Assembly (NCBI RefSeq): GCF_009831575.1
Contig: NZ_WUUT01000002.1
Coordinates: 248,001-312,000 of the forward strand
DNA from: Halovenus carboxidivorans
GTDB taxonomy: Archaea; Halobacteriota; Halobacteria; Halobacteriales; Haloarculaceae
Length of the DNA: 64,000 nucleotides
Direction of reading: 5' to 3'
Numbering within the stretch: the stretch's first letter is position 1; every line of letters starts with the position of its first letter. Below are positions 1-64,000 of the stretch, one piece after another. Under the pieces are notes generated by a model that worked only from the letters and a program-made list of their open reading frames with translations, searched no databases and was not told where the DNA came from. The translations under genes were made by a program, and so were the position numbers.

Positions 1-2
1 AG

Positions 3-347
3 GACCGGACCCAGCGCGTGACGGAAAGTCGGCTCCGGTCGGTTCGCCGGCACTGCGAGCGCGGCCGTGCGTTCGTGACCGCTCCGCTCGTCGGAACGGA
101 GACGGAGTTCGCCGAGGGGGAACCGGGGGAGATCGAACGCGAGGTACTCGCGGATGCGGAGCTCGAACCCGGGGACTTCGAGATTCCCGACGAGTACACC
201 TCGACGGGAACGCGCCGGGCAGTCCTCGTTCGGACGACACTGGACGTCGAGACCGACCCGCTCGAACTGTCGTTTTCGCTCCCCCGCGGGTCGTACGCGA
301 CGGTGATGTTACGGGAGTATCTGAAAACAGATCCCGCGAACCTGTGA
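3..347 (+). CDS. truD: tRNA pseudouridine(13) synthase TruD, C-terminal part (gene truncated by window start)
   Basis: The frame is open from the first bases, so this is the last ~114 codons of a gene that begins before the window; the in-frame GTG at 18 is not a likely start. The C-terminal motif [17 protein letters not shown] is the characteristic end of TruD, the pseudouridine synthase that modifies U13 in certain tRNAs (established for the family). The catalytic Asp and the TRUD insertion domain lie upstream and cannot be seen. It ends with TGA, followed by a ~110-bp gap before the AOR gene on the same strand. Identification rests only on the C-terminal signature. Confidence 0.85.
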
Positions 348-458
348 CATCCGCTTCCGTCTCCGCCGACGCTTAAAAGTCGCGAACGGTACGGTAACTG
401 ATTGCGGTTCCACAGAATCATTAAGTGGCTGGTAGCCCAGTATATGCAATAGAGATTC

Positions 459-2393
459 ATGACTGATCTTGGCGGATTCCACGACAACGTAGCGAGGATC
501 GATCTCAGCGAGGGAGAGATTGCCTACGAGGGAATTGACGACGAGGATGCAAAGAAGTACATCGGTGCTCGCGGACTGGGGGTAAAGTACGTCTTCGACC
601 AGGGGCCAGACGTCGATCCGCTGGGGCCGGACAACCTGCTGGCGTTCATGAACGGGCCGCTCACGGGGACTCAGGTCACAATGAGTGGGCGGATCGCCAT
701 CTGTACGAAGTCTCCGCTGGCCGGTCAGGTCACCGACTCCCACCACGGGGGATGGAGCGGTGCACGGCTCAAGTGGGCCGGCTTCGACGGGCTGTTGTTC
801 GAGGGGCAGGCCGACGAACCGGTGTACGCCTACATCGAGGACGGCGAAGTCGAACTCCGCGATGCCTCCCACCTGTGGGGCAAGGGCGTCCACGAGACCC
901 GCGACGCCATCGAGGAGGAGATCGACGGCCAGTACGGCAAGAACCTCTCGATGATGGCGATCGGTCCGGGCGGCGAGAACGAGGTCCGGTACGCCTGTAT
1001 CGTCAACGAGGACGACCGTGCCTCCGGCCGAGGCGGAACGGGCTGCGTGATGGGCAACAAGAACCTGAAGGCCGTCGTCATCAAGTCCTCGACGAAGATG
1101 CAGAAGCCGGCCGATCAGGAGACCTTCCGCGAGGGGCACAAGCAGGCGATGCAACTCATTCAGGAGTCGGAGGTCACCGCGCCGAACGAGGGCGGCCTCT
1201 CGATGTACGGGACGAACGTCCTGATGAACGTCACGGAGGAGATGGACGGTCTGCCGGTTAAAAACGGCAAGTACTCCTCGACGCGATCGATGCGGGAGTC
1301 CGAGGGCGGCGACATCGACGCCGAGGGCGTCTCCGGGGAGTACGTCCGTGAGAACATCCTCGTCGACGAGCCGACCTGTCACTCCTGTCCGGTCGCCTGT
1401 AAGAAGGAGGTCGAAGTGCAGGCGATGCACAAAGGCGAGGAGATGAACGTCCGGATGGAGTCTTTCGAGTACGAGTCCGCGTGGGCGCTGGGTCCCAACT
1501 CGGGGCACACCGACCTCGACAAGTCGGTGCTGATGGTCGACAAGTGTAACAACCTCGGTATCGACACCATCGACGCCGGGAACACCCTGGCGATGGCCAT
1601 GGAGATGACCGAGGAAGGGAAGTTCGACGGTCTCGGCGACGGCATCGACTGGGGCGACGCCGACGCGATGGTCGAGATGCTCGAACGGATCGCCCACCGC
1701 GAGGACGAACTCGCGGACCACCTCGCCAACGGTCCGAAACACCTCGAAGAGGAGTTCGACGCGCAGTCGAACTCCCTGGCCGTGAAGGGACAGACGATGG
1801 CCGCCTACGACCCGCGAGCGATGAAGGGAATGGCCATCGGCTACGCCACCTCGAACCGTGGTGCCTGTCACCTCCGGGGCTACACCCCGGCGGCCGAACT
1901 GCTCGGCATTCCGGAGCAGGTCGACCCTCACGAGCACGAGGGCAAGGGTGAGCTGTGTGCCACCTTCCAGGACCTGCACGCGATCAGCGACTCCTTCGAT
2001 ATCTGCAAGTTCAACGCCTTCGCGGAGGGAATCGAGGAGTACGTCCTCCAGTACAACGGTATGACCGGCCGCGACGTGACCGAGGAGGAACTGATCGAGG
2101 CCGGCGAGCGCATCTACAACCTCGAACGGTACTACAACAACCTCGCCGGCTTCGACGGCGACGACGACACCCTCCCGAACCGCTTCATCGAGGGCCACGA
2201 GGAGGCGATTCCGGCCCAGGGCGGTAGCGAGGGCGAACTCGCCGAACTCGACGAGATGAAAGAGGAGTACTACGAGGTCCGTGGCTGGGTCGACGGCGTC
2301 GTGCCAGACGAGAAACTCGACGAACTCGACATCGACATCGGCCCGGGAACCGGTGTCTCCAGCGGCGACTCGGCGGCACCTGCCGACGACTGA
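459..2393 (+). CDS. aor: Tungsten-containing aldehyde ferredoxin oxidoreductase (AOR family)
   Basis: The 644-residue protein has the length and layout of the AOR family: tungsten-bispterin enzymes oxidising aldehydes (or related substrates) to carboxylic acids and reducing ferredoxin in the cytoplasm. Family features seen are the N-terminal GxRGLGVKYVFD region, the MSGR/KSPLAGQVTDSHHGG pterin-contact segment, and the [4Fe-4S] ligands C307, C310 and C314 (CHSCPVAC) with the distant C516 (DSFDIC). The C-terminus is very acidic. An AT-rich TTAAGTGG at 421-428 may be the TATA box for the ATG at 459. MoaD-like and MoeA genes follow within 10 kb, which fits a pterin-cofactor locus. The actual aldehyde substrate cannot be predicted. 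Confidence 0.95.
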   Translation: MTDLGGFHDNVARIDLSEGEIAYEGIDDEDAKKYIGARGLGVKYVFDQGPDVDPLGPDNLLAFMNGPLTGTQVTMSGRIAICTKSPLAGQVTDSHHGGWSGARLKWAGFDGLLFEGQADEPVYAYIEDGEVELRDASHLWGKGVHETRDAIEEEIDGQYGKNLSMMAIGPGGENEVRYACIVNEDDRASGRGGTGCVMGNKNLKAVVIKSSTKMQKPADQETFREGHKQAMQLIQESEVTAPNEGGLSMYGTNVLMNVTEEMDGLPVKNGKYSSTRSMRESEGGDIDAEGVSGEYVRENILVDEPTCHSCPVACKKEVEVQAMHKGEEMNVRMESFEYESAWALGPNSGHTDLDKSVLMVDKCNNLGIDTIDAGNTLAMAMEMTEEGKFDGLGDGIDWGDADAMVEMLERIAHREDELADHLANGPKHLEEEFDAQSNSLAVKGQTMAAYDPRAMKGMAIGYATSNRGACHLRGYTPAAELLGIPEQVDPHEHEGKGELCATFQDLHAISDSFDICKFNAFAEGIEEYVLQYNGMTGRDVTEEELIEAGERIYNLERYYNNLAGFDGDDDTLPNRFIEGHEEAIPAQGGSEGELAELDEMKEEYYEVRGWVDGVVPDEKLDELDIDIGPGTGVSSGDSAAPADD

Positions 2394-2417
2394 TCGCGCA
2401 CTACCTTCCAATTTTTT

Positions 2418-2795
2418 ATGAGTGACGAACACGACTTCGAGTTCCGAGTAGAGTCTCGTCTGACCAGCCACGGCGTCTACGTCGACGAGGTGGTCGACGA
2501 GGGCGACGGCTACAGTCTCACCTACGAGTCGGTCAACGTCGAGAACCAGGGGATGATCCCCCACCGCGAGGTGGGCCGAGTAATCAACGTCTTCCGGGAC
2601 CTGCACGACGACGACTGGTCCGGTGCACGCATCGAGGCGGAGGTGATGGATTTCGACGGCAACGAACTCGGCACCTGGCACGTCGAGGCCGAGTGGATCG
2701 ACCGCCTGCACAACGGCGACCTGTCGGAGATCGAGTTCTCGCAGAAGGTCATCGAGACCATCGAGCCAGTCGAGGAGCCACCTGAGGGAGAGTAG
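2418..2795 (+). CDS. Conserved haloarchaeal protein of unknown function
   Basis: A 125-aa very acidic soluble protein, 24 bp downstream of the AOR gene on the same strand and probably cotranscribed with it. It contains a central IPHREVGRVINVFRDL segment and repeated short beta-strand-like stretches (IEAEVMDFDGNELGTWHVEAEW). There is no signal peptide, membrane segment or cysteine motif. I recall similar proteins in other haloarchaea but no assigned function. The tail (EPVEEPPEGE) is low complexity. Position suggests an accessory or AOR-linked role, but this is inference only. Confidence 0.8.
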   Translation: MSDEHDFEFRVESRLTSHGVYVDEVVDEGDGYSLTYESVNVENQGMIPHREVGRVINVFRDLHDDDWSGARIEAEVMDFDGNELGTWHVEAEWIDRLHNGDLSEIEFSQKVIETIEPVEEPPEGE

Positions 2796-2918
2796 CCGGG
2801 CTGGTGTCAAACCCCAGTACAACCCGGGCCGTCAGTATGTGCTCGCGCGCGGAGACGGTTGCGAGGGTACTGATGGGAGCGTGTCCAGCCCGGAGTCCGT
2901 GGAAAATACTTATTACGA

Positions 2919-2940
2919 TGTGTAAAGATATCTTTACACA
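2919..2940. promoter_or_regulatory. 22-bp perfect palindrome, likely operator of the DUF2178/XRE pair
   Basis: Half-site TGTGTAAAGAT, followed without spacer by its exact reverse complement, ends 2 bp before the ATG at 2943. A TATA-like AATACTTATT (2905-2914) places the transcription start inside the palindrome. This is the geometry expected of an operator for a dimeric repressor, most simply the XRE regulator encoded at 3538. Confidence 0.7.
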
Positions 2941-2942
2941 AC

Positions 2943-3530
2943 ATGGCAGCGAAAAGCAACGTTGCCGCTGTGAGCCTCTTCGCGTTCGGCTTCGTACTGC
3001 TATTTGTCGGTGCGTCGGGTAGTTTAACCGGAGCCCTCGCAACTGTGCTCTCTGTTGGCGGGATTGCTCTGCTGTTCGTCGCCGCGGTGTGGATCGACGT
3101 GTTCGACGCTGGCTCGATCCTGGAGCCCGAACTCGACCGTCGCAAACTCCTCCGGAACGCGGTTTCAGTGCTCGGAGCCCTCCTGTTCATGGCGGTGCTG
3201 TTCCGGGAGACGATTCCAGAGAGACTCAGGATCACGCTCGGAGCGATTGGACTCGTCGTTCTCCTCGGGTCGGCCTACTGGTACCGATGGCGCTCGCCGG
3301 TCGACGAGTACGACGAACGAGAGCGACAGATTCGGTACCGGGCGGCGTCTACGGCATTTCTCGTCCTGAACGGGATGTTGTTCGCGGCGCTGTTCGTCGC
3401 GTACGCGGCTGGGAGAGCAGCCACTGAATTGACGGGGGCGACGGCGGTACCCATCGGCGCGGCGTTGATGATAGTCGGCGGCGGCGTCGTATTCAAACTC
3501 TCGGAGGGGTGGTATCGCGCGCAGATGTAA
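2943..3530 (+). CDS. DUF2178-type membrane protein
   Basis: A 195-residue hydrophobic protein with about six predicted membrane segments (near residues 9-27, 33-52, 70-88, 94-112, 138-158 and 164-182) and a cytoplasmic charged loop DEYDERERQIRYRA. The ERERQI-type motif before the last two helices is typical of the DUF2178 family, whose members are commonly encoded next to a small XRE regulator, as here. Function is unknown. The start is supported by the TATA/palindrome immediately upstream, implying a leaderless mRNA. The downstream regulator starts 7 bp after the stop, so the two are an operon. Confidence 0.85.
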   Translation: MAAKSNVAAVSLFAFGFVLLFVGASGSLTGALATVLSVGGIALLFVAAVWIDVFDAGSILEPELDRRKLLRNAVSVLGALLFMAVLFRETIPERLRITLGAIGLVVLLGSAYWYRWRSPVDEYDERERQIRYRAASTAFLVLNGMLFAALFVAYAAGRAATELTGATAVPIGAALMIVGGGVVFKLSEGWYRAQM

Positions 3531-3537
3531 GGGGCCG

Positions 3538-3741
3538 ATGAAGAATAACCTGAAGGTGTGGCGGGCGAAGCAGGACGTAACCCAGGCCGAGTTAGCCGAG
3601 GCTGTCGATGTCTCACGGCAGACGATCAACGCCATCGAGCGGGGACGGTACGACCCGAGCCTGTCGCTTGCCTTCGAACTCGCAGACTATTTCGACTGTT
3701 CTGTCGAGGACATCTTCACGTACGATCCGGAGACCGAGTAA
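3538..3741 (+). CDS. XRE-family helix-turn-helix regulator
   Basis: A 67-aa single-domain HTH protein. VTQAELAEAVDVSRQTINAIERG is a canonical Cro/CI-type helix-turn-helix (about residues 13-35), followed by PSLSLAFELADYF and the VEDIFTYD tail shared with YgzD/PlcR-like mini-repressors. It is cotranscribed with the DUF2178 membrane protein 7 bp upstream. The perfect palindrome at 2919-2940 is a good candidate for its own operator, implying autorepression; that link is inference from position and symmetry. Confidence 0.92.
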   Translation: MKNNLKVWRAKQDVTQAELAEAVDVSRQTINAIERGRYDPSLSLAFELADYFDCSVEDIFTYDPETE

Positions 3742-3811
3742 ACGCCTGAAGTGGGCTGGACCTACGCTCATCGGCGTCGGGTGTCTGAGAAGCCATCCGA
3801 AATCTGTCGAG

Positions 3812-4198
3812 TTACTCCACGGGATTCACCGCGAGCACGTCTCGGATCTCCAGTGAAGTCTCGAACTCCTCCCTGCGGTCCATCCGGCGGCCGTCGCGTT
3901 TGAACTGTTCGGCGTGCGTTCGCGCGACGGCCTCGGTCTCGCGCTCGGTGAGCCCGACCGCCTCGCCGACGGTCTCCCAGCGGCCCTCCTCAGCGAGGAA
4001 ATAGACGCCGTCTCTGTCGGTGTCGATCCGCTCGAACCGGCGGTCGTACTCCTCGACGCGTCCGACGAGATGTTCCTGCACGTCCGCCAGGAGATCGGAG
4101 AGCCGAGCGAGCGAGACGCTGGCTTTCGCACCGGCCAGCAACACGACCTGTCCCTCGATGGGATGGCTCGGCTCCTCGATCATCTCATCCACCGGCAC
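3812..4198 (-). CDS. Conserved haloarchaeal protein of unknown function
   Basis: A 128-aa soluble acidic protein, last gene of a three-gene minus-strand set (4486-4872, 4185-4451, then this). Its ATG lies inside the 3' end of the preceding gene (14-nt overlap), indicating translational coupling. A hydrophobic GQVVLLAGAKASVSL stretch near residues 16-30 is followed by charged helical segments, including ERETEAVARTHAEQFKRDGR and RREEFETSLEIRDVLAV. No known motif is recognised. Its place between the AOR gene and MoaD-like genes suggests a role linked to that cluster, but nothing in the sequence proves it. Confidence 0.75.
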   Translation of the reverse strand: MPVDEMIEEPSHPIEGQVVLLAGAKASVSLARLSDLLADVQEHLVGRVEEYDRRFERIDTDRDGVYFLAEEGRWETVGEAVGLTERETEAVARTHAEQFKRDGRRMDRREEFETSLEIRDVLAVNPVE

Positions 4199-4451
4199 GG
4201 ATGGCCTTCTGTGAGAATCTCTCGATGACCGGGTCGAGCGTCTCGGCGCTCTCGCCCTCGAATTCGACGGTCACCTCGGTCAACTTCATCGACGGGCCCA
4301 CAGAGACCTTCTCGGAGGAGAGCGTCGCGGACCAGCCGTCGCCCTCGACGCGGTCCTGTCCGTCGACTCGCTCGCCGCCGACGTTCTCCAGATAGCCGAG
4401 TGCGGCGCGGACCGAGATGCCCCGATACGAGCGGGTCCGTTCGACGCTCAC
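4185..4451 (-). CDS. Small conserved protein, possibly related to MoaD-associated C-terminal domains
   Basis: An 88-aa protein with SYRGISVRAALGYLENVGGE followed by DRVEGDGW and a C-terminal beta/alpha segment KLTEVTVEFEG..LDPVIERFSQKA. The arrangement reminds me of the small domain found C-terminal to some MoaD-like proteins (DUF1952 type); I hold this loosely. It starts 34 bp downstream of the 4486-4872 gene and overlaps the next gene by 14 nt, so the three are one transcription unit. The nearby AOR, MoaD-like and MoeA genes make a pterin-cofactor link plausible. Confidence 0.7.
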   Translation of the reverse strand: MSVERTRSYRGISVRAALGYLENVGGERVDGQDRVEGDGWSATLSSEKVSVGPSMKLTEVTVEFEGESAETLDPVIERFSQKAIRAGG

Positions 4452-4485
4452 CGTCGCTCACCCCCGCGACCCAGCCGGACCGACA

Positions 4486-4872
4486 TCAGGAGCCACCACC
4501 CGGGCGGATGCCGTCCTGGAAGATACGGGCGTGGCGCTCGCGGTCGATCCGGTCGGCCAGATCCTCGTGATCGTAGATCTGCTGGATCACGGCGGCGTGC
4601 AGATCTCGCCACGCCATCGCGTAGATTGGAGACTGGCCCCAGGCGCGGAGTTCGACGACGTAGCCGTCGTACTCCTCCCACCGGGTCTCGAAATGCTGGA
4701 TGTGATCGACGACGGTGCTGACCGCCTCCTCGTCGTCTTCGACGGTGAGCGCGGCGTTGAGCTCTCGCTCCCAGCCCTGGATGGCCTTGCCCATATCCTG
4801 CTTGGTATCGTCGCTATCCGGCGGCAGCGATTCGATAATCCCTTCGGGTATGTAGAGTTCGATTTCGTCCAC
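4486..4872 (-). CDS. Conserved haloarchaeal protein of unknown function (GTG start chosen)
   Basis: A 128-aa acidic, largely helical protein beginning VDEIELYIPEGIIESL and ending in a GGGS tail. The frame is open for 35 more codons upstream (to 4977), but a TATA box on the minus strand at 4896-4903 lies 27 bp from the GTG at 4872. This points to a leaderless mRNA starting at that codon, and the upstream residues look unlike a haloarchaeal protein. It contains TVVDHIQHFETRWEEYDGYVVEL and LHAAVIQQIYDHEDLADRID segments but no recognised domain. It is first in a three-gene minus-strand unit and divergent from the MoaD-like gene at 4983. Confidence 0.72.
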   Translation of the reverse strand: MDEIELYIPEGIIESLPPDSDDTKQDMGKAIQGWERELNAALTVEDDEEAVSTVVDHIQHFETRWEEYDGYVVELRAWGQSPIYAMAWRDLHAAVIQQIYDHEDLADRIDRERHARIFQDGIRPGGGS

Positions 4873-4895
4873 ACCACCCTTTGGGCAGGCGGACC

Positions 4896-4903
4896 AATAA
4901 AGC
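4896..4903 (-). promoter_or_regulatory. TATA box of the 4872-3812 operon
   Basis: GCTTTATT on the minus strand, centred 27 bp upstream of the GTG at 4872. The spacing is that of haloarchaeal leaderless promoters and decides the start codon of the downstream gene. Confidence 0.6.
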
Positions 4904-4982
4904 TGTACGCGTCCGTCGGATGCCCGGATCGACGAACGTGTTCGGGTAAAGATTCTCGGGGGGGAATCACATACCATCGACT

Positions 4983-5399
4983 ATGCAGACGAAGGCAGAA
5001 CTGGAGGCCGAGAAAACAGAACAGACCCCGGATGTCGAGACGACGGTGACGGTCCGCTGTACGGGCCACGTCAGGACCGAAATCGGAGTCGGGCGGTTCG
5101 ACTACACCTTCGAGGGCGACACGCTCCGGGAGTTCCTCGCCGAGTTCTTCGAGGAGTACGACGTGAAGGACATGTTGATCGCCGAGACCGAGGAGGAGGC
5201 GATGACGGAGGGATGGGCACCGGAGTTCGGTGAACTCCCCGGCGAGAACTACAACAAGAATCCCGAGGGCGAACAGAGCCGACGGTTCGCGCGCGTCCTC
5301 GTCAACGGGACGTTCAACGAGCACATCGACGGCCTCGACACGGAACTCGGCGACGAGGACCGCGTGACGCTTATCTATCCGTTCATCTACTGCTGTTGA
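4983..5399 (+). CDS. MoaD/ThiS-like ubiquitin-fold protein ending in Cys-Cys
   Basis: A 138-aa protein whose last ~100 residues follow the beta-grasp pattern of MoaD/ThiS sulfur carriers: VTVRCTGHVRTEIG, LREFLAEFFEEYDV, RRFARVLVNGT and DEDRVTLIYPFIYCC. Instead of the C-terminal Gly-Gly that is adenylated in MoaD and SAMPs, it ends in Cys-Cys directly at the stop codon. It therefore cannot be activated in the usual way unless processed. The gene lies between the AOR unit and a Gly-Gly MoaD/SAMP1 gene with MoeA genes downstream, consistent with a tungsten-pterin function. I infer the family from fold-like pattern and context; the role is unknown. Confidence 0.75.
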   Translation: MQTKAELEAEKTEQTPDVETTVTVRCTGHVRTEIGVGRFDYTFEGDTLREFLAEFFEEYDVKDMLIAETEEEAMTEGWAPEFGELPGENYNKNPEGEQSRRFARVLVNGTFNEHIDGLDTELGDEDRVTLIYPFIYCC

Positions 5400-5406
5400 A
5401 CGCTGG

Positions 5407-5682
5407 CTACCCGCCGGCAACCGGGGGGAAGACGCTCACGGTGTCGTCGCTCTCGAGTCGCGTCTCGGGGCCGTCCATGTAGGTGATGTCGCGGCCGTTT
5501 TTCATAATACTCAAAAACTCTCGGACCTCCCCGTCCTCGTTGAAGATATCGACCTCCGGATACTCGGCCTCGACATCTCGGAGGACGCTTCCGACCGTCG
5601 CGTCCCCGTCGACTTCCCACCCGATCTCTTTCTGTCCGACAGCCTCCCGGAAGTTCGCGAAAAATCGCAACTCGACGTTCAT
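5407..5682 (-). CDS. SAMP1/MoaD-like ubiquitin-like small modifier or sulfur carrier
   Basis: A 91-aa beta-grasp protein: MNVELRFFANFREAVGQKE, STIM-type middle region with REFLSIMKNGRDI, and C-terminus DTVSVFPPVAGG. The terminal Gly-Gly is the residue pair adenylated by the E1-like UbaA in haloarchaea. It serves either sulfur transfer to molybdopterin synthase or protein conjugation (samp-ylation), as known for SAMP1 of Haloferax. The frame extends 12 codons further upstream, but a TATA box at 5706-5713 is 27 bp from the ATG at 5682, so this start is preferred. It is convergent with the Cys-Cys MoaD-like gene, 7 bp apart. Confidence 0.9.
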   Translation of the reverse strand: MNVELRFFANFREAVGQKEIGWEVDGDATVGSVLRDVEAEYPEVDIFNEDGEVREFLSIMKNGRDITYMDGPETRLESDDTVSVFPPVAGG

Positions 5683-5705
5683 ACCCGTATACAAGGGACT
5701 GCGCG

Positions 5706-5713
5706 TTATAAAA
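5706..5713 (-). promoter_or_regulatory. TATA box of the SAMP1/MoaD-like gene
   Basis: TTTTATAA on the minus strand, centred 27 bp from the ATG at 5682. It supports a leaderless start and excludes the upstream ATG at 5718, which overlaps the box. Confidence 0.65.
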
Positions 5714-5822
5714 CACACCGGAGCCGATGCCGACGACCACGGGCGGTGGACATCCGGTTACGCCACCGGAAGTTCCGAAATACTATCAAAAATCTAATAT
5801 TACTTCACTCCGGTTCCGAAAT

Positions 5823-6677
5823 ATGTCACCGGATACGTTGACACGGCGACAGTTCGCGGCCGTGGTCGCCGGAGCGAGCGTCGGACTCGCCGGGTGTTCG
5901 AGCGGGTCCGACGACGGATCGAACGGCGGAACAAGTGGCCCGCCCGGCTACACAGACTGGCTTCCGAGCGCGGACGCGCTCGGATACGCGCGTTACTCGT
6001 TCAACGCCGTCAGTTACGACGACATCCGCGAGAACGAGGAGGCGTTGCACGAGGATGTCTATCAGGGGTTCGTCGAGGACACGAACAACTCCTTCGCCGG
6101 CGAACTCGGACTCTCGTTTTCGGATCTGTCTTCGGTCGTCTCGGCTGCCGAGGTCGAACACCTGAGTGGAACGTTCGGCCGGTCGACGATCGTCGACGCG
6201 CTCTCCGGGACCGAGATGGAAGAGCGGACCGACTACTCCGGGTTCACCCTCTACGCGAGCGGGTATCAGGGTGTCGGGGTGCGAGACGGGGAGGCCGTCG
6301 TCACGCAGCAGGCGTTCGGAACCGGCAGCGATCAGATCGTCGAGACCCTGCAGACGATGGTCGACGCCGGCGCGGGCGAAACACAGCGCCGGGTCGAAGC
6401 CAACGACGATTTCGAGTTACTCGTCTCGAAACTCGGAGACGGATCCTTCGTCAGAGGCGAGACGAGACCGAAGGTAGAGTCGGCCGACCCCGAGGAGGGA
6501 CTGTTCTCCGGCGTCGTCGCTCGCGGCACGAGCGTCACGATCAACGGCGACCGGTCGACGGCGGTCTACGCCGATGTCTTCGAGCAGGAAAGCGACGTGA
6601 GCATGGACGAGATCGAGACGTGGCGGGAGTCCTCACGGCGGTTCCGACGGGTCGCGCAGGAGACCGAGACGAACTGA
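5823..6677 (+). CDS. Tat-exported lipoprotein of unknown function
   Basis: A 284-aa protein starting MSPDTLTRRQFAAVVAGASVG and then LAGC: a twin-arginine signal (RRQF) followed by a lipobox, with the acceptor Cys near residue 24. A Ser/Gly/Asp-rich linker follows, as in most haloarchaeal surface lipoproteins. The mature domain begins around DWLPSADALGYARYSF and has no motif I recognise. An in-frame ATG exists upstream at 5727, but TAATATTA at 5795-5802 sits 24 bp before the chosen ATG. The protein should be anchored on the outer face of the cell membrane. The gene is convergent with the MoeA-PBP gene. Confidence 0.85.
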   Translation: MSPDTLTRRQFAAVVAGASVGLAGCSSGSDDGSNGGTSGPPGYTDWLPSADALGYARYSFNAVSYDDIRENEEALHEDVYQGFVEDTNNSFAGELGLSFSDLSSVVSAAEVEHLSGTFGRSTIVDALSGTEMEERTDYSGFTLYASGYQGVGVRDGEAVVTQQAFGTGSDQIVETLQTMVDAGAGETQRRVEANDDFELLVSKLGDGSFVRGETRPKVESADPEEGLFSGVVARGTSVTINGDRSTAVYADVFEQESDVSMDEIETWRESSRRFRRVAQETETN

Positions 6678-6762
6678 GACGGCCGAGCGACGACAGTCAG
6701 GGCACAGTTCCGGACCGACCTCTCCGGGTTCCGTCTCCTCTTCGAGCACAGCTAAGACGCTG

Positions 6763-8646
6763 TCAGTGCTCGCCGGCCTCGATACCGGCGAGTCCGTCAG
6801 CGAGATCCGCCGGGGGTAACAGCGCCTCCAGCGCCTCGACGCCCGGTTTCTCCGCCCGGTCCGGCGCGGCGAGCACGCGAACCGACTGCGTGCCGAGGGA
6901 GACGAACGCCAGTCCAAGCGGTTCGGCGGAGGCTCTGAGTCCGAGTGCAACATCCGCCTTGCCGGCCAAGACCCGCCGCGGTGGGCTCTCGTAGGCCTGT
7001 GCAGTCAGCGTATAGCCCGAGATGTCCTCGGTCAGCGACGCGCGGTCGGTCCCGCGTTCGTCCGCCAGCCGCTCGACGGCGTCGTCGAAGGACCGACGCA
7101 GCCCCGACTGGCGGCCCCTGTTGACGAACCGAAGCTCCGAGTCGACCAGATCGGCGACGCCGGCGACGCCGTCGGGGTTGTCTGCCGGGACGAGTAGCCC
7201 CCACTCCCGCGACCAGCCGCCGAGTTCGACCGTCTCGACCTCTCGGTCGGTCGGGCCGGCGACGACGGCGACATCGGAGATGCCGTTGCGGAGCCGTCGG
7301 AGTCCTTCACGGCTTCCCAGCGAGAGATACCGGGGACTGTCGAGGCGGTCGAGCAACCGCGAGAGCAGCGGGTCGTCCTCGCCGATACCGAGCAGTTCCG
7401 GCGGGCGCACGTCCGCCGAAAACAGCGTGACCTCGACCGTCTGGCCGGCGTCGAGTTGTTCGGTCTCGGGAGCGAGTTCGACGGTGCCGTCGGCGTCGAC
7501 GAGACTCGTCGTCGCCCCGCTACCCTTGTCGACGGGGTAGACGAGCAACTCTCCGTCGCCGTCCTCGACCAGTCCGACCGGCATCAGCCGCGTTCGTCCC
7601 TCCTTGTACCGTTCGGTGACGGCCATCTCGCCGGTGATCCGCTCGCGCTCGCGCGGGGGTTTCCCGGCCGCGTCTCTGATCTTCGGCGCGACGAAGTGTC
7701 TGAAGATTGTCAGCGCCGATACCGGGAATCCGGGGAGGCCGATGTACGGCGTGTTCTCGAACCGGCCGACGAGCATCGGTTTGCCCGGTTTGACCGCAAC
7801 GCCGTGACGCAGCAAGTCGCCGTGTTCGTCGATCAACTGGTAGATGTGATCGGCCGCGCCGGCGCTGGTCGACCCCGACGACAGCACCAGATCACACTCC
7901 TCGGCGGCCGCGGTGAGCACGCGTTTCATCTCCGGGAAGTCGTCGCCGACGATCGGATACACCTCGGGGGACCCACCCGCCTCCTCGATGCTCGCCGCAA
8001 TCGTCTGGCTGTTTACGTCGTAGATCTGGCCGGCGTCGCTGTCGAGGGCGTTCCCGGGCGCGACCAGTTCGTCCCCCGTCGAGAGCACGCCGACCGTCGG
8101 CGGCGAGCGGACCGGCACGGAGTCGACCCCGAGCGCAGAGAGCAGTCCGATCTCCCGTGCGGTCAGTTCCGTTCCCGGCCCGAGGGTTCGTTCACCGGCG
8201 GCCACGTCCGACCCGGCGACCATGATACCGTCTCCGGGCGCGACTGCCGTTCTGACGGTCACCGTCTCGTCTTCGCGGGCGGTGCGTTCGACCATCACGA
8301 CCGCGTCCGCACCCGGCGGGACGACGGCCCCGGTCGCGATTTCGACGACCGTTCCGGGCTCGACCGTTACCGCTGGCTGTTCGCCTGCGTCGACGCGGCC
8401 GACCTGTTCGAGTTCGACCGGATCGGCCTCGGTCGCCCCGAAGGTGTCCTCGGCCCGGACCGCGTAGCCGTCCACGTTCGAGCGGTCGAATCCCGGCACG
8501 TCGATCCCCGCGTCGATCCGCTCCGCGAGCACGCGACCGCGCGCCTGTGCGAGCGGCACGGTCTCCGTCCCCGTGTTGATCTCTAACTCGGCGATGAGCG
8601 CGTGCACGTCCTCGGGGTCAGCGAGGTCGCGAAACTGCTTTCTCAC
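6763..8646 (-). CDS. moeA: MoeA-like molybdopterin molybdenumtransferase fused to a C-terminal PBP-like domain
   Basis: A ~627-aa fusion. Residues ~1-400 are MoeA: VDGYAVRAEDTFGA, ATGAVVPPGADAVVMVE, GVLSTGDELV and KPGKPMLVGRF, for metal insertion into adenylylated molybdopterin. The last ~190 residues (after RPPELLGIGEDDPLLSRLLDRL) form a periplasmic-binding-protein-like domain related to ModA/PBP-like modules fused to MoeA in archaea, which may sense oxyanion. I start at GTG 8646, whose GTGA overlaps the TGA of the preceding moeA; GTG 8655 is three codons upstream. Two MoeA paralogues in tandem suggest separate Mo and W handling (inference). Confidence 0.9.
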   Translation of the reverse strand: MRKQFRDLADPEDVHALIAELEINTGTETVPLAQARGRVLAERIDAGIDVPGFDRSNVDGYAVRAEDTFGATEADPVELEQVGRVDAGEQPAVTVEPGTVVEIATGAVVPPGADAVVMVERTAREDETVTVRTAVAPGDGIMVAGSDVAAGERTLGPGTELTAREIGLLSALGVDSVPVRSPPTVGVLSTGDELVAPGNALDSDAGQIYDVNSQTIAASIEEAGGSPEVYPIVGDDFPEMKRVLTAAAEECDLVLSSGSTSAGAADHIYQLIDEHGDLLRHGVAVKPGKPMLVGRFENTPYIGLPGFPVSALTIFRHFVAPKIRDAAGKPPRERERITGEMAVTERYKEGRTRLMPVGLVEDGDGELLVYPVDKGSGATTSLVDADGTVELAPETEQLDAGQTVEVTLFSADVRPPELLGIGEDDPLLSRLLDRLDSPRYLSLGSREGLRRLRNGISDVAVVAGPTDREVETVELGGWSREWGLLVPADNPDGVAGVADLVDSELRFVNRGRQSGLRRSFDDAVERLADERGTDRASLTEDISGYTLTAQAYESPPRRVLAGKADVALGLRASAEPLGLAFVSLGTQSVRVLAAPDRAEKPGVEALEALLPPADLADGLAGIEAGEH

Positions 8647-9857
8647 GGCGACCACTCCCAGTTCTGGACCGGAACAGTCTCGCCCTCCGCGAGTCCTTCA
8701 CGCTCCTCGGGGACGACCACCCACCCGTCGGAGAGGGCGACGCTCGACAGCACACCCGCCCCGCTGGCGCGGACGGTCGTGGCGACCCGACGGCCGTCCT
8801 CCTCGTCGACCCGGACCCGGGCGAAGGTCCGCAACCCTGGCTCGCTGTAGACCTTCTCGGTGAGTTCGGCCTCGACTGTCGGTGGCTCGTCGAGCGGCAT
8901 CGACCCGACCCACTTGATCGCCGGCCGAAGGAACTGGACGGCGTTGATCAGACAGGAGACCGGATAGCCCGGCAGCATGAGGACGGGCGTCCCCTCGACG
9001 GTCCCGAACGCGAACGGGTGGCCCGGCTTGATCCCGACGCCGTGGACGTGGATCTCCCCGAGTTCGGAGACGACCTCCGGCAACAGGTCGCGTTTGCCGA
9101 CCGAGGAACCACCGGTAGTCGCGATCAGGTCGTGATCGAGGCTGTCCGTGATCGCGGCATCGAGTTTCCCCGTGTCGTCGGTGACCACGTCGTGATAGGT
9201 CGCCTCCGCACCCCAGGATTCGGCCAGTTTCGAGACGGTGAGTCCGTTCGTCTCGATGATCTCACCGGGGTCGGGGTCCGACTGCACGAGTTCCTCGCCG
9301 GTCGGGATGACCGCCACACGCGGACGCTCGAAGGCCGTCACCTCGGTGTTGCCGACCGATCTGAGCAGTCCGACGTCCGACGGCCGGAGCCGGTGGCCCG
9401 GGTCGTACAGTTTCTGGCCCGCCTCGACATCCTCGCCGACGGGGCCGACGTTTTCGCCTTCGCTGACGCCGTCGAACACCTCTATCTCCTCGCCCACCTC
9501 GTCGACGTGTTCGATCATGACGACCGCGTCCGCTCCGTCCGGGAGCTTACTTCCGGTGTGAACCTGGCTGGCCTGGCGGGGCCCGACCGGTTCGTCGGTC
9601 GCGTCCAGGATCTGCGGTGAGCGATCCGACGCGCCGAAGGTGTCTTCCGCTCGGACGGCGTAGCCGTCCATCGCCGCCCGCGGATAGTGCGGGACGTTTC
9701 GCTGTGCAGTGATCGATTCCGCGACCGTCCGCCCGACCGCCGCGCCGAGGGCGACCTGTTCGGTCCTGTCGTGTGCGCTGACCTGCTCGCGCAAGGCCTC
9801 TCGCGCGTCGGTCAACGACGCTCGGTCCTTGAAGGGGCTGTGTGAGTGTCCTGTCAT
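8643..9857 (-). CDS. moeA: Molybdopterin molybdenumtransferase MoeA
   Basis: A 404-aa single MoeA protein with all four subdomains: RAAMDGYAVRAEDTFGA, KLPDGADAVVMIEHVDEVG, VAVIPTGEELVQ and the MogA-like segment TGGSSVGKRDLL with KPGHPFAFG. It catalyses molybdate or tungstate ligation to the pterin dithiolene. The ATG at 9857 is preferred over the frame's upstream extension to 9989, whose translation is unlike haloarchaeal coding sequence. It overlaps the MoeA-PBP gene by 4 nt (GTGA). A hairpin lies 16-40 nt upstream of the start. Confidence 0.95.
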   Translation of the reverse strand: MTGHSHSPFKDRASLTDAREALREQVSAHDRTEQVALGAAVGRTVAESITAQRNVPHYPRAAMDGYAVRAEDTFGASDRSPQILDATDEPVGPRQASQVHTGSKLPDGADAVVMIEHVDEVGEEIEVFDGVSEGENVGPVGEDVEAGQKLYDPGHRLRPSDVGLLRSVGNTEVTAFERPRVAVIPTGEELVQSDPDPGEIIETNGLTVSKLAESWGAEATYHDVVTDDTGKLDAAITDSLDHDLIATTGGSSVGKRDLLPEVVSELGEIHVHGVGIKPGHPFAFGTVEGTPVLMLPGYPVSCLINAVQFLRPAIKWVGSMPLDEPPTVEAELTEKVYSEPGLRTFARVRVDEEDGRRVATTVRASGAGVLSSVALSDGWVVVPEEREGLAEGETVPVQNWEWSP

Positions 9858-9872
9858 AGGTGGTATCTGTGA

Positions 9873-9897
9873 CCGCTCACCCTCCGGAGATGAGCGG
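9873..9897 (-). promoter_or_regulatory. Hairpin in the moeA leader
   Basis: Perfect 7-bp inverted repeat CCGCTCA/TGAGCGG with an 11-nt loop that, read on the minus strand, contains GGAGG. It lies between moeA and any promoter further upstream, so it would be in the 5' UTR. A second, weaker hairpin (GACGG..CCGTC) lies at 9928-9944. Regulatory function is a guess. Confidence 0.4.
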
Positions 9898-10052
9898 GGC
9901 TGGTTGCTCGTTTGCGATGTGGAACGCGACGGGCAAAAGCCGTCGGGCTCGAACGTCCGAGAGATCGAAGCGGTTCGTAGAGTCGTCATCGGACAGCGCC
10001 TGACGTGCGAGGAGACGGTGTCCTATCGGGCGGGAGAAAGAGCGCGCGGGAG

Positions 10053-10640
10053 TTATTCGTCTTCTTCCTCGACGACTTCGGGGTCTCGCATCGCCGTCTG
10101 GAGGCTATCGATGCCGTTGACCCACTCCGCGACGAGGCCGAACTCGAGTTCGTCGGCCATCCCGATGTCCATCTCCTCGCCCGCGATGACGAGCGTGCCG
10201 GCCTGCACGCAGTAGCCGAGCGCCGCGTCGAGTTCCTCCTCCTGTTCGGCCTCGGCGGCGGCCTCGACGTACTCCTCGATGGTGCCCTCCTCTGCCGGGC
10301 CGCCGACGACGTACTCCTGGGCGGAGTGGAAGACACACATCAGCGAGGTCTGGACGCCGTCGATCAGCATGGCCTTCTCCTCGTCCTCGAACTCGACCTC
10401 CGAGAGGACGACCTGCTGGATGTCCTCCAGTTCCGACAGCGCGGTCTCCTCGTCGAGTTCCCCCTCGTCGAAGTCGGTGATGATCTTCGCGACCGCGATG
10501 GCGGTATCGTCCTGTAGATTCAACAGCAGGCGCGCGGAGTCCTCGTCTTCGGGGTCGATCTCCTCCTCGCGTAATCGCTCGATCCAGTTTTGCCACCGTT
10601 CGTCCGTGTAGTACTCCCGCGGCTCGTTGCTCATACTCAT
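10053..10640 (-). CDS. DUF2150 family protein
   Basis: A 195-aa extremely acidic haloarchaeal protein beginning with YYTDERWQNWIERLREEEIDPEDEDSARL, the signature of DUF2150. It is predicted almost entirely helical, with no transmembrane segment and an acidic tail (VEEEDE). ATG 10640 and ATG 10634 are both possible starts; a TAATAA box about 25-31 bp upstream fits either. Function is unknown; the family is widespread and usually single-copy in haloarchaea. It is monocistronic by spacing (48 bp from the saccharopine-dehydrogenase-like gene). Confidence 0.88.
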   Translation of the reverse strand: MSMSNEPREYYTDERWQNWIERLREEEIDPEDEDSARLLLNLQDDTAIAVAKIITDFDEGELDEETALSELEDIQQVVLSEVEFEDEEKAMLIDGVQTSLMCVFHSAQEYVVGGPAEEGTIEEYVEAAAEAEQEEELDAALGYCVQAGTLVIAGEEMDIGMADELEFGLVAEWVNGIDSLQTAMRDPEVVEEEDE

Positions 10641-10689
10641 CGGTACGTCCCTCTTGGGTTATTACTTTCGACCCGCTGACTCGACAGAA

Positions 10690-11727
10690 TCACTCGTCGA
10701 CGAACCCCTCGATGTCGTCGAGTTCCAGCACGAAGTTCGGATCGAACGCCGACGCCGGCGTGTGGTATCCGGGCGGGGCCGTCCCGTCCTCGAACCGGGA
10801 GAGTGCAGTCGTCGCGGCGTCGACAGTGAGTGTGTACGGTTCCGGGGTTTCGAGCCGGGAGACCACCGTCTCCTCGCCGTTCGTGGCTTCGCCCCAGACG
10901 TACGCGCGGTCGGAGCCGCGCTGCTGTTCGGTCGGGCCGTCGAAGAGTCCGCGCGCGAGCGCCTGTAGTCCGCGTTTGATCGGACCGACGCCGAGAACCC
11001 CCATCGCGGGAGCGGTCACTCGGAGGAGTCGGGCGACACCTTCGGGCATCGGCGTGTACACCTCGATGTTTTCGATTCCCGTCGTGTAGTACGCCGTCGA
11101 CACGTCTCCCCACGGGATGGTGACAGCGTGGCGCGGCCCGCGGCCGAAATCGATGGTTCGCTCCGCGGATGCGACCGGCACGTCGACAATTCGCCCGTCT
11201 CGGCGGACCTTCCCGCCGCCGCTCGCGTGTTCGAGCGCCGACGCGACCGTGCCTCCCGAGACCGCGCTCAGCGCGTCGAACCCCAGACGTAACTCAGTCG
11301 CGTCGGGTAGTCGCTCGTGGAGGTGGCCGGCGAGACAATCGGTCGGGACGACATCGAATCCGGCCCCCGGGAGGAGACAGATGCCCGCTTTCTCCGCCTC
11401 GCGGTCGCGCTCGGCAAGCGCCTCGAACACCTCGAACTCGCCGGTGATGTCCAGATAGTGTGTCTCCGTATCGAGACAGGCCTCGACCAGTGGCTCGTAG
11501 GTCCGTGCGAACGGCCCGGCGCAGTTGAGCAGCGCGTCTACGCCGTCGAGGTGGTCGGCGGCGTCGTCGGTATCGAACACGCGCGCGTCCGCTCCGACCA
11601 TCGTCGCCAGTCCGCGGGTCTTCGTCCCGTTGCGGCCGGCGACGACGATGTCCAGGCCCCTGTCGCGTGCCTCCTCGACGATCAGTTCCCCGGTGTAGCC
11701 GTACGCGCCGTAGACGAGGGTTGTCAT
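10690..11727 (-). CDS. Saccharopine dehydrogenase-like NADP-binding oxidoreductase (trans-acting enoyl reductase type)
   Basis: A 345-aa protein with an N-terminal Rossmann motif GAYGYTGELIVEEA (residues ~7-20), then VAGRNGTKTRGLA and LLNCAGPFARTYEPLVEACL. This is the pattern of saccharopine-dehydrogenase-like oxidoreductases related to mycobacterial trans-acting enoyl reductases. HYLDITGE and LLPGAGFDVVPTDCLAGHL are strongly conserved in that group. The substrate cannot be inferred; a lipid or isoprenoid intermediate is possible. Minus strand, 63 bp downstream of the deacylase gene and perhaps cotranscribed with it. Confidence 0.88.
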   Translation of the reverse strand: MTTLVYGAYGYTGELIVEEARDRGLDIVVAGRNGTKTRGLATMVGADARVFDTDDAADHLDGVDALLNCAGPFARTYEPLVEACLDTETHYLDITGEFEVFEALAERDREAEKAGICLLPGAGFDVVPTDCLAGHLHERLPDATELRLGFDALSAVSGGTVASALEHASGGGKVRRDGRIVDVPVASAERTIDFGRGPRHAVTIPWGDVSTAYYTTGIENIEVYTPMPEGVARLLRVTAPAMGVLGVGPIKRGLQALARGLFDGPTEQQRGSDRAYVWGEATNGEETVVSRLETPEPYTLTVDAATTALSRFEDGTAPPGYHTPASAFDPNFVLELDDIEGFVDE

Positions 11728-11790
11728 GGCACTCGGTTCGGCCCACCCGATGAAAAACCCCCGCGCAATCTGGTCGTGTGTCGGGAGCGC

Positions 11791-12255
11791 TCACTCGACG
11801 ACGTCGACGGCGGTCGCGTCCGCGCACGCGAGCAGGTCGTCGGGGTCGATAGGGAAGACCGCAGTCGGCGCGCCAGCGGCCGCCCAGACGGCGTCGTACT
11901 CGGTGAGCGTCTCGTCGAGGTAGACCGGGACGGTGGTGTCGTGGCAGAACGGCGGGACACCGCCGACTTCGTAGCCGAGGGTCTCCTCGACCTCGTCGGG
12001 GGTCGCCATCCGGGCGGTGTGGACGCCCCGAACTGTCGCCAGTTTCCGCGTGTCGACGCGGTTCGCCCCGCTCGTGACGACGACGACCATCTCGTCTGCG
12101 ATCAGGGCAATCGAACTGGCGATCTGTGCGCGGTCACAGCCGATTGCCGCCGCGGCGTCTGCGGCCGTCTCGGTTCCGGCGGGAAAGTGTTCGATGTCGG
12201 CGTCGATGCCGTGTTGTTCGTGGAGACACTCGGCAAAGCGGTCAGCATCGCTCAT
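11791..12255 (-). CDS. YbaK/aminoacyl-tRNA deacylase family protein
   Basis: A 154-aa single-domain YbaK/EbsC/ProX-type protein: HFPAGTETAADAAAAIGCDRAQIASSIAL, then VVTSGANRVDTRKLA and GYEVGGVPPFCHD, the GGVPPFGH-like motif of trans-editing domains. Such proteins hydrolyse mischarged aminoacyl-tRNA (Cys- or Ala-tRNAPro). The ATG at 12255 is supported by a TATA-like GTATAC 28 bp upstream. The gene is divergent from the DUF7127-cdc48 operon. Confidence 0.88.
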   Translation of the reverse strand: MSDADRFAECLHEQHGIDADIEHFPAGTETAADAAAAIGCDRAQIASSIALIADEMVVVVTSGANRVDTRKLATVRGVHTARMATPDEVEETLGYEVGGVPPFCHDTTVPVYLDETLTEYDAVWAAAGAPTAVFPIDPDDLLACADATAVDVVE

Positions 12256-12372
12256 ACCCGATCCACGAGCGCCAGCTACGTATACTCTCAGAGAGACCCC
12301 CAATCAGATCGCCACTCACCGCCGCTTCGCCGTCTCCTCGAACGCGGACGGTACGCGGGGCTCGGATGTCGT

Positions 12373-12391
12373 TTTGCGATAATTTTATATA
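12373..12391 (+). promoter_or_regulatory. Distal promoter module of the cdc48 operon (copy 1 of a repeat)
   Basis: A 19-nt BRE/TATA module, TTTGCGATAATTTTATATA, matching the one at 12451-12469 with only two T/C differences, 78 bp apart and in the same orientation. It predicts a second, longer transcript for the operon. Confidence 0.55.
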
Positions 12392-12450
12392 TAGCCATTC
12401 TGAACCGCAATCAGTCCAGTCTGAAAACAGTATATAACAGTTCCGCCGAA

Positions 12451-12469
12451 TTTGCGACAACTTTATATA
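12451..12469 (+). promoter_or_regulatory. Proximal promoter of the cdc48 operon (copy 2 of a repeat)
   Basis: TTTGCGACAACTTTATATA, whose TATA part is centred 29 bp upstream of the ATG at 12495, the leaderless spacing. Another AT-rich element (GTATATAA) lies between the two copies at 12430-12437. Confidence 0.7.
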
Positions 12470-12494
12470 CTTTGGTCAATTACTTGTAGTTAGT

Positions 12495-12737
12495 ATGAGA
12501 GTGAAAGAAGAGCTGGAACAGCGAGGGATCGAAGTCGTCTCCCGCGAGTACGGGGACCACCGCGAACTGATCGCAGATTTCGGCCCGACAGAGGATATCT
12601 CCGTCGACGTCGTCGGGGACACTGTCATCGTCGTCACCGAGGATGAGACCTACGACGTCGAAGTCGACGGTTCCGCACAAGCGTTTATCAAAAATGGAAT
12701 CCTTACCATCGAACTGAATGAGGAGGGTCAAGCATGA
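12495..12737 (+). CDS. Small Hsp20-like (DUF7127-type) protein encoded upstream of cdc48
   Basis: An 80-aa acidic protein made of short beta strands ([26 protein letters not shown] and NGILTIEL), resembling a minimal alpha-crystallin/Hsp20 sandwich. I recall this small protein as a conserved upstream neighbour of cdc48 in haloarchaea (DUF7127, moderately sure). Its stop overlaps the cdc48 start codon (ATGA-type, 4 nt), implying translational coupling and possibly a cofactor or adaptor role for the unfoldase. The start follows the TATA box at 12461-12469 by 29 bp. Confidence 0.82.
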
Positions 12738-14998
12738 AACTAACCGTCAAACCACTGAAACAGAAGGACGCGGGCAGAGGGCTCGCCGCGATCGACCGCC
12801 AGGCGATGGCCGAAATGGAACTGGAAAACGGCGACTACATCATCATCAAAGGTGACTCGGGCCGCACCGTCGCCCGCGTCTGGCCGGGTTACCCGGAAGA
12901 CAAGGGCAAGGGGATCGTCCGGATCGACGGGCGACTCCGCAAGGAGACCGGCACCGGGATCGACGACACCGTCACCGTCGAGAAGGCGGACGTTCAGCCC
13001 GCGACCGCGGTGACGGTCGCGCTACCCCAGAACCTCCGGGTTCGGGGTAACGTCGGCCCGATGATCCGGCAGAACCTCAGCGGGCAGGCGGTCACCCAGG
13101 GCCAGACGGTTCCCGTCTCCTTCGGCCTCGGACCGCTGTCGTCGATGTCCGGCCAGCAGATTCCGCTGAAAATTGCCGAGACCGAGCCAAGCGGCACGGT
13201 CGTCATCACCGACTCGACCGAAGTCGAAATCAGCGAACAGCCGGCCGAACAGCTCTCGGAGGAGACCGCGGAGGAACGCGAGACGCCCGACGTGACCTAC
13301 GAGGACATCGGCGGCCTGGACGACGAACTCGAGCAGGTCCGGGAGATGATCGAGCTCCCGATGCGTCACCCCGAACTGTTCCAGCAGTTGGGTATCGAGC
13401 CGCCGAAAGGCGTCTTGCTACACGGCCCGCCGGGCACCGGGAAGACGCTGATGGCCCGTGCCGTCGCGAACGAGATCGACGCGTACTTCACCGACATCTC
13501 CGGGCCGGAGATCATGTCGAAGTACTACGGCGAGAGCGAGGAGCAACTCCGTGAGGTCTTCGACGAAGCCTCCGAGAACTCCCCGGCCGTGATCTTCATC
13601 GACGAGATCGACTCCATCGCGCCCAAGCGCGGCGAGACTTCCGGCGACGTCGAGCGTCGGGTCGTCGCTCAGCTGCTCAGCCTGATGGACGGCCTCGAAG
13701 AACGGGGTCAGGTGATCGTTATCGGCGCGACCAACCGCGTCGACGCCATCGATCCGGCGCTGCGCCGCGGCGGCCGCTTCGACCGCGAGATCGAGGTCGG
13801 CGTCCCGGACAAGGAAGGCCGCAAGGAGATCCTGCAGGTCCACACCCGCGGGATGCCCCTGGTCGACGGGATCGACCTCGACCAGTACGCCGAGAGCACC
13901 CACGGCTTCGTCGGCGCGGACATCGCCCAGCTCAGCAAGGAAGCGGCGATGAACGCGCTGCGACGTATCCGTCCCGAACTCGACCTCGAAGAGGACGAGA
14001 TCGACGCCGAAACCCTGGAGAAACTGCAGGTCACCGAAGAGGACTTCAAGCAGGCGATGAAGGGCATCGAGCCCTCCGCCCTGCGCGAGGTATTCGTCGA
14101 GGTCCCGGACATCACCTGGGAGGACGTCGGCGGACTCGAAGACACCAAGGAACGGCTCCGGGAGGCCATCCAGTGGCCCCTGGAGTACCCGGAGGTCTTC
14201 GACCAGATGGATATGCAGGCCGCCAAAGGCGTGCTCATGTACGGTCCGCCGGGCACCGGGAAGACCCTGCTCGCGAAGGCAATCGCCAACGAATCACAGA
14301 GCAACTTCATCTCGATCAAGGGACCGGAGCTGCTCAACAAGTACGTCGGTGAATCCGAGAAGGGCGTCCGCGAGGTCTTCGAGAAGGCCCGCGCGAACGC
14401 ACCGACGGTGGTGTTCTTCGACGAAATCGACTCCATCGCGGGCGAGCGAGGCCAGCACAGCGGCGATTCCGGCGTCGGCGAACGCGTCGTCTCGCAGCTA
14501 CTGACCGAACTCGACGGCCTCGAAGAGCTGGAAGACGTGGTCGTGATCGCCACGACCAACCGGCCGGACCTGATCGACCCCGCCCTCGTGCGGCCGGGTC
14601 GACTCGACCGACACATCCACGTGCCGGTGCCCGACGAGGAGGCTCGCCGGAAGATCCTCGAAGTGCACACCCGCAACAAACCGCTCGCGGACGATGTCGA
14701 CCTCGACGACCTCGCGCGCAAGACGGACAGCTACGTCGGTGCCGACCTCGAAGCCCTGGCCCGTGAAGCCTCGATGGCTGCCACCAGGGAGTTCATCGGC
14801 AGCGTCGACCCCGAAGACGTCGACGACTCCGTCGGCAACGTCCGCATCACCGCGGAGCACTTCGACAAAGCGCTGTCGGAGGTCTCCGCGAGCGTCGACG
14901 AGTCCACCCGCGAGCGCTACGAGCAACTCGAAGAGCAGTTCGGAAGCCGCGAGCCCGACAGCCCCGACGAGGGGACGGTCAGCCGCACCTTCCAGTAA
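12734..14998 (+). CDS. cdc48: CDC48/VCP-type AAA+ ATPase
   Basis: A 754-residue archaeal CDC48 (VAT). It has an N-terminal double-psi barrel and second N domain (residues ~1-190) and two AAA+ modules with Walker A GPPGTGKT at about 231-238 and 504-511. Walker B motifs ([15 protein letters not shown] and [15 protein letters not shown]) and second-region-of-homology arginines ([31 protein letters not shown]) are present. It is a hexameric unfoldase that feeds the proteasome and remodels complexes. It is translationally coupled to the small upstream gene and convergent with the membrane microprotein gene at 14999. Confidence 0.98.
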
Positions 14999-15178
14999 CT
15001 ACTCCCCGGGTTCGACTACCCGTTTGGTGATCTGCTCGCTGACGTACAGTCCGATGCCCGCGAAGACCGTCGCGACGACGAGTTCGACCGGCCCTGGGGG
15101 CTGGCCCAGCAGCGTCACGATCACGGCGTAGACGACCATCAGAATCGACATCGACACGAGAAAGCGCCACGCTTCCAT
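14999..15178 (-). CDS. 59-aa predicted membrane microprotein
   Basis: Reading the minus strand from the ATG at 15178 gives a 59-codon frame that ends immediately next to the cdc48 stop codon. The product starts MEAWRFLVSMSILMVVYAVI and ends KRVVEPGE. It has two hydrophobic segments (residues ~5-24 and ~32-46) separated by GQPPGPVE, so a small two-helix membrane protein is predicted. The GC3-rich codon use is typical of this genome. Function is unknown. The abutting convergent stop codons with cdc48 argue for a real gene. Confidence 0.7.
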   Translation of the reverse strand: MEAWRFLVSMSILMVVYAVIVTLLGQPPGPVELVVATVFAGIGLYVSEQITKRVVEPGE

Positions 15179-15253
15179 ACGTGTGCTGTGGTGGCCGCAC
15201 GGATTGATTTTTGGATTTCCGGCCTCGCCCCGACCGCCGGGGCGGGCTGACGA

Positions 15254-15718
15254 TCAGAGCGATTTCTCCAGGACGATTTCGTCGTACTCGCGGTACGAGA
15301 GCGGATACTCGCCGACCTGTTCGTAGCCTCGGTCCCGGTAGAACGACGGCAAAAACGGGTGATTTTCCGGCGTCGTCAGCCGCACCGCAGAGTGGTCGCG
15401 TTCGGCGGCGACCTCTTCGGCGCGTTCCAGCAGTCGGCTCCCGATTCCCTCTCCCTTCCGCTCCTCGTGGACGGCGAGCCGGCTGATTTTGACGTGATCC
15501 TCGTTCGTTTCGAGGCGAACGCCCCCGACAATCTGCCCGTCGACGGTCCCTACCAGAAGCTCGTACCCTTCGAGCCAGCCCTCGACAGTGTCGGCCGTGG
15601 CTGTCTCGGCCTTCGCGGGGAACCCCAGCTCCCGGTTTGCCGCGTACGCGCTCCGATAGACGGACGCGAGAGCGTCGGTATCAGTGGGCTCCGCCCAGCG
15701 GATGCTGAGAGCGGTCAT
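15254..15718 (-). CDS. GNAT family N-acetyltransferase
   Basis: A 154-aa single GNAT domain: IRWAEPTDTDALASVYRSAY (motif C/D region), VGGVRLETNEDHVKISRLAVHEERKG with the acetyl-CoA loop RKGEGIGSRLLERAEE (motif A), and FYRDRGYEQVGEY (motif B). It transfers acetyl from acetyl-CoA to an unknown amine; the substrate cannot be told. The C-terminal EIVLEKSL resembles RimI-like relatives. It stands alone on the minus strand, 75 bp from the membrane microprotein start. Confidence 0.9.
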   Translation of the reverse strand: MTALSIRWAEPTDTDALASVYRSAYAANRELGFPAKAETATADTVEGWLEGYELLVGTVDGQIVGGVRLETNEDHVKISRLAVHEERKGEGIGSRLLERAEEVAAERDHSAVRLTTPENHPFLPSFYRDRGYEQVGEYPLSYREYDEIVLEKSL

Positions 15719-15745
15719 GAGAGTTCGTTCAGCGTGAGCCGCGGG

Positions 15746-15928
15746 CTATCGGTCGCTTCCCTCACCGGTCATCAGGTCGACATCTGCGTCGCGCTCGTCG
15801 TTCAGAAATTCGGGGCCGCTGTCGGTGTCTGTCTCCTCCGTCGCGCTCGGTCGCCACTGGTAGTTCTCGTCGATAAAGTCGCCGTACAGCTCCTCGACTG
15901 GCTCCTCTTCGAGATGCTCCGTCGACAT
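15746..15928 (-). CDS. Small acidic haloarchaeal protein
   Basis: A 60-aa very acidic protein (MSTEHLEEEPVEELYGDFID...) without cysteines or membrane segments, probably partly disordered (ATEETDTDSGPEF). A TATA-like CAACATATCG at about 15952-15961 sits ~28 bp upstream of the ATG at 15928, which is preferred over the in-frame ATG at 15943. Function is unknown. Confidence 0.65.
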   Translation of the reverse strand: MSTEHLEEEPVEELYGDFIDENYQWRPSATEETDTDSGPEFLNDERDADVDLMTGEGSDR

Positions 15929-16074
15929 GTACACACAGTACATATACCACCGATATGTTGGACTAGAGACGCTTAACTGTTCCTCCCAGAGAGTTCCCCG
16001 GCCCCGTCATCCGAGGGACGAAGGCTCGGAAAGTCCGTACAACGGGACAGCAGATTCCGGTCTCGGCCGGAACG

Positions 16075-16485
16075 TTACTGCGGATTCGTCGTTCGGCCCC
16101 TGTGCTTGCCATACAGATAGACCGGGAACAGAATCGTGAGCAGTCCGAGGATCGACAGAAAGTTGAGACCGCCGGCGAAGAAGCCGAGGCCGATAGCATC
16201 TCGCAGCGAGCGACCGGCAGCGAGATTGCCCACGACGCCGATACCGACCAAACCGAGGAACAGGCCCCGGAGGAGGCGAATCTGACTGGGCGTGCCGAGG
16301 ATCACCGCCAGGAACAGCGTCGAGACGACGAGGAACATCGGAACGCCTCCGATCACGCCGTAGTAGAGCCCCGTCAGGGGTGACCCGGTTCTGAGCGCAC
16401 CCATCACAGTCGCCACGCCGACGACGAGCAGAAACAACACGGCGAGTTCGCGGCGGAGGGCGAGTAGCTTCTGTTTCGGGCCCAT
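16075..16485 (-). CDS. Four-helix membrane protein of unknown function
   Basis: A 136-aa hydrophobic protein with four predicted membrane spans (about residues 14-30, 40-63, 72-90 and 100-122), a short basic N-terminus (MGPKQKLLALRR, inside) and a basic C-terminus (YGKHRGRTTNPQ, inside). Gly-rich helices (GLYYGVIGGVPMF, GFFAGGLNFLSILG) may form a packed bundle. The start is supported by a strong BRE/TATA on the minus strand at 16509-16522, 29 bp upstream. No family is recognised. Confidence 0.78.
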   Translation of the reverse strand: MGPKQKLLALRRELAVLFLLVVGVATVMGALRTGSPLTGLYYGVIGGVPMFLVVSTLFLAVILGTPSQIRLLRGLFLGLVGIGVVGNLAAGRSLRDAIGLGFFAGGLNFLSILGLLTILFPVYLYGKHRGRTTNPQ

Positions 16486-16508
16486 ATATGTAGATCACAC
16501 ACCACTGG

Positions 16509-16519
16509 AAAATATATTT
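16509..16519 (-). promoter_or_regulatory. TATA box of the 16485-16075 membrane protein gene
   Basis: AAATATATTTT preceded by GCG on the minus strand, 29 bp from the ATG at 16485; one of the best matches to a haloarchaeal leaderless promoter in the window. Confidence 0.65.
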
Positions 16520-16707
16520 CGCTCGACAGCTACGGTCCGGCATCGAGTAGCACCGATGGCGCGTTCCGGTGATACCACACAAAAACAGGCGTATGTCTTG
16601 GGTACCATTTGAAATCGAGAGGTAATCAGGCCAAATTTTTAGTTTTGTCTCGTATTTAGAGTTATCTGGGTTATCCTACTCCCACAGACTGAATACTCAT
16701 TCAAAAC

Positions 16708-16717
16708 TCTTAAGTAC
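16708..16717 (+). promoter_or_regulatory. TATA box of cspA
   Basis: TCTTAAGTAC centred 29 bp upstream of the ATG at 16742. The whole 16486-16741 interval is AT-rich compared with its surroundings and carries the two divergent promoters. I see no other gene or RNA in it. Confidence 0.6.
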
Positions 16718-16741
16718 TAACCTGACGTTTGTCTATTCGCA

Positions 16742-16936
16742 ATGGTAAACGGTAAGGTGGATTTCTTCCACGACACAGGCGGTTACGGTTTCATCGATAC
16801 GGACGATTCCGACGAAGACGTTTTCTTCCACATGGAGGACGTTGGCGGCGAGGATCTAAGTGAAGGTACAGAGATCGAATTCGAGATCGAAGACGCACCG
16901 AAGGGTCCGCGCGCGACCAACGTCGTTCGACTCTAA
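16742..16936 (+). CDS. cspA: Cold-shock domain protein (CspA family)
   Basis: A 64-residue single cold-shock domain. It has RNP1-like GGYGFIDTDD and RNP2-like DVFFHMEDV motifs that form the aromatic nucleic-acid-binding surface, with GKVDFFHD at the start and APKGPRATNVVRL at the end. It acts as an RNA/ssDNA chaperone. The protein is more acidic than bacterial CspA, as expected for a halophile. It has a leaderless-type start with its own TATA box and a hairpin 15 bp after the stop. Single-gene transcript. Confidence 0.97.
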   Translation: MVNGKVDFFHDTGGYGFIDTDDSDEDVFFHMEDVGGEDLSEGTEIEFEIEDAPKGPRATNVVRL

Positions 16937-16950
16937 TTCGGGATTTTCTC

Positions 16951-16966
16951 GTCGCCTGACGGCGAC
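16951..16966. terminator. Hairpin between convergent cspA and serine hydrolase genes
   Basis: GTCGCC/GGCGAC, a 6-bp perfect stem with a TGAC loop, 14 nt after the cspA stop and 11 nt before the end of the opposite gene. TTTT lies just upstream at 16944-16947. It could serve as a bidirectional 3'-end structure; archaeal termination usually needs only T-runs, so this is tentative. Confidence 0.4.
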
Positions 16967-16977
16967 ACCTAATTCAA

Positions 16978-18108
16978 CTACTCGATCACTAACCGAACAG
17001 CGTCGCTCATGGCGTTGACCCTGGCGGCGTGTTCGTACGATTCCTCGCGGATCCCGTTGGTCACGTACGCGAAGCCGACGTTGAGATCGGGATCCGCCCA
17101 GCCGAAGTTGCTCCCGAGTCCAGCGTGCCCGAAGGTCGACTCCGTACTCACCGTCCCGAACATGTCGTTCGCGAGGCCGCCGACCCAGACGCCGAGGCCG
17201 TACCGGGCGGGCCGACTCAGGGTGCCGTCGGAGTCGGTCTCGGCGTGGACCTCGCCGGCGTGTTCGATTGTCTCCTCCTCGAGTAGGTCGACACCGTCGA
17301 GGCTGCCGCCGTTGGCGAGACAGCCGTAAAAGCGGGCCATGTCCCGGGCCGTGCTGATCCCGTTCGCTGCGGGGATGACCGCCCGCTGCAGGGCGGGGTC
17401 GTTGAACTGCGCGGCCGAATCCGAGGCCGGGATACCGAGTCCCTCGCCGGGGCTCCGGCAGCGGTCGAACTCCTCGAAGCCCGACAGCGTCGCGACCTCG
17501 TCGGGGTCGCCGTCCTCACCGAGCCCGATCGAGGTATCGTCCATGCCAAGCGGCTCGAACACCCGTTCTGCGACGACATCCCGGACGTTGTCGCCGGTGA
17601 CGCGGTTGATCAGTTCGCCTGCCAGCCAGCCGTAGTTCGTCGTGTGGTAGGCGGGCTGTTCGCCCGGCGGGAAGACCGGCTCTATCTCCTCCATCGCCTC
17701 GACGACGGCGTCCCAGTCGGTCCACTTCTCCGGCTGTTCGTCGAGTTCGCCGAACGGAACCCCGGCCGTGTGCGAGAGGACGTGTTCGACCATGATCTCG
17801 GCTTTCTGCGTGCCTTCGTCGGCAAACTCCGGCCAGTACTCGATCAGTCGGTCGTCGTAGGCCAGTTCGCCCTCCTCGACGAGCTGGTGGACCGCGACAC
17901 CGACGTACGGCTTCGTACAGGAGAAAATAATGTGTCGCTGGTCCTCTGTCGTCTCCTCGCCGTCGGGGCCGGTCGTTCCGCCCGCGAAACTGGCGACCAG
18001 TTCGCCGTCGGCGTAGACCGCAAGTTGTGCGCCGTGATGGAGGCCGACATCCAGTTGTCGCCGGAAGGCCCCTCGCAGTCGCTCGCGTTCGTCGTCTGTG
18101 AGTGACAT
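16978..18108 (-). CDS. Serine hydrolase, beta-lactamase class C/EstB family
   Basis: A 376-aa penicillin-binding-protein-like hydrolase. The nucleophile motif SxxK is S63-C-T-K66, the second motif is the TNYGWLAGEL segment, and the third position is GHAGLGSNFGW (HxG in place of KTG, usual for esterase-type members). No signal peptide is present, so it is probably a cytoplasmic esterase or amidase rather than a beta-lactamase. Similar haloarchaeal enzymes are annotated as beta-lactamase-related serine hydrolases. It is convergent with cspA. Confidence 0.9.
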   Translation of the reverse strand: MSLTDDERERLRGAFRRQLDVGLHHGAQLAVYADGELVASFAGGTTGPDGEETTEDQRHIIFSCTKPYVGVAVHQLVEEGELAYDDRLIEYWPEFADEGTQKAEIMVEHVLSHTAGVPFGELDEQPEKWTDWDAVVEAMEEIEPVFPPGEQPAYHTTNYGWLAGELINRVTGDNVRDVVAERVFEPLGMDDTSIGLGEDGDPDEVATLSGFEEFDRCRSPGEGLGIPASDSAAQFNDPALQRAVIPAANGISTARDMARFYGCLANGGSLDGVDLLEEETIEHAGEVHAETDSDGTLSRPARYGLGVWVGGLANDMFGTVSTESTFGHAGLGSNFGWADPDLNVGFAYVTNGIREESYEHAARVNAMSDAVRLVIE

Positions 18109-18154
18109 ACCGCATACTCCGCAGGACGTGAGTTAAAAGTACGGACGCCGGCAG

Positions 18155-18610
18155 CTATCGAACAAGATTCTCCCGGACGGCGCGGATCTGCTCGCTTGCC
18201 TCCGTCTGTCCGTCCACGTCGGCGAGCGTTTCGGCGGCTTCGAGCGTCCGGACGGAGCTATCCAGAAAGGAGAGAATGTCGCCCGGGTAGGCGTACAGCA
18301 TGTAATCGTCGCCCATCACGTCGACGATGGCGTCGGGACCGAGCCCCTGTTCGCGGAGTTCGAGCAGGTAGCGGGTGAACTTCCGTTCGGGACAGCCACA
18401 GTGGGGGTTCGACTCGCAGTCACAGTCGAGGAAATCCTCCGCGAAGTCGAGAATCCGATCCCGCGTCGCGTCGTCGAGTTCGGCGAGTCCGTCGCCCTGA
18501 TAGAGAATATCCATCGTCGCGCCGTTGAACGCGCCTTTGGGAAAGGAGGTCTCCATCTGGGAGACGATCTGCTGGTGGTTTTTCAGATAGATTTTGTCGG
18601 TGATCGCCAC
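18155..18610 (-). CDS. DUF5814-type cysteine-cluster protein
   Basis: A 151-aa protein starting with a GTG codon (VAITDKIYLKNHQQIVSQ). The most striking feature is the Cys-rich LDCDCESNPHCGCPERKF segment near residues 86-103, likely a metal site. FPKGAFNGATMDILYQGDG and YMLYAYPGDILSFLDSS are also well conserved. I recall the same module as DUF5814, found alone and attached to haloarchaeal DEAD/DEAH helicases, so a nucleic-acid role is possible (family recollection). It precedes the serine hydrolase gene on the same strand by 46 bp. Confidence 0.8.
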   Translation of the reverse strand: MAITDKIYLKNHQQIVSQMETSFPKGAFNGATMDILYQGDGLAELDDATRDRILDFAEDFLDCDCESNPHCGCPERKFTRYLLELREQGLGPDAIVDVMGDDYMLYAYPGDILSFLDSSVRTLEAAETLADVDGQTEASEQIRAVRENLVR

Positions 18611-18694
18611 GGGTAGACGACAGTAGTCGTCCGGGGCGCAAAAACAGTCCGATTCCGCACAGCATACAAATCACCCGGGGTCGAATAGGGGTGT

Positions 18695-19429
18695 ATGACG
18701 ACGCTGGAGGGAGAGACGGTTATCGTAACGGGTGCAAGCGCGGGACTGGGCGAGTCGATGGCCAAACGATTCGCACGCGAGGGTGCGAACGTGGTGTTGA
18801 CGGCCCGTAGCGAGGAGAAACTACACGCGGTGGCCGAGGAGGCCGACGGTGAGACGCTCGTCGCGCCCGCGGACGTGACCGAGGAATCCGAGGTCCGAGC
18901 CGTCGTCGATGCGGCCGCCGAGGAGTACGGAGAGATCACCGGTCTCGTAAACAACGCCGGAATCGGGCTGTTGAGTATGTACGGCGGGGGGATGCCGCTG
19001 CACGAGGTCGACACCGAGGACTTCAGAAAAATCGTCGACGTGAACATCACGGGCGTGTTCCTCTTCTCGAAGCACGTCGTCCCCGAACTGATCGACGCCG
19101 GGCGCGGCAATATTATCAATATCTCCTCCGGATTCGGCCGGCGGGCGGCCCCCAATTTCGGCCCCTACGTGGGGACGAAGTGGGCGCTCGAAGGAATCCT
19201 CCGGACGCAGTCGATGGAACTAGAAGACGAGGCGATCAACGTCAACGGCCTCGATCCGGGCGGACGAGTGGATACCGGTTTCTGGGATCAACTCCCCGAG
19301 GAGGAGCGCGAGGGGATTCTCGACCCGGACGTGATGGACGACGCCGCAGTCGCGCTACTCGCGCAGGGACCCGACGGGATCACCGGCGAGTCCCTCTCGG
19401 CGCAAGATTGGGAGACGAAACTGCTGTGA
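18695..19429 (+). CDS. Short-chain dehydrogenase/reductase (SDR)
   Basis: A 244-aa classical SDR: cofactor loop TGASAGLGES at residues 12-21 and NNAG near 87-90. Catalytic Ser lies in NIISSG-like IINISSGFG, with Y158 and K162 in YVGTK. The segment VLTARSEEKL suggests NADP preference (Arg after beta2). The substrate is unknown. It is convergent with the acyl-CoA dehydrogenase gene 16 bp away, so no operon link can be drawn. Confidence 0.95.
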   Translation: MTTLEGETVIVTGASAGLGESMAKRFAREGANVVLTARSEEKLHAVAEEADGETLVAPADVTEESEVRAVVDAAAEEYGEITGLVNNAGIGLLSMYGGGMPLHEVDTEDFRKIVDVNITGVFLFSKHVVPELIDAGRGNIINISSGFGRRAAPNFGPYVGTKWALEGILRTQSMELEDEAINVNGLDPGGRVDTGFWDQLPEEEREGILDPDVMDDAAVALLAQGPDGITGESLSAQDWETKLL

Positions 19430-19445
19430 GCGGGTAGGCTCTCCC

Positions 19446-20585
19446 CTACCCCGGGTGATCCTGGTAGACGGCCTCGCCGAGCGTGTCCTTGTGGCCCTCG
19501 TTCGGACCGCCGGCGATGGTCAGTAGCTTCGCGTCGCGGAGATACCGCTCGACGTGGTGTTCGCTCGTGTAGCCGATACCGCCGTGCAGTTGCGTCGCCG
19601 TGTTGGCGTTGTCGACGGCTGCCTGCGTCGCGGAGATTTTCGCCATGCTGAACTCCCTGGTCGTATCGAGATCCCTGTCGGCGCGGTCGGCCGCGCGCAG
19701 TGTCAACAGCCGTGCCGTGTCGACGCGCTCTGCCATCTCCCCGACCTCCCACCTGACGCCTTGGTGGTCCGAGATGGGCCGGCCGCCCTGCTCGCGCTGG
19801 CTGGTGTACGCGACGGTATCGTCGAGGGCCGCGCGAGCGATGCCGACGCCACGGGCGGGGACGTTGATCCCCGTCTGTAGTCGACCGCGCTGCACGTAGC
19901 CCTCACCGACCGGTCCGATCCGATTGTCGTCGGGGACTCGAACGTCCGAGAGGGTCGCCCGCGGTGACTTGACCGTTCGGGCGCCGAGCGTGTCCCAGAC
20001 CTCCTCGACCTCGAACGCCTCCGTCGGGACGAGGAACGCGGTGACGTTGTTCGGACGCTGGCCGTCCGGGCCGGTCTTCGCGTACGTGAGCACGTAGTCA
20101 CCGTGTAGGAAATTCGTCAACCACTGTTTGTGGCCGTTCAGAATCCACTCGTCGCCGTCTCGCTCCGCGGTGGTCTCCATATCGAGTTTGTTGCTCCCGG
20201 CGTGTTCCTCGCTCAGTCCGAGCACACCGACCGTCTCGTAGGCGGCCATCGACGGCAGGAACCGCTCGCGCTGGTCGTCGGTGCCGAACCGCTGGATGGC
20301 CTCCGCGACGCCGAGATGGAGTGCGAGCGCACTGGCGACGGGCATCAGGGCAGCGGCCAGTTCCTCGGTCAGAACCGCGAGTTCGACCATCCCCTCTCCC
20401 TGTCCTCCGTAGCGCTCCGGAAGGGTCAGTCCCGCGTAGCCCCGGTCCCCGAGTTCGTCGAGAATCTCGGTCGGATGCTCGCCGGCCCGATCCAGTTCGA
20501 TAGCCTCGGGCTTGATCCGCTCCTGTGCGTACGTCCGGACCTCTTCGCGGAGTTGTCGCTGGTCCGCTGTTAGCTGGAATCGCAT
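19446..20585 (-). CDS. acd: Acyl-CoA dehydrogenase
   Basis: A 379-residue FAD-dependent acyl-CoA dehydrogenase of normal length: N-terminal helical domain, GVLGLSEEHAGSNKLDMETTAERDGDEWILNGHKQWLTN (FAD-binding middle domain), and C-terminal QLHGGIGYTSEHHVERYLRDAKLL. The usual catalytic Glu region (near YTSEHHVERYLRD) is present. It forms trans-2-enoyl-CoA and passes electrons to ETF. The window also encodes an enoyl-CoA hydratase (44614) and a membrane ETF:menaquinone-type oxidoreductase (38870), which complete the electron path in principle. Confidence 0.95.
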   Translation of the reverse strand: MRFQLTADQRQLREEVRTYAQERIKPEAIELDRAGEHPTEILDELGDRGYAGLTLPERYGGQGEGMVELAVLTEELAAALMPVASALALHLGVAEAIQRFGTDDQRERFLPSMAAYETVGVLGLSEEHAGSNKLDMETTAERDGDEWILNGHKQWLTNFLHGDYVLTYAKTGPDGQRPNNVTAFLVPTEAFEVEEVWDTLGARTVKSPRATLSDVRVPDDNRIGPVGEGYVQRGRLQTGINVPARGVGIARAALDDTVAYTSQREQGGRPISDHQGVRWEVGEMAERVDTARLLTLRAADRADRDLDTTREFSMAKISATQAAVDNANTATQLHGGIGYTSEHHVERYLRDAKLLTIAGGPNEGHKDTLGEAVYQDHPG

Positions 20586-20632
20586 CTACGACAACCCTGC
20601 GGGAGGAGCGGCAAAGAACTTTGCCGGCCCGA

Positions 20633-21277
20633 TCAGCCCGGGCCGAGCGCGGCGATATCGGCTCCGACCGTGGCGCGGGCGTCGGCCGGGTTGGGATCGC
20701 TGTCGACCAGATGGGTCCACTCGTGTGCGGAGAGCGCCGAGAGGTGATCGCTGATCGCCGCGCCGTACGGTTCGATTGGCTCGCCCTCCTCGCCCCAGAT
20801 GGCGTCGACGACCGTCATCGAATCGATCCGAACCTCGACCGAGGCCGGATCGTGGGGAGCCAGCGCGTCCAACCCGAGTTGGAGGGCCGCGTACTCGGCG
20901 ATGTTGTTGTCCGCCCGGGTGCCGACGGGACGACCGAGTGTGGCGACCGTCGTCTCGTCGACGATTATCACCGCGCCGGCACCGGCCGGGCCCGGGTTTC
21001 CGCGCGAACTGCCGTCGACGTACAGGACCACCTCTCGGCCGGCCGCCTCTGCTCCGGCGGTCGATTCCGGTGGGCCGCCAGCGAGCACGTCCTCGATAGC
21101 GGCGCGAATCTCTCCGTCCGTCGTGTCGGGCCCGAACAGGCCGCCGTGGCCGTCGACGGCGTCGTCAATCGCGTCGATAGCCGGGGCCATCTCGTAGCCG
21201 TACAGCGCCAACACCGCGTCGACGCGCTCGGCCAGCGGCGAGAGCGTCTCCGCCGGTAGTCGGTTCGGTCCGCTCAC
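20633..21277 (-). CDS. rnhA: Ribonuclease HI (archaeal RnhA type)
   Basis: A 214-aa protein with an N-terminal extension of ~70 residues and a C-terminal RNase H fold. The fold shows LYVDGSSRGNPGPAGAGAV (first catalytic Asp), NNIAEYAALQLGL (Glu), VEVRIDSMTVVDAIWG (Asp) and DPNPADARATVG (last Asp). It degrades RNA in RNA:DNA hybrids. The GTG start at 21277 overlaps the stop codon of a 10-codon upstream ORF (GTGA), and the TATA box fits that upstream ORF, not the GTG. This suggests expression by translational coupling. Confidence 0.95.
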   Translation of the reverse strand: MSGPNRLPAETLSPLAERVDAVLALYGYEMAPAIDAIDDAVDGHGGLFGPDTTDGEIRAAIEDVLAGGPPESTAGAEAAGREVVLYVDGSSRGNPGPAGAGAVIIVDETTVATLGRPVGTRADNNIAEYAALQLGLDALAPHDPASVEVRIDSMTVVDAIWGEEGEPIEPYGAAISDHLSALSAHEWTHLVDSDPNPADARATVGADIAALGPG

Positions 21278-21306
21278 GACCGATCCCTCCGACGCCGTTC
21301 GGTCAT
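21274..21306 (-). CDS. 10-codon upstream ORF overlapping the rnhA start
   Basis: On the minus strand ATG 21306 opens MTERRRRDRS and stops with TGA at 21276-21274, overlapping the rnhA GTG by four bases (GTGA). A TATA box at 21331-21338 is centred 29 bp from this ATG, the leaderless distance, but 58 bp from the rnhA GTG. The peptide has six Arg, unusual in a haloarchaeal proteome. It is probably a regulatory uORF rather than a functional peptide. Confidence 0.5.
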   Translation of the reverse strand: MTERRRRDRS

Positions 21307-21330
21307 TGCACGAGTAGTTGTGGTCGAGCG

Positions 21331-21338
21331 AATAAAAA
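21331..21338 (-). promoter_or_regulatory. TATA box of the uORF-rnhA transcript
   Basis: TTTTTATT followed by CGC on the minus strand; the distance to ATG 21306 (29 bp) decides that translation most likely begins at the uORF. Confidence 0.6.
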
Positions 21339-21391
21339 CCCAGTCCGAAGGAACACGTGTCCGTCTCTCTTCCCGAACGCCGACCTGCATT

Positions 21392-22087
21392 CTAGCGATC
21401 AGTGACGGTCGGACGCTCTCCACGGGCGACGTATATCGAGCCCAGATGGTACTCCTCGACCGTCGCCTTCTCGAAGGCAGAATCCATCGCCGCGGGAACG
21501 TCGATTTCGGGCCGCCAGTCGGTGAGAGCCCTAAATGCCGGTTTCACGATGGGGTTGGACAGCGATAGCGGGAGTCGCTGGAACGGCCGGGCGTCGAGGA
21601 CGGCGAGTCGTCCCGCCGGCCCGAGGCTGGCCGCCGCCGCCTCGACCGCCGCCGCCGGGTCGTCCATCGCGCTGAGTGACATCGCGGCGTAGGCGGCATC
21701 GAACGACTCCGCGGCGACGCCTGGACGCGTCGCCTCCCCCCGGATCACGTCGACGTTCTCCCAGCCCGCGGCTGCCACGCGCCCTGCGGCCTGGTCGACC
21801 ATTCCGTCGCTGTAGTCGACGGCGACGACACGGCCTTCCGCCCCAACAGCCTGGCGCAACGGCGCCAGGGAGTTCCCGGGACCGCAGCCGAGTTCCAGCA
21901 CGCTGTCGCCGGCCTCCAGATCCAGCGCCGCGATGCTCCGCCGTCGGAAAGTCCGTTCGCGGCCGAGGAAGACGAACCCGTACAACCCTCGCAGCGCCCA
22001 CTGGTTGCGGCTCCACCAGTCGTAGGTCCCCCGCGTCACGTTCCGCTCCACCGAGCCTGAGTGCTCATCGGTCTGTATTGGGGCCAC
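21392..22087 (-). CDS. Class I SAM-dependent methyltransferase
   Basis: A 231-aa methyltransferase. Motif I is VLELGCGPGNSLAPL, the acidic ribose-binding end of beta2 is VVAVDYSDGMVDQA, and motif IV is FDAAYAAMSLSAMDDP. The N-terminal TYDWWSRNQWALRGLYGFVF resembles members related to menaquinone/ubiquinone methyltransferases and phosphatidylethanolamine methyltransferase, but the substrate is uncertain. It has no membrane segment. It is divergent from the formamidase gene. Confidence 0.9.
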   Translation of the reverse strand: MAPIQTDEHSGSVERNVTRGTYDWWSRNQWALRGLYGFVFLGRERTFRRRSIAALDLEAGDSVLELGCGPGNSLAPLRQAVGAEGRVVAVDYSDGMVDQAAGRVAAAGWENVDVIRGEATRPGVAAESFDAAYAAMSLSAMDDPAAAVEAAAASLGPAGRLAVLDARPFQRLPLSLSNPIVKPAFRALTDWRPEIDVPAAMDSAFEKATVEEYHLGSIYVARGERPTVTDR

Positions 22088-22174
22088 CCCGGTTTAGTTC
22101 ACCCTGGTCGAAGCCTGGTTCTGGATTCCGCCAGCGGCAGGATTATTGGGACGACGCCCCAGTTATGACGTGTT

Positions 22175-23482
22175 ATGTCACAACAAAGTGTCCAAGACGA
22201 ACTGTACGTCGATCAGTACACGCTCGGGCTGGTCGGTCCGGACCAGGAGTGGGCCGGTACCGTCGCGGACGGGGGGACGATCAAAACGTACACGCCGCCG
22301 GGCTGTTGGGGCCCGATGGTCACGCCGTCGTTCAGAGGCGGCCACGAGGTGACGCGGCCGATCCGGGTCGAAGGGGCATCGGTCGGGGACGCAATCGCCA
22401 TCCACATCCGCGACGTCGAGGTGACGAGCATGGCCACCAGTACGGGGTCGATGGACGAACGCGACGAGGCCTTCGGCGACGACCCCTTTGTCGACCATCA
22501 GTGTCCGGAGTGCGGGACGACCTGGCCGGATTCGGTCGTCGAGGGGACCGGCGAGGACGCGATCAAGTGCGCGGAGTGTGGGGCGAACGCCTCCTCCTTC
22601 GGCTTCGAGTACGGCTACACGGTGGCGTTCGACCACGAGAACGCGGTCGGCCTCACGCTCGACAAGGAGGGTGCCCACGAACTCGCGACCGACGCCGAGG
22701 AGGTGATGGACATCCCCGAAAACGCCCGCCAGCACCCCATTCTGCTGTACGAACCCGACGGCATGCCGGGGACGCTCGGCCGACTCCGCCCCTTCATCGG
22801 AAACATCGGGACGACGCCGTCGGTGACGATGCCGGACTCGCACAACGCGGGCGACTTCGGACAGAACCTCATCGGTGCCGACCACGAGTACGGGGTCGAG
22901 ACCGAGGAGGACCTCGAAAAGCGCACCGACGGCCACATGGACATCCCTGAGGTCCGTCCGGGCGCGACGCTGATCTGCCCCGTCGACGTCGAGGGCGGCG
23001 GAATCTACGTCGGCGACCTCCACGCCAACCAGGGCGACGGCGAACTCTCGCTGCACACGACAGACGTGAGCGGCAACGTGACCCTCGATGTCGAGGTCAT
23101 CGAGGACCTCGAACTCGACGGGCCGGTCCTGCTCCCGAACGAGGAGGATCTGCCGTTCATCAGCAAGCCGTACAGCGACGAGGAGCGCGAAGCGGGCCGA
23201 AATCTCGGGGAGGAACACGGCGTTTCGGTCAAGGAGGACATGGGTCCGATCCAGGTGGTCGGGTCCGGTGCGACGGTCAACGACGCCACTCAGAACGCCT
23301 TCGACCGGGCCTGCGAGTTGCTCGACATGAGCGAAGGTGAAGTCCGCGGCCGGTGTACGTTCACGGGCGGCGTACAGATCGGACGGCTCCCGGGCGTCGT
23401 CCAACTCGACATGCTCGCTCCGCTCGACGTGCTGGAAGACCGCGGTTTCGCTCACCTGGTGCGCGACCAGTACGATCTGTAA
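22175..23482 (+). CDS. Acetamidase/formamidase family protein with zinc-ribbon insertion
   Basis: A 435-aa member of the FmdA/AmdA family, which hydrolyses short amides to acid and ammonia. Family segments seen are YTPPGCWGPMVTPSF, GDAIAIHIRDVEV, IPEVRPGATLICPVDVEGGGIYVGDLHANQGDGE and VKEDMGPIQVVGSGATVNDA. Unlike the bacterial enzyme, residues ~107-140 carry an inserted CPEC...CAEC pair (C110, C113, C132, C135) that looks like a zinc ribbon. The start follows GTTATG at 22175 with a GATTATTG box ~32 bp upstream. Monocistronic by spacing. Confidence 0.92.
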   Translation: MSQQSVQDELYVDQYTLGLVGPDQEWAGTVADGGTIKTYTPPGCWGPMVTPSFRGGHEVTRPIRVEGASVGDAIAIHIRDVEVTSMATSTGSMDERDEAFGDDPFVDHQCPECGTTWPDSVVEGTGEDAIKCAECGANASSFGFEYGYTVAFDHENAVGLTLDKEGAHELATDAEEVMDIPENARQHPILLYEPDGMPGTLGRLRPFIGNIGTTPSVTMPDSHNAGDFGQNLIGADHEYGVETEEDLEKRTDGHMDIPEVRPGATLICPVDVEGGGIYVGDLHANQGDGELSLHTTDVSGNVTLDVEVIEDLELDGPVLLPNEEDLPFISKPYSDEEREAGRNLGEEHGVSVKEDMGPIQVVGSGATVNDATQNAFDRACELLDMSEGEVRGRCTFTGGVQIGRLPGVVQLDMLAPLDVLEDRGFAHLVRDQYDL

Positions 23483-23583
23483 GGGCGCGGTCTCGGGCGT
23501 CCTCGCCACGATGTCCGGCATCCGCTGGGGATTCTGAGGACTATCTTCGGAGCATCTATCACCGGCGGACACCGAACAGACGT

Positions 23584-24612
23584 ATGAAACTCTCCGCTGT
23601 CGACCTCTCTCCGGTCCCCGAAGGGGGGACGGCAACAGAGGCCTACGAGCAGACCGTCGAGGCGGCACAGCAGGCCGAACGGCTCGGGTTCGAGCGGTTC
23701 TGGGTGGCCGAGCACCACGGGATGGCCGAGACGCTGGCCGGGACGACGCCCGAGGTTCTGCTGGGCTCTCTCGCCGCCGAGACCGAGTCGATCCGACTCG
23801 GCTCCGGGGCCGTGCTGCTCAACCACTACAGCCCGTTCAAGGTCGCCGAGCAGTTCGGTACGCTCGACGGACTCGCCCCCGGCCGGATCGACGCGGGTCT
23901 CGGGCGGGCCAACGGCTCGCCGGCCGCGGACAGAGCGCTGGGGACGAGCAGACGGGTCGCCAACCCGGACGAGGACCACGCCGAGAAAATCGAGGCGGTC
24001 GTCTCCCACCTCTACGACGAGTATCCGGACGGACACGCGTACAGCGACCTGGAGGTTCCCAGTTCGGACGCGGAACCGCCGGTTCCGTGGGTGCTCGGAT
24101 CGAGTCCCGCCAGCGCCTCCATCGCCGCCGAACTCGGCCTGCGCTTCTGCTTTGCGGCGTTCATCCGCCCGGAGATGGCCGTCCGCTCGTTCGAGACCTA
24201 CCGCGAGCAGTTCCGGCCCTCGGAACTCGGCGGGGGTATCGACGAACCCGAGGGCATCGTCGCGGTCAACGCCGTCTGTGCCGACTCCGACGAGGCGGCG
24301 GCCAGGTTGCGAGCGGTGGCCGAGGCCTCATACAAGCGGATGCAACGCGGCGTCGTCGGCACGACCCCGTCGGTCGAGGAAGCAATCGACGAACTGGGAT
24401 CGGTGCCCGAACCGACGCCGTCGCGACTGGACGACGGCGAGTGGCCGCGGGCAATCTCCGGAAGCCCGGAGACGCTGTCGGGGCTGCTCGGTCAACTGAC
24501 CGACCGCGTCGGCGTCGACGAGGTGATGATCCAGCACGTCCTCGGCGACCACGAAGACGCGCTCCGGTCGCACGAACTGCTCGCGGAGGGCGTCGGACTC
24601 GGCGGCCGGTAG
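23584..24612 (+). CDS. LLM-class (luciferase-like) flavin-dependent oxidoreductase
   Basis: A 342-aa TIM-barrel protein of the bacterial luciferase-like superfamily: MKLSAVDLSPVPEG, ERLGFERFWVAEHHGM, SIRLGSGAVLLNHYSPFKVAEQFGTLD and GRIDAGLGRANGSP are the conserved flavin-barrel segments. Members use FMN or F420 and oxidise or reduce diverse substrates; the AEHH motif is typical of the alkanal-monooxygenase-like subgroup. The frame is open upstream, but the ATG at 23584 begins the conserved N-terminus. The mutS gene follows 48 bp later, likely with its own promoter. Confidence 0.93.
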   Translation: MKLSAVDLSPVPEGGTATEAYEQTVEAAQQAERLGFERFWVAEHHGMAETLAGTTPEVLLGSLAAETESIRLGSGAVLLNHYSPFKVAEQFGTLDGLAPGRIDAGLGRANGSPAADRALGTSRRVANPDEDHAEKIEAVVSHLYDEYPDGHAYSDLEVPSSDAEPPVPWVLGSSPASASIAAELGLRFCFAAFIRPEMAVRSFETYREQFRPSELGGGIDEPEGIVAVNAVCADSDEAAARLRAVAEASYKRMQRGVVGTTPSVEEAIDELGSVPEPTPSRLDDGEWPRAISGSPETLSGLLGQLTDRVGVDEVMIQHVLGDHEDALRSHELLAEGVGLGGR

Positions 24613-24660
24613 AGCCCGGGAGATGAAAGGTATTAGTCCCCGGAAGACGGCCACATAGCT

Positions 24661-27336
24661 ATGGATCGAGCACTGGGTCCACCGGAGAAGATGGCCGAAC
24701 GGCGGGAGGATCTGACGCCGATGATGGCCCAGTACTTCGAACTCTGCGCGCAGTACGACCAGGCGCTGGTACTCTTTCAGGTGGGAGATTTCTACGAGGC
24801 GTTCTGCGAGGCCGCCGAAGTTGTCGCCCGCAGGTGTGAGATCACGCTCACTCAGCGGGAGGACTCCACCGGGGAGTACGCGATGGCCGGGATCCCTATC
24901 GACAACGCCGAGTCCTACATCGACCGACTGCTCGACGCGGGCTACCGCGTCGCCGTCGCCGATCAGGTCCAAGAGCCTGAGGAGACGACGGGCGTGGTCG
25001 ACCGAGCGGTCACGCGGATCATCACGCCCGGCACCCTCACCGAGGACGAACTGCTCGACGGCGAGCGCAACAACTACCTCGCGGCGGTCGCCGCCGGCGA
25101 GCGGATCGGCTGTGCCGTACTCGACATCTCGACGGGAGATTTCTACGCGACGAGCGCGAACGACCCCGAGACCGTGGCCGACGAACTCGGCCGATTCGAT
25201 CCCGCCGAGGTGATCGCCGGCCCGGACGTGCCCGCCGAGTTGGTCGAGGGGTACACCGTCAGCCCGTTCGAGGAGGAGGCTTTCGGAATCGAGCGCGCCC
25301 GCGAGACGGTAGCCGACTACTTCCAGGCGCCGGACCGACTGCTCGCCTCCGACGCGGAGATCAGCGCCTGCGGTGCCGTGCTCGCGTACGCCGAGTACGC
25401 CCGCGGCGGCACCGAGGACCGCCTGGACTATCTGAACCACCTGACGCGGTACGACCCCAGGGAGTACATGCTGTTGGACGCGGTCGCTATCGAGAGCCTG
25501 GAACTGTTCGAGCGCCGGACGGTCCACGGCCACGGGGAGGCGACGCTTTCGGGCGTCGTCGACGAGACCGCCTCGGCGCTGGGCCGGCGCGAACTCGACG
25601 AGTGGCTTCGGCGGCCGCTGATCGATCCCGACGAGATTGCCGCACGTCACGACGCCGTCGGGGAACTCCGGGACGACGTACGGACGCGCGAGCAAGTGCA
25701 CGAGCAACTGCGGGATATCTACGACATCGAGCGCCTCGTCTCCCGGATCGGCCGTGGTCGGGCGAACGCGCGGGACCTCCGCTCGCTGAAGGCGACGCTG
25801 GACGTGATTCCGCGGGTCCGGGAGCTACTCGACGATCCGGAGTGTGAGAAGCTACGGTCGGTTCGCGAGCGACTCGACCCGCTCGCGGACGTGCGGACGC
25901 TGATCGACGACGCGATTCGGGAGGACCCCGACCGAGAGATCACCGAGGGCGGGATCATCAACCCGAGTTTCGACGAGGAACTGGCCGAACTGCGCGAGAC
26001 CGAGCGGGCGGGCAAGGAGTGGATCGAGTCGCTGGAGGCGAGCGAGCGCGAGCGGACTGGTATCGACTCGCTGAAGGTCGGTCACAACTCCGTCCACGGC
26101 TACTACATCGAAGTGACCGACGCCAACCTCGACCGGGTGCCCGAGGACTACGAGCGCCGTCAGACGCTGAAGAACGCCGAGCGGTACTACACGCCCGAAC
26201 TCAAGGCCCGCGAGGACGAGATCATCCGAGCCGAGGCCCGGGCGGACGACCTCGAATACGAACTGTTCTCGGAGGTGCGTTCGACCGTCGCAGACCGCTC
26301 TGCGGACCTCCAGGCGCTGGCCGCCGTCCTGGCCGAACTAGACGTGCTCGTCTCCTTCGCGACGGTGGCCGCCGAGCACGAGTACAGCCGACCGGTCGTC
26401 GTCGGCCCCGACGACCCCGCTGTCGATGGCATCTACGTCGAAGACGGCCGACACCCGGTCGTCGAACAAACCCAGTCGTCGTTCGTCCCGAACGACACAC
26501 GCCTGAGTAGCGACGAGCGGGTCGCAGTCATCACCGGACCGAACATGAGCGGCAAGTCGACGTACATGCGACAGGTCGCGCTGATCGTGATCCTCGCCCA
26601 GGCCGGGGGCTTCGTACCGGCGAAACAGGCGCGGATCGAACTCGTCGACAGGATCTTCACGCGGGTCGGAGCGAGCGACGACATCGCGGGCGGTCGGTCG
26701 ACGTTCATGGTCGAGATGACCGAACTGGCGGACATCCTGGACCACGCGACCGAGCAGTCGCTCGTCCTACTCGACGAGGTCGGTCGCGGAACGAGCACGG
26801 CGGACGGGTTCGCCATCGCCCAGGCGGTGACGGAGTTCCTCCACGACGAGGTGGGTGCACTCACGCTGTTTGCCACCCATCACCACGATCTGACGGCGGT
26901 CGCGGCGGAGTTGGAGGCGGCGACGAACCGCTACTTCGAGACCACACAGACAGCGGAGGGTGTCGTCTTCGAGCACGACCTGCTCACCGGGACCGCCGAC
27001 GCCTCATACGGCGTCGAGGTGGCGGCGACGGCGGGAATCGAACAGGCGGTCGTCGACCGCGCTCGCGAGGTGTTAGCCGACGACACGCCGGACGCCCGGC
27101 CGGCCGGTGACAGGACCAACGGGCAGGCGAACCCCGACGATCCGACCGAACCTGATGCTGGTCTCGGCGCGTCTCGACCCGGCAGCGAGTCGGGGACACG
27201 TCAGCAGGCGGCCCCCGAATCGGAGGGTGGAGCGGTCGCCGAGGAGATCAGGGACGCAGATGTCGCGACGATGACACCGCTGGAGGCGATGAACCTCCTC
27301 GCGAGCCTGCAACGACGGCTGGAATCGCGGGACTGA
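24661..27336 (+). CDS. mutS: DNA mismatch repair protein MutS
   Basis: An 891-residue MutS1-type protein. The mismatch-binding Phe-x-Glu is F44-Y-E46 (GDFYEAF), followed by connector, lever and clamp domains. The ATPase has Walker [10 protein letters not shown] starting at residue ~626, Walker [18 protein letters not shown] and the ATHHHDL dimer motif. It recognises base mismatches and small loops. A ~90-residue acidic/Gln-rich linker (after [13 protein letters not shown]) precedes a short C-terminal helix ([15 protein letters not shown]) that probably tetramerises. No mutL is next to it in this window. Confidence 0.98.
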
Positions 27337-27386
27337 CCGGCCGGGATCCCCGGGTATTTTGAGGGCGTGCGTACAGGGTGAGAACG

Positions 27387-28052
27387 ATGGACGACTGGCG
27401 TCGGGTCACTGGCACGCAGTTCTTGCAGGCGATCTGGACGATTCTACTGCTCGCTGTCGGGGCCGGCATCCAACTCCTCCAGCCGGTCGTCGGCGGCCTT
27501 CTGCGGCCGACGGTGTTTCTCTCGCTGAGCGCCGTGTGGATCGGCGGTCTGGTGGTTATCGCGCTGTACGACCGTCGGCACTGGAACCGGATGGTCGAGG
27601 CCTCCTCGTTCAAACCGAACACCGGGACGACGCTGGCCGACCTCGAAACGATCAAGGCCGGACGGTCGGTGACCGTCGAGACCGGGATTCCCGACGTGCT
27701 CTCACAGGCACACATGACGGTACACACCCCCGTCGAGGGCGTCAGCGCCTCTTTCACCGTGCAACTTCGGTACGTCGGTTCCGGGGGCGCCGAGGAGGGG
27801 ATCCAAACCGGCACTGACGAACTCGACGACTCCTTTGTCATCCGGGGGACCAGAGAGAACGTCGGGCAGTTGCTCTCCCCGGAGATCCAGGCGATGCTGA
27901 TGGACATCGACACCGTCGGCACCTGCACGATCACGGGGAGCGCGGTCGAGTACGATATTCCGTTCACGCGGCTCGAGGCGGCGGAGATCGAACAGATCGC
28001 GACGACCGTCGTCGCGCTTGCCGAGCGCGTCGAGGAACTCGCAAACGCCTGA
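27387..28052 (+). CDS. Haloarchaeal membrane-anchored protein of unknown function
   Basis: A ~221-aa protein with two N-terminal membrane segments (about residues 11-29 and 42-58) and a soluble domain with beta-rich pattern (VTVETGIPDVLSQAHMTVHTP, GVSASFTVQLRYVG), ending in a helical EAAEIEQIATTVVALAERVEEL. A GTATTTT box at 27354-27360 favours the ATG at 27387 over the GTG at 27378. The soluble part is presumably cytoplasmic. It follows mutS by 50 bp with its own promoter; no functional link is evident. Confidence 0.75.
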   Translation: MDDWRRVTGTQFLQAIWTILLLAVGAGIQLLQPVVGGLLRPTVFLSLSAVWIGGLVVIALYDRRHWNRMVEASSFKPNTGTTLADLETIKAGRSVTVETGIPDVLSQAHMTVHTPVEGVSASFTVQLRYVGSGGAEEGIQTGTDELDDSFVIRGTRENVGQLLSPEIQAMLMDIDTVGTCTITGSAVEYDIPFTRLEAAEIEQIATTVVALAERVEELANA

Positions 28053-28114
28053 CCGGGCGGGGACGGCTCTCGCAGAAGGCTACTTATATATCCGCGTCGC
28101 CCCAAACGTGTGAT

Positions 28115-29068
28115 ATGAAACTGCGTAATATCGTGCTCGGCGCGGCCGGTGCCGTGGGTGCAACCGCGCTCTGCAACCGCGTGCTCGAATCGCGGGCCGA
28201 GGAGTTCGAGCCGTATCTCGACGGGGACCAGGGAACCTACCGGTGGCGCGGGTTCGGCGTCAGCTACACCGAACTCGGCGATCCCGCCGACGACGACCTG
28301 CTGCTGTTGCACGGTACCAACGCGGCGGCCTCGAGCCACGAGTACCGGGCGGTCGTCGAGGATCTCTCCGAGAGCTACCACCTGATCGTCCCCGACCTGC
28401 CGGGATACGGCCACTCCGACCGCCCGCCGCTTCTGTACTCCGCGTCGCTGTACGAGGCGTTCGTCGAGGACATCGTCGAGGACTTGACCGACGACCCGAC
28501 GGTGGTAGCCTCCTCGCTGAGCAGTTCCTACGCGGCCGCCGCCGCCCGGAACGTCGAGATGGACCGGCTGATCTGCATCTGTCCGACGGACACCTCGATG
28601 GGGAGCCGGCAGGTCTGGTTGCGCGCGCTGCTGCGCTCACCCGTGATCGGAACCGGGCTGTACAACCTGATCGTCAGCAAACCCTCGCTGCGGTACTTCA
28701 ACGCCGACCACGGCTACTACGACCCCGACAACGTCTCCGAGGAGGTCATCGACTACGAGTGGACCACCGGCCACCAGCCCGGGGCGCGGTTCGCGCCGGC
28801 GTCGTTCGTCAGCGGCTTTCTCAACCCCGAAGGATCGCTCGAAGAGCACCTCTCGAACACCGACGTGCCGACGACGTTCGTCTGGGGACGGAACGCCGAC
28901 GTGACGCCGCTCTCCGAGGGGCGAGAACTCGCCGAACACGTCGGCGCGGGGCTGGTCGTCGTGGATCAGGCGAAACTGCTCCCGCACGTCGAACACCCCG
29001 AGCGGTTCGTCGAAGTCGTCGAGGGCGAACTCGACGCCGACGAGCGCGAGCAGACCGAACAGGCCTGA
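28115..29068 (+). CDS. Alpha/beta hydrolase with degenerate nucleophile elbow
   Basis: A 317-aa alpha/beta-hydrolase: oxyanion-hole region LLLHGTNAAASSHEY, HLIVPDLPGYGHSDRPP, cap domain, and a C-terminal His in LLPHVEHPERFVEVVEGEL. At the nucleophile position the usual GxSxG reads S-L-S-S-S (VVASSLSSSYAAAAAR), so both glycines are lost and activity is doubtful or altered. The N-terminus (MKLRNIVLGAAGAVGATALCNRVL) is a hydrophobic anchor or signal-like stretch. CTTATATAT at 28083-28091, 28 bp before the ATG, is its TATA box. The tail is highly acidic. Confidence 0.88.
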   Translation: MKLRNIVLGAAGAVGATALCNRVLESRAEEFEPYLDGDQGTYRWRGFGVSYTELGDPADDDLLLLHGTNAAASSHEYRAVVEDLSESYHLIVPDLPGYGHSDRPPLLYSASLYEAFVEDIVEDLTDDPTVVASSLSSSYAAAAARNVEMDRLICICPTDTSMGSRQVWLRALLRSPVIGTGLYNLIVSKPSLRYFNADHGYYDPDNVSEEVIDYEWTTGHQPGARFAPASFVSGFLNPEGSLEEHLSNTDVPTTFVWGRNADVTPLSEGRELAEHVGAGLVVVDQAKLLPHVEHPERFVEVVEGELDADEREQTEQA

Positions 29069-29114
29069 CACCTGAAACGGTCGCGTCCGACGGCCGAAAG
29101 CGGGCGGGGCCGAC

Positions 29115-29753
29115 TCAGCGCCGCCCGGAGACCTCAGCGTCGAACCGGGCGATAAACGAGTCGACGAACTCCCGGCGATCCGCGGCGATCTCCCGGCCGG
29201 CCTCCGTGTACATCCGGTCCGGCAGATCGAGGATCTTCTTGTGGAGGTGGTTGTACTGGGTGGAGCCGTCGGGGCGTTCGTCCTCGCCGGGTGGATTGTC
29301 GGGGTCGTAGATCACGCCGCCGCGCTCACCGCCGTAGGTGAAACAGCGAGCGATTCCGACCGCCCCCAGCGCGTCGAGATTGTCCGCGTCACAGAGTAGC
29401 TTCGCCTCTATCGTCTCCGGTCGTCGGTCGTTCGAGTAGCGGTGGACCCGTATCGCGTGGCAGATGTCTTCGGTACGGTCCGCGAGCGCGTGGCCGGCGA
29501 GCAGGTCGCGGGCCTCGCGCGCGCCCCACCGCGCGTGGTCGTCGATCTCGCCCCGATCCTCCCGAGAGCGACCGATATCGTGGAGCAACACGGCCGCTCG
29601 GAGCGTTCGCTCGTCGGCGTCGGGATACGCCGAGAGCAGTCGGTCCGCCAGCGCCTCGACGCGCTGGACGTGATGCCAGTCGTGGGCGGGGCTGGCTGTT
29701 CCGTCGAAGTACGACCGCGCGGTCGACCGGAGCGTCGCCATCTCGTCGCTCAT
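29115..29753 (-). CDS. HD-domain phosphohydrolase
   Basis: A 212-aa HD superfamily protein: HDWHHVQRVEALADRLL (first His), AAVLLHDIGRSRED (the HD dyad), DDHARWGAREARDLL and the distal Asp region KLLCDADNLDALGAVGIAR. This is the pattern of YedJ/YfbR-like uncharacterised metal phosphohydrolases that may cleave nucleotides. No other domain is attached. It is divergent from the alcohol dehydrogenase gene. Confidence 0.92.
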   Translation of the reverse strand: MSDEMATLRSTARSYFDGTASPAHDWHHVQRVEALADRLLSAYPDADERTLRAAVLLHDIGRSREDRGEIDDHARWGAREARDLLAGHALADRTEDICHAIRVHRYSNDRRPETIEAKLLCDADNLDALGAVGIARCFTYGGERGGVIYDPDNPPGEDERPDGSTQYNHLHKKILDLPDRMYTEAGREIAADRREFVDSFIARFDAEVSGRR

Positions 29754-29850
29754 CTGTCTACCCTCTGGACAGGAGCCGCTTCAATCGTTCGGCCGGCGGG
29801 CAAAGGGACCCGGACCCACCTTTATACAGGTCGCGGCCGATGCTGAACGT

Positions 29851-30891
29851 ATGCGCGCGGCACGACTACACGAGTACACGGACGAGATGGGGGATGGACT
29901 CACAATCGAGGAAATCGACGCGCCGCAGGTGACGGCAAGCGACGACGTCGTCGTCGAAGTCGAGGGCGCGGGCTGGTGTCAGACTGACAACCACATCATC
30001 GAGGGGATGTGGGCCGACTACGTGCCACAGGAGTTGCCGATGACGCTCGGCCACGAGAACACCGGCACGGTCGTCGAGACCGGCGAGGAGGTCACGATCG
30101 TCTCGGAGGGGGATCAGGTGATCTGTCATCCGGTCCAGACCTGCGGCACCTGTCGGCCCTGCCGGCAGGGCGAGACGATGTACTGCGAGAACGCGGCGTT
30201 CAACGGGCTCACCACCGACGGCGGGTTCGCCGAGGAACTGCTCACGAACGAACGGGCGGTCATCCCGCTGCCGGACGGGGTAGATCCGACCGACATCGCT
30301 CCCCACGCCGACGCGGGGATCACTGCCTACCACGCCGTCAAGAAGGCAGTCGACGAACTCAACCCCGGAGACACCGCCGTCGTCATCGGCGTCGGCGGAC
30401 TGGGCCACATCGGACTCCAGTGTCTCGACGCGATGAGCGCCGCCGAGATCGTCGCGCTCGATATCAAGCAGTCGGCACGGGATCTCGCGAGCGACCTCGG
30501 TGCGACACACACGCTCGACCCCGAGACACAGGACATCCCCAGCGAGATCGCGGCGCTCACGGACGACCGCGGCGCCGTCCAGGTACTCGATTTCGTCGGC
30601 GCGGACGAGACGACGGCGCTGGCCCCGGAGATCACGGCCGCGGGTGGCGACCACCACATCATCGGCTACGGCGGCCACATCCACGAGCCCTCACAGGCGC
30701 TGGTCGACGGCGAGTTCTCCTTCGTCGGCAACATCGTCGGCCGGTACGCGGAGCTACAGGAGCTGGTCGCGCTGGTCGAGGACGGCTACGTCGACCTGCA
30801 CACCAGCCGGTACGAACTGGACGAGATCAACAGCGTCGCGGAGAAGTTGGAACACGGTGAGATCGACGGCCGAGCCGTGATCACGCCCTGA
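29851..30891 (+). CDS. adh: Zinc-dependent NAD(P) alcohol dehydrogenase (MDR family)
   Basis: A 346-aa medium-chain dehydrogenase. Catalytic zinc ligands are in GAGWCQTDNH and LGHENTGTVVE. The structural zinc lobe is CHPVQTCGTCRPCRQGETMYC, and the nucleotide fold is VIGVGGLGHIGLQCL with D after beta2 (EIVALDIKQSA), favouring NAD. It oxidises alcohols or related substrates. TTTATACA at 29821-29828 lies 26 bp before the ATG (leaderless). It ends 4 bp from the convergent serine acetyltransferase gene. Confidence 0.95.
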   Translation: MRAARLHEYTDEMGDGLTIEEIDAPQVTASDDVVVEVEGAGWCQTDNHIIEGMWADYVPQELPMTLGHENTGTVVETGEEVTIVSEGDQVICHPVQTCGTCRPCRQGETMYCENAAFNGLTTDGGFAEELLTNERAVIPLPDGVDPTDIAPHADAGITAYHAVKKAVDELNPGDTAVVIGVGGLGHIGLQCLDAMSAAEIVALDIKQSARDLASDLGATHTLDPETQDIPSEIAALTDDRGAVQVLDFVGADETTALAPEITAAGGDHHIIGYGGHIHEPSQALVDGEFSFVGNIVGRYAELQELVALVEDGYVDLHTSRYELDEINSVAEKLEHGEIDGRAVITP

Positions 30892-30895
30892 ACAG

Positions 30896-31768
30896 TCACT
30901 CGGGCGGCGATTCGATCGGCTTTCGTTCCTGTTTGGGGTGTTCCGAGACGTAGACTTTCGTGTGGTCCGGGATGTCCTCGGTGACCCAGGAGTTCGCGCC
31001 GATGCTGACGTGATCACCGATAGAGATCGCGCCGAGGATCTTGCTCCCCGCCCCGATGACGACGTTACTCCCGATGTCCGGGTGGCGTTTGTACCCCTTC
31101 TTCAGCGTGTGTTCGTCGTCCTCTTCTTGCTCGAAGTGGAGCGCGCCGAGGGTCACGTCCTGGTAGATCCGCACCCAGTCGCCGATGGTGGTCGTCTCAC
31201 CGATCACGACGCCGGTGCCGTGATCGATGAAGAAGTGATCGCCGATCTCGGCACCGGGGTGGATGTCGATGCCGCTTTCGGTCTTGGCGGCCTCGGTGAG
31301 TTCCCGGGCGTAGATCTCGCCGCCGCGCTCGTAGAGTTCGTGGGCGACCCGTTGGACCATGATCGCGTGAAACCCCGGATAGGCGCGGATGATCTCGATG
31401 TAGCTCTTGGCGGCGGGGTCGCCCTTGTAGGCGGCCTCGATGTCGCGTTTCAGCCGCTCGCGAATGTCGGGGAGCGCCTCGAGGACGCCGGTGATCATCT
31501 GACTCGGATAGTTGACGTACGGACAGAGGCCGCGGTAGAACAGCCGACCGATCTCGTCGAGTCGTTCCTCGACGGTCGTCTCGTCGTCGAGTAACGACCT
31601 CGCGTTCCAGCAGCGCGGGAAGAACAGTTGCTTGAGGAGATCGATCTCCTCGCACTGGTAGCGACGCCGCGGAAAGTCCGGGCAGTCCCGGGTCGGGAAC
31701 TGGTCCCCGTCACGGTCGTACGAATCGAGAAACCTCGCTGCGGCGTCACCGCTGTATTCGTACTCCAT
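30896..31768 (-). CDS. cysE: Serine O-acetyltransferase
   Basis: A 290-aa serine acetyltransferase (EpsC/CysE-type): helical N-terminal domain, then left-handed beta-helix hexapeptide repeats (IDIHPGAEIGDHFFIDHGTGVVIGETTTIGD, HPDIGSNVVIGAGSKILGAISIGDHVSIGANSWV). Catalytic His and Asp sit in FFIDHGTGV. The first committed step of cysteine biosynthesis makes O-acetylserine. An insert EEDDEHTLKKGYKRHPD before the last repeats is typical of archaeal/plant-like long forms. A TATA box (CATAAAC, 31790-31797) is 27 bp upstream. Confidence 0.95.
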   Translation of the reverse strand: MEYEYSGDAAARFLDSYDRDGDQFPTRDCPDFPRRRYQCEEIDLLKQLFFPRCWNARSLLDDETTVEERLDEIGRLFYRGLCPYVNYPSQMITGVLEALPDIRERLKRDIEAAYKGDPAAKSYIEIIRAYPGFHAIMVQRVAHELYERGGEIYARELTEAAKTESGIDIHPGAEIGDHFFIDHGTGVVIGETTTIGDWVRIYQDVTLGALHFEQEEDDEHTLKKGYKRHPDIGSNVVIGAGSKILGAISIGDHVSIGANSWVTEDIPDHTKVYVSEHPKQERKPIESPPE

Positions 31769-31840
31769 ATCCGATGTTGCCGGGGCACGGGTTTATGGAT
31801 TCCGTCAGAAAGGCGGCGGTGGTTGGAGATGAGCAGAGAT

Positions 31841-31862
31841 CGTGGCTGTCCGGACAGCCACG
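31841..31862. promoter_or_regulatory. 22-bp perfect palindrome in the cysE upstream region
   Basis: Half-site CGTGGCTGTCC followed directly by its reverse complement, 73-94 bp upstream of cysE and ~140 bp beyond the end of the nitrilase gene. The remainder of 31769-32000 holds the cysE TATA box and no recognisable gene. The palindrome could bind a dimeric regulator of cysE or act as a hairpin. Confidence 0.5.
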
Positions 31863-32000
31863 GATCCGTCCCGCGGCGGCCGAGAGTGGTGCGAGGCCGA
31901 GAGAGCCCTGGTTACCGGTCGTGACGTGAAAAGCGCCTAAACCGGCAACTGTGCGTTACGAATCCACGTAAATAAATGTCCCGGCGTGGGAGCCGACGAC

Positions 32001-32813
32001 TCACCCGGTGCGCCGGTCACGGAGCGCCGGAAACTCCTCGCGGCGCTGGTCGACCACGTCGGGGTCGATATCTGCGACGACCAACTGCTCGCGTTCGCCC
32101 GCGCTCGCGACGGCCGTCCCCCACGGATCGTACACCGTCGACCGCCCGAGTAGCGACGCGGTCTCGAACTCACCGACGCCGTTGACGGCACCGACGTAGA
32201 AGAGGTTCTCGACCGCACGGGCCTGGGGGAGCAGTCGCCAGTGCTCGACGCGCGGGTACGGCCACGCGCTCGGGACGAGCACCAGCGTCGCCCCCTCGTC
32301 GACGAGCCGGCGGTACAACTGCGGAAACCGGAGGTCGTAACACGTCGTCATGCCGACGGTGAATCCGAGGTCGTCGACGGTGGCCACCGACTCACCCGGG
32401 ACCAGCAGTTCCTGTTCGGCCGACTCGTAGCCGAACAGATGCCGTTTCCGATAGACCGCTCGTCTTGTTCCGGAGTCGTCGATGTACACCGACGTGTTCG
32501 CGTACCCCTCCTCGGCGGGCGTCTCGAATCCCCGGTCGGTCGACTCCGCCAGATCCTCGACGATAGATCCCGCACAGATCGCAATCTCGCGGTCGGCGGC
32601 GAGGGTCTGCAACTCGGTGATCGTCTCCCCGTCGAGCGGTTCGGCCTCCCGCGGGTAGCTATCGAAGGCGAAATAGCCGACGTTGAAAATCTCCGGCAGC
32701 GCGACGAGATCACAGCCTCGGGCGGCGGCGTCCTCGATCAACTCCCGGGCGCGTCGCGTGTTCGCTGTCGGCTTGCCCCCCGTAATCTCGAACTGTGCGA
32801 GCGCGAGTTTCAT
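32001..32813 (-). CDS. Carbon-nitrogen hydrolase (nitrilase superfamily)
   Basis: A 270-aa nitrilase-superfamily enzyme. Catalytic triad: E41 in VALPEIF, the Lys in the YRKRHLFGYE segment, and C158 in MTTCYDLRFPQLYR. The conserved FFVGAVN-like NLFYVGAVNGVG is also present. This layout matches omega-amidase/Nit2-like or N-carbamoyl-type amidases; the substrate is undetermined. The ATG at 32813 begins at the conserved MKLALAQFEI; the open frame further upstream is unlike coding sequence. CATACTTTG ~30 bp upstream may be the TATA box. It is divergent from the DMT transporter. Confidence 0.93.
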   Translation of the reverse strand: MKLALAQFEITGGKPTANTRRARELIEDAAARGCDLVALPEIFNVGYFAFDSYPREAEPLDGETITELQTLAADREIAICAGSIVEDLAESTDRGFETPAEEGYANTSVYIDDSGTRRAVYRKRHLFGYESAEQELLVPGESVATVDDLGFTVGMTTCYDLRFPQLYRRLVDEGATLVLVPSAWPYPRVEHWRLLPQARAVENLFYVGAVNGVGEFETASLLGRSTVYDPWGTAVASAGEREQLVVADIDPDVVDQRREEFPALRDRRTG

Positions 32814-32958
32814 ACCCGGCCTGTGGCGTGCCGGAGCAAAGTATGCCGGGGTTTCGCCCCACACGCGCTGTCAGCCGGGCCGAAAGTGTTCGGTTCCGGC
32901 AGCGCTGAAGCCAGAGACGGGCCGCAGGATCGTCAGACATTTTATCGATACGGACGGA

Positions 32959-33882
32959 ATGGCTCCCGTGTCACGGCTTCGAGACGCGGGGCTGTTCTGT
33001 ACCCTGGCGACGTTCTGGGGGCTGTCGTTTCCGGTCATCACCGTCGGGCTGGAGTATCTCCCGCCGCTTCTGTTCGCTGCGTTGCGGTACGACGTCGCCG
33101 CCGTGTTGCTGTTGGGGTACGCGGTCGTCCGGGGAGACGGCTGGCGGCCGGTCGGGCGGAACAACCACCTCGCGATCGCCGGCGGGGGGCTCTTTCTGGT
33201 CGCTGGCAACGGCTTTCTGTTCCTCGGCCAGCAGACCGTCCCGAGCGGCGTCGCGGCGATTCTCCAGGCGCTGGTTCCGATCGCGACGGCCGTCTGGGCG
33301 CTGTTTCTGCTCGGTGAGCGGCTCTCCGTGACGGGGGCAGTCGGCGTCGGAATCGGTTTTCTCGGTATCTCGCTGGTCGTCCAGCCCGATCCGACCAACC
33401 TGCTCGGCGGCGACACCGCCGGACGGTTGCTGATCGTGGGGCAGGTGATCAGCGTCGCCCTCGGCGGCGTGATCGTCCAGCACGCGGAGCCGTCGATTAA
33501 TCGGGTCCCGTTGACTGGCTGGTCGATGCTACTAGGGGCTGTCGTCCTCCACGTGGCCAGTCTCGGCATCGGTGAACTCCCGGCCACGAGTGCCTTCCTC
33601 CCGACCGCCGTCGGGTCCGTGCTGTATCTCGGCGTGTTCTCGACGGCGATCGCCTTCTACATCTACTTCTATATCATCGAGGTCCACGGCGCCTTCGAGG
33701 TCTCGCTGGTCACCTATCTCGTCCCGGTCGTCGCGACTCTCGTTAGCGTCTTCGTCCTTCAGGAGACGATCAGCGTCCTGACCTACGCCGGGTTCGGACT
33801 CGTCGCGGTCGGGTTCGTCTTCCTGAAGCGGGACGCGCTCGCGGACGTGATCGACGGGGTACCCGTGGCGGTCCGCCCGTAG
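32959..33882 (+). CDS. EamA/DMT-family transporter
   Basis: A 307-aa membrane protein with ten predicted helices in two EamA repeats (each starting near TLATFWGLSFPVITVGLEYLPP and ~residue 150, LIVGQVISVALGGVIVQHAEP). It belongs to the drug/metabolite transporter superfamily; cargo is unknown. The TATA-like ATTTTATC (32939-32946) is only ~16 bp from the ATG at 32959 but 25 bp from the in-frame GTG at 32968. The true start may therefore be three codons downstream. It is divergent from the nitrilase. Confidence 0.92.
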   Translation: MAPVSRLRDAGLFCTLATFWGLSFPVITVGLEYLPPLLFAALRYDVAAVLLLGYAVVRGDGWRPVGRNNHLAIAGGGLFLVAGNGFLFLGQQTVPSGVAAILQALVPIATAVWALFLLGERLSVTGAVGVGIGFLGISLVVQPDPTNLLGGDTAGRLLIVGQVISVALGGVIVQHAEPSINRVPLTGWSMLLGAVVLHVASLGIGELPATSAFLPTAVGSVLYLGVFSTAIAFYIYFYIIEVHGAFEVSLVTYLVPVVATLVSVFVLQETISVLTYAGFGLVAVGFVFLKRDALADVIDGVPVAVRP

Positions 33883-33926
33883 GCCGAGACCTGAATCCTC
33901 TTTGCTCTCAGGACCGAACGGGAGGT

Positions 33927-34364
33927 ATGGGATATAGCTGTCCGATCTGTGGAGACCCGCAGGCCGATGGGGTCCACCTCGCGAACCACCTCGCGATCAC
34001 TGCGATGGCCCGCGGGGGCGAACACGAGGAGTTTCTCGACGAAACAGTTCCCGGCTGGCAGGAACTCGGCGAAGAGGAACTCGCGGCGGAACTGACCGAC
34101 GCCGCGGAGGAGACGGAGTATCCGCAGGTGTTCGAGGACACGACCGGTCCGGACCACGAGCACGACCACGACCACGGGACCGACCCGGCGCACGTCGGCG
34201 GAACTGATCCGGCCGGGTCGATTCCGTTCGAGACCGACATGCCGGACGATCCGGCGGACGGAGAGACAGAGGACATCGTGGAGGAAGCGATGGAGATGAC
34301 CCGAAAGCGGCGAGCGAACGCGGCGGAACCGGACGACAGCGACGAGGAACCCGAAACCGAGTAA
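33927..34364 (+). CDS. DUF5810-type protein with N-terminal CxxC
   Basis: A 145-aa protein: N-terminal YSCPICGDPQADGVHLANHLAITAMARG (CxxC plus HxxNHL, possibly a C2H2-like metal site), then acidic helical sequence and a His-rich DHEHDHDHGTD stretch. The C-terminus is highly acidic. A GGGAGGT Shine-Dalgarno sequence lies 5 bp before the ATG, unusual here where most starts are leaderless. It is first of three overlapping genes (this, DUF5809-type, NUDIX); I recall the first two as a conserved haloarchaeal pair. Function unknown. Confidence 0.85.
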   Translation: MGYSCPICGDPQADGVHLANHLAITAMARGGEHEEFLDETVPGWQELGEEELAAELTDAAEETEYPQVFEDTTGPDHEHDHDHGTDPAHVGGTDPAGSIPFETDMPDDPADGETEDIVEEAMEMTRKRRANAAEPDDSDEEPETE

Positions 34365-34819
34365 TGAGTGCCGGGCGAACAGTGGGTATGGAGACCGAGG
34401 GTTCGTTTCTGCCCGAGACGGCGGCGGCGGCGCGAGCGCGGTACGGCCGCCTCGAATCGACCGCCAAGGGAATCGTCCGAGAGGTGACGCGGGCGATGGA
34501 GTTCGACGGCGACGAGTACGACCGCCGCGTCACCGACGACGTGATCGAGACGGCGCAGGACGCGCTGTTCGCCTCGCAACTGGAGGTGACCGTCGGGAGC
34601 CGCGAGGAGTACGAGCAGTGGCGGGCGGAGACCGACCACGAGGTCGTCGAAGTCGGCAGCGAGAACGTCGACCACGTCGCCTGGCACGCCCCGCCCGCGA
34701 CGGGGACCGCGGTCGCGGCGACCTTTCAGGACAAGCGCGAGGCCGCCGTCGAGACACTGCGGCGACAGGCCTTCGGACGATGTTACCGCGAACTGCTCGC
34801 GGAGGAGACAGAGCAATGA
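34364..34819 (+). CDS. DUF5809-type protein
   Basis: A 151-aa soluble protein whose ATG shares its first base with the stop codon of the DUF5810-type gene (TAATG). An internal ATG at 34388 (METEGSFLPETAAAARARYG) matches the conserved start better and is a possible alternative. Conserved segments are IVREVTRAMEFDGDEY and TFQDKREAAVETLRRQAFGRCYRELL. No catalytic motif is visible. It overlaps the NUDIX gene by 4 nt (ATGA), so all three are translationally coupled. Confidence 0.85.
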   Translation: MSAGRTVGMETEGSFLPETAAAARARYGRLESTAKGIVREVTRAMEFDGDEYDRRVTDDVIETAQDALFASQLEVTVGSREEYEQWRAETDHEVVEVGSENVDHVAWHAPPATGTAVAATFQDKREAAVETLRRQAFGRCYRELLAEETEQ

Positions 34820-35361
34820 CAGAGGACTACGCAGACCACGACTGGCCCGTCATCGAATCGAACACTGAATACGAAACCGGCTGGTACGACGGCGGCTACG
34901 ACCTGGTCGAACAGCCGGACGGATCGGAGAAAGCGTACTACTGGGCCGCGCTCGACCCAGCGGTCGTCATCGTCGCGACGACCGGTGACGAACTGCTCAT
35001 GGTCGAGCAGTACCGGCCGGCGATCGGCGAGCACTGTCTGGAACTGCCCGCCGGACTCGTCGAGGACGGGGAGTCGTTCACCACCGCGGGCGCGCGCGAG
35101 TTGCGCGAGGAAACCGGATTCGACCCGGCAGGCATCTCGCTGATCGAGGACTTCTGGTGTGCGACCGGCGTGTTGCGGCACCGGCGTGGAATCGTCTTCG
35201 CGGAGGGGTTAGAACCCGTCGAGGTCGACCGCGACTCGAACGAGTTCCTCTCGGTGACGACCGTGCCGGTCGAAGAGGCCCTCGCACGCGCACGGACTGA
35301 GCCAGCGAACGACGCGACGATCGAGGGGATTCTGCTGGCGCAGGCCGACGGCCTGCTCTAA
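34816..35361 (+). CDS. NUDIX hydrolase (ADP-ribose pyrophosphatase type)
   Basis: A 181-aa NUDIX enzyme. The Nudix box GLVEDGESFTTAGARELREE followed by TGF keeps the REUxEExGU core. The preceding EQYRPAIGEHCLELPAG is typical of ADP-sugar pyrophosphatases. It would cleave a nucleoside diphosphate linked to another moiety, with Mg bound by the box glutamates. The start ATG overlaps the previous stop (ATGA). Its own stop codon overlaps that of the convergent histidine kinase by four bases (CTAA at 35358-35361). Confidence 0.95.
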   Translation: MTEDYADHDWPVIESNTEYETGWYDGGYDLVEQPDGSEKAYYWAALDPAVVIVATTGDELLMVEQYRPAIGEHCLELPAGLVEDGESFTTAGARELREETGFDPAGISLIEDFWCATGVLRHRRGIVFAEGLEPVEVDRDSNEFLSVTTVPVEEALARARTEPANDATIEGILLAQADGLL

Positions 35362-36413
35362 TCGACCTCGGGCGGGCGGTTCGGGACCGACACGATCACC
35401 GTGGTTCCGTCGTCGGACACCTCTGTCTCGATCTCGCCGCCGTGATCGGTGACCACCCAGTAGACGAGCCAGTGACCGATCCCCTGTCCGTGAGAGAGCG
35501 TTCGTTCGACCCCGGATTCGAGGACGCGGCGCTCGTCGTCGGAGAGTCCGGGTCCGTCGTCGTCGACCCGAATGTTCGTCTCCGACGCCGTCTGGGTCGC
35601 CGTGATCCGTACCTCTCGGGACCCCGCTCCGTGTTTCGCGGCGTTTTCGAGCAGTTCCAGGACGGCACGCTCGAAGCTCGGACGGAGGAGAATCGACCGC
35701 TCGACCCCGGAGTAGTCGAGATCCACCGACACGTCCTCGTAGCGGTCTCGGACCCGGTCGACGAGTCGTTCGAGTAACACCGCCGGGTCGGTCTCGCTCG
35801 CGGTTTCGTCGCTGTTGACAATCTCCTCCAGGGTCCGCGCCTTGTCCGCGAGTCGTGTGAGTCGCTGCGTGGTCGAGACGATCTGATCCGCGGAGTCACC
35901 CTCCGTCTCGGAGCGAAGTTGCTCGCCGAACCCCTGGATGATGTTGAGTTCGTTCCGGAGGTTGTGCCGGAGGATCCGCTGGAGGACGAGCGTCAGTTGG
36001 CGGCGGCGGTCGAGATCGACCGAGAGGGCCCGCCGCGCGAGCAGGTTCTCGATCCGTCCTTCGATCTCGAAACGGAACTGGCGGCTCTGCTCCATCGAGA
36101 GGTCGTTCGGGTCCCGCCAGATGATGTCGTCGGCTTGGTCCCAGACGAGATCGCTGAGCCGCTGACCCTCCCGTCGATCGATCATCAACAGCACCGGGAG
36201 AAACCGGGGACTCGCCTTCGCAGTCGCGCCCTCGAGTGCCTCGGTGTATTCACGCAGACAGAACCCGTCGACGAGGCACAGATCGAACGTCGTCTCGGGA
36301 AGTGTTCGCGGGTCCTCGATCAGGACCGGATCGTGGTCGGTGTACTCCCGGATCCACCCGGCGAACAGGTCGCGGTTCCGCTCGTTCCGAAAGAGAATTG
36401 CGATCAGTGCCAT
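35358..36413 (-). CDS. Sensor histidine kinase with N-terminal pseudo-receiver domain
   Basis: A 351-aa soluble kinase. Residues ~1-115 resemble a receiver fold (AILFRNERNRDLFAGWI, TFDLCLVDGF with D49, VLLMIDRREG) but lack the usual acidic pair. Next come a helical linker, the HisKA H-box ILRHNLRNELNIIQGF and an HATPase with ELLENAAKHG (N box), RVDDDGPGLSDDER (G1) and GQGIGHWLVYWVV (G2). There is no membrane segment. Last gene of a KaiC-receiver-kinase operon, 7 bp after the receiver gene; it presumably signals together with them. Confidence 0.93.
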   Translation of the reverse strand: MALIAILFRNERNRDLFAGWIREYTDHDPVLIEDPRTLPETTFDLCLVDGFCLREYTEALEGATAKASPRFLPVLLMIDRREGQRLSDLVWDQADDIIWRDPNDLSMEQSRQFRFEIEGRIENLLARRALSVDLDRRRQLTLVLQRILRHNLRNELNIIQGFGEQLRSETEGDSADQIVSTTQRLTRLADKARTLEEIVNSDETASETDPAVLLERLVDRVRDRYEDVSVDLDYSGVERSILLRPSFERAVLELLENAAKHGAGSREVRITATQTASETNIRVDDDGPGLSDDERRVLESGVERTLSHGQGIGHWLVYWVVTDHGGEIETEVSDDGTTVIVSVPNRPPEVD

Positions 36414-36420
36414 CGGTAGA

Positions 36421-36780
36421 TCAGTCCGTCATCGAGTCGATGAGACCCAGTAGATCCGCCTTCTGGATCGGCTTCTCCAGAACGGGTTGGTTCGTCTCGG
36501 CCTCCGAGCCGGCGGACACCTGATCCGGGTTCAGCGAGAGCACCAGAAAGGGAACCGCCGCCCGCTGTAACTGCTCGCACCGCTCCCAGACTGCGGGGGG
36601 AAAGCCGTCCGCGTCGACCAGCGCGAAGTCGAACTGCTCGGGTGCAGAGAGTTGTGCGTCGAAGGCCGACAGCGACGAGACACCCGTGACGGCGTACCCC
36701 TGGTCGCCGAGAAACCCTCCGAGGAGGTCGGCGTCTTTCTCGTTGTACGTGACGACGAGCGCGGATTTTACGTCAGTCAT
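36421..36780 (-). CDS. Stand-alone receiver-like protein with atypical active site
   Basis: A 119-aa single receiver fold. The phospho-acceptor position is D56 (FDFALVDADGF) and the conserved Lys occurs in VLEKPIQKADLL. However, the acidic pair that binds Mg after beta1 is replaced (LVVTYNEKDADLL), so phosphorylation is uncertain. It overlaps the upstream KaiC-like gene by 8 nt and precedes the histidine kinase by 7 bp. It probably acts as a shuttle or adaptor in this three-gene signalling unit (inference). Confidence 0.88.
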   Translation of the reverse strand: MTDVKSALVVTYNEKDADLLGGFLGDQGYAVTGVSSLSAFDAQLSAPEQFDFALVDADGFPPAVWERCEQLQRAAVPFLVLSLNPDQVSAGSEAETNQPVLEKPIQKADLLGLIDSMTD

Positions 36781-38230
36781 TGTCGCTCCGTCCCTGGTTC
36801 GGCTCGTGCGCTGCCGTCAGCGCAGTCGGCCCGTCGAGCGGTGATTCGGCGACATCGATTCCGTCGACCGTGATCTCGAACTCCCGGAACGAGCGCAGGT
36901 GGTCACCGGTCCGCTTTTTTAACACACCGACGGTCTTCGTCAGTTCACCGCCCGTCTCGACGTGCTGTTGGAGAATGATCGTGTCGACGAGATACGAGCC
37001 GTTGAACGCCGTCGGAGAACCCATCTCACGGGCCGACGATGCGGATGTCAGAAAGACCGTGACGCCGGCGCTTTTGAGATACCGAACGAGTCGATGGAGT
37101 TCCGTCAACAGATCCTCCTCCGGTTCGTCGACGATTGACTGCCGGTACCCCTGGACGCCGTCGATGAGGACAGTCGATAGCTCCTGCTGTTCGACCTCCT
37201 CACGGACGTGATTCGCGAACTCGAGTGCGGAGATGTCCAGCGCGTCGATTTCCGTGATGGACAGCGATTCGGCGGATTCCATCTCCGCGATGTCGAGCCC
37301 GACTGCGGCGGAGCGCTTGCGGAAGGTGTCGCTCGTCTCGTCGAAGAGGTAGATCGCGGAGCTCTCGCCGCGCTCCGCCGCCGCCTCGATGAACGAGGTC
37401 CCGAGGGTCGTTTTCCCGACGCCGCTCGGACCGGTCAGCAGCACAGAAGTCTTGCGTTCGACGCCGCCGCGTAGAAGGGCATCGAGTTCCGAAATTCCGG
37501 AAGAGAGCGTCTCCTCCGGGAAGGTGTCCGGAGCGTCCTCGCTCTGAAACCGCGGGTACAGCTCGAATCCTCCGTCCGTGATGCGGTACGTGTGCCGGCC
37601 GTCGACGAACCCGGAGCTACGGAACTTCGTCACTTCGAGTTTCCGGACGGGACCGCTCGTATCGAGCGTGAGCGTCCCGTCGCTCAGAAACTGTAAGTCG
37701 AGGTCCGACCGTTCCGGCGTCTCCTGCGAGGTGAACAACACGGTCGCCCCGTTCGCGGTGAGATACTCGAAAAACGAGAGCAACTGCTGGCGGAACTGGT
37801 GTTCGCCGGGCGTGAGATGGCGGAACTGGGTGATCGGATCGACGACGATCCGGTCGAACTCCGCCCCGTCGAGGGCGGCGGTCACCGCCGCGGTGAACGT
37901 CTCCCGTTCGACTTCAGCGGGCGAGAAGATGCTGTAGGTGTCGTCTTCGGTAAACCGGTCGGAGGTCGGACTGAGATCCAGAAATTCGATGTCTTCCAGC
38001 GAGAATCCGAACTGCTCGGCCGAGCGCCGAATCGCGTCGAAGTTCTCGCCGAGGTTGATGTACAGACAGGACTCGCCCTGCCGGGCCCCCTCACACAGGA
38101 ACTCGATACCGAGGATCGTCTTTCCCGCACCGGGGTCACCGCTCAGCAGGTAACACTGCTCTCCGACGAGTCCGCCGCGAAGCACCTCGTCCAGGCGTTC
38201 GACGCCGGTGCTAACCCGTGGCACGACCAT
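36773..38230 (-). CDS. Double-domain KaiC-like RecA-superfamily ATPase
   Basis: A 485-aa protein with two KaiC modules: Walker A GDPGAGKT at residues 31-38 and GPSGVGKT at ~267-274. Each begins with the RLDEVLRGGL or ELDALLRGGV signature and contains FDRIVVDPITQF or LSTVLIDGVQGY Walker B strands. The duplicated architecture matches cyanobacterial KaiC, but haloarchaeal members act as signalling ATPases rather than proven clocks. It is cotranscribed and overlapping with a receiver-like protein and a histidine kinase. Confidence 0.94.
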   Translation of the reverse strand: MVVPRVSTGVERLDEVLRGGLVGEQCYLLSGDPGAGKTILGIEFLCEGARQGESCLYINLGENFDAIRRSAEQFGFSLEDIEFLDLSPTSDRFTEDDTYSIFSPAEVERETFTAAVTAALDGAEFDRIVVDPITQFRHLTPGEHQFRQQLLSFFEYLTANGATVLFTSQETPERSDLDLQFLSDGTLTLDTSGPVRKLEVTKFRSSGFVDGRHTYRITDGGFELYPRFQSEDAPDTFPEETLSSGISELDALLRGGVERKTSVLLTGPSGVGKTTLGTSFIEAAAERGESSAIYLFDETSDTFRKRSAAVGLDIAEMESAESLSITEIDALDISALEFANHVREEVEQQELSTVLIDGVQGYRQSIVDEPEEDLLTELHRLVRYLKSAGVTVFLTSASSAREMGSPTAFNGSYLVDTIILQQHVETGGELTKTVGVLKKRTGDHLRSFREFEITVDGIDVAESPLDGPTALTAAHEPNQGRSDND

Positions 38231-38329
38231 GCAGTTTCATTCGGGCGAGACAGTAAAAAATTTCACCCGGCTGTCCAGTCCGGCGGTGGTACCGTCAGGC
38301 GTTTATTCGGGACCGCCCGATATACGGGT

Positions 38330-38680
38330 ATGGACGGCGAGATTTCCGGCCCGGAACTCGAGGCCGAACTCGACGACGACGACCGACCGCTGATCGTTGA
38401 CATCCGGAACAGCCGACAGTTCGAGCGCCTTCGGATCCCGGGGAGTGTGAACATTCCGCTGGCGAAACTCCCCCAGCGAGTCGAAGAGGTCCGCGACGCG
38501 GAGCACGTCGTGACCGTCTGTCCGCACGGCAAGGCCAGCGTGAAAGCCGCCAGGCTGATCACCTCCTTCGAGGGGTTCGACGGCACCGTCGAGAGCCTGA
38601 GCTGTGGACTCTCCGGGTGGGACGGGCCGGTCGAAGGAGAGGATGTCGCTACCGAGGAGTCACAGGACGCGCCGTTTTAA
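38330..38680 (+). CDS. Rhodanese-like sulfurtransferase domain protein
   Basis: A 116-aa single rhodanese domain: PLIVDIRNSRQFERLRIPGSVNIPLAKL, then the active-site loop VVTVCPHGKASVKAA with the catalytic Cys of CPHGKAS. It may transfer sulfane sulfur, for example in tRNA thiolation or Moco biosynthesis. CGTTTATTCG at 38300-38309 is a TATA box 26 bp from the ATG (leaderless), so the open frame upstream of 38330 is not coding. The tail is acidic (GEDVATEESQDAPF). It is divergent from the KaiC operon. Confidence 0.92.
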   Translation: MDGEISGPELEAELDDDDRPLIVDIRNSRQFERLRIPGSVNIPLAKLPQRVEEVRDAEHVVTVCPHGKASVKAARLITSFEGFDGTVESLSCGLSGWDGPVEGEDVATEESQDAPF

Positions 38681-38869
38681 ACGGTGGCTCGGGAAAGGCT
38701 CTCATCACAAGGGGCTGAGCGGGGGTAACGTCTCGTCATCGCCACCGGGTGACCCTCCGAGAGCGACGGGCAAAAATCTCCCGACCCCGGCCGCCCCGCC
38801 GCGGGTACGGAATAAAGTCCGTCACTGAACAACGGAAGGATTTTTATTCGCGTACACAATCCACAAGGT

Positions 38870-41071
38870 ATGAGATTACCATTGGAAACCACAACCCGCA
38901 CGCGAGAGGTCTACGAGCCACTCAGCAGTAGTGTGGAAGTGTACCTCTTTTATTTCCTAGCGGCGATTGCGGTGGGCGTCCTCGCATTCGGTCTCTACCG
39001 TCGACTGCAGGGCTACACGGACGGCCCCGATGACGAGTTCACCCGTCTGGACAACCTCGGCGGGCGGATCAGATCGGCCGCCCGAATCGCCTTCTCGAAC
39101 GAGAAACAGTTCAACCGGGACATCTACGCCGGAGTGATGCACTCGTTCATTATCTGGGGCTTTCTGACGCTGTTTATCGCGACATCGATTCTCGCACTCG
39201 ACCTGTACTTCTTCAAAAAGGCACTCGGGGCGTCGTTCTGGAAGGGTACCTTCTACGTCTCCTACCAGTTCGCCGTCGACGCCCTCGGTCTGCTGTTCGT
39301 CATCGGCATCGGGATGGCGATGTACCGCCGATACTGGGTCCGCAACGAGCGGCTGTTTAGCCGCCACTCCTCGCTCGAAGACCACATGTTCGTCTGGATC
39401 CTGTTCCTGCTGGGCATCGGCGGGTTCCTGCTCGAAGGGATTCGGATTCTCGTCAACGACTACCCCTCCTTCGAGATTGTGAGCTTCGTCGGCTGGGCGA
39501 TTGCGCTCAGTTTCGACGGGATCTTCAGTCTCCTCGGTGTCTCCGAGACGACCACAGCCGCGGCGCAACTGCACTGGGGGTTGTGGTGGAGCCACGCGCT
39601 GCTCTCGCTGTTTTTCATCGCCTGGATTCCCTACGCGAAAGGGATGCACATGTTCTCGTCGTTCGCCAACGTCGTCGCACGCGACGAGAAAGCCGGGACG
39701 CGGCTCCCCAACGTCCCTTCGGATCTCGACGCGACCAACGCCGAGTCGATGGACGACTTCTCCTGGAAGGACCGACTCGACCAGGACGCCTGTACGAAGT
39801 GTGGTCGGTGTTCGTCGGTCTGTCCGGCGAACAACTCCGGACGCCCGCTCGACCCGAAAAACGTGATCCTCGATCTGAAGGAGTACCGAGAGGACCTCGC
39901 CGACGGCGGCGAGGAAGTCGACATCATCGCAGACGGCGGCACGTCGGTCATCGACGCGGAGACGATGGAGTCCTGTATGGCCTGTATGGCCTGTATGGAC
40001 GCCTGTCCCGTCGAGATCGAACACCTCAAGAGCTTCACGAAGATGAACCGACAGCTCGTCGACCAGGGCGATGTCGACACCAACATCCAGGACGTGTTCC
40101 AGAACGTCATGCAGAACGGCAACACCTTCGGTGACTCGCCGCGTGACCGCGGCGCCTGGGCGGACGACCTGGGGTTCGACATCACCGACGCCCGCGAGGA
40201 AGAAGTCGAGTACCTCTGGTACGTCGGTGACTTCCCGAGCTACGACGAGCGCAACAAGAAAGTCGCCCGGTCGCTCGCCAAACTCCTCGAGGAAAGCGGC
40301 GTGAGCTTCGGGATCCTCTTCGACGACGAGAAGTACGACGGCAACGACATCCGCCGGATCGGTGAGGAGTTCCTCTTTATCGAACTCGCCGGCCACCACG
40401 TCGAGACGTGGGAGGACTGTGAGTTCGAGAAGCTCATCTGCACCGACCCACACTCCTACAACACCTTCAAAAACGAGTATCCGGAGGTCGACTTCGAGGA
40501 GTTCGCCGACGACCCGATGATGCCCTTCGAGTACGAAGAGCAGTGGAACGGCGACGGCGACATCGAGGTCCTGCACTGGACCCAGGCCGTCGAGGAACTG
40601 GTCGAAGACGGCGCGCTCGACCTCGACGGGACCGAACTCGATTACACTGTCACCTACCACGATCCGTGCCATCTCGGCCGGTTCAACGACGAGTACGAGG
40701 CTCCGCGAGAACTCATCCGCGCGACCGGCGCAGAGCTACACGAGATGCCCCGCAACCGCGCCGACTCGTACTGCTGCGGCGGCGGTGGTGGTGGCCTCTG
40801 GCTGGACAACGAGCAGGAGGAGAAACCGAGCGAGGAGCGCATCCGCGAGGCACTCGAAGACACCGAAGCCGGCGACGCCGTCGAGAAGTTCGTCGTCGCG
40901 TGCCCGATGTGTATGACGATGTACGAGGACGGCCGCAAGACCGGCGATTACGAGGACGACATCGAAATCGTCGACGTGGCCGAACTACTCGTCGAGGCCG
41001 TCGAGACGAACGAGGGTGAGATCACCGCGGGCGTCGACGACGCCTCCGAAACTCCGGCGTCGGCCGACTGA
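38870..41071 (+). CDS. Membrane Fe-S oxidoreductase, probable ETF:(methyl)menaquinone oxidoreductase (EMO-like)
   Basis: A 733-aa protein. The N-terminal NarI-like cytochrome b domain has about five to six helices (to residue ~275). Two [4Fe-4S] motifs follow (C308/C311/C314/C318 in CTKCGRCSSVCP and C369/C372/C375/C379 in CMACMACMDACP), then two HdrD-like cysteine-rich domains (YHDPCHLGRF, SYCCGGGGGGLW). This order is that of the membrane oxidoreductases linking ETF to menaquinone. TTTTTATTCG at 38841-38850 is the TATA box. Acyl-CoA dehydrogenase, enoyl-CoA hydratase and menaquinone genes in the window support the assignment (inference). Confidence 0.9.
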   Translation: MRLPLETTTRTREVYEPLSSSVEVYLFYFLAAIAVGVLAFGLYRRLQGYTDGPDDEFTRLDNLGGRIRSAARIAFSNEKQFNRDIYAGVMHSFIIWGFLTLFIATSILALDLYFFKKALGASFWKGTFYVSYQFAVDALGLLFVIGIGMAMYRRYWVRNERLFSRHSSLEDHMFVWILFLLGIGGFLLEGIRILVNDYPSFEIVSFVGWAIALSFDGIFSLLGVSETTTAAAQLHWGLWWSHALLSLFFIAWIPYAKGMHMFSSFANVVARDEKAGTRLPNVPSDLDATNAESMDDFSWKDRLDQDACTKCGRCSSVCPANNSGRPLDPKNVILDLKEYREDLADGGEEVDIIADGGTSVIDAETMESCMACMACMDACPVEIEHLKSFTKMNRQLVDQGDVDTNIQDVFQNVMQNGNTFGDSPRDRGAWADDLGFDITDAREEEVEYLWYVGDFPSYDERNKKVARSLAKLLEESGVSFGILFDDEKYDGNDIRRIGEEFLFIELAGHHVETWEDCEFEKLICTDPHSYNTFKNEYPEVDFEEFADDPMMPFEYEEQWNGDGDIEVLHWTQAVEELVEDGALDLDGTELDYTVTYHDPCHLGRFNDEYEAPRELIRATGAELHEMPRNRADSYCCGGGGGGLWLDNEQEEKPSEERIREALEDTEAGDAVEKFVVACPMCMTMYEDGRKTGDYEDDIEIVDVAELLVEAVETNEGEITAGVDDASETPASAD

Positions 41072-41180
41072 ACCCCTCGACACTGTTTTTTCGATCCGAG
41101 CCGACCGTTCGACTTGTTACCAATCTAACACAGTATATAGAGGGGAGAGGATTAATATATTCGCGCATCAATCTCCATAT

Positions 41181-42179
41181 ATGGAAACGCGGAAGGTCCA
41201 GGTCACCGGTGGATCGACGTACACAGTTTCGTTACCGAAAGAGTGGGCGACAGAGAACGACGTGAGTTCGGGGACGAACGTGGAGTTTCACTCGGAGCAG
41301 GATCTGCTCCTGTTGACGCCACAGACCGAGGAGGAGCACACCCGCGGCACGCTCGACGTGACCGACCTGACCGACGAGAACGAACTCACCCGGGCGGTGA
41401 TGACGATGTACGTCAGCGGATTCGACGTGATCAGTCTGGAGACCGACCAGATGACCGCCGGACAGCGCCGGACGATCCGGGACGCCACGCAGGGACTCGT
41501 CGGACTGGAAGTCATCGAGGAGATGCCGGACAAGATGGTGCTACAGGATCTGCTCGATTCCTCCGAACTCTCCATCGAAAACGCCGTGACGCGGATGCGG
41601 TTGGTCTCGCTGACGATGCTCGAAGACGCCGTCGAGGCACTGATCACCGACGACGACCAACTCGCCCAGGACGTGATGGAACGGGACGACGATGTCGACC
41701 GACTCTGGTACATGGTCTCTCGGGTGTTCCGGACGGTGCTCCGAAATCCGACCGCGGCGAACGAAATCGGGTTCACGAGGGAGACCTGTTTCGATTACCA
41801 GTCCAGCGCCCGCCAACTCGAACGGATCGCAGATCACGCGACGAAGATTGCGGAACTCGCGCTCGAACTGGGTGAGATTCCGGACTCGGCGGTCGAGCCG
41901 CTACGCAAACTCCACGAGGAGGCCGCGACGGTCCCGGACACCGCGATGGACGCGCTGCTCGCCGAGGACTCCGAGGAGGCGGTCGAGTTGGCGAGCGAAG
42001 CCCGCCAGCACATCGAAATTGTCGACGAGATGGTCCGGAACGTCGACGAGGAGATCCACGAGTACGACCCGCAGGTCGCACAGATCCTCGGTCTCGTCAT
42101 CGACTCGCTGTCCCGGACCGCCGACTACGGGACGAACATCGCCGAGAGCGCACTGCAGAAATCAGCGCCGCGACCTTAA
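41181..42179 (+). CDS. phoU: PhoU-domain protein with N-terminal AbrB/SpoVT-like domain
   Basis: A 332-aa cytoplasmic regulator. Residues ~1-50 are a swapped-hairpin AbrB-type DNA-binding domain (METRKVQVTGGSTYTVSLPKEWA). The rest is a helical PhoU repeat domain (RMRLVSLTMLEDAVEALI, ERIADHATKIAELALEL, RTADYGTNIAESALQ with the metal-binding D/E-rich pattern). Haloarchaeal proteins of this type regulate phosphate uptake. ATTAATATAT at 41151-41160 is the TATA box 25 bp from the ATG. No pst genes are adjacent. Its stop overlaps that of rps8e by four bases. Confidence 0.93.
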   Translation: METRKVQVTGGSTYTVSLPKEWATENDVSSGTNVEFHSEQDLLLLTPQTEEEHTRGTLDVTDLTDENELTRAVMTMYVSGFDVISLETDQMTAGQRRTIRDATQGLVGLEVIEEMPDKMVLQDLLDSSELSIENAVTRMRLVSLTMLEDAVEALITDDDQLAQDVMERDDDVDRLWYMVSRVFRTVLRNPTAANEIGFTRETCFDYQSSARQLERIADHATKIAELALELGEIPDSAVEPLRKLHEEAATVPDTAMDALLAEDSEEAVELASEARQHIEIVDEMVRNVDEEIHEYDPQVAQILGLVIDSLSRTADYGTNIAESALQKSAPRP

Positions 42180-42547
42180 TCGAGCAGCACTGCGTTGACC
42201 TGGCCGTCCTGGCCGGGTCGGGAAGTCACGCGTGCCTCGCCCTCGCTGGTCTCGATGACCGCACCGCGGGTGATGATGTTTCGCCGGGCGTAGTTCGGAT
42301 CTGCCGGATTCTCGACAACGTCGAGAATCTCCGCCGCGACGGTTCCATCGTCGGTCGCGACCGTCGCGGTGTCGGTCGTGATCGCTCGCACTTTGGTCTG
42401 GGTGCCACGGGCGTCGACCGTCTTCAGTTTCTGGTCGCCGACCTGCGTCTCGGTCGGCTGGTTGCCGAGTTCGTGTTTGCGTCGGTCACGGTTCGGGCGT
42501 CGTCGCCCGCCGGTTCGCTTTCGGAGAGAGCGTCCTTGGTCTGTCAT
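42176..42547 (-). CDS. rps8e: 30S ribosomal protein S8e
   Basis: A 123-aa basic-start protein of the eukaryote/archaea-specific S8e family: GRSLRKRTGGRRRPNRDRRKHELGN, then VRAITTDTATVATDDGTV and NPADPNYARRNIITRGAVIET, the PXNYARR..I..GA signature. It is part of the small subunit. Its stop codon overlaps the convergent phoU stop (TTAA at 42176-42179). It is divergent from DUF2240 with 142 bp between starts. Confidence 0.97.
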   Translation of the reverse strand: MTDQGRSLRKRTGGRRRPNRDRRKHELGNQPTETQVGDQKLKTVDARGTQTKVRAITTDTATVATDDGTVAAEILDVVENPADPNYARRNIITRGAVIETSEGEARVTSRPGQDGQVNAVLLD

Positions 42548-42689
42548 AGTTCAACCGTGGCGGAGCCGACACTTGAAGCTCTCGACTCCGAGTGCTCACG
42601 CCAAGCCGCCGCGGGAGCCACTCGACGACGTAGGGGGCCGCGCTCGTGGCCCGACAGATTTACCAGCGGAGCGACCGCCAGTTCGTACG

Positions 42690-43139
42690 ATGAGTCTCCG
42701 ACGAGCCGTCGCCGTCCCGTTTCGACAGCGCGGGGTCGAGCGGATGACCGAAAGCGAGTTCGTCGTCGCGCTGTCGCTGGATCGGGACTGGTTCTCGCCG
42801 GATCAGGCCAAACGCGTCGTCACCGTCGGCGCAGGAGAGGGGTTGCTCGAACGGACCGACGACGACGTGATCGTCGAGTTCGATCCCGCGTCGGTCGACA
42901 TCCCCGAGGATTTCGAGCCGACCGAGGAGATTCTCAGGCAGCGGACGACCTTCGAGCGGATCCTCGAAGCCGTCGTCGACAGCGGGATCGACAAACAGAC
43001 GGCAGTCGCGGAGATCAATCAGCTCCAGTCGGAGTTGGCGGTGACGATCGAGGCCGCCGCAGTGCTGTACGGACGCCGAAACGGCCTCGAACTACCAGAA
43101 CTCGCCCAACAGGCGCGTCAGGAACTCGACCATGGTTGA
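42690..43139 (+). CDS. DUF2240 family protein
   Basis: A 149-aa archaeal protein: MSLRRAVAVPFRQRGVERM, EFVVALSLDRDWFSPDQAKRVV, GLLERTDDDVIVEFDP and the C-terminal FERILEAVVDSGIDKQTAVAEINQ with a helical tail. This is the DUF2240 layout, predicted winged-helix-like and of unknown function. The frame stays open upstream, but the ATG at 42690 begins the family's conserved N-terminus. It overlaps the next gene by 8 nt. Confidence 0.88.
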   Translation: MSLRRAVAVPFRQRGVERMTESEFVVALSLDRDWFSPDQAKRVVTVGAGEGLLERTDDDVIVEFDPASVDIPEDFEPTEEILRQRTTFERILEAVVDSGIDKQTAVAEINQLQSELAVTIEAAAVLYGRRNGLELPELAQQARQELDHG

Positions 43140-43482
43140 GGACGCTATCACCGACGGAAAACGTATCGCACAACTTCTCGCCTCCGAACTGACCGGCCTG
43201 GAGACCGGTCCGTTCGACCGCGTCACCGTCACCGACGCGGACGCGGAGGCGATGCCATCCGACAGCGGCACCCTCGCGTACCGAATCTCGGTCGCGGGGT
43301 CCGACCTCGCGGCCGTCACGCTGTATCCCGAGTACGTCCAACTCGAGTTCGATGTCGAACCGACAGTGCCCGAGTCTGCGGGAGAGTTACTCACCGAGGA
43401 CCCGACAGTGCTCACCGTGACCAGCGGCGCAGAGGTCAAACGCGCCGTCGATCTGCTCCGAGCGACTGCCGAACAGGAGTAA
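43132..43482 (+). CDS. Conserved haloarchaeal protein of unknown function
   Basis: A 116-aa acidic protein whose ATG lies 8 nt inside the DUF2240 gene, so the two are translationally coupled. The pattern alternates strands (FDRVTVTDADAE, LAYRISVAGSDLAAVTLYPEYVQLEFDV) and a final helix (EVKRAVDLLRATAEQE), suggesting a small alpha/beta fold. No motif is recognised. pyrF follows with its own TATA box. Confidence 0.8.
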   Translation: MVEDAITDGKRIAQLLASELTGLETGPFDRVTVTDADAEAMPSDSGTLAYRISVAGSDLAAVTLYPEYVQLEFDVEPTVPESAGELLTEDPTVLTVTSGAEVKRAVDLLRATAEQE

Positions 43483-43517
43483 CAACATTCATTATATCGG
43501 CGGGCCGCTACCGCAGT

Positions 43518-44321
43518 ATGACCTTCTTCGAGGAGTTAGGTGAGCGGATCTCCGAAATCGACAGCATCGTCTCGGTCGGCCTCGATCCCGATCCCAGCCG
43601 ACTACCCGAGTCCGTCCGGGACGCAGATCTACCGCGGTGGGCGTTCAACAGGCGGATCATCGACGCCACGCACGAACACGCCGCCTGCTACAAACCGAAC
43701 GCCGCCTTCTACGAGGACAGCGACGGCTGGCGCGCGCTGCGCGAGACCGTCGCGTACGCCCACGGCAAGGGGGTCCCGGTCCTGCTCGACGCCAAGCGCG
43801 GCGACATCGGGAACACGGCCCGACAGTACGCCACCGTCCTCGACGAGGTGGACGCGATCACCGTCAACCCCTATCTGGGCGGCGACGCCCTCCAGCCGTT
43901 TCTGGATCGCGAGGACAAGGGGATCATCGTCCTCTGTCGCACCTCGAACGCCGGCGGGAGCGATCTCCAGGATCTCGAACTCGCCTCCGGCGAGACGGTC
44001 TACGAACGAGTCGCCGACCTCGCCGACGCCTGGAACACGGACGACAACGTCGGGCTGGTGGTCGGCGCAACGGCGCCCGAGGAACTCGAAGCGATCCGCG
44101 AACAGGTCCCGGACCTGCCCTTCCTCGTCCCCGGTGTCGGCGCACAGGGCGGCGACAAGGAAGCGGCCGTCGAGTACGGACTGGCCGACGGAGTCGGACT
44201 GGTCAACTCCTCGCGGGGCATCATCTTCGCCGGCGAGGGCGGACCCGGTGGCGAGGAGTTCTTCCGCGCGGCCGGGGCGGCCGCCCGGGAACTCAAAACC
44301 GACCTGAATCGATACCGCTAG
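43518..44321 (+). CDS. pyrF: Orotidine-5'-phosphate decarboxylase
   Basis: A 267-aa long-form (PyrF type 2) OMP decarboxylase: VSVGLDPDPSRLP, CYKPNAAFYE, catalytic VLLDAKRGDIGNTARQYA (Lys-Asp network), VNPYLGGDALQPFL, GLVVGATAPEEL, and phosphate loop FLVPGVGAQGGD with NSSRGIIFA. It makes UMP in pyrimidine synthesis. ATTATATC at 43491-43498 lies 24 bp before the ATG. It ends with TAG overlapping the stop codon of the convergent zinc-finger gene (CTAG, 44318-44321). Confidence 0.97.
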   Translation: MTFFEELGERISEIDSIVSVGLDPDPSRLPESVRDADLPRWAFNRRIIDATHEHAACYKPNAAFYEDSDGWRALRETVAYAHGKGVPVLLDAKRGDIGNTARQYATVLDEVDAITVNPYLGGDALQPFLDREDKGIIVLCRTSNAGGSDLQDLELASGETVYERVADLADAWNTDDNVGLVVGATAPEELEAIREQVPDLPFLVPGVGAQGGDKEAAVEYGLADGVGLVNSSRGIIFAGEGGPGGEEFFRAAGAAARELKTDLNRYR

Positions 44322-44515
44322 AAGCGGTAGGTGTCGACGCCGTCGGGGAGGTCCTCGCCGCCCCGGGTCGGATCAGTGCCGCCCTCTACGGTGCACTCGA
44401 CGCACTGTTCTACCGACCGTTCGTAGTGACGGTCACAGACCAGTTTGCCGCAGCGCCGACAGCTATCCTCGGCCTCCGCGTTCGTACAGATCTGACAGAG
44501 TCCGGTGACGCTCAT
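44318..44515 (-). CDS. Small zinc-finger protein (HIT/B-box-like)
   Basis: A 65-aa protein with eight potential ligands: CQICTNAEAEDSCRRCGKLVC, DRHYERSVEQC and VEC. The Cx2C, Cx2C, Cx4C-like spacing suggests a cross-braced double zinc site as in HIT-type fingers. The ATG at 44515 starts the conserved MSVTGLCQIC; upstream in-frame codons look non-coding. Its function may be RNA or protein binding. The 3' end overlaps pyrF by four bases. Confidence 0.85.
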   Translation of the reverse strand: MSVTGLCQICTNAEAEDSCRRCGKLVCDRHYERSVEQCVECTVEGGTDPTRGGEDLPDGVDTYRF

Positions 44516-44613
44516 ATCTACTAGTAGGTAACAGAACCTTTTCAGGGCACCGCCGGCGGCGTTCACGGACCGAGCATCGTACTGTTTATGTCATCTGTTA
44601 CCGTGGGTGGGGT

Positions 44614-45402
44614 ATGGAGTACATCGACTACGACGTTGTCGGAGAGACGGCGACAATCACGCTCAGGAACCCGGAACTGCGGAATGCGCTGACGCTCGAT
44701 ATGGCCAAAGAGATCACCGAGGCGGTCGAGCGCGCCGAGGACGGCGACGCGCGCTGTCTCGTCTTGCAGGGCTCGGAGGGGCACTTCTGTGCCGGCGGCG
44801 ACATCAAGTCGATGCTGGAGAACATCTCCGACGACCGCGACGTCGAGGAGTTGATCGAGGAGTCTGCACTGCCGGTGAATCGGTCGGTCCAGCACGTCTA
44901 CGAGTGTGCGCTCCCGACAATCGCGAAAGTGGACGGGCCGGCCTTCGGGGCCGGTGCGACGCTGGCACTCGCCTGTGACGTGGTTCTCGCGAGCGAGCGC
45001 GCCGAGATGAGTTTCGGGTTCCGTCGAATCGGGCTGTCGGTCGACTCGGGCACCTCCTATCTGCTACCCCGTGTCGTCGGGCAGAAGACGGCGATGGATC
45101 TGGTCTACTCGGGCGAACTACTCGACGCCGACCGCGCAGAGCAACTCGGACTAATCAGCCGCGTCTTCCCGACCGAAGCGTTCGAGCAACGCAGCCAGGA
45201 GTACATCGAGACCGTCGCGACCGGACCGACGGTCGCGCTCTCACACTCCAAGGAACTGCTGCAGCACGGCGGCGACCGAACCTTCGACGAGGTCATCGAG
45301 GCCGAAGCCGACGGGCTACGGGCCTGTTTCGACAGTGAGGACTTCGAGACCGGCGTGCAGGCGTTTGTCAACAAACAACGCCCGGAGTTCGACGGGGAGT
45401 AA
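44614..45402 (+). CDS. Enoyl-CoA hydratase/isomerase
   Basis: A 262-aa crotonase-fold protein: RNPELRNALTLDMAKEI, oxyanion-hole segments HFCAGGDIKSML and VDGPAFGAGATLALACDVV, and catalytic-region RRIGLSVDSGTSYLLPRVVG. The second oxyanion/catalytic position has Asp-Ser-Gly in place of the usual Glu-containing PEAG, so the exact reaction (hydratase, isomerase or hydrolase) is unsure. GTTTATGT at 44584-44591 is the TATA box. It likely functions with the acyl-CoA dehydrogenase of this window, although the genes are far apart. Confidence 0.93.
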   Translation: MEYIDYDVVGETATITLRNPELRNALTLDMAKEITEAVERAEDGDARCLVLQGSEGHFCAGGDIKSMLENISDDRDVEELIEESALPVNRSVQHVYECALPTIAKVDGPAFGAGATLALACDVVLASERAEMSFGFRRIGLSVDSGTSYLLPRVVGQKTAMDLVYSGELLDADRAEQLGLISRVFPTEAFEQRSQEYIETVATGPTVALSHSKELLQHGGDRTFDEVIEAEADGLRACFDSEDFETGVQAFVNKQRPEFDGE

Positions 45403-45449
45403 CCCGGCCGAATCGAGACACTGTCCGCAGAAGCGAAGAGATTCGTTCG

Positions 45450-45728
45450 TTACAGTTTGCTCTCGGCGTCCTCGGCGAGTTCCTTCATGCGCTTGCCGAC
45501 TCGGCCGGCGTCGGAGAACTCGTCTTCGCTCATCGCGTTCGCCAGCGCGTTACCGAGAACGAAGACGGCGTGTTTGTGCTCGCTTTTGGACATGTGCACG
45601 TCGTCCGGCGTCACGTCGATTTCGTCGTACTGCTCGAAGAGGCTGTCGTCGACGTGTTCGAGGTCCTTGAAGTACTCCATGATGAGGACCATCTGTTCGT
45701 GTAATTCGAGTAGTTCGTCCTTATGCAT
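45450..45728 (-). CDS. UPF0058 family protein
   Basis: A 92-aa helical protein: MHKDELLELHEQMVLIMEYF, VTPDDVHMSKSEHKHAVFVLGNALA and RVGKRMKELAEDAESKL. This is the UPF0058 pattern, conserved and uncharacterised in Euryarchaeota. CACTTATG at 45752-45759 is 27 bp upstream of the ATG at 45728, so the open frame beyond it is not coding. Confidence 0.92.
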   Translation of the reverse strand: MHKDELLELHEQMVLIMEYFKDLEHVDDSLFEQYDEIDVTPDDVHMSKSEHKHAVFVLGNALANAMSEDEFSDAGRVGKRMKELAEDAESKL

Positions 45729-45851
45729 ACCTGTACCTACAGTCAGGCTCTCATAAGTGTGTTTGGGAGCCGTAGGCGGTGCTGGATTCGCACGCAGGGG
45801 TAAAAGGGGTAGTTCGGGGGCGGTCCACAACCATTGCTCGGAGAGCCAGGG

Positions 45852-46070
45852 TCAGAAGACGTATTCGTCGTCGTGTCCCATCATACCGTCGTCTTCGTAA
45901 CCGCCCGGTTCCTCTTCGTCGTCGATGGGGCCGCTGGTCTTGTAGGCCTTGAGTCCCGTTGACAACAGATCCTCGATGGCCTCCTCGCGGTTGAGAAACT
46001 CGCCCTGCTCGACGAGCTGGGCGATCTGCATCTCGAGATGTTCGGGGATAGTGATCTCTACCTTTGGCAT
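45852..46070 (-). CDS. Ribbon-helix-helix protein (DUF7120/CopG-like)
   Basis: A 72-aa protein: N-terminal KVEITIPEHLEMQIAQLV forms the beta strand and first helix of a ribbon-helix-helix fold, and EFLNREEAIEDLLSTGLKAY the second helix. The acidic/Gly-rich tail ends in DDEYVF. It is likely a dimeric DNA-binding regulator with unknown targets. A TATA box (GTTTAAATAC, about 46097-46107) lies ~31 bp upstream of the ATG. Confidence 0.88.
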   Translation of the reverse strand: MPKVEITIPEHLEMQIAQLVEQGEFLNREEAIEDLLSTGLKAYKTSGPIDDEEEPGGYEDDGMMGHDDEYVF

Positions 46071-46154
46071 CGCAACGTGGATGGTTTCGACTGAGGGGTA
46101 TTTAAACCTGACGGGGAATATTCCACGCTGCGCAAAATCCTCTTCGCGACGAGT

Positions 46155-46275
46155 GAAAATATTTTTTCGTTATCCGAGTGATACGCTACTAATAGTGAAG
46201 CTCAGTCGGCGGAAACCGACGAGAGAGCCTATGAGATAGTCAGCCTCAAGCCCCCGGAGTCACTAGGGGTAAGAG
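46155..46275 (+). promoter_or_regulatory. menFD promoter and leader with hairpin
   Basis: GAAAATATTTTTT (46155-46167) is the best TATA box and implies an 80-90-nt leader, longer than usual here. The leader holds GTCGG/CCGAC (46205-46209 and 46216-46220), a 5-bp hairpin with a 6-nt loop. A weaker box CTACTAATAG lies at 46187-46196. Confidence 0.4.
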
Positions 46276-47610
46276 ATGGAATCAACGGGCGACGAGCACG
46301 CGGCGCAGACGGGACGGCCGGTCGCTGTTCGGAACTGTCGGGTCGAGGCGCCACCGACTCGGGACCTGCTCGCAGCGATCGAGACTCCACGGCTCGTGTG
46401 GACTGATCGCTCCGAACGGATCGTCGCCGGCGGCGCGGCCGCGACGGTGACGGCGGACGGCTCCGAGCGGTTCGAGACGGTCCGACAGCAAGCGACGGCG
46501 CTTTTCGAGACCGTCTCGGTCGACTCCCCGGAAGCCGCTCGACCCCGGCTGTACGGCGGATTCGCCTTCACCGATGCACACACCGACCCCGGTGGGGACG
46601 CGACCTGGGCGGGATTTCCCGGTGCGCAGTTCGTGCTGCCGGCAATACAGGTCGTCGAGGCGGACCCGGGAGCGTGGCTGACGACGGCCGCGACAGGGGC
46701 GGATGCGACACAGCGCGCCGAAACGCGGCTCGACCACTGGCGTGACCGACTCGAAGAGCTTCCGGCGGTCGAGTCGACGGGTCCGCCCGGGATAAGCGAG
46801 AAGACCTACGCGCCGCCGCGTGCGGACTGGCAGCGGGAGATCCAGGAGGCGACGGCCCGCATCGAGCAGGGCCATCTCCAGAAGGTGGTTCTCGCGCAGG
46901 CACTGACTGCGAGGCTGTCCGAGCCGGTTACCCCGAGTGACGTGCTGGTTCGGCTCGGGGAGTCGTATCCGGACTGTTTTCAGTTCCTGTTCGAGCCCGA
47001 GACCGGCGGGAGTTTCTTCGGCGCGACGCCGGAACGACTCGTCTCCGTCGACGGGACGACGGTCGAGACGGAGGCACTGGCCGGATCGATCGGGCGAGGA
47101 GAGACGACGGAGGAAGACGAGTGGCTCGCCAGTCAACTGCGCGACAGCGACAAGAACACCCACGAACACGATATCGTCGTCGAGACGATTCTCGATCAAC
47201 TCGCCCCCTTCGCCGACGACATCACGACAGGCGCGCGACAGATCCGAAAGCTCGCCAACGTCCAACACCTCCAGACGCCGATCAGGGCCGATCTCGGCGA
47301 GGAGTACCACGTGCTCGATCTGGTCGAGGCGCTGCACCCGACGCCGGCCGTCGGTGGGCTGCCGCCGGAGCGGGCGCTCGAAACGATCCGGGAGACGGAG
47401 GTCTTCGACCGCGGCTGGTACGCGGCGCCGGTCGGCTGGTTCGACGCCGACGGTGACGGGACGTTCTCGGTCGCGATTCGCTCCGCGGTCGCCTGCGAGC
47501 GCCAGGCGACGCTGTTCGCCGGCGCGGGTATCGTCGCCGACAGCGATCCAGATCAGGAGTACGACGAGTTACAGCTCAAGTACCGACCGATTCTCGACGA
47601 ACTAGTATGA
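46276..47610 (+). CDS. menF: Isochorismate synthase
   Basis: A 444-aa chorismate-utilising enzyme: variable N-terminal half, then KVVLAQALTARLSEPV, FQFLFEPETGGSFFGATPERLVSVDG, ALAGSIGRGET, DKNTHEHDIVVETILDQL, LQTPIRADL and LHPTPAVGGLPPERALETI. Chorismate-to-isochorismate conversion opens menaquinone synthesis. It is translationally coupled to menD (4-nt overlap). Confidence 0.95.
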   Translation: MESTGDEHAAQTGRPVAVRNCRVEAPPTRDLLAAIETPRLVWTDRSERIVAGGAAATVTADGSERFETVRQQATALFETVSVDSPEAARPRLYGGFAFTDAHTDPGGDATWAGFPGAQFVLPAIQVVEADPGAWLTTAATGADATQRAETRLDHWRDRLEELPAVESTGPPGISEKTYAPPRADWQREIQEATARIEQGHLQKVVLAQALTARLSEPVTPSDVLVRLGESYPDCFQFLFEPETGGSFFGATPERLVSVDGTTVETEALAGSIGRGETTEEDEWLASQLRDSDKNTHEHDIVVETILDQLAPFADDITTGARQIRKLANVQHLQTPIRADLGEEYHVLDLVEALHPTPAVGGLPPERALETIRETEVFDRGWYAAPVGWFDADGDGTFSVAIRSAVACERQATLFAGAGIVADSDPDQEYDELQLKYRPILDELV

Positions 47611-49355
47611 CTGCGCCGAACCGGAACACGCTCTGGGCGGAGATTCTCGTCGACGAATTAGTCGAGGGGGGCGTCTCCGCGGTCTGTGTCTCTCCAGGGA
47701 GTCGCTCGACGCCGCTGACAGTTGCCGCTGCCGACCACGACGGGCTGACGGTGTACTCCCACCTCGACGAGCGCTCGAGCGCATTTTTCGCGCTGGGCCG
47801 GAGCCGCCGGATCGAGGAGCCGACGGCGCTGGTCTGTACCTCCGGAACCGCCGCGGCGAACTACCACCCCGCGGTCATGGAGGCCTCGGAAAGCCGAGTG
47901 CCGCTGATCGCGCTGACCGCCGACCGACCGCCGGAACTGCAGGACAGCGGGGCGAACCAGACGACCGATCAGGAGAAGTTGTACGGCGGTGCTGTCCGGT
48001 ACTACCGGACGCTTCCCGAACCCGAACCCACCGCACGCAAGCTCAGATCGCTTCGGGTGACCGCCTCCCGTGCAGTAAGCGAAGCCGTCGGAACGCCGTC
48101 GGGACCAGTCCATCTCAACGTCCCCTTCAGAAAGCCTCTCGAACCGATCGAAGTCGAGGGCGACGTACCGGAGGATATCGACACGCGGGCCCCACTGGGG
48201 GCCGCTGGTCGGAACGGTCCCTTCCTCAGACGGCGTCGCGGGCGTCTCGAACTGTCCGCCACCGAGGTGAGTGAACTTGCAGAGGAACTGACAGAGACCG
48301 AGCGCGGACTGATCGTCTGCGGTCCGGCCAACCGCCCGACCCCCGAGCGAGACGCGTTGGCCGCGCTCGCTGAGGCGACCGGGTTCCCGGTGCTCGCCGA
48401 TCCGCTCTCGGGCCATCGCTTCGGCTCCCACACTGCGGAGACGGCGATCTGTGGCGGGTACGACTCCTATCTCGACTGGGTCGAGTGGCCGGATCCGGCA
48501 GTCGTCCTCCGGTTCGGTGCCTCACCGACCTCCAAGGTGTTACGGAAGTATCTGGGAGACAGCGCCGAGCGACAGTATCTCGTCGACCCGGCCGGGGAGT
48601 TCCGCGAGGCCGAGTTCACCGCGACGGACCACATCACCGCGGATCCGACCGCAGTGGCCGAATCACTCGCCGCGGCTATCGACGGGTCGGCGGATACCAG
48701 CTACCGCGAGCGGTTCGTCGAGGCCGAACGAGCCTACTGGGACCACGTCGAAGACGCCTGTGCGTCGACGTGGTTCGAGGGCGGCGTACTGGCGGCCGTG
48801 GCCGAGAGCCTTCCGGACCCCGCGACCTGTTTCGTCTCGAACAGTATGCCCGTTCGGGATCTCGACCGGTTCGGTCGGCCCCGGACGGGCGATATCTCGG
48901 TGCTCGGAAACCGGGGCGTGAGCGGAATCGACGGCATCGCCTCCTCCGGACTCGGGGCCGGGGCCGCGACGACGGATCCGCTGGTGCTCGTCCTCGGTGA
49001 TCTGGCTTTCTACCACGATATGAACGGACTGCTCGCGCTCACGCGGTGTGACGTAGATGCGACGATCGTCCTGATCGACAACGACGGCGGCGGTATCTTC
49101 CACAAGCTACCGATCGAGCAGTTCGAGCCGCCCTTTACCGAACAGTTCAAGACACCCCACGGCCTCGATTTCGCTCCGACGGGCGATCTGTACGACTTCT
49201 CGTTCGAGCAGGTGGGCGGGCGAGACGAGTTCCAGACCGCCTTCGAGGAGTCCATCGGGAGCCAGGGGACGCAACTGCTCTCCGTCGAGTTCGACAGCGA
49301 ACAGAGCCATCGGTTCCGCGAACAGGTGCACGAAGAGGTCTCCGAAATCCTCTGA
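47607..49355 (+). CDS. menD: 2-succinyl-5-enolpyruvyl-6-hydroxy-3-cyclohexene-1-carboxylate synthase
   Basis: A 582-aa ThDP-dependent enzyme of normal MenD length: LVDELVEGGVSAVCVSPGSRSTPL, TSGTAAANYHPAVMEA, ALTADRPPELQDSGANQTTDQ (substrate loop), GNRGVSGIDGIASSGLGAG and the ThDP motif VLGDLAFYHDMNGLLAL...IDNDGGGIFHKLP. It combines isochorismate with 2-oxoglutarate. The ATG overlaps the menF stop (ATGA). Other men genes are not in this window. Confidence 0.97.
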   Translation: MTAPNRNTLWAEILVDELVEGGVSAVCVSPGSRSTPLTVAAADHDGLTVYSHLDERSSAFFALGRSRRIEEPTALVCTSGTAAANYHPAVMEASESRVPLIALTADRPPELQDSGANQTTDQEKLYGGAVRYYRTLPEPEPTARKLRSLRVTASRAVSEAVGTPSGPVHLNVPFRKPLEPIEVEGDVPEDIDTRAPLGAAGRNGPFLRRRRGRLELSATEVSELAEELTETERGLIVCGPANRPTPERDALAALAEATGFPVLADPLSGHRFGSHTAETAICGGYDSYLDWVEWPDPAVVLRFGASPTSKVLRKYLGDSAERQYLVDPAGEFREAEFTATDHITADPTAVAESLAAAIDGSADTSYRERFVEAERAYWDHVEDACASTWFEGGVLAAVAESLPDPATCFVSNSMPVRDLDRFGRPRTGDISVLGNRGVSGIDGIASSGLGAGAATTDPLVLVLGDLAFYHDMNGLLALTRCDVDATIVLIDNDGGGIFHKLPIEQFEPPFTEQFKTPHGLDFAPTGDLYDFSFEQVGGRDEFQTAFEESIGSQGTQLLSVEFDSEQSHRFREQVHEEVSEIL

Positions 49356-49356
49356 C

Positions 49357-50235
49357 TCAGCGGCTCGTCGGACGAATCGCGACCCAGGTCAACACGGAGA
49401 GTCCGAGGGGGAACAGAACCGCCGCGAGCGAGAGGATACCGCGAAGACTGAGTACGGAAACACCGACGACTCCGAAGAGAAGAATCGGAAGCAAAACTGT
49501 CCAGATCCCGAAGACGAGAACGCCGACCTGCGGGACGCTCTGCATGAACGCGATCACCAGAACGATACACATCGCGACGGTGAGATTGACGGCGGTCGGA
49601 AAGGCCGGAAAGAGCGCACCGAACAGGAGCACTGGATAGATGACGAAGGTCGTCCCGAGGAGAACGATCATCCGCTGTGAGTTGAGCAGTCTCCGCGGCG
49701 AGAACATCCCCGGGCCGTCTCCGACCGCGTATGAACTGTCCGTGTTCCAGACCTGATACTCCCCGTCGGTCGACCGCGTCCGTTGCTCGCGACGACGGGT
49801 GTCGTACCAGTCGGCGGTGCCCGCCGGGTCGCTGGCGGTCGTCGTCTCTCCCGCTCGGGGCTCGTTGGTAGCCGTACTCCAGCGATGCGCGCTGGTCTGT
49901 TGATCGGAGTTCGACGGGCCGGGCTCGCCCTCCGGCGTGGCCGTCTGTCGTGACCGAGACCCATCGCCGTCTGTCTGCGTGGAATCGCTGGAGGGTGTGC
50001 TTCCGGGCGTCCGGCTGACGTAGGCTTCGTGGCCGAGTCGGTCGTACCGTTCGCGTTCGGCCGCGTCGGTGAGCACGTCCTTGGCTTCGAGCAGCCGTTT
50101 CGTCCGATCCGACGCCGCGTCGTCGTCGCTGACATCCGGATGCGTCTCCTTGATCCGCTCGCGGAACGCTCGCTTGATCTCGGACTCGGAGGCGTCCCGG
50201 TCGACGCCGAGGCGTTCGTAGTAATCCTCTGTCAC
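49357..50235 (-). CDS. Membrane-anchored J-domain protein
   Basis: A 292-aa protein with an N-terminal J domain (DYYERLGVDRDASESEIKRA, HPD motif at residues 32-34, then LLEAKDVLTDAAERERYDRLG). A ~100-residue Ser/Thr/Gln-rich disordered region and four C-terminal membrane helices (from MIVLLGTTFVIYPVLLFG onward) follow. It lacks the Gly/Phe and zinc domains of true DnaJ, so it is a specialised co-chaperone that would recruit Hsp70 to the membrane. It is convergent with menD, 1 bp between stop codons. Confidence 0.92.
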   Translation of the reverse strand: MTEDYYERLGVDRDASESEIKRAFRERIKETHPDVSDDDAASDRTKRLLEAKDVLTDAAERERYDRLGHEAYVSRTPGSTPSSDSTQTDGDGSRSRQTATPEGEPGPSNSDQQTSAHRWSTATNEPRAGETTTASDPAGTADWYDTRRREQRTRSTDGEYQVWNTDSSYAVGDGPGMFSPRRLLNSQRMIVLLGTTFVIYPVLLFGALFPAFPTAVNLTVAMCIVLVIAFMQSVPQVGVLVFGIWTVLLPILLFGVVGVSVLSLRGILSLAAVLFPLGLSVLTWVAIRPTSR

Positions 50236-50277
50236 GGCCGTACAGCCCCTAGACGTGTCTGTCGAATAAAAAGACGA

Positions 50278-50634
50278 CTACTCCCGCTCAGATACATCGT
50301 CGCCGACGACGGCATCGACAATCTCGTCGGTCTCGGGATCGATCAACAGCCAGAGTTCGTCGTCGGCGATGTCGTCCGCGCGGGCGCGAAACTCCTCCTC
50401 GACGGACGTTGCCGGCGGTCTGATGTCGCTGCTGGCGAGTGGCTTCTCGATGCGCATGAGATACTCCTTCTCGCTCACGTCGACGGAGTCCTCGTACCCC
50501 TCCCGCTTGGAAGCGATGTACCCGCAGTTCGGACAGGCCCACCCGGAGACGGACTGTTTCAGTTCCGTCACGTAGATGATCTGCAGGTTCGTCCCGCAGT
50601 CCGGGCAAGCGATATCGCTCTGTTCGATGGTCAT
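50278..50634 (-). CDS. Zinc-ribbon protein of unknown function
   Basis: A 118-aa protein with a Cx2C...Cx2C ribbon (CPDCGTNLQIIYVTELKQ, then WACPNCGYIASKREG), followed by a charged helical domain (EYLMRIEKPLAS, EEEFRARADDIADDELWLLIDPE). The ribbon resembles those in transcription or RNA-modifying factors. The C-terminal segment looks like a small alpha/beta domain. It is located 42 bp upstream of the J-domain gene on the same strand, so they may be cotranscribed. Confidence 0.82.
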   Translation of the reverse strand: MTIEQSDIACPDCGTNLQIIYVTELKQSVSGWACPNCGYIASKREGYEDSVDVSEKEYLMRIEKPLASSDIRPPATSVEEEFRARADDIADDELWLLIDPETDEIVDAVVGDDVSERE

Positions 50635-50788
50635 ACTCTCACCGGAGGGGATCGACCCAGGGACGGGGTCGCGCCAGCCCCCAGACAGACGAACCTGGTC
50701 GGCGTACGCTCGTCCGTCGGTCCGTCGCGTGCCATCTGTGTTCCCGCCACCTCGTGTCGATTACTACTCGATTCGGGACGGTGAAAAG

Positions 50789-50795
50789 GTTTAAG
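50789..50795 (+). promoter_or_regulatory. TATA box of the candidate structured RNA
   Basis: GTTTAAG preceded by a purine-rich GTGAAAAG. Adding ~27 bp predicts transcription starting at about 50818-50820, exactly at the first base of a hairpin. No coding start lies at that position. Confidence 0.5.
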
Positions 50796-50818
50796 TGTGG
50801 CAAATGTTAACACACACC

Positions 50819-50930
50819 TGAAGCCCTGGTGAGTGGGGCTTCCGGCGGGAACGACCGCCGAACGGCACGGCCATTGGCACCGCAGTCAAGACAGCGGGCC
50901 GCGGCGCTGACCGGCCGGCAGTGCCGCGGT
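50819..50930 (+). ncRNA. Candidate structured small RNA upstream of dinB
   Basis: Three strong stems in tandem. GAAGCCC/GGGCTTC (50820-50826, 50836-50842) has a 9-nt loop. CGGCGG/CCGCCG (50843-50848, 50855-50860) has a 6-nt loop. The third is an 11-bp stem with a single G-U pair (50899-50909, 50919-50929) and a 9-nt loop. The second stem abuts the first. A TATA box lies 27 bp before the first stem. The 346-bp interval 50635-50980 contains no convincing gene otherwise. A minus-strand frame with one CxxC lies here but overlaps dinB and lacks a start of its own. No known RNA family is recognised. Confidence 0.5.
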
Positions 50931-50949
50931 AAGTCTTCGTCTCCGAGAG

Positions 50950-50957
50950 TCTTTAAC
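50950..50957 (+). promoter_or_regulatory. TATA box of dinB
   Basis: CTTTAACC, centred 28 bp before the ATG at 50981; dinB thus has its own leaderless promoter, separate from the upstream structured region. Confidence 0.6.
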
Positions 50958-50980
50958 CGCACAGCGACGAATAGACCCGT

Positions 50981-52186
50981 ATGGAGCGGGGCCGACTGCC
51001 CGGCGTTTCGGCGCCCGAGCAGATTGTCTGTCACGCCGACATGGACTGCTTTTACGCCGCCTGCGAGCGGCTTCGCGAGCCCGCGCTGCGCGGCGAACCC
51101 GTCGTGGTCGGCATGGGCTACGAGCCCGGGACGACAAACGGTGCGGTCGCAACGGCCAGTTACGAGGCCCGGGAGTTCGGTGTCGAGAGCGCGCAGGCGA
51201 TTTCGGAGGCGCTCGAACTGCTCCCCCGGAAGATCGACGCCGCCCGCAACGGCGATTCGGTGGCGGAGGCCGGCTTCTATCGACCGGTCGACATGGAGTA
51301 CTACGAGTCAGTCGCGGCGGACGTTCGCGAGATTCTCCACGAGCACGCCGAGACGGTCCGCGAGGTCAGTATCGACGAGGCGTACCTGGATCTCACCGAC
51401 CGGGTCGACTGGGCGGACGTCGAGGAGTTCGGCCGACGGCTCAAAGCCACAATCGAGTCGGAAGTCGGCGTCACGGCGAGTCTCGGTATCGCGCCGACGA
51501 TGAGCGCGGCGAAAGTCGCGAGCGATCACGACAAGCCCGACGGGCTGGTCGTGGTCGAGCCCGGGGAAGTCCGTGCCTTCCTCGCGGACCTTCCGGTCGA
51601 GGACGTTCACGGCGTCGGTCCGGTGACGGCCGCACGCATGCGCGAACTCGGCATCGACGCGGCCGGTGACCTCGCGGCGGCTGATCCGGCCACGCTGGAG
51701 TCGGAGTTCGGCGAGCGGGGCCGTCGCGTCCACCGGTTCGCGCGTGGAGAGGACGAACGCGCTGTCGAACCGAAGGGCCGCCCCAAGAGCTTCTCCCGGG
51801 AATCCGCGTTTCACGAGCCGACTGACGACGAGACAGCGCAGTACGACCGGATCGAACGGCTGGCGACCGCAGTCGCTCAACGGGCCGAACGGCGGGACGT
51901 ACTCTACCAGACGATCGGTATCAAGGCGGTCGCGCCGCCGTTCGAGGTGCGGACCCGGGCGAGGTCGTTACCCGGACCCGTCGCGGACGAGGCCCTGCTA
52001 CAGGAGGTGGCGGCGGAGCTGTTCGGCGAATTTGCCGGCCAGCGACTCAGAAAGGTCGGTGTCCGGGTCTCGAATCTCTCCTTCGGTGCGGACGAACAGC
52101 CCTCGCTGTCCGCATTCGGCGGGGACGACGGGGAGGACCCCGACCCGGACGGGCAGCGTCAGCGGTCGTTGACCGAGTTCGAGTGA
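50981..52186 (+). CDS. dinB: DNA polymerase IV (Y family, DinB/Dbh)
   Basis: A 401-aa Y-family translesion polymerase. Catalytic carboxylates are D20 (HADMDCFYAACE) and D132-E133 (SIDEAYLDLTD). A helix-hairpin-helix thumb (VHGVGPVTAARMRELG) and little-finger domain follow. Compared with Sulfolobus Dbh it has a short acidic C-terminal tail with two PIP-like motifs, QPSLSAFG and the terminal QRSLTEFE (Q, +3 Leu, +6 Phe). The latter ends directly at the stop codon and probably binds PCNA. Confidence 0.97.
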   Translation: MERGRLPGVSAPEQIVCHADMDCFYAACERLREPALRGEPVVVGMGYEPGTTNGAVATASYEAREFGVESAQAISEALELLPRKIDAARNGDSVAEAGFYRPVDMEYYESVAADVREILHEHAETVREVSIDEAYLDLTDRVDWADVEEFGRRLKATIESEVGVTASLGIAPTMSAAKVASDHDKPDGLVVVEPGEVRAFLADLPVEDVHGVGPVTAARMRELGIDAAGDLAAADPATLESEFGERGRRVHRFARGEDERAVEPKGRPKSFSRESAFHEPTDDETAQYDRIERLATAVAQRAERRDVLYQTIGIKAVAPPFEVRTRARSLPGPVADEALLQEVAAELFGEFAGQRLRKVGVRVSNLSFGADEQPSLSAFGGDDGEDPDPDGQRQRSLTEFE

Positions 52187-52242
52187 TCGCCCGCTCGCTC
52201 CGACCGCGAGACTGAGGCGAGGATTTTTATTAGGGAATCGCG

Positions 52243-52258
52243 TTCCTCCTACGAGGAA
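52243..52258. promoter_or_regulatory. Inverted repeat at the start of the winged-helix gene
   Basis: TTCCTC/GAGGAA with a 4-bp spacer, ending on the A of the ATG at 52258. A TATA box ATTTTTATTAG lies at 52223-52233. The repeat covers the predicted transcription start, a usual place for an autoregulatory operator. Confidence 0.45.
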
Positions 52259-52779
52259 TGTCTGCCGACGACACACCAGATGACGATCACGACGCCGACG
52301 GAGCGAGGCAGGACGGCTCCGGAGACATGCGCGAAAAGCTCGAAGCGGAAGCGGATCGGGCAATCGAGCAGTTCGACGAGGGCGTCGTTGACTTGCTCTC
52401 CTGGATTCTCGAAACTGAGACACGCGCACGCATCTACATTCACCTCCGACAGCACCCAAACAGCACGAGCGACGAAATCGCCGAGGGAACCGGACTGTAC
52501 CCGAGTACGGTACGGGAGGCGTTGGCGGCGCTCCACGAGGACGACACCGTCCAGCGCTCGAAACGAGAGAGCGACGGAGCCGGAAACAACCCCTACGAGT
52601 ACAGCGCGGTCCCGCCGAGTGATCTGATCGGCGGCATCGTCGACGACGTACAGGAGCACATGAACGCGGTGTTCAACCTCGACCAGTATCTCGACGGCGA
52701 CGGTACCGACGACGAACCGATACGGATCACCGTCACCGAGGAAGGTGACGATGCGGAAGACGACGGAGCCGAGACGTAG
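52258..52779 (+). CDS. Winged helix-turn-helix transcriptional regulator
   Basis: A 173-aa protein: acidic N-terminus, a helix (KLEAEADRAIEQFDEGVVDLLSWIL), then an ArsR/TrmB-like winged helix (ETRARIYIHLRQHPNSTSDEIAEGTGLYPSTVREALAALHEDDTVQRS, recognition helix PSTVREALAAL). The C-terminal helix-rich segment ends in an acidic tail. Haloarchaeal members of this type often repress their own gene, consistent with the inverted repeat over the start. The operon partner is unclear; coaD follows after 41 bp. Confidence 0.92.
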   Translation: MSADDTPDDDHDADGARQDGSGDMREKLEAEADRAIEQFDEGVVDLLSWILETETRARIYIHLRQHPNSTSDEIAEGTGLYPSTVREALAALHEDDTVQRSKRESDGAGNNPYEYSAVPPSDLIGGIVDDVQEHMNAVFNLDQYLDGDGTDDEPIRITVTEEGDDAEDDGAET

Positions 52780-52820
52780 AATCCGAAGCCACTAAACGTC
52801 GAGCTACCGTGCCAGGAGAT

Positions 52821-53315
52821 ATGAACGTCGCACTCGGTGGGACGTTCGATCCGGTGCACGACGGGCATCGCGCGCTGTTCCACCGTGCGTTCGAACTCGG
52901 TAGTGTGACGGTCGGACTCACCAGTGACGACCTCGCGCCGCGGACCCGTCACGAGGACCGGCCGATCCGGTCGTTCGACCGCCGCAGGCGCGCTCTCGAA
53001 GCGGAACTGCGCGAGTTCGCCGCGGAGTACGGCCGCGAGTACACCGTCCGGAAGCTCACGGAGCCGACGGGCATCGCGACCGAACCGCAGTTCGACGTGC
53101 TCGTCGTCTCGCCCGAGACGAAAACCGGGGGCAAGCGGATCAACGAGATCCGACGCGACCGGGGTCACGACCCGCTGGAACTCGAAGTGGTCGATCACGT
53201 CTACGCCGAGGACGGCGAGATTATCTCCTCGACGCGGATCGTCAACGGCGAAATCGACGAACACGGGAATCTGACGCCGGAACGGGACGGGCGAACGAGC
53301 GCCGACCTCCGGTAG
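52821..53315 (+). CDS. coaD: Phosphopantetheine adenylyltransferase (archaeal type)
   Basis: A 164-aa nucleotidyltransferase: VALGGTFDPVHDGHRALFHRAF contains the HxGH-like ATP-binding motif, and EIISSTRIVNGEI the C-terminal ISSTRI signature. It forms dephospho-CoA from 4'-phosphopantetheine. An AGGAG Shine-Dalgarno sequence 5 bp before ATG 52821 favours this codon over the GTG at 52809. The stop abuts that of the convergent TFB-like gene. Confidence 0.95.
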   Translation: MNVALGGTFDPVHDGHRALFHRAFELGSVTVGLTSDDLAPRTRHEDRPIRSFDRRRRALEAELREFAAEYGREYTVRKLTEPTGIATEPQFDVLVVSPETKTGGKRINEIRRDRGHDPLELEVVDHVYAEDGEIISSTRIVNGEIDEHGNLTPERDGRTSADLR

Positions 53316-53681
53316 TCACCAGCCCGGCGGTTCCAGCCCCGTCGCCTCTAGCTGGTCTTTCCAGTGTTGCTGGACTGCCAGTCGTGAGACGCCGACAGCC
53401 TCGGCGACGGCGGTCTGTGAGCGTTGCTCGCCGGCGATGAGCGCGCCGACGTACAGCGACGAGGCGACCCGCGCCCGTTTCGAGCGTTCCGACTCCGGCA
53501 CCGTCGAGAGGAAGACATCGCGGGCCTGCGTCCGGGCGTCAGTGCCGAGGTCGAGGCTGTCAGCGGCGGTTTCGAGGGCATCCAGCCACTCCGCGTTATC
53601 GAGTTCGTCGCTGGCGCGGTACACACCCGGTCTGTTGGGTACGGGGAGATATAAATACTCGCCGGCAAGCGACACGTTCAT
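53316..53681 (-). CDS. Mini-TFB: single cyclin-fold protein related to transcription factor B
   Basis: A 121-aa protein, about one third of a normal TFB. It lacks the N-terminal zinc ribbon and B-finger and one cyclin repeat. WLDALETAADSLDLGTDARTQARDVFLSTVPE and KRARVASSLYVGALIAGEQRSQTAVAEAVGVSRLAVQQHWKDQLE resemble the second TFB cyclin repeat with its BRE-contacting HTH. The start ATG 53681 is chosen because the extension to 53732 runs into the tRNA region. It sits next to tRNA-Leu on the core side; similar TFB-family proteins exist in haloarchaea, function unknown. Confidence 0.78.
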   Translation of the reverse strand: MNVSLAGEYLYLPVPNRPGVYRASDELDNAEWLDALETAADSLDLGTDARTQARDVFLSTVPESERSKRARVASSLYVGALIAGEQRSQTAVAEAVGVSRLAVQQHWKDQLEATGLEPPGW

Positions 53682-53708
53682 TTGGCGGGGGTCAGAATGA
53701 GAGCATGC

Positions 53709-53793
53709 GCGCGGGTAACCGAGCCAGGCCAAAGGTGCAGCGCTTAGGACGCTGTCCCGTAGGGGTCCGCCGGTTCAAATCCGGTCCCGCGCA
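53709..53793 (+). tRNA. tRNA-Leu (anticodon UAG)
   Basis: An 85-nt class II tRNA without encoded CCA. The acceptor stem GCGCGGG (53709-53715) pairs with CCCGCGC (53786-53792), followed by discriminator A. The anticodon stem CAGCG/CGCTG encloses loop CTTAGGA, giving anticodon TAG at 53745-53747. The long variable arm contains CCC/GGG. The T arm is CCGG/CCGG around TTCAAAT. It reads CUN codons and is the apparent integration target of the element that follows. Confidence 0.97.
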
Positions 53794-53849
53794 CTCAGAT
53801 CGGGTGTTTCAGACGCCCTTCGGCCTGTTTTCACCTCGGCTGGTAAGAA

Positions 53850-55016
53850 ATGGAACATGAGTTACCCCTGACACTCTCGCGCTGTCCAGAGATGGAGGGT
53901 GCGGAGATCGACCTTGATCGTGGTATAGTGGTAATTCCGAAATCGCATGAAGGCTGGCTTAACGACAAGCAACTCATCAACTATAGACAACACAGAGTCC
54001 AATTCCTGTCATGGCTGTGGAACGTTGGGAAGGACCCAGAGAGTGCTACCGGCTACTCAGAGTACACAGTGTACGGTAGCGCCTATCGAACCGCGCGTTT
54101 CGATAAGTGGCGCTGGGAGCATTGTGGCGGGTACTCGATGCCCCCTTCCGAGGAGGAAGCCCAGGCGTTTGTCGAGTGGCTCGCCTACGAATACGATCAA
54201 TCGGAAACAGCGAAAGGGAAGCTCCAGGAAGGGGCTATGCGCTACAACAAGTGGCTCCAGCATGAGAAGGGCTACGACGAATGGGAGTACGACTACAAGT
54301 TCGATAGCTCCGGTGGGAATCACCAGCCCCAAGACTTCCTGAGCAGAGAAGAACGCCAAAAGATCAGACAGGCGGTCCTCACTATCGGCGAAGTTCCGTC
54401 TCCAGGGAACGTGCAAGGTGAGGAACGCGAGGGTTGGCTAACACATCTCGGTCACTTGCTGAACAAACCGAGAGACGCGATTGATGATAGCGATTGGGAG
54501 GTGGTCGAAGGTTGGAAAGAGCCATCGCTTGTGAGCGTGAGCCTTGATGCTGGTCTCCGGCCCGCTGAAGTTCGAAAGGCATCTACCCAGTGGGTCGATC
54601 TACAGAATGGTGTTCTACGTATTCCGAAAGAGGACTCATCGAAGAACGTCGGAAACTGGACAGTCAGCCTGAAAGACGAAACCACGGCCTATATTGAACG
54701 CTGGCTGGATGAACGCGAACGATACGAGAGATACGAAGATACGGATGCTCTCTGGCTCACTGCTCGGGGTAATCGCTACGGGTCCAAGAGCCTACGTCGA
54801 TTACTTCACCGCCTGTGCGACGAAGCAGGAATAGAAACTGCGAACCGGAAGATGAGTTGGTACACCATCCGTCACAGTGTCGGGACGTATATGGCAAAAG
54901 AACGTGGATTAGCGGCGGCAAAAGCACAACTCCGCCATCGTAATCCGATGACGACTATGAAGTATGACCAAGTTCCAGTAGAGGATCGACGAGACGCACT
55001 CGACCGGATGGGATAA
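53850..55016 (+). CDS. int: Tyrosine-family site-specific integrase
   Basis: A 388-aa tyrosine recombinase. Catalytic residues seen are R237 (GLRPAEV), R341 in WYTIRHSVG (Y338 replaces the usual His of HxxR), H363 (LRHRNP) and the nucleophile Y372 (MTTMKYDQV). Its N-terminal part holds a SAM-like core-binding domain (AFVEWLAYEYDQSETAKGKL). The gene starts 57 nt after tRNA-Leu and is oriented away from it, the arrangement of elements integrating at tRNA 3' ends. It appears intact. Confidence 0.95.
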   Translation: MEHELPLTLSRCPEMEGAEIDLDRGIVVIPKSHEGWLNDKQLINYRQHRVQFLSWLWNVGKDPESATGYSEYTVYGSAYRTARFDKWRWEHCGGYSMPPSEEEAQAFVEWLAYEYDQSETAKGKLQEGAMRYNKWLQHEKGYDEWEYDYKFDSSGGNHQPQDFLSREERQKIRQAVLTIGEVPSPGNVQGEEREGWLTHLGHLLNKPRDAIDDSDWEVVEGWKEPSLVSVSLDAGLRPAEVRKASTQWVDLQNGVLRIPKEDSSKNVGNWTVSLKDETTAYIERWLDERERYERYEDTDALWLTARGNRYGSKSLRRLLHRLCDEAGIETANRKMSWYTIRHSVGTYMAKERGLAAAKAQLRHRNPMTTMKYDQVPVEDRRDALDRMG

Positions 55017-55179
55017 GAGCAGTTCCTTCGCTTTTCTCATTTTTCTTGTCTCCTAAACAACGGGACTGACAGCACCCGGTGCGGCGCAGAGATGACTCCC
55101 CAGCCACGCTACCTTTGTCCACGAAGCTCTCGTTTCAACACTCCCGAAAGTTCTGCTCCTCGGAAAGCTCCTCGAATAC

Positions 55180-55647
55180 ATGGTTCTCCAGGCCGTATAC
55201 GCCAGTATGAGTGTATTCGAGAGCGATGAGCGAACGGACAACCCGACAGTCATCACAGACAGCCTACTCATCCATCCAGAGGATCATGCGGAGTGGATGG
55301 ACGGGATGCGGACGATCTTCCGCTTACACACGCTGTTGGTTGTTCAGAATCTGGCCACGAAACAGGGAGATCGTGTGAACGGCCGAATGGTCTACCGAGA
55401 ACTCAACCGGATCTACGAGGACGAGGAGATCTATCGTCAGCGCGTGTACGACGCTCTCGACTGGCACGTTGAGCACAACCTCCTCACCCGGCGAGACATC
55501 GGTCCCGGCGGAAAGGTCGTCCACTCGTACCAGTTGACACCCCACGGGAAGGGCGTCTTGAAGCGCCACGCCGAACTGATACTCGGCATGATCAACGGTG
55601 AAGACTACGAAACCATCGTCCATGAAGGGCTGGACCTGTCTGAATGA
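55180..55647 (+). CDS. PadR-like winged-helix regulator of the element
   Basis: A 155-aa protein (146 aa if the ATG at 55207 is used). A winged helix is recognisable in GRMVYRELNRIYEDEEIYRQRVYDALDWHVEHNLLTRR, followed by a wing-like VVHSYQLTPHGKGVLKRHAELI, matching PadR-type regulators common in haloarchaeal viruses and plasmids. The N-terminal helix HAEWMDGMRTIFRLHTLLVVQNLATKQGD is typical of them. It may control lysogeny or replication genes of the element. Confidence 0.82.
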   Translation: MVLQAVYASMSVFESDERTDNPTVITDSLLIHPEDHAEWMDGMRTIFRLHTLLVVQNLATKQGDRVNGRMVYRELNRIYEDEEIYRQRVYDALDWHVEHNLLTRRDIGPGGKVVHSYQLTPHGKGVLKRHAELILGMINGEDYETIVHEGLDLSE

Positions 55648-55783
55648 CGTAGCAGTCTCCTTGGTTGTTATCAAAGTTCTTATACTATTTCCCGTGCTAA
55701 CATAACTCACAAAATCGGGGAACATAGCACACCGTGAGCCACAGGTATCGCCTACAGAACAGCCCTGACGAAACCAGCGAACG

Positions 55784-56509
55784 ATGGGAAACGATACGAA
55801 TCGGACAGACACAGGAGCACCGACAGACCAGTACGAGACGAAGGGGTCACTGAACATGTACCTGGTAGGGTCTACCCTCCAGAAAGCGATCCGGCGAGGT
55901 GACCGGGAGCTTGCGGCCTTCTCAGCGTTTGAGCTCCTTCGAAGCGGGATGGACGGATTCTTCCACTCAAGAGTGTCCACCATCCTGCTTGAGGATCTAC
56001 GTCTGCGGCCAGCAGAGGCGCACCTCCTACCAGCGATCAAGCGCCTCCAGGATATGATGAACGGCGTGTTCGAGGACAACGAAGGGATGCGGATCTCAGC
56101 AGGGATGCGAATCGCCTCGCTGATGGCGGAAGCCGAGTCGTCGAGGGAGCTACTCCCGATGAAGAACTGGTGGATCGCCCTCGCGGAAGACCGGCTGGAG
56201 GCTATCGAGAACGGTGACGTACCCGAACATAGCTTCCCAATAGACGACAAGCTGGATGAGATCGAGTACGTCGTAGCGGACCAACATACGGCTCGCGGCT
56301 CACGCGCGGGCCGAGGGACGGCACACTACCTGATCGAGGCGGCAAGGACGAGCGACCCCTCCAACCTGGAGACTCGGTACAAGCGACTGCTCTTGGAACA
56401 CGAACTCGGAAAGAACGTTTCGGATGAACAGGTAGAACACTCGATTGAACCCGTTCCAGACGACGAGCCGTGGGAGCACTCGCGGGAGGTTGGCTTCCCA
56501 AGGCACTGA
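55784..56509 (+). CDS. Element protein resembling the C-terminal domain of RarA/MgsA/WRNIP1
   Basis: A 241-aa protein, mainly helical. Residues ~22-125 (MYLVGSTLQKAIRRGDRELA, AFELLRSGMDGFFHSRVSTI, LEDLRLRPAEAH, MRIASLMAEAESSRELLPM) resemble the helical tetramerisation domain after the AAA+ module in RarA-type replication ATPases, but no Walker motifs exist here. This similarity is from pattern, not a search. A CTTATACTATTT box at 55678-55689 may be a promoter. The acidic tail contains PVPDDEPWEHS. It could contact replication machinery; otherwise unknown. Confidence 0.65.
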   Translation: MGNDTNRTDTGAPTDQYETKGSLNMYLVGSTLQKAIRRGDRELAAFSAFELLRSGMDGFFHSRVSTILLEDLRLRPAEAHLLPAIKRLQDMMNGVFEDNEGMRISAGMRIASLMAEAESSRELLPMKNWWIALAEDRLEAIENGDVPEHSFPIDDKLDEIEYVVADQHTARGSRAGRGTAHYLIEAARTSDPSNLETRYKRLLLEHELGKNVSDEQVEHSIEPVPDDEPWEHSREVGFPRH

Positions 56510-56799
56510 ATAGCTACGGGGTTGACCCCCCTCGAAATCCGCCCCACTAAAGGATGGTTGCGGCCCGCTGTCGCGTTGGAGCCACTTCTATACACACTCC
56601 ATTTTGTACGGTCGGTCGTCCCGATGACTCATACAGTCGAAACAGGATAACAAATCGAAAGGCGTGAGAGGGGTAGAGTCTGAGGAATCGATAATTACAT
56701 GGGTCGGACGGGCCGTTTGCTCTCTCACTTCCAGATCACTGCGCCGAGCCGACCTGAGCGTGAAAACTGGTATTAATAGTCCGTCCCCTTCGTACAGAT
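56510..56799. other. Non-coding stretch in the element
   Basis: 290 bp between the RarA-tail-like gene and the microprotein gene. It contains the TATA box of the microprotein and no convincing gene. An 85-codon frame starting at 56664 runs out of frame across the microprotein gene and looks non-coding. Confidence 0.6.
56771..56779 (+). promoter_or_regulatory. TATA box of the 42-aa RHH-like gene
   Basis: TATTAATAG, centred 25 bp before the ATG at 56800; gives a leaderless transcript and supports the very short gene. Confidence 0.6.
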
Positions 56800-56928
56800 A
56801 TGGATACTACCGTGAGCCTAAACGAATCCACACGGGATGCCCTCCAAGCGGTAAAAGAGGAACAGTCACTCCCGCACTACGATGCGACTGTCTCGTGGCT
56901 CATCGAGGAGGTGAACAGTAACAACTGA
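56800..56928 (+). CDS. 42-aa ribbon-helix-helix-like microprotein
   Basis: ATG 56800 to TGA 56928. The protein MDTTVSLNESTRDALQAVKE... continues with EQSLPHYDATVSWLIEEVN. This has the pattern of a minimal ribbon-helix-helix: strand TVSLNES, helix TRDALQAVKEEQ, turn, helix DATVSWLIEEV. Such proteins act as dimeric DNA-binding regulators or antitoxins. It has a good TATA box. No toxin gene is adjacent, so a plasmid copy-control or repressor role is more likely (inference). Confidence 0.65.
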   Translation: MDTTVSLNESTRDALQAVKEEQSLPHYDATVSWLIEEVNSNN

Positions 56929-56944
56929 TCGGTAGGCTGGAAGC

Positions 56945-57042
56945 CGCCGAGCATAAGGGAGGGTGCTCGGCGTTCGGAGGCCGATGGGCCAGGCCGTCCG
57001 TACTCAATTTTTGGGTCCGGATGGTCTTTGAGGTTTCGCCTC
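56945..57042. other. Hairpin-rich intergenic region, possible origin or structured RNA
   Basis: Three stems in ~100 nt. CGCCGAGCA/TGCTCGGCG (56945-56953, 56964-56972) is perfect over 9 bp. ACTCAA/TTGGGT (57002-57007, 57011-57016) is extended by TCCG/CGGA, with one G-T pair. GAGG/CCTC (57030-57033, 57039-57042) closes the series. It is GC-rich unlike the neighbouring genes and lies directly before the helicase gene (start 57092). Confidence 0.5.
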
Positions 57043-57091
57043 GAACCACGGTTGCTCCGTTCCCAGCCTGTGCTGATTAAATCTATCTACG

Positions 57092-59950
57092 ATGACTGTT
57101 CAGAGTTTCAAGAAATATCCATACGAGTGCGAGATTGCCGGAGATCTTTCACTCGTCGTTTCGGCGAAGAATGATGCCGATTGTGTGCTGTCACTCTACA
57201 AAGGCGACGAGATGGTAGCAACCAGAGAATGTGATCCAGAGTTCTTCGATCCAGATACTGGATTCGATCGTCAACAGATCCACGCTCTCGGAAAAGAACT
57301 GGCACAGTCAGCCGGTATTGGCGAAGAAACCATATTAGAAGGGTTCTCTGGCGCGATTTTTGAAGTCCAGGCGATGCGTGGCTTCCCCGGCCCCCGCCTG
57401 GCTCCTATTATCGAACACAAACACCCCGTCGCGTCATGCCCTGCTCCGGGGTGGACAGTAACGCCACTCGATCCTGCTACAAAATGGGAGGAGCTCGAAT
57501 CCCGCTTCGACGACTGGCTTGATCGCAATGACCTGGAGATTTGGGAAGACGACCCCGGCACGGGGAAAACAACCTCAGCCGCCAAAGCGGCGTCTAACTC
57601 TGACCACTCGGTCGTGTTCTATCTCCCGACTCATCGGAACTGTCAGGAATTTCTCGATGAAGACGAGATCCCGAGTGACTACTATCATCTCAAAGGCGCG
57701 GGACAACCACGACACAAGTGCTGTATGCGGGCGAAGGTGAATGAGAGCCAGTGTTCAGAACATGACGAGCCTGAAGCGATGTGTCCGATATATGATTTCC
57801 CCGAGGAGCACGAAATTCGCCGTGAATACGAGCGGTTGGAACGAGAAGTCGGCGGGATACAAGCTCACCGGGAACTGAATTTGTTTGAGAAGGACTGGCA
57901 TGGTGATGCGGTCGAGAAATCGCAGACCGATGAAGAACTCGTTGGGAAGTGCAAATGGTTAGAACAGTTCGACGAGCTTGATCGTCTCTCCCACGTTGTC
58001 ACAGTCCATGCGTATCTCGGCTTGGGACTGCTTGACGAGTTCGAGTGCCACATCATCGATGATCTCCAGAACGAGCCGAGTATCGAACGACAAGTCAGAC
58101 CGTCACACCTGGAGGAAGTGAGCGAGATATTGAACAGTCTGGCGAAAGACACACAGTCCCCCCTCAGTCCGGTATACGAAGCACTCTATCAGCTCGCCAC
58201 AGAGATCGAAAACACGTTCGTACAGCGAGGCGGATCGTTGGGGGATCTGTCTCCGGTCTCCTTCGAGATCCCACCGATTGCGAGGAGACATGAGTCATTT
58301 AATCATGACCGGCAAGTCGCGGAAGCACTCGCATGGGCAAAACGGGGCTACCTCAAAGACGTGTTCGGGAACCGAAACAACAAAAACTGGGGTCACGTTC
58401 CAACGTCGCTTGATTTTCTGCTGATGGCCGCAGGCGAAGTTGATGGTGGCGTGACGAAATCAGCGGCTCGACGAGCGATTGCCAGTTTTCGTGGGCTCAC
58501 CGACTGTCCCCGATGCGGTGAATCAGCCATTACGCGTCCGGATAGATCACCACCCGACTCAGAGCGGTCCGACATAGACCTTTCCGGACCGGAGCATCGA
58601 TGTGCCGAGTGTGGATGGGACGAGAATCAAGATCCCCTCATAACCTCGGATACGGATCAAGCCCGAGCTACCGCGTGGCTTCAGCATCCCGATACGGACT
58701 CATCTGGTACGCGCTCGTATCTTCAGTTCAGGCAACTCCGCCGACCCGACGAACTTCCTCCGCCTGAGAACACGTTGCTCTTGGACGCAACGCCAACTGT
58801 GGCGATGTACAAGCACCTCTTCGATGTCAAGGATGTCCATCAAGAAGGGACCGAGCGGATCGAGTCGAACGCAAACATCACGCAGATCGTCGATGGACAG
58901 TATCACCGAGGAACGATCTGTCAGACAGATACTGCTGGGCGAGGAAAGCGAAGACGGCAACGAATCCAGGAGTTTATCGACCGGGAGTGCGAGGAGCACG
59001 AAGGCGCGAACGAGGATGGTCCAGATGTTATTTTGGTCGGTCACCAGCGAGCCCGAGAGGAGGGATTCTTCCAGATTCCGTCTAATGCCGAGTGGATCGA
59101 CTTCTACACAGGCCGTGGTCTCGACCGAAAAAATGCCAAGGCACTAATCGTTATCGGAGCACCGTATCCGAACCCACAAGCACTCTCTCGACTCGCGGAA
59201 ATGCTGACCGTCGGCAAAGACATCGACCTCGGTAAGGTTGTCCACGATACGGACGAACAAGTCATCGATAAGATGATCCCGACCCATCGTCGCTACCTCT
59301 ACGATGACGGTGAAGGCAACGGCTATCAGGTAGAGATTAAGCCTCGGTGGGGGCTTCTCGGCGAGCTACTTGAAGATAAACGTGAGCGTGAGATTCACCA
59401 GATGCTCCATCGGATTCGACCAGTCCTCGCGGATGACCCGAAGGACATCTATCTCCTAACCAACGTCCCGATTGACGTGCCGATTACGACACTGACTACG
59501 ATGGAACAACTTCTCAGATGGCGACGAGAGGAGCCGATTACGATCCTCAGGCCCAAGGCACGGGAGATTCTGGATCTCGTCTCGGATCTATATGACTCTC
59601 CTCCTCAATCGGAACCGCTGAGCGAGCTCTGGCACATCGACGAGGAGGAGATCAAGACAACAATCAGTGACCTGTATACTCTGTACTGTGAGCGAATCGA
59701 AGCGGTGTCGGAGCAATCGATCCGAAACGGGATGAACGACCTCGAAGCGATCGGTCTTGCTGAGCAATCAAGACCAGGTCGATCCTACGTCTACACTCTT
59801 CCACGAACTCGCGTCACTCGCATCCAGACCGTCCTCGACAGATCGACTGACCTTTCACTCAAAGAGCGCCAGCAGTTACGCGCAGTCGTTCCCGAGGAAG
59901 CCGAATCAGCCGACTGGCTCACCGAAGCTCTCGATTTTGTCAACCGATAA
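57092..59950 (+). CDS. Large helicase-like ATPase with predicted Fe-S or zinc cluster (element replication protein?)
   Basis: A 952-aa protein. Walker A DPGTGKTT is at residues 154-161 and a Walker B-like HIIDDLQ has D323-D324. Between them lie C210, C211, C221 and C231, where XPD/DinG-type helicases carry their [4Fe-4S] cluster. A zinc ribbon follows (C472, C475, C504, C507). LLLDATPTV resembles motif III, and QMLHRIRPV (Q770, R774, R776) resembles motif VI of superfamily 2. A winged-helix-like C-terminus ends the protein. It probably drives replication of the element; a defence role is also possible. Confidence 0.8.
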   Translation: MTVQSFKKYPYECEIAGDLSLVVSAKNDADCVLSLYKGDEMVATRECDPEFFDPDTGFDRQQIHALGKELAQSAGIGEETILEGFSGAIFEVQAMRGFPGPRLAPIIEHKHPVASCPAPGWTVTPLDPATKWEELESRFDDWLDRNDLEIWEDDPGTGKTTSAAKAASNSDHSVVFYLPTHRNCQEFLDEDEIPSDYYHLKGAGQPRHKCCMRAKVNESQCSEHDEPEAMCPIYDFPEEHEIRREYERLEREVGGIQAHRELNLFEKDWHGDAVEKSQTDEELVGKCKWLEQFDELDRLSHVVTVHAYLGLGLLDEFECHIIDDLQNEPSIERQVRPSHLEEVSEILNSLAKDTQSPLSPVYEALYQLATEIENTFVQRGGSLGDLSPVSFEIPPIARRHESFNHDRQVAEALAWAKRGYLKDVFGNRNNKNWGHVPTSLDFLLMAAGEVDGGVTKSAARRAIASFRGLTDCPRCGESAITRPDRSPPDSERSDIDLSGPEHRCAECGWDENQDPLITSDTDQARATAWLQHPDTDSSGTRSYLQFRQLRRPDELPPPENTLLLDATPTVAMYKHLFDVKDVHQEGTERIESNANITQIVDGQYHRGTICQTDTAGRGKRRRQRIQEFIDRECEEHEGANEDGPDVILVGHQRAREEGFFQIPSNAEWIDFYTGRGLDRKNAKALIVIGAPYPNPQALSRLAEMLTVGKDIDLGKVVHDTDEQVIDKMIPTHRRYLYDDGEGNGYQVEIKPRWGLLGELLEDKREREIHQMLHRIRPVLADDPKDIYLLTNVPIDVPITTLTTMEQLLRWRREEPITILRPKAREILDLVSDLYDSPPQSEPLSELWHIDEEEIKTTISDLYTLYCERIEAVSEQSIRNGMNDLEAIGLAEQSRPGRSYVYTLPRTRVTRIQTVLDRSTDLSLKERQQLRAVVPEEAESADWLTEALDFVNR

Positions 59951-59967
59951 TGAGTGAGTCAAACATC

Positions 59968-59990
59968 CGTTATTAAAAATTCTAATAACG
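59968..59990. terminator. Inverted repeat after the helicase gene
   Basis: CGTTATTA/TAATAACG with a 7-nt A/T-rich loop (AAAATTC), starting 18 bp after the helicase stop. The AT-rich stem may mark transcript end or a protein-binding site. Confidence 0.45.
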
Positions 59991-60066
59991 TCTATTTGGT
60001 TCAAACCGCTCTGTGGGGGAGGACGGTCTCCATGTGCCAGAGATCTGAATACGGAACCACCGCGCA

Positions 60067-60142
60067 CCTGCTGTCAGGACCGTCTGCTCGGGTAGCGGAG
60101 TGCTCGGCTGACGTGTGCGGGGCCGCCGTCGCTGACAGCAGG
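60067..60142. repeat. 11-bp inverted repeat with 54-bp spacer
   Basis: CCTGCTGTCAG (60067-60077) and its exact reverse complement (60132-60142). Just outside, CGCA and TGCG could pair after a bulge. The spacer is GC-rich and partly self-complementary. The interval 59951-60213 contains no convincing gene. The repeat may be part of a structured RNA or a remnant of mobile-element ends. Confidence 0.5.
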
Positions 60143-60213
60143 GTCGGGTGCGAGTTCGGCCTATTCTTCCGTTCGTAAGCCACTCTGGCACGACGGAACC
60201 CCGCTTGGAACGG

Positions 60214-63200
60214 CTATTCGTCGGTGAACTCGACGCCGGTGATCTCGAATCGTGCGCCGCCTTCAGAGCCGTCGGTCACGCGAACGTCCCACCCGTGCGC
60301 TTGTGCAACCTGTTTCACGATGCTCAGCCCAAAACCGGTTCCGTCCTCCGAGGTCGAGTAGCCCGCCTCGAACACGTCGTCCCGTTCGTCTTCGGGGATG
60401 CCAGGGCCGTCGTCTTCGACGTAGAAGCCGTTGTCCAACTCTCCGACGGTTACAGTCACGTCCTTGCCACCGTGTTCGACCGCGTTCCGCATGAGGTTCT
60501 CAAGGAGTTGCCCGAGACGACTCTGGTCGGCCTGAATCCGCCGATCAGTCTCAATCATGAGTGTCGCGTGGTCAGTCGCCACGTTTTGCCAGCAATTCTT
60601 TGTGAGGAACCCCAGATTAACCGGCTCCAGGTCACCCACCTGATCCCCTTCACGGGCAAGTGTGAGGAGATCATCAATCAGGGTGTTCATTCGCTCGTGA
60701 GCACGACCGACGGCGTCGAGATGCTCGCTGTCGCACTCCTCGCGGGCCAGTTCCAATCGCCCTTCGGCAACGTTCAGCGGATTCCGGAGATCGTGAGAAA
60801 CGATACTGGCGAACTCTTCGAGCCGTTCGTTCTGACGTTCCAGATCGCTCGTTGCCTGTTTACGTTCGAGTTCGTAACTCACCAACTGACTCATGAGCCG
60901 CACGAACGTTCGCTCAGCGTCCGTGAATGGTTCATCACGTGAGCTGTCCGCGGCCAAAAAGACCGTCCCGTAGAGTTCGTCGTTGACTGTGATCTTGGTG
61001 CCGATGTAACATCCCAGATCGAATATCCCATAGGCTGGATCGTCAGCCCAGCCCGCCGCGGGTGCGTCCTGAATCTCCAGCAATCCGTCCTGGTCAATCG
61101 TTTTGCGACAGTACGACTGCGAGAGCGGGCACGAATCGCCCGGCTGTAATAGCTCGTGATCACCGCTTGCTTCGATGATCGTCTGCGTTCCGTGCTCCTG
61201 TCCGCCTCCGGGACGTTCGATGCGAGTCAGGTGCCCATAGGGGAGGTCGAGTTTTTCTGGCCCGAGTTCCAGAACCCGCGTGATTTTCTCGTCCGTGGTC
61301 AGCTCCTGATCGGTTGCGACATCGTAGAGACTCTGGAGAAATTCTATTGTCGCCGCGCGTTCCTGTTCCTGTTCTTTGCGCTCGGTGATGTCCCGATAGA
61401 TCCACAGGTGCCCCTCTCCACCAGGGAGTTCAATCGGTCGGTAACTCCGTTCGAACGTCCGACCATCTGTGAGTGCGAGTTCCTCATTGTCGGTTGACTC
61501 TCGCTTCACTACAAGCTCGTTGATCCGTGCAACGAAGTCCTCAGAATCGGTGAACATGTCACTGACCTGCTCGGCCATTTGTTCACAATCCGCGCCAATC
61601 ACCTCGTCTGGGGCACCGGGTATCTCGAACAACTCGAACAGCCGGTCGTTCACTGCGAGGACGTTCCGCGAGGCGTCTTCAGCAAGGACACCAACGGGAA
61701 GTGTCTCGAACAGCGTCGAAAGGAGCGTGTTGGCCTCTTCAAGTTCCTGCTCGCGGGCGCGAAGCTGGCCTGTCCGCTCGACTTGTTCCAGTGCCGCAGT
61801 GATGGCATCAGCCAGAATCTCGGCAAACACGACATCTTGCTGATCAAAGGCGGCGGGCGTCTCCGAGCCAGCCAGCAGGATACCATGCTCGCCAAGCGGA
61901 ACCAAGAGTTCGCTTCTGACTGGTGACTCCGGATTGTAGCGATCAGGATCGTCGTGGACATCGTCAATCGCGAGCGTCTCTCCCTGCTCGTAGACACGCC
62001 ACGCGATACTGTCACCCTCGGTAAACGTCGGAATCTCGCCGATGAGATCGCGGGTAGCGTCCGTTGCCGCGTCCGGGACGAGCGCCTCCTGGTCGTCGTA
62101 CAGGTGAATCGCGTTCGCCTCCAGTCTCAGCACGTCACGCGCCGCTTCGACGCCGATCTCGCTGATTTGCTTACGCGTATCAGCGGCAATCAGGTTGTGC
62201 ATCGTCTGGTTGAGGCCGTTGAGACGGGATTCACGCTCTCTGCGCTCGGTGATGTCCCGGAAGAGACCAACTATCCGGTCAGGCTCGTCTTCCTCCTCGA
62301 TAATGAGCCCCCGGGCCTCCGCCCAAACTGTCTCCCCCTCGTCGTTGATCATTCTGAACTCCGCATGATAGGGTTCGTCGGTTTCGATGGCTCGGTCAAT
62401 TGCCGCTTCGACCTGGGGGATGTCATCCGGATGGACGCGTTTGGCGAAGGCTTCGTATGTGCCTTCAAATGACCCGGGCTCAAGTCCAAACGCTCGTTCC
62501 AGCGTTTCGTTCCACTCGACTTCGTTAGTGCCTATTTTCCACTCCCAGATCCCCGTTTCTGTCCCCTCAAGCACGAGATCGAGTCGTCGTTTCGTCTCGC
62601 GAAGCTCCTGCTCTCGGGCTCTCAACTCGGTGAGGTCGCGGCCGATCCCGGCAATCCCGATGAGTTCTCCCTCGGAATCCGTTAACCGTCGGCTACGGAA
62701 CTGGTAGGGAATCCGGGTCCCGTCGGCTGTGCGAAGCTCGGCCTCAACCTGGTCCGTTCCAGTCTCGACAGTTGTTTCAATAGAGGCCGTAATCCGTTCG
62801 CGTTCGTCTTCGGGGAAGAAATCGAGTGCGTTCATCGCCTCAATCTCTGTCTCCGAATATCCCGTGACTTCCTCCACACGCTCGTTCCACCGCTGGAGAT
62901 CACCGTCCGGGTTGACTACATAGAAGACATCATCCAACGTATCGAGTGCCTGGGAAATGAACCTCTGCTCCGCTTCGAGTTCGTCCTGTCGTTCGCGTTG
63001 TTCCGTGACTTCGACGAAATAAAACGCGATCCCCCCATCGTCTTTCGGATAGACTTCAATGTCGAACCAGCCATCCAGTTGGGAGAAGTACTCGACGAAC
63101 GATGTCGGCTCTCTGGTTTCCATGACCTCTCGGTACTTCTCCTCGAAGCGGGTCCCTTTCGCTTCCTCGAACACGTCCCAGAAGTCCCGACCGAGGAGGT

Positions 63201-64000
63201 CATCCTCAGTCATGTCGTAGAGATCTTCAGCTTGCTCGTTGACGAGCGTGAACCGCCAATCAGCATCGACCTCGACGATTGCATCGGTCACCCGCTCGAT
63301 GATTTCCTCGCGTTTCTGTTTGAGTCGCTGTTGGTCAGTAATATCCTGAAACTGTGAGAAGACGGCGAGGACCTCGCCATCGTCGTCGGTGATGACTCGG
63401 TTGTGCCATTCACAGACGATTCGTTCGCCATCTTCTCTAACATTCTCGTTGATACTGTGATAGCCGCCCGCGTTTTCGAGCAGATCAGAGACAACGTCAC
63501 GTACCGCCGGTCGGTCAGATTCAGGAACAATAGTCTCCCATGATTCTCCAGCCAATGTCTGTTGTTCATACCCGAGAATGTCCTCAGCGGCATCGTTCAT
63601 GCGGCAGAGTTCGAAGTTGTCATTCCACTCAATGACTCCGAGAGCAGACTGCTCAAAAAACAGATTGAGCCGTTGTTCCCTCTCGGCGAGAGCGGTCTGG
63701 GTATGGTATTGTTCGACCGCATTACGGATGCGGTTTGCGAGCACCGTATACTGGCTTGTTCCACTTCCCTTCTGTAGGTAGTCCGTAACACCGGCCGAAA
63801 TGGCGTCACTGGCAATTTCCTCACTACCCTTGCCCGTATAGAGAATAAACGGTAGATCCGGATGTTCGTCCCGGACGGCTTCGAGGAACTCGATCCCGTT
63901 CTGGCCCGGCATGTCGTAGTCAGAGACGATACAGTCGAACTCGTTGTCACGGAGACGGTCCAGCCCTTCGTCAGCACTGGTGGCGGTTTCGATGACGAAC
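60214..64000 (-). CDS. Large multi-sensor histidine kinase (REC-PAS-PAS-PAS-PAS-GAF-PAS-GAF-HisKA-HATPase), N-terminus beyond window
   Basis: The frame is open to the window edge, so the start lies past 64000. The visible part begins within a receiver domain (CIVSDYDMPG with the phospho-acceptor Asp, then YTGKGSEE and DYLQKG). Three or four PAS modules (SALGVIEWN, TDAIVEVD, DDVFYVVNPDG, GIWEWK), a GAF domain, another PAS (LPVGVLAED) and a second GAF (SCPLSQSYC) follow. The kinase core has FASIVSHDLRNPLN (H box), LMRNAVEHG (N box), DDGPGIPEDE and GTGFGLSIV. It is soluble and likely integrates redox/light/metabolite cues. The receiver at the N-terminus is unusual for a hybrid kinase. Confidence 0.9.
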   Translation of the reverse strand, partial: FVIETATSADEGLDRLRDNEFDCIVSDYDMPGQNGIEFLEAVRDEHPDLPFILYTGKGSEEIASDAISAGVTDYLQKGSGTSQYTVLANRIRNAVEQYHTQTALAEREQRLNLFFEQSALGVIEWNDNFELCRMNDAAEDILGYEQQTLAGESWETIVPESDRPAVRDVVSDLLENAGGYHSINENVREDGERIVCEWHNRVITDDDGEVLAVFSQFQDITDQQRLKQKREEIIERVTDAIVEVDADWRFTLVNEQAEDLYDMTEDDLLGRDFWDVFEEAKGTRFEEKYREVMETREPTSFVEYFSQLDGWFDIEVYPKDDGGIAFYFVEVTEQRERQDELEAEQRFISQALDTLDDVFYVVNPDGDLQRWNERVEEVTGYSETEIEAMNALDFFPEDERERITASIETTVETGTDQVEAELRTADGTRIPYQFRSRRLTDSEGELIGIAGIGRDLTELRAREQELRETKRRLDLVLEGTETGIWEWKIGTNEVEWNETLERAFGLEPGSFEGTYEAFAKRVHPDDIPQVEAAIDRAIETDEPYHAEFRMINDEGETVWAEARGLIIEEEDEPDRIVGLFRDITERRERESRLNGLNQTMHNLIAADTRKQISEIGVEAARDVLRLEANAIHLYDDQEALVPDAATDATRDLIGEIPTFTEGDSIAWRVYEQGETLAIDDVHDDPDRYNPESPVRSELLVPLGEHGILLAGSETPAAFDQQDVVFAEILADAITAALEQVERTGQLRAREQELEEANTLLSTLFETLPVGVLAEDASRNVLAVNDRLFELFEIPGAPDEVIGADCEQMAEQVSDMFTDSEDFVARINELVVKRESTDNEELALTDGRTFERSYRPIELPGGEGHLWIYRDITERKEQEQERAATIEFLQSLYDVATDQELTTDEKITRVLELGPEKLDLPYGHLTRIERPGGGQEHGTQTIIEASGDHELLQPGDSCPLSQSYCRKTIDQDGLLEIQDAPAAGWADDPAYGIFDLGCYIGTKITVNDELYGTVFLAADSSRDEPFTDAERTFVRLMSQLVSYELERKQATSDLERQNERLEEFASIVSHDLRNPLNVAEGRLELAREECDSEHLDAVGRAHERMNTLIDDLLTLAREGDQVGDLEPVNLGFLTKNCWQNVATDHATLMIETDRRIQADQSRLGQLLENLMRNAVEHGGKDVTVTVGELDNGFYVEDDGPGIPEDERDDVFEAGYSTSEDGTGFGLSIVKQVAQAHGWDVRVTDGSEGGARFEITGVEFTDE

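Follow-up and report, generated by a model that had tools for sequence, protein, structure and literature searches.

To our knowledge, the characterised XPD/DinG helicases act in repair, transcription or CRISPR interference, and no description of an XPD/DinG-like helicase fused to a primase was found in the open-access papers searched. Primase-SF2 helicase fusions in mobile elements are already known as such, with All3500-family primases joined to UL9-like SF2 helicases (PMC5862659). Primase-less variants have likewise been described in a different archaeal family, the arCOG07809 integrative elements, which combine a primase, a helicase, an HTH and a Zn finger (PMC4158269). The minimal replicon of pRN1 consists of a small repressor gene, a replication protein and a required downstream stem-loop (PMC4234260).

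The locus compared here with these systems lies in a stretch of 64,000 nucleotides from Halovenus carboxidivorans (contig NZ_WUUT01000002.1, positions 248,001 to 312,000), hereafter called the window. We propose, with a probability of about 0.7, that a 28-kb integrative element has as its replication protein the product of an intact open reading frame of 952 codons in this window. The protein would be both initiator and helicase, an SF2 enzyme from a branch beside XPD/DinG whose metal centre is held by cysteines. The All3500 fusions share with its family the pairing, within mobile elements, of a primase-polymerase with a remote SF2 helicase; they are set apart by description, their helicase being UL9-like and not XPD-like (PMC5862659). 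The arCOG07809 elements show the same kind of architecture and also primase loss in small integrated elements (PMC4158269). Membership in that group was rejected at the helicase level: the fuselloviral ASV1 protein C674, cited in the same paper, shows no relation to the window family (profile-profile P 0.098, no match with hmmsearch). A RepH-type haloarchaeal replication protein, considered as a lead and looked for in the literature only, was set aside.

The helicase gene sits in a 28.1-kb integrated element bounded by 52-bp tRNA-Leu repeats. The surrounding stretch is low in GC (~0.55 versus ~0.65 outside) and starts in the tRNA-Leu gene; the second repeat copy follows 28.1 kb downstream, beyond the window, and there the GC content is back at the host level. 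Further genes of the element encode a histidine-kinase-like protein, a SWIM-finger protein, a NucS-like nuclease, an Eco57I-type methylase and a PLD-SNF2 helicase. Neither virion genes nor further recognised replication genes were seen among its annotated ORFs. Homologues of the 241-aa ORF adjoin primase-less helicases in the elements of Halosimplex aquaticum (L048) and Halolamina rubra (L049/L020). By eye this ORF had looked like the RarA C-terminal region, an assignment that was dropped for want of a PF12002 match. A large PAS/GAF histidine kinase with a receiver domain is encoded inside the element at 60214-63912 on the minus strand. The PLD-SNF2 helicase and the Eco57I-type methylase belong to the same element outside the window (L035:1450-4902; L034:17311 onward) and are probably a restriction or defence cassette.

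Table 1. Features of the helicase gene and its surroundings (window coordinates; residues refer to the 952-aa protein)
Feature	Position	Strand	Basis
attL, 52-bp repeat, 3' part of tRNA-Leu	53742..53793	+	repeated outside the window, at a position equivalent to 81872-81923
Tyrosine integrase of the element	53850..55016	+	PF00589, E 3e-18; homologues in L048, L078, L079
Conserved 241-aa ORF, same element	55784..56509	+	phrog_16866 match
Promoter-like stretch, AAAACTGGTATTAATAG	56762..56779	+	also upstream in L048 and L078
Small ORF, 42 aa	56800..56928	+	upstream of all four primase-less helicases
Hairpin GCCGAGCA-N9-10-TGCTCGGC, between small ORF and helicase	56946..56971	+	identical stem in the four primase-less elements
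Primase-less XPD/DinG-like helicase, 952 aa, probable replication protein of the element	57092..59950	+	open frame, relatives, AF2 model and PDB fold match
N-terminal domain, ~95 residues, four strands and two helices	57092..57376	+	model secondary structure
Motif I / Walker A, PGTGKT, residues 154-160	57551..57571	+	G156, G158, K159 conserved
Cysteine cluster C210, C211, C221, C231, between P-loop and D323-D324	57719..57784	+	alignment of relatives
C287, aligned with XPD Cys4	57950..57952	+	19/20 relatives; profile-profile alignment
Motif II / Walker B, D323-D324	58058..58063	+	DD in primase-less clade, DE elsewhere
Zinc ribbon C472/C475/C504/C507, inside motif II-III insertion	58505..58612	+	invariant in 23/23 homologues
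Motif III-like LDAT, residues 564-567	58781..58792	+	invariant or nearly invariant
Motif V, GRGLDRKNAKALIVIGAPY, residues 674-692	59111..59167	+	conserved motif comparison
Motif VI, QMLHRIRP, residues 770-777	59399..59422	+	conserved motif comparison
Winged-helix region near the C-terminus, residues 858-901	59663..59794	+	model and weak matches in relatives
Candidate origin stem-loop with 11-bp stem and 54-nt loop	60067..60142	+	longer than 20/20 shuffles

An earlier note on this DNA had read the product as a helicase-like ATPase whose four cysteines are placed as in the iron-sulfur helicases XPD and DinG, and had expected a pair of RecA domains. Structure prediction, the fold match in the PDB and the conservation of the cysteines support an SF2 helicase of XPD/DinG-like type in which the cysteines cluster between motifs I and II. 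The AlphaFold2 model is of moderate confidence (pLDDT 72.7). In the PDB fold search its best 18 matches were all XPD, DinG or CasDinG (E 5e-11 to 3e-5; TM-scores 0.27-0.35 by query and 0.32-0.55 by target), followed by a drop to SecA. The model thus predicts a pair of RecA-like motor domains folded as in XPD/DinG. A profile-profile comparison with haloarchaeal XPD/DinG over motifs I-II gave P = 5e-6, against 0.014-0.57 for control comparisons; with single haloarchaeal XPD/DinG subgroups the match was weaker (best 1.7e-4) or absent. As had been supposed, the family libraries do not recognise the 952-aa protein: Pfam, PHROGs and NCBIfam yielded no significant match, and the XPD/DinG profiles DEAD_2 and Helicase_C_2 remained unmatched in Pfam and NCBIfam.

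Along the chain, motif I (P-loop G156 to K159) is followed by the cysteines, motif II, an insertion of ~240 mostly helical residues, motifs III, V and VI and the winged helix. In the model the insertion lies between motifs II and III, where XPD/DinG proteins have their Arch, but it contains the zinc ribbon, which is real, as the earlier note had held. The family thus resembles XPD/Rad3-DinG, including CasDinG, in its predicted fold, its motif order, the cysteines between motifs I and II, the large, mostly helical motif II-III insertion and a QxxxRxxR-like motif VI. It differs from them in the unmatched Pfam domains and in motif II, which reads DExP in most relatives and DDxx in a clade without primase, whereas a DEAH box is absent. 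Further differences are five conserved cysteines with another spacing, a zinc ribbon within the insertion, a C-terminal winged helix and the fusion of relatives to primases. The best reading of model and alignments is an XPD/DinG-like SF2 helicase of an unnamed branch beside XPD/DinG. Since neither the DEAH box nor a match to the family sequence profiles was found, we use the term XPD/DinG-like and stop short of assigning the protein to the family. The fuselloviral helicase C559 falls within XPD/DinG proper (P 3e-21) and outside the family of the window protein.

Both ends of the protein are unlike XPD, in agreement with the earlier note. The predicted secondary structure near the C-terminus (H858-868, H874-886, E890-894, E897-901) is consistent with the winged helix suggested there, and relatives show weak HTH, Cdc6_C and MCM_C matches in this region. 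The DD Walker B had been taken for a degenerate motif. It is not confined to one isolated protein: the whole primase-less clade of four has it, the remaining family members have DE, and on this alignment it is a trait of the clade rather than decay. ATP hydrolysis could therefore be altered in these proteins.

About 30 homologues were found, on haloarchaeal chromosomes, on one plasmid (from Halococcus dombrowskii) and on halovirus contigs. A search of 391 haloarchaeal genomes gave relatives in 13 (12 besides the window genome) with ~31-40% identity. Alignment-based searches added 12 viral contigs and 12 loci in named genomes, some of which coincide with loci of the first search; the genera include Halosimplex, Halolamina, Halorussus, Natrialba, Haloarcula and Halococcus. 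The single window protein as query gave no match in the search for related loci, and alignment queries succeeded. Terminase and portal genes lie near the helicase in two of the viral contigs examined. That this gene type is carried by haloarchaeal mobile elements, as had been proposed, is borne out by the element borders, the plasmid and the halovirus contigs.

Most relatives are 1170-1520 aa long and their extra N-terminus is a primase-polymerase. Its profile matches the solved NrS-1 primase (7rr3/6a9w) with E = 2e-15, its model matches NrS-1 structures in Foldseek with E = 1e-11, and it shares the DxD, SGxGxH and EIY motifs of the NrS-1-type phage enzymes. NrS-1 and P4-type proteins differ in having a helicase of another superfamily, and the window protein lacks the NrS-1-type domain. 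At three loci a PF09250 Prim-Pol replaces the NrS-1-type domain; these loci fall on two separated branches of the helicase tree, once among the near-identical helicases L024, L025 and L026. Both primase types occur on closely related helicases, which makes the primase an interchangeable module.

The window protein forms a primase-less clade (support 100/99) with the proteins of Halosimplex aquaticum (L048), Halolamina rubra (L020/L049) and L078; two other relatives without primase, L042 and L043, lie outside this clade. An AEP catalytic domain is absent from the window protein, in which the N-terminal domain of ~95 residues takes the place of the primase-polymerase. The Halosimplex aquaticum protein begins with a domain that looks similar by eye; phmmer gave no match between the two. 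No primase gene was detected in the window element or within ~10 kb around the helicase of the other three clade members. The window element therefore could not prime itself through a recognised enzyme, and with the primase lost from the clade, priming probably falls to the host primase. Such swapping and loss of primases bears on how mobile elements assemble their replisomes. In two relatives (L023 and L027) the N-terminus is divergent, shows a DxD as well as a GGGSYVYGPP motif and may be a further type of primase; both genes have long-range stem-loops of 12-13 bp on their downstream side.

The order of parts around the helicase gene resembles that of the pRN1 ORF904 replicon, where a small ORF is followed by a replication protein with a C-terminal winged helix and then by a downstream stem-loop (PMC4234260). 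The sister proteins of the window helicase, which carry an N-terminal primase, also resemble ORF904 itself, a PrimPol-helicase-winged helix protein accompanied by the orf56 repressor (PMC4234260). In contrast to ORF904 the helicase is XPD-like SF2 and not SF3, the primase is missing in the window clade, and an extra invariant hairpin stands between small ORF and helicase. The 42-aa ORF is conserved among the four primase-less elements (phmmer E 3e-24 to 1e-13); by eye it resembles a CopG-like ribbon-helix-helix protein, and a Pfam match was not found. The 8-bp stem of the hairpin is identical in all four elements without any compensatory change, which points to recognition of its sequence and not of its structure alone; the motif is absent elsewhere in the loci compared. 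The hairpin is a candidate protein-binding site or origin element. As a whole, the upstream region (56510-57091) is not unusually structured (z -0.55), and the short hairpin alone is conserved. Downstream, stems of 11-14 bp are present in three of the four primase-less elements, each longer than in 20/20 shuffles. The homologous stems of Halolamina rubra (L020/L049) and Halosimplex aquaticum keep their pairing through changes on both sides. No such stem-loop was found in L078, and most primase-bearing relatives have nothing comparable.

The 952-aa frame contains C210, C211, C221 and C231 between motifs I and II exactly as first described, but only three of them come close to the expected invariance in homologues. 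In a tally of 30 sequences, from which L032 and L133 were left out, every relative has C211 and C221 (30/30 each), and C231 is kept in 29/30. C210 occurs in just five and is therefore not one of four equivalent family cysteines. Another family cysteine, located between C221 and C231, is found in 25 of the 30; C210 is confined to the sequences without this third family cysteine (5/5, against 0/25 of those with it), namely the window protein, L048, L045, L031 and L019. One or the other is thus present in every sequence. On the tree the exchange needs three changes, at least two of them forced by well-supported branches; with only two independent pairs it is not significant by sign test. The pattern is consistent with four metal ligands being kept and suggests that position 210 can substitute for a missing ligand. 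This repeated cysteine exchange amounts to a natural experiment on the geometry of metal ligands. C287, missed by the earlier note, is kept in 19 of the 20 relatives having a residue there; it is lost in L054 and in L045, which lacks two family cysteines. C231 was at first mapped to XPD Cys4 because of its CPxY context; after profile alignment it was tentatively replaced by C287. By inspection, cysteines are also found at the same place in more remote members, L133-L135 from plasmids of alphaproteobacteria and L138 from a different archaeon of the phylum.

From these observations a course of replication can be sketched. The helicase presumably descends from primase-helicase fusions. Its winged helix, by analogy with pRN1 ORF904, would bind the element origin, for which either the upstream invariant hairpin or the downstream stem-loop is a candidate. 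Opening of the DNA would fall to the XPD-like motor, which would load on single strands and split the duplex with its cysteine-ligated domain, and in most relatives the N-terminal primase-polymerase would make the primers. The product of the small ORF may serve as a copy-number or transcription repressor. For the window helicase we infer iron, unwinding, origin binding, regulation and host priming alike. Since an XPD/DinG-like motor is joined to interchangeable primases in plasmid and virus relatives, it seems that mobile DNA has taken over a repair-type motor for its own copying. We see about an even chance for the wider proposal of a distinct XPD/DinG-like iron-sulfur family that provides the replicative helicase of haloarchaeal plasmids, integrative elements and viruses, with exchangeable primases and with a primase-less sub-clade that replicates from a hairpin or stem-loop origin by host priming. 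Distantly related proteins would extend this family to alphaproteobacterial plasmids and to at least one further archaeon of that phylum. If true, a family that joins the XPD/DinG motor to primases and travels on viruses and plasmids would make this motor a replicative helicase, and haloarchaeal genetics would gain a testable replicon.

The proposed cysteine-bound metal centre between motifs I and II would most likely be a [4Fe-4S] cluster. The same cysteines could instead bind zinc, in a structural zinc site or knuckle, which would be compatible with a role in replication. We regard zinc as a rather doubtful assignment, although the compact spacing C-x9-C-x~8-C-x3-C, a conserved His adjoining the second Cys (H224) and the presence of a genuine zinc ribbon in another part of the protein favour it. 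The location between motifs I and II is that of the XPD/DinG cluster, and C287 aligns with XPD Cys4. Moreover, L133, L134, L135 and L138 read as four cysteines, the last one closely before a Tyr, as in XPD/DinG.

For the function of the gene, the earlier note had left a replicative and a defence type side by side. Replication is the more probable role, given the primase fusions, the halovirus and plasmid carriers and the replicon-like flanks. The main alternative is an accessory helicase of DinG-like type acting in repair or recombination, in a clade that no longer replicates its element and leaves the copying of the integrated DNA to the host machinery. Loss of the primase together with the clade-wide change from E to D at Walker B would fit such a protein, as would the mostly repair-related XPD/DinG enzymes and an integrated element in which no other recognised replication gene was found. 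We nevertheless consider it unlikely, since the replicon-like flanks are conserved specifically with the primase-less clade, the protein retains its winged helix and every motor motif, and the sister proteins are primase fusions. Far less probable is a defence helicase with CasDinG-like nucleic-acid interference. Its trace in PADLOC is a weak typeIV_DinG match (E = 0.009), accompanied by CasDinG structures among the fold matches and by the PLD-SNF2 helicase and Eco57I-type methylase elsewhere in the element. However, cas genes were not seen among the annotated ORFs of the element, the conserved partners are the integrase, the small ORF and the 241-aa ORF, and the relatives bear primases.

Two further groups of proteins came to light beside the family. 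L139 and L140, haloarchaeal proteins of 644 aa, show a distant helicase match together with a C...C..CPY pattern and may represent another related family. On an 8.9-kb plasmid of Halorientalis litorea, L136:1938-5969 encodes a closely similar NrS-1-type primase joined to another helicase-like module and a MarR-type winged helix. This fusion is the only large protein of the plasmid, has a small ORF directly upstream and is likely the plasmid's replication protein.
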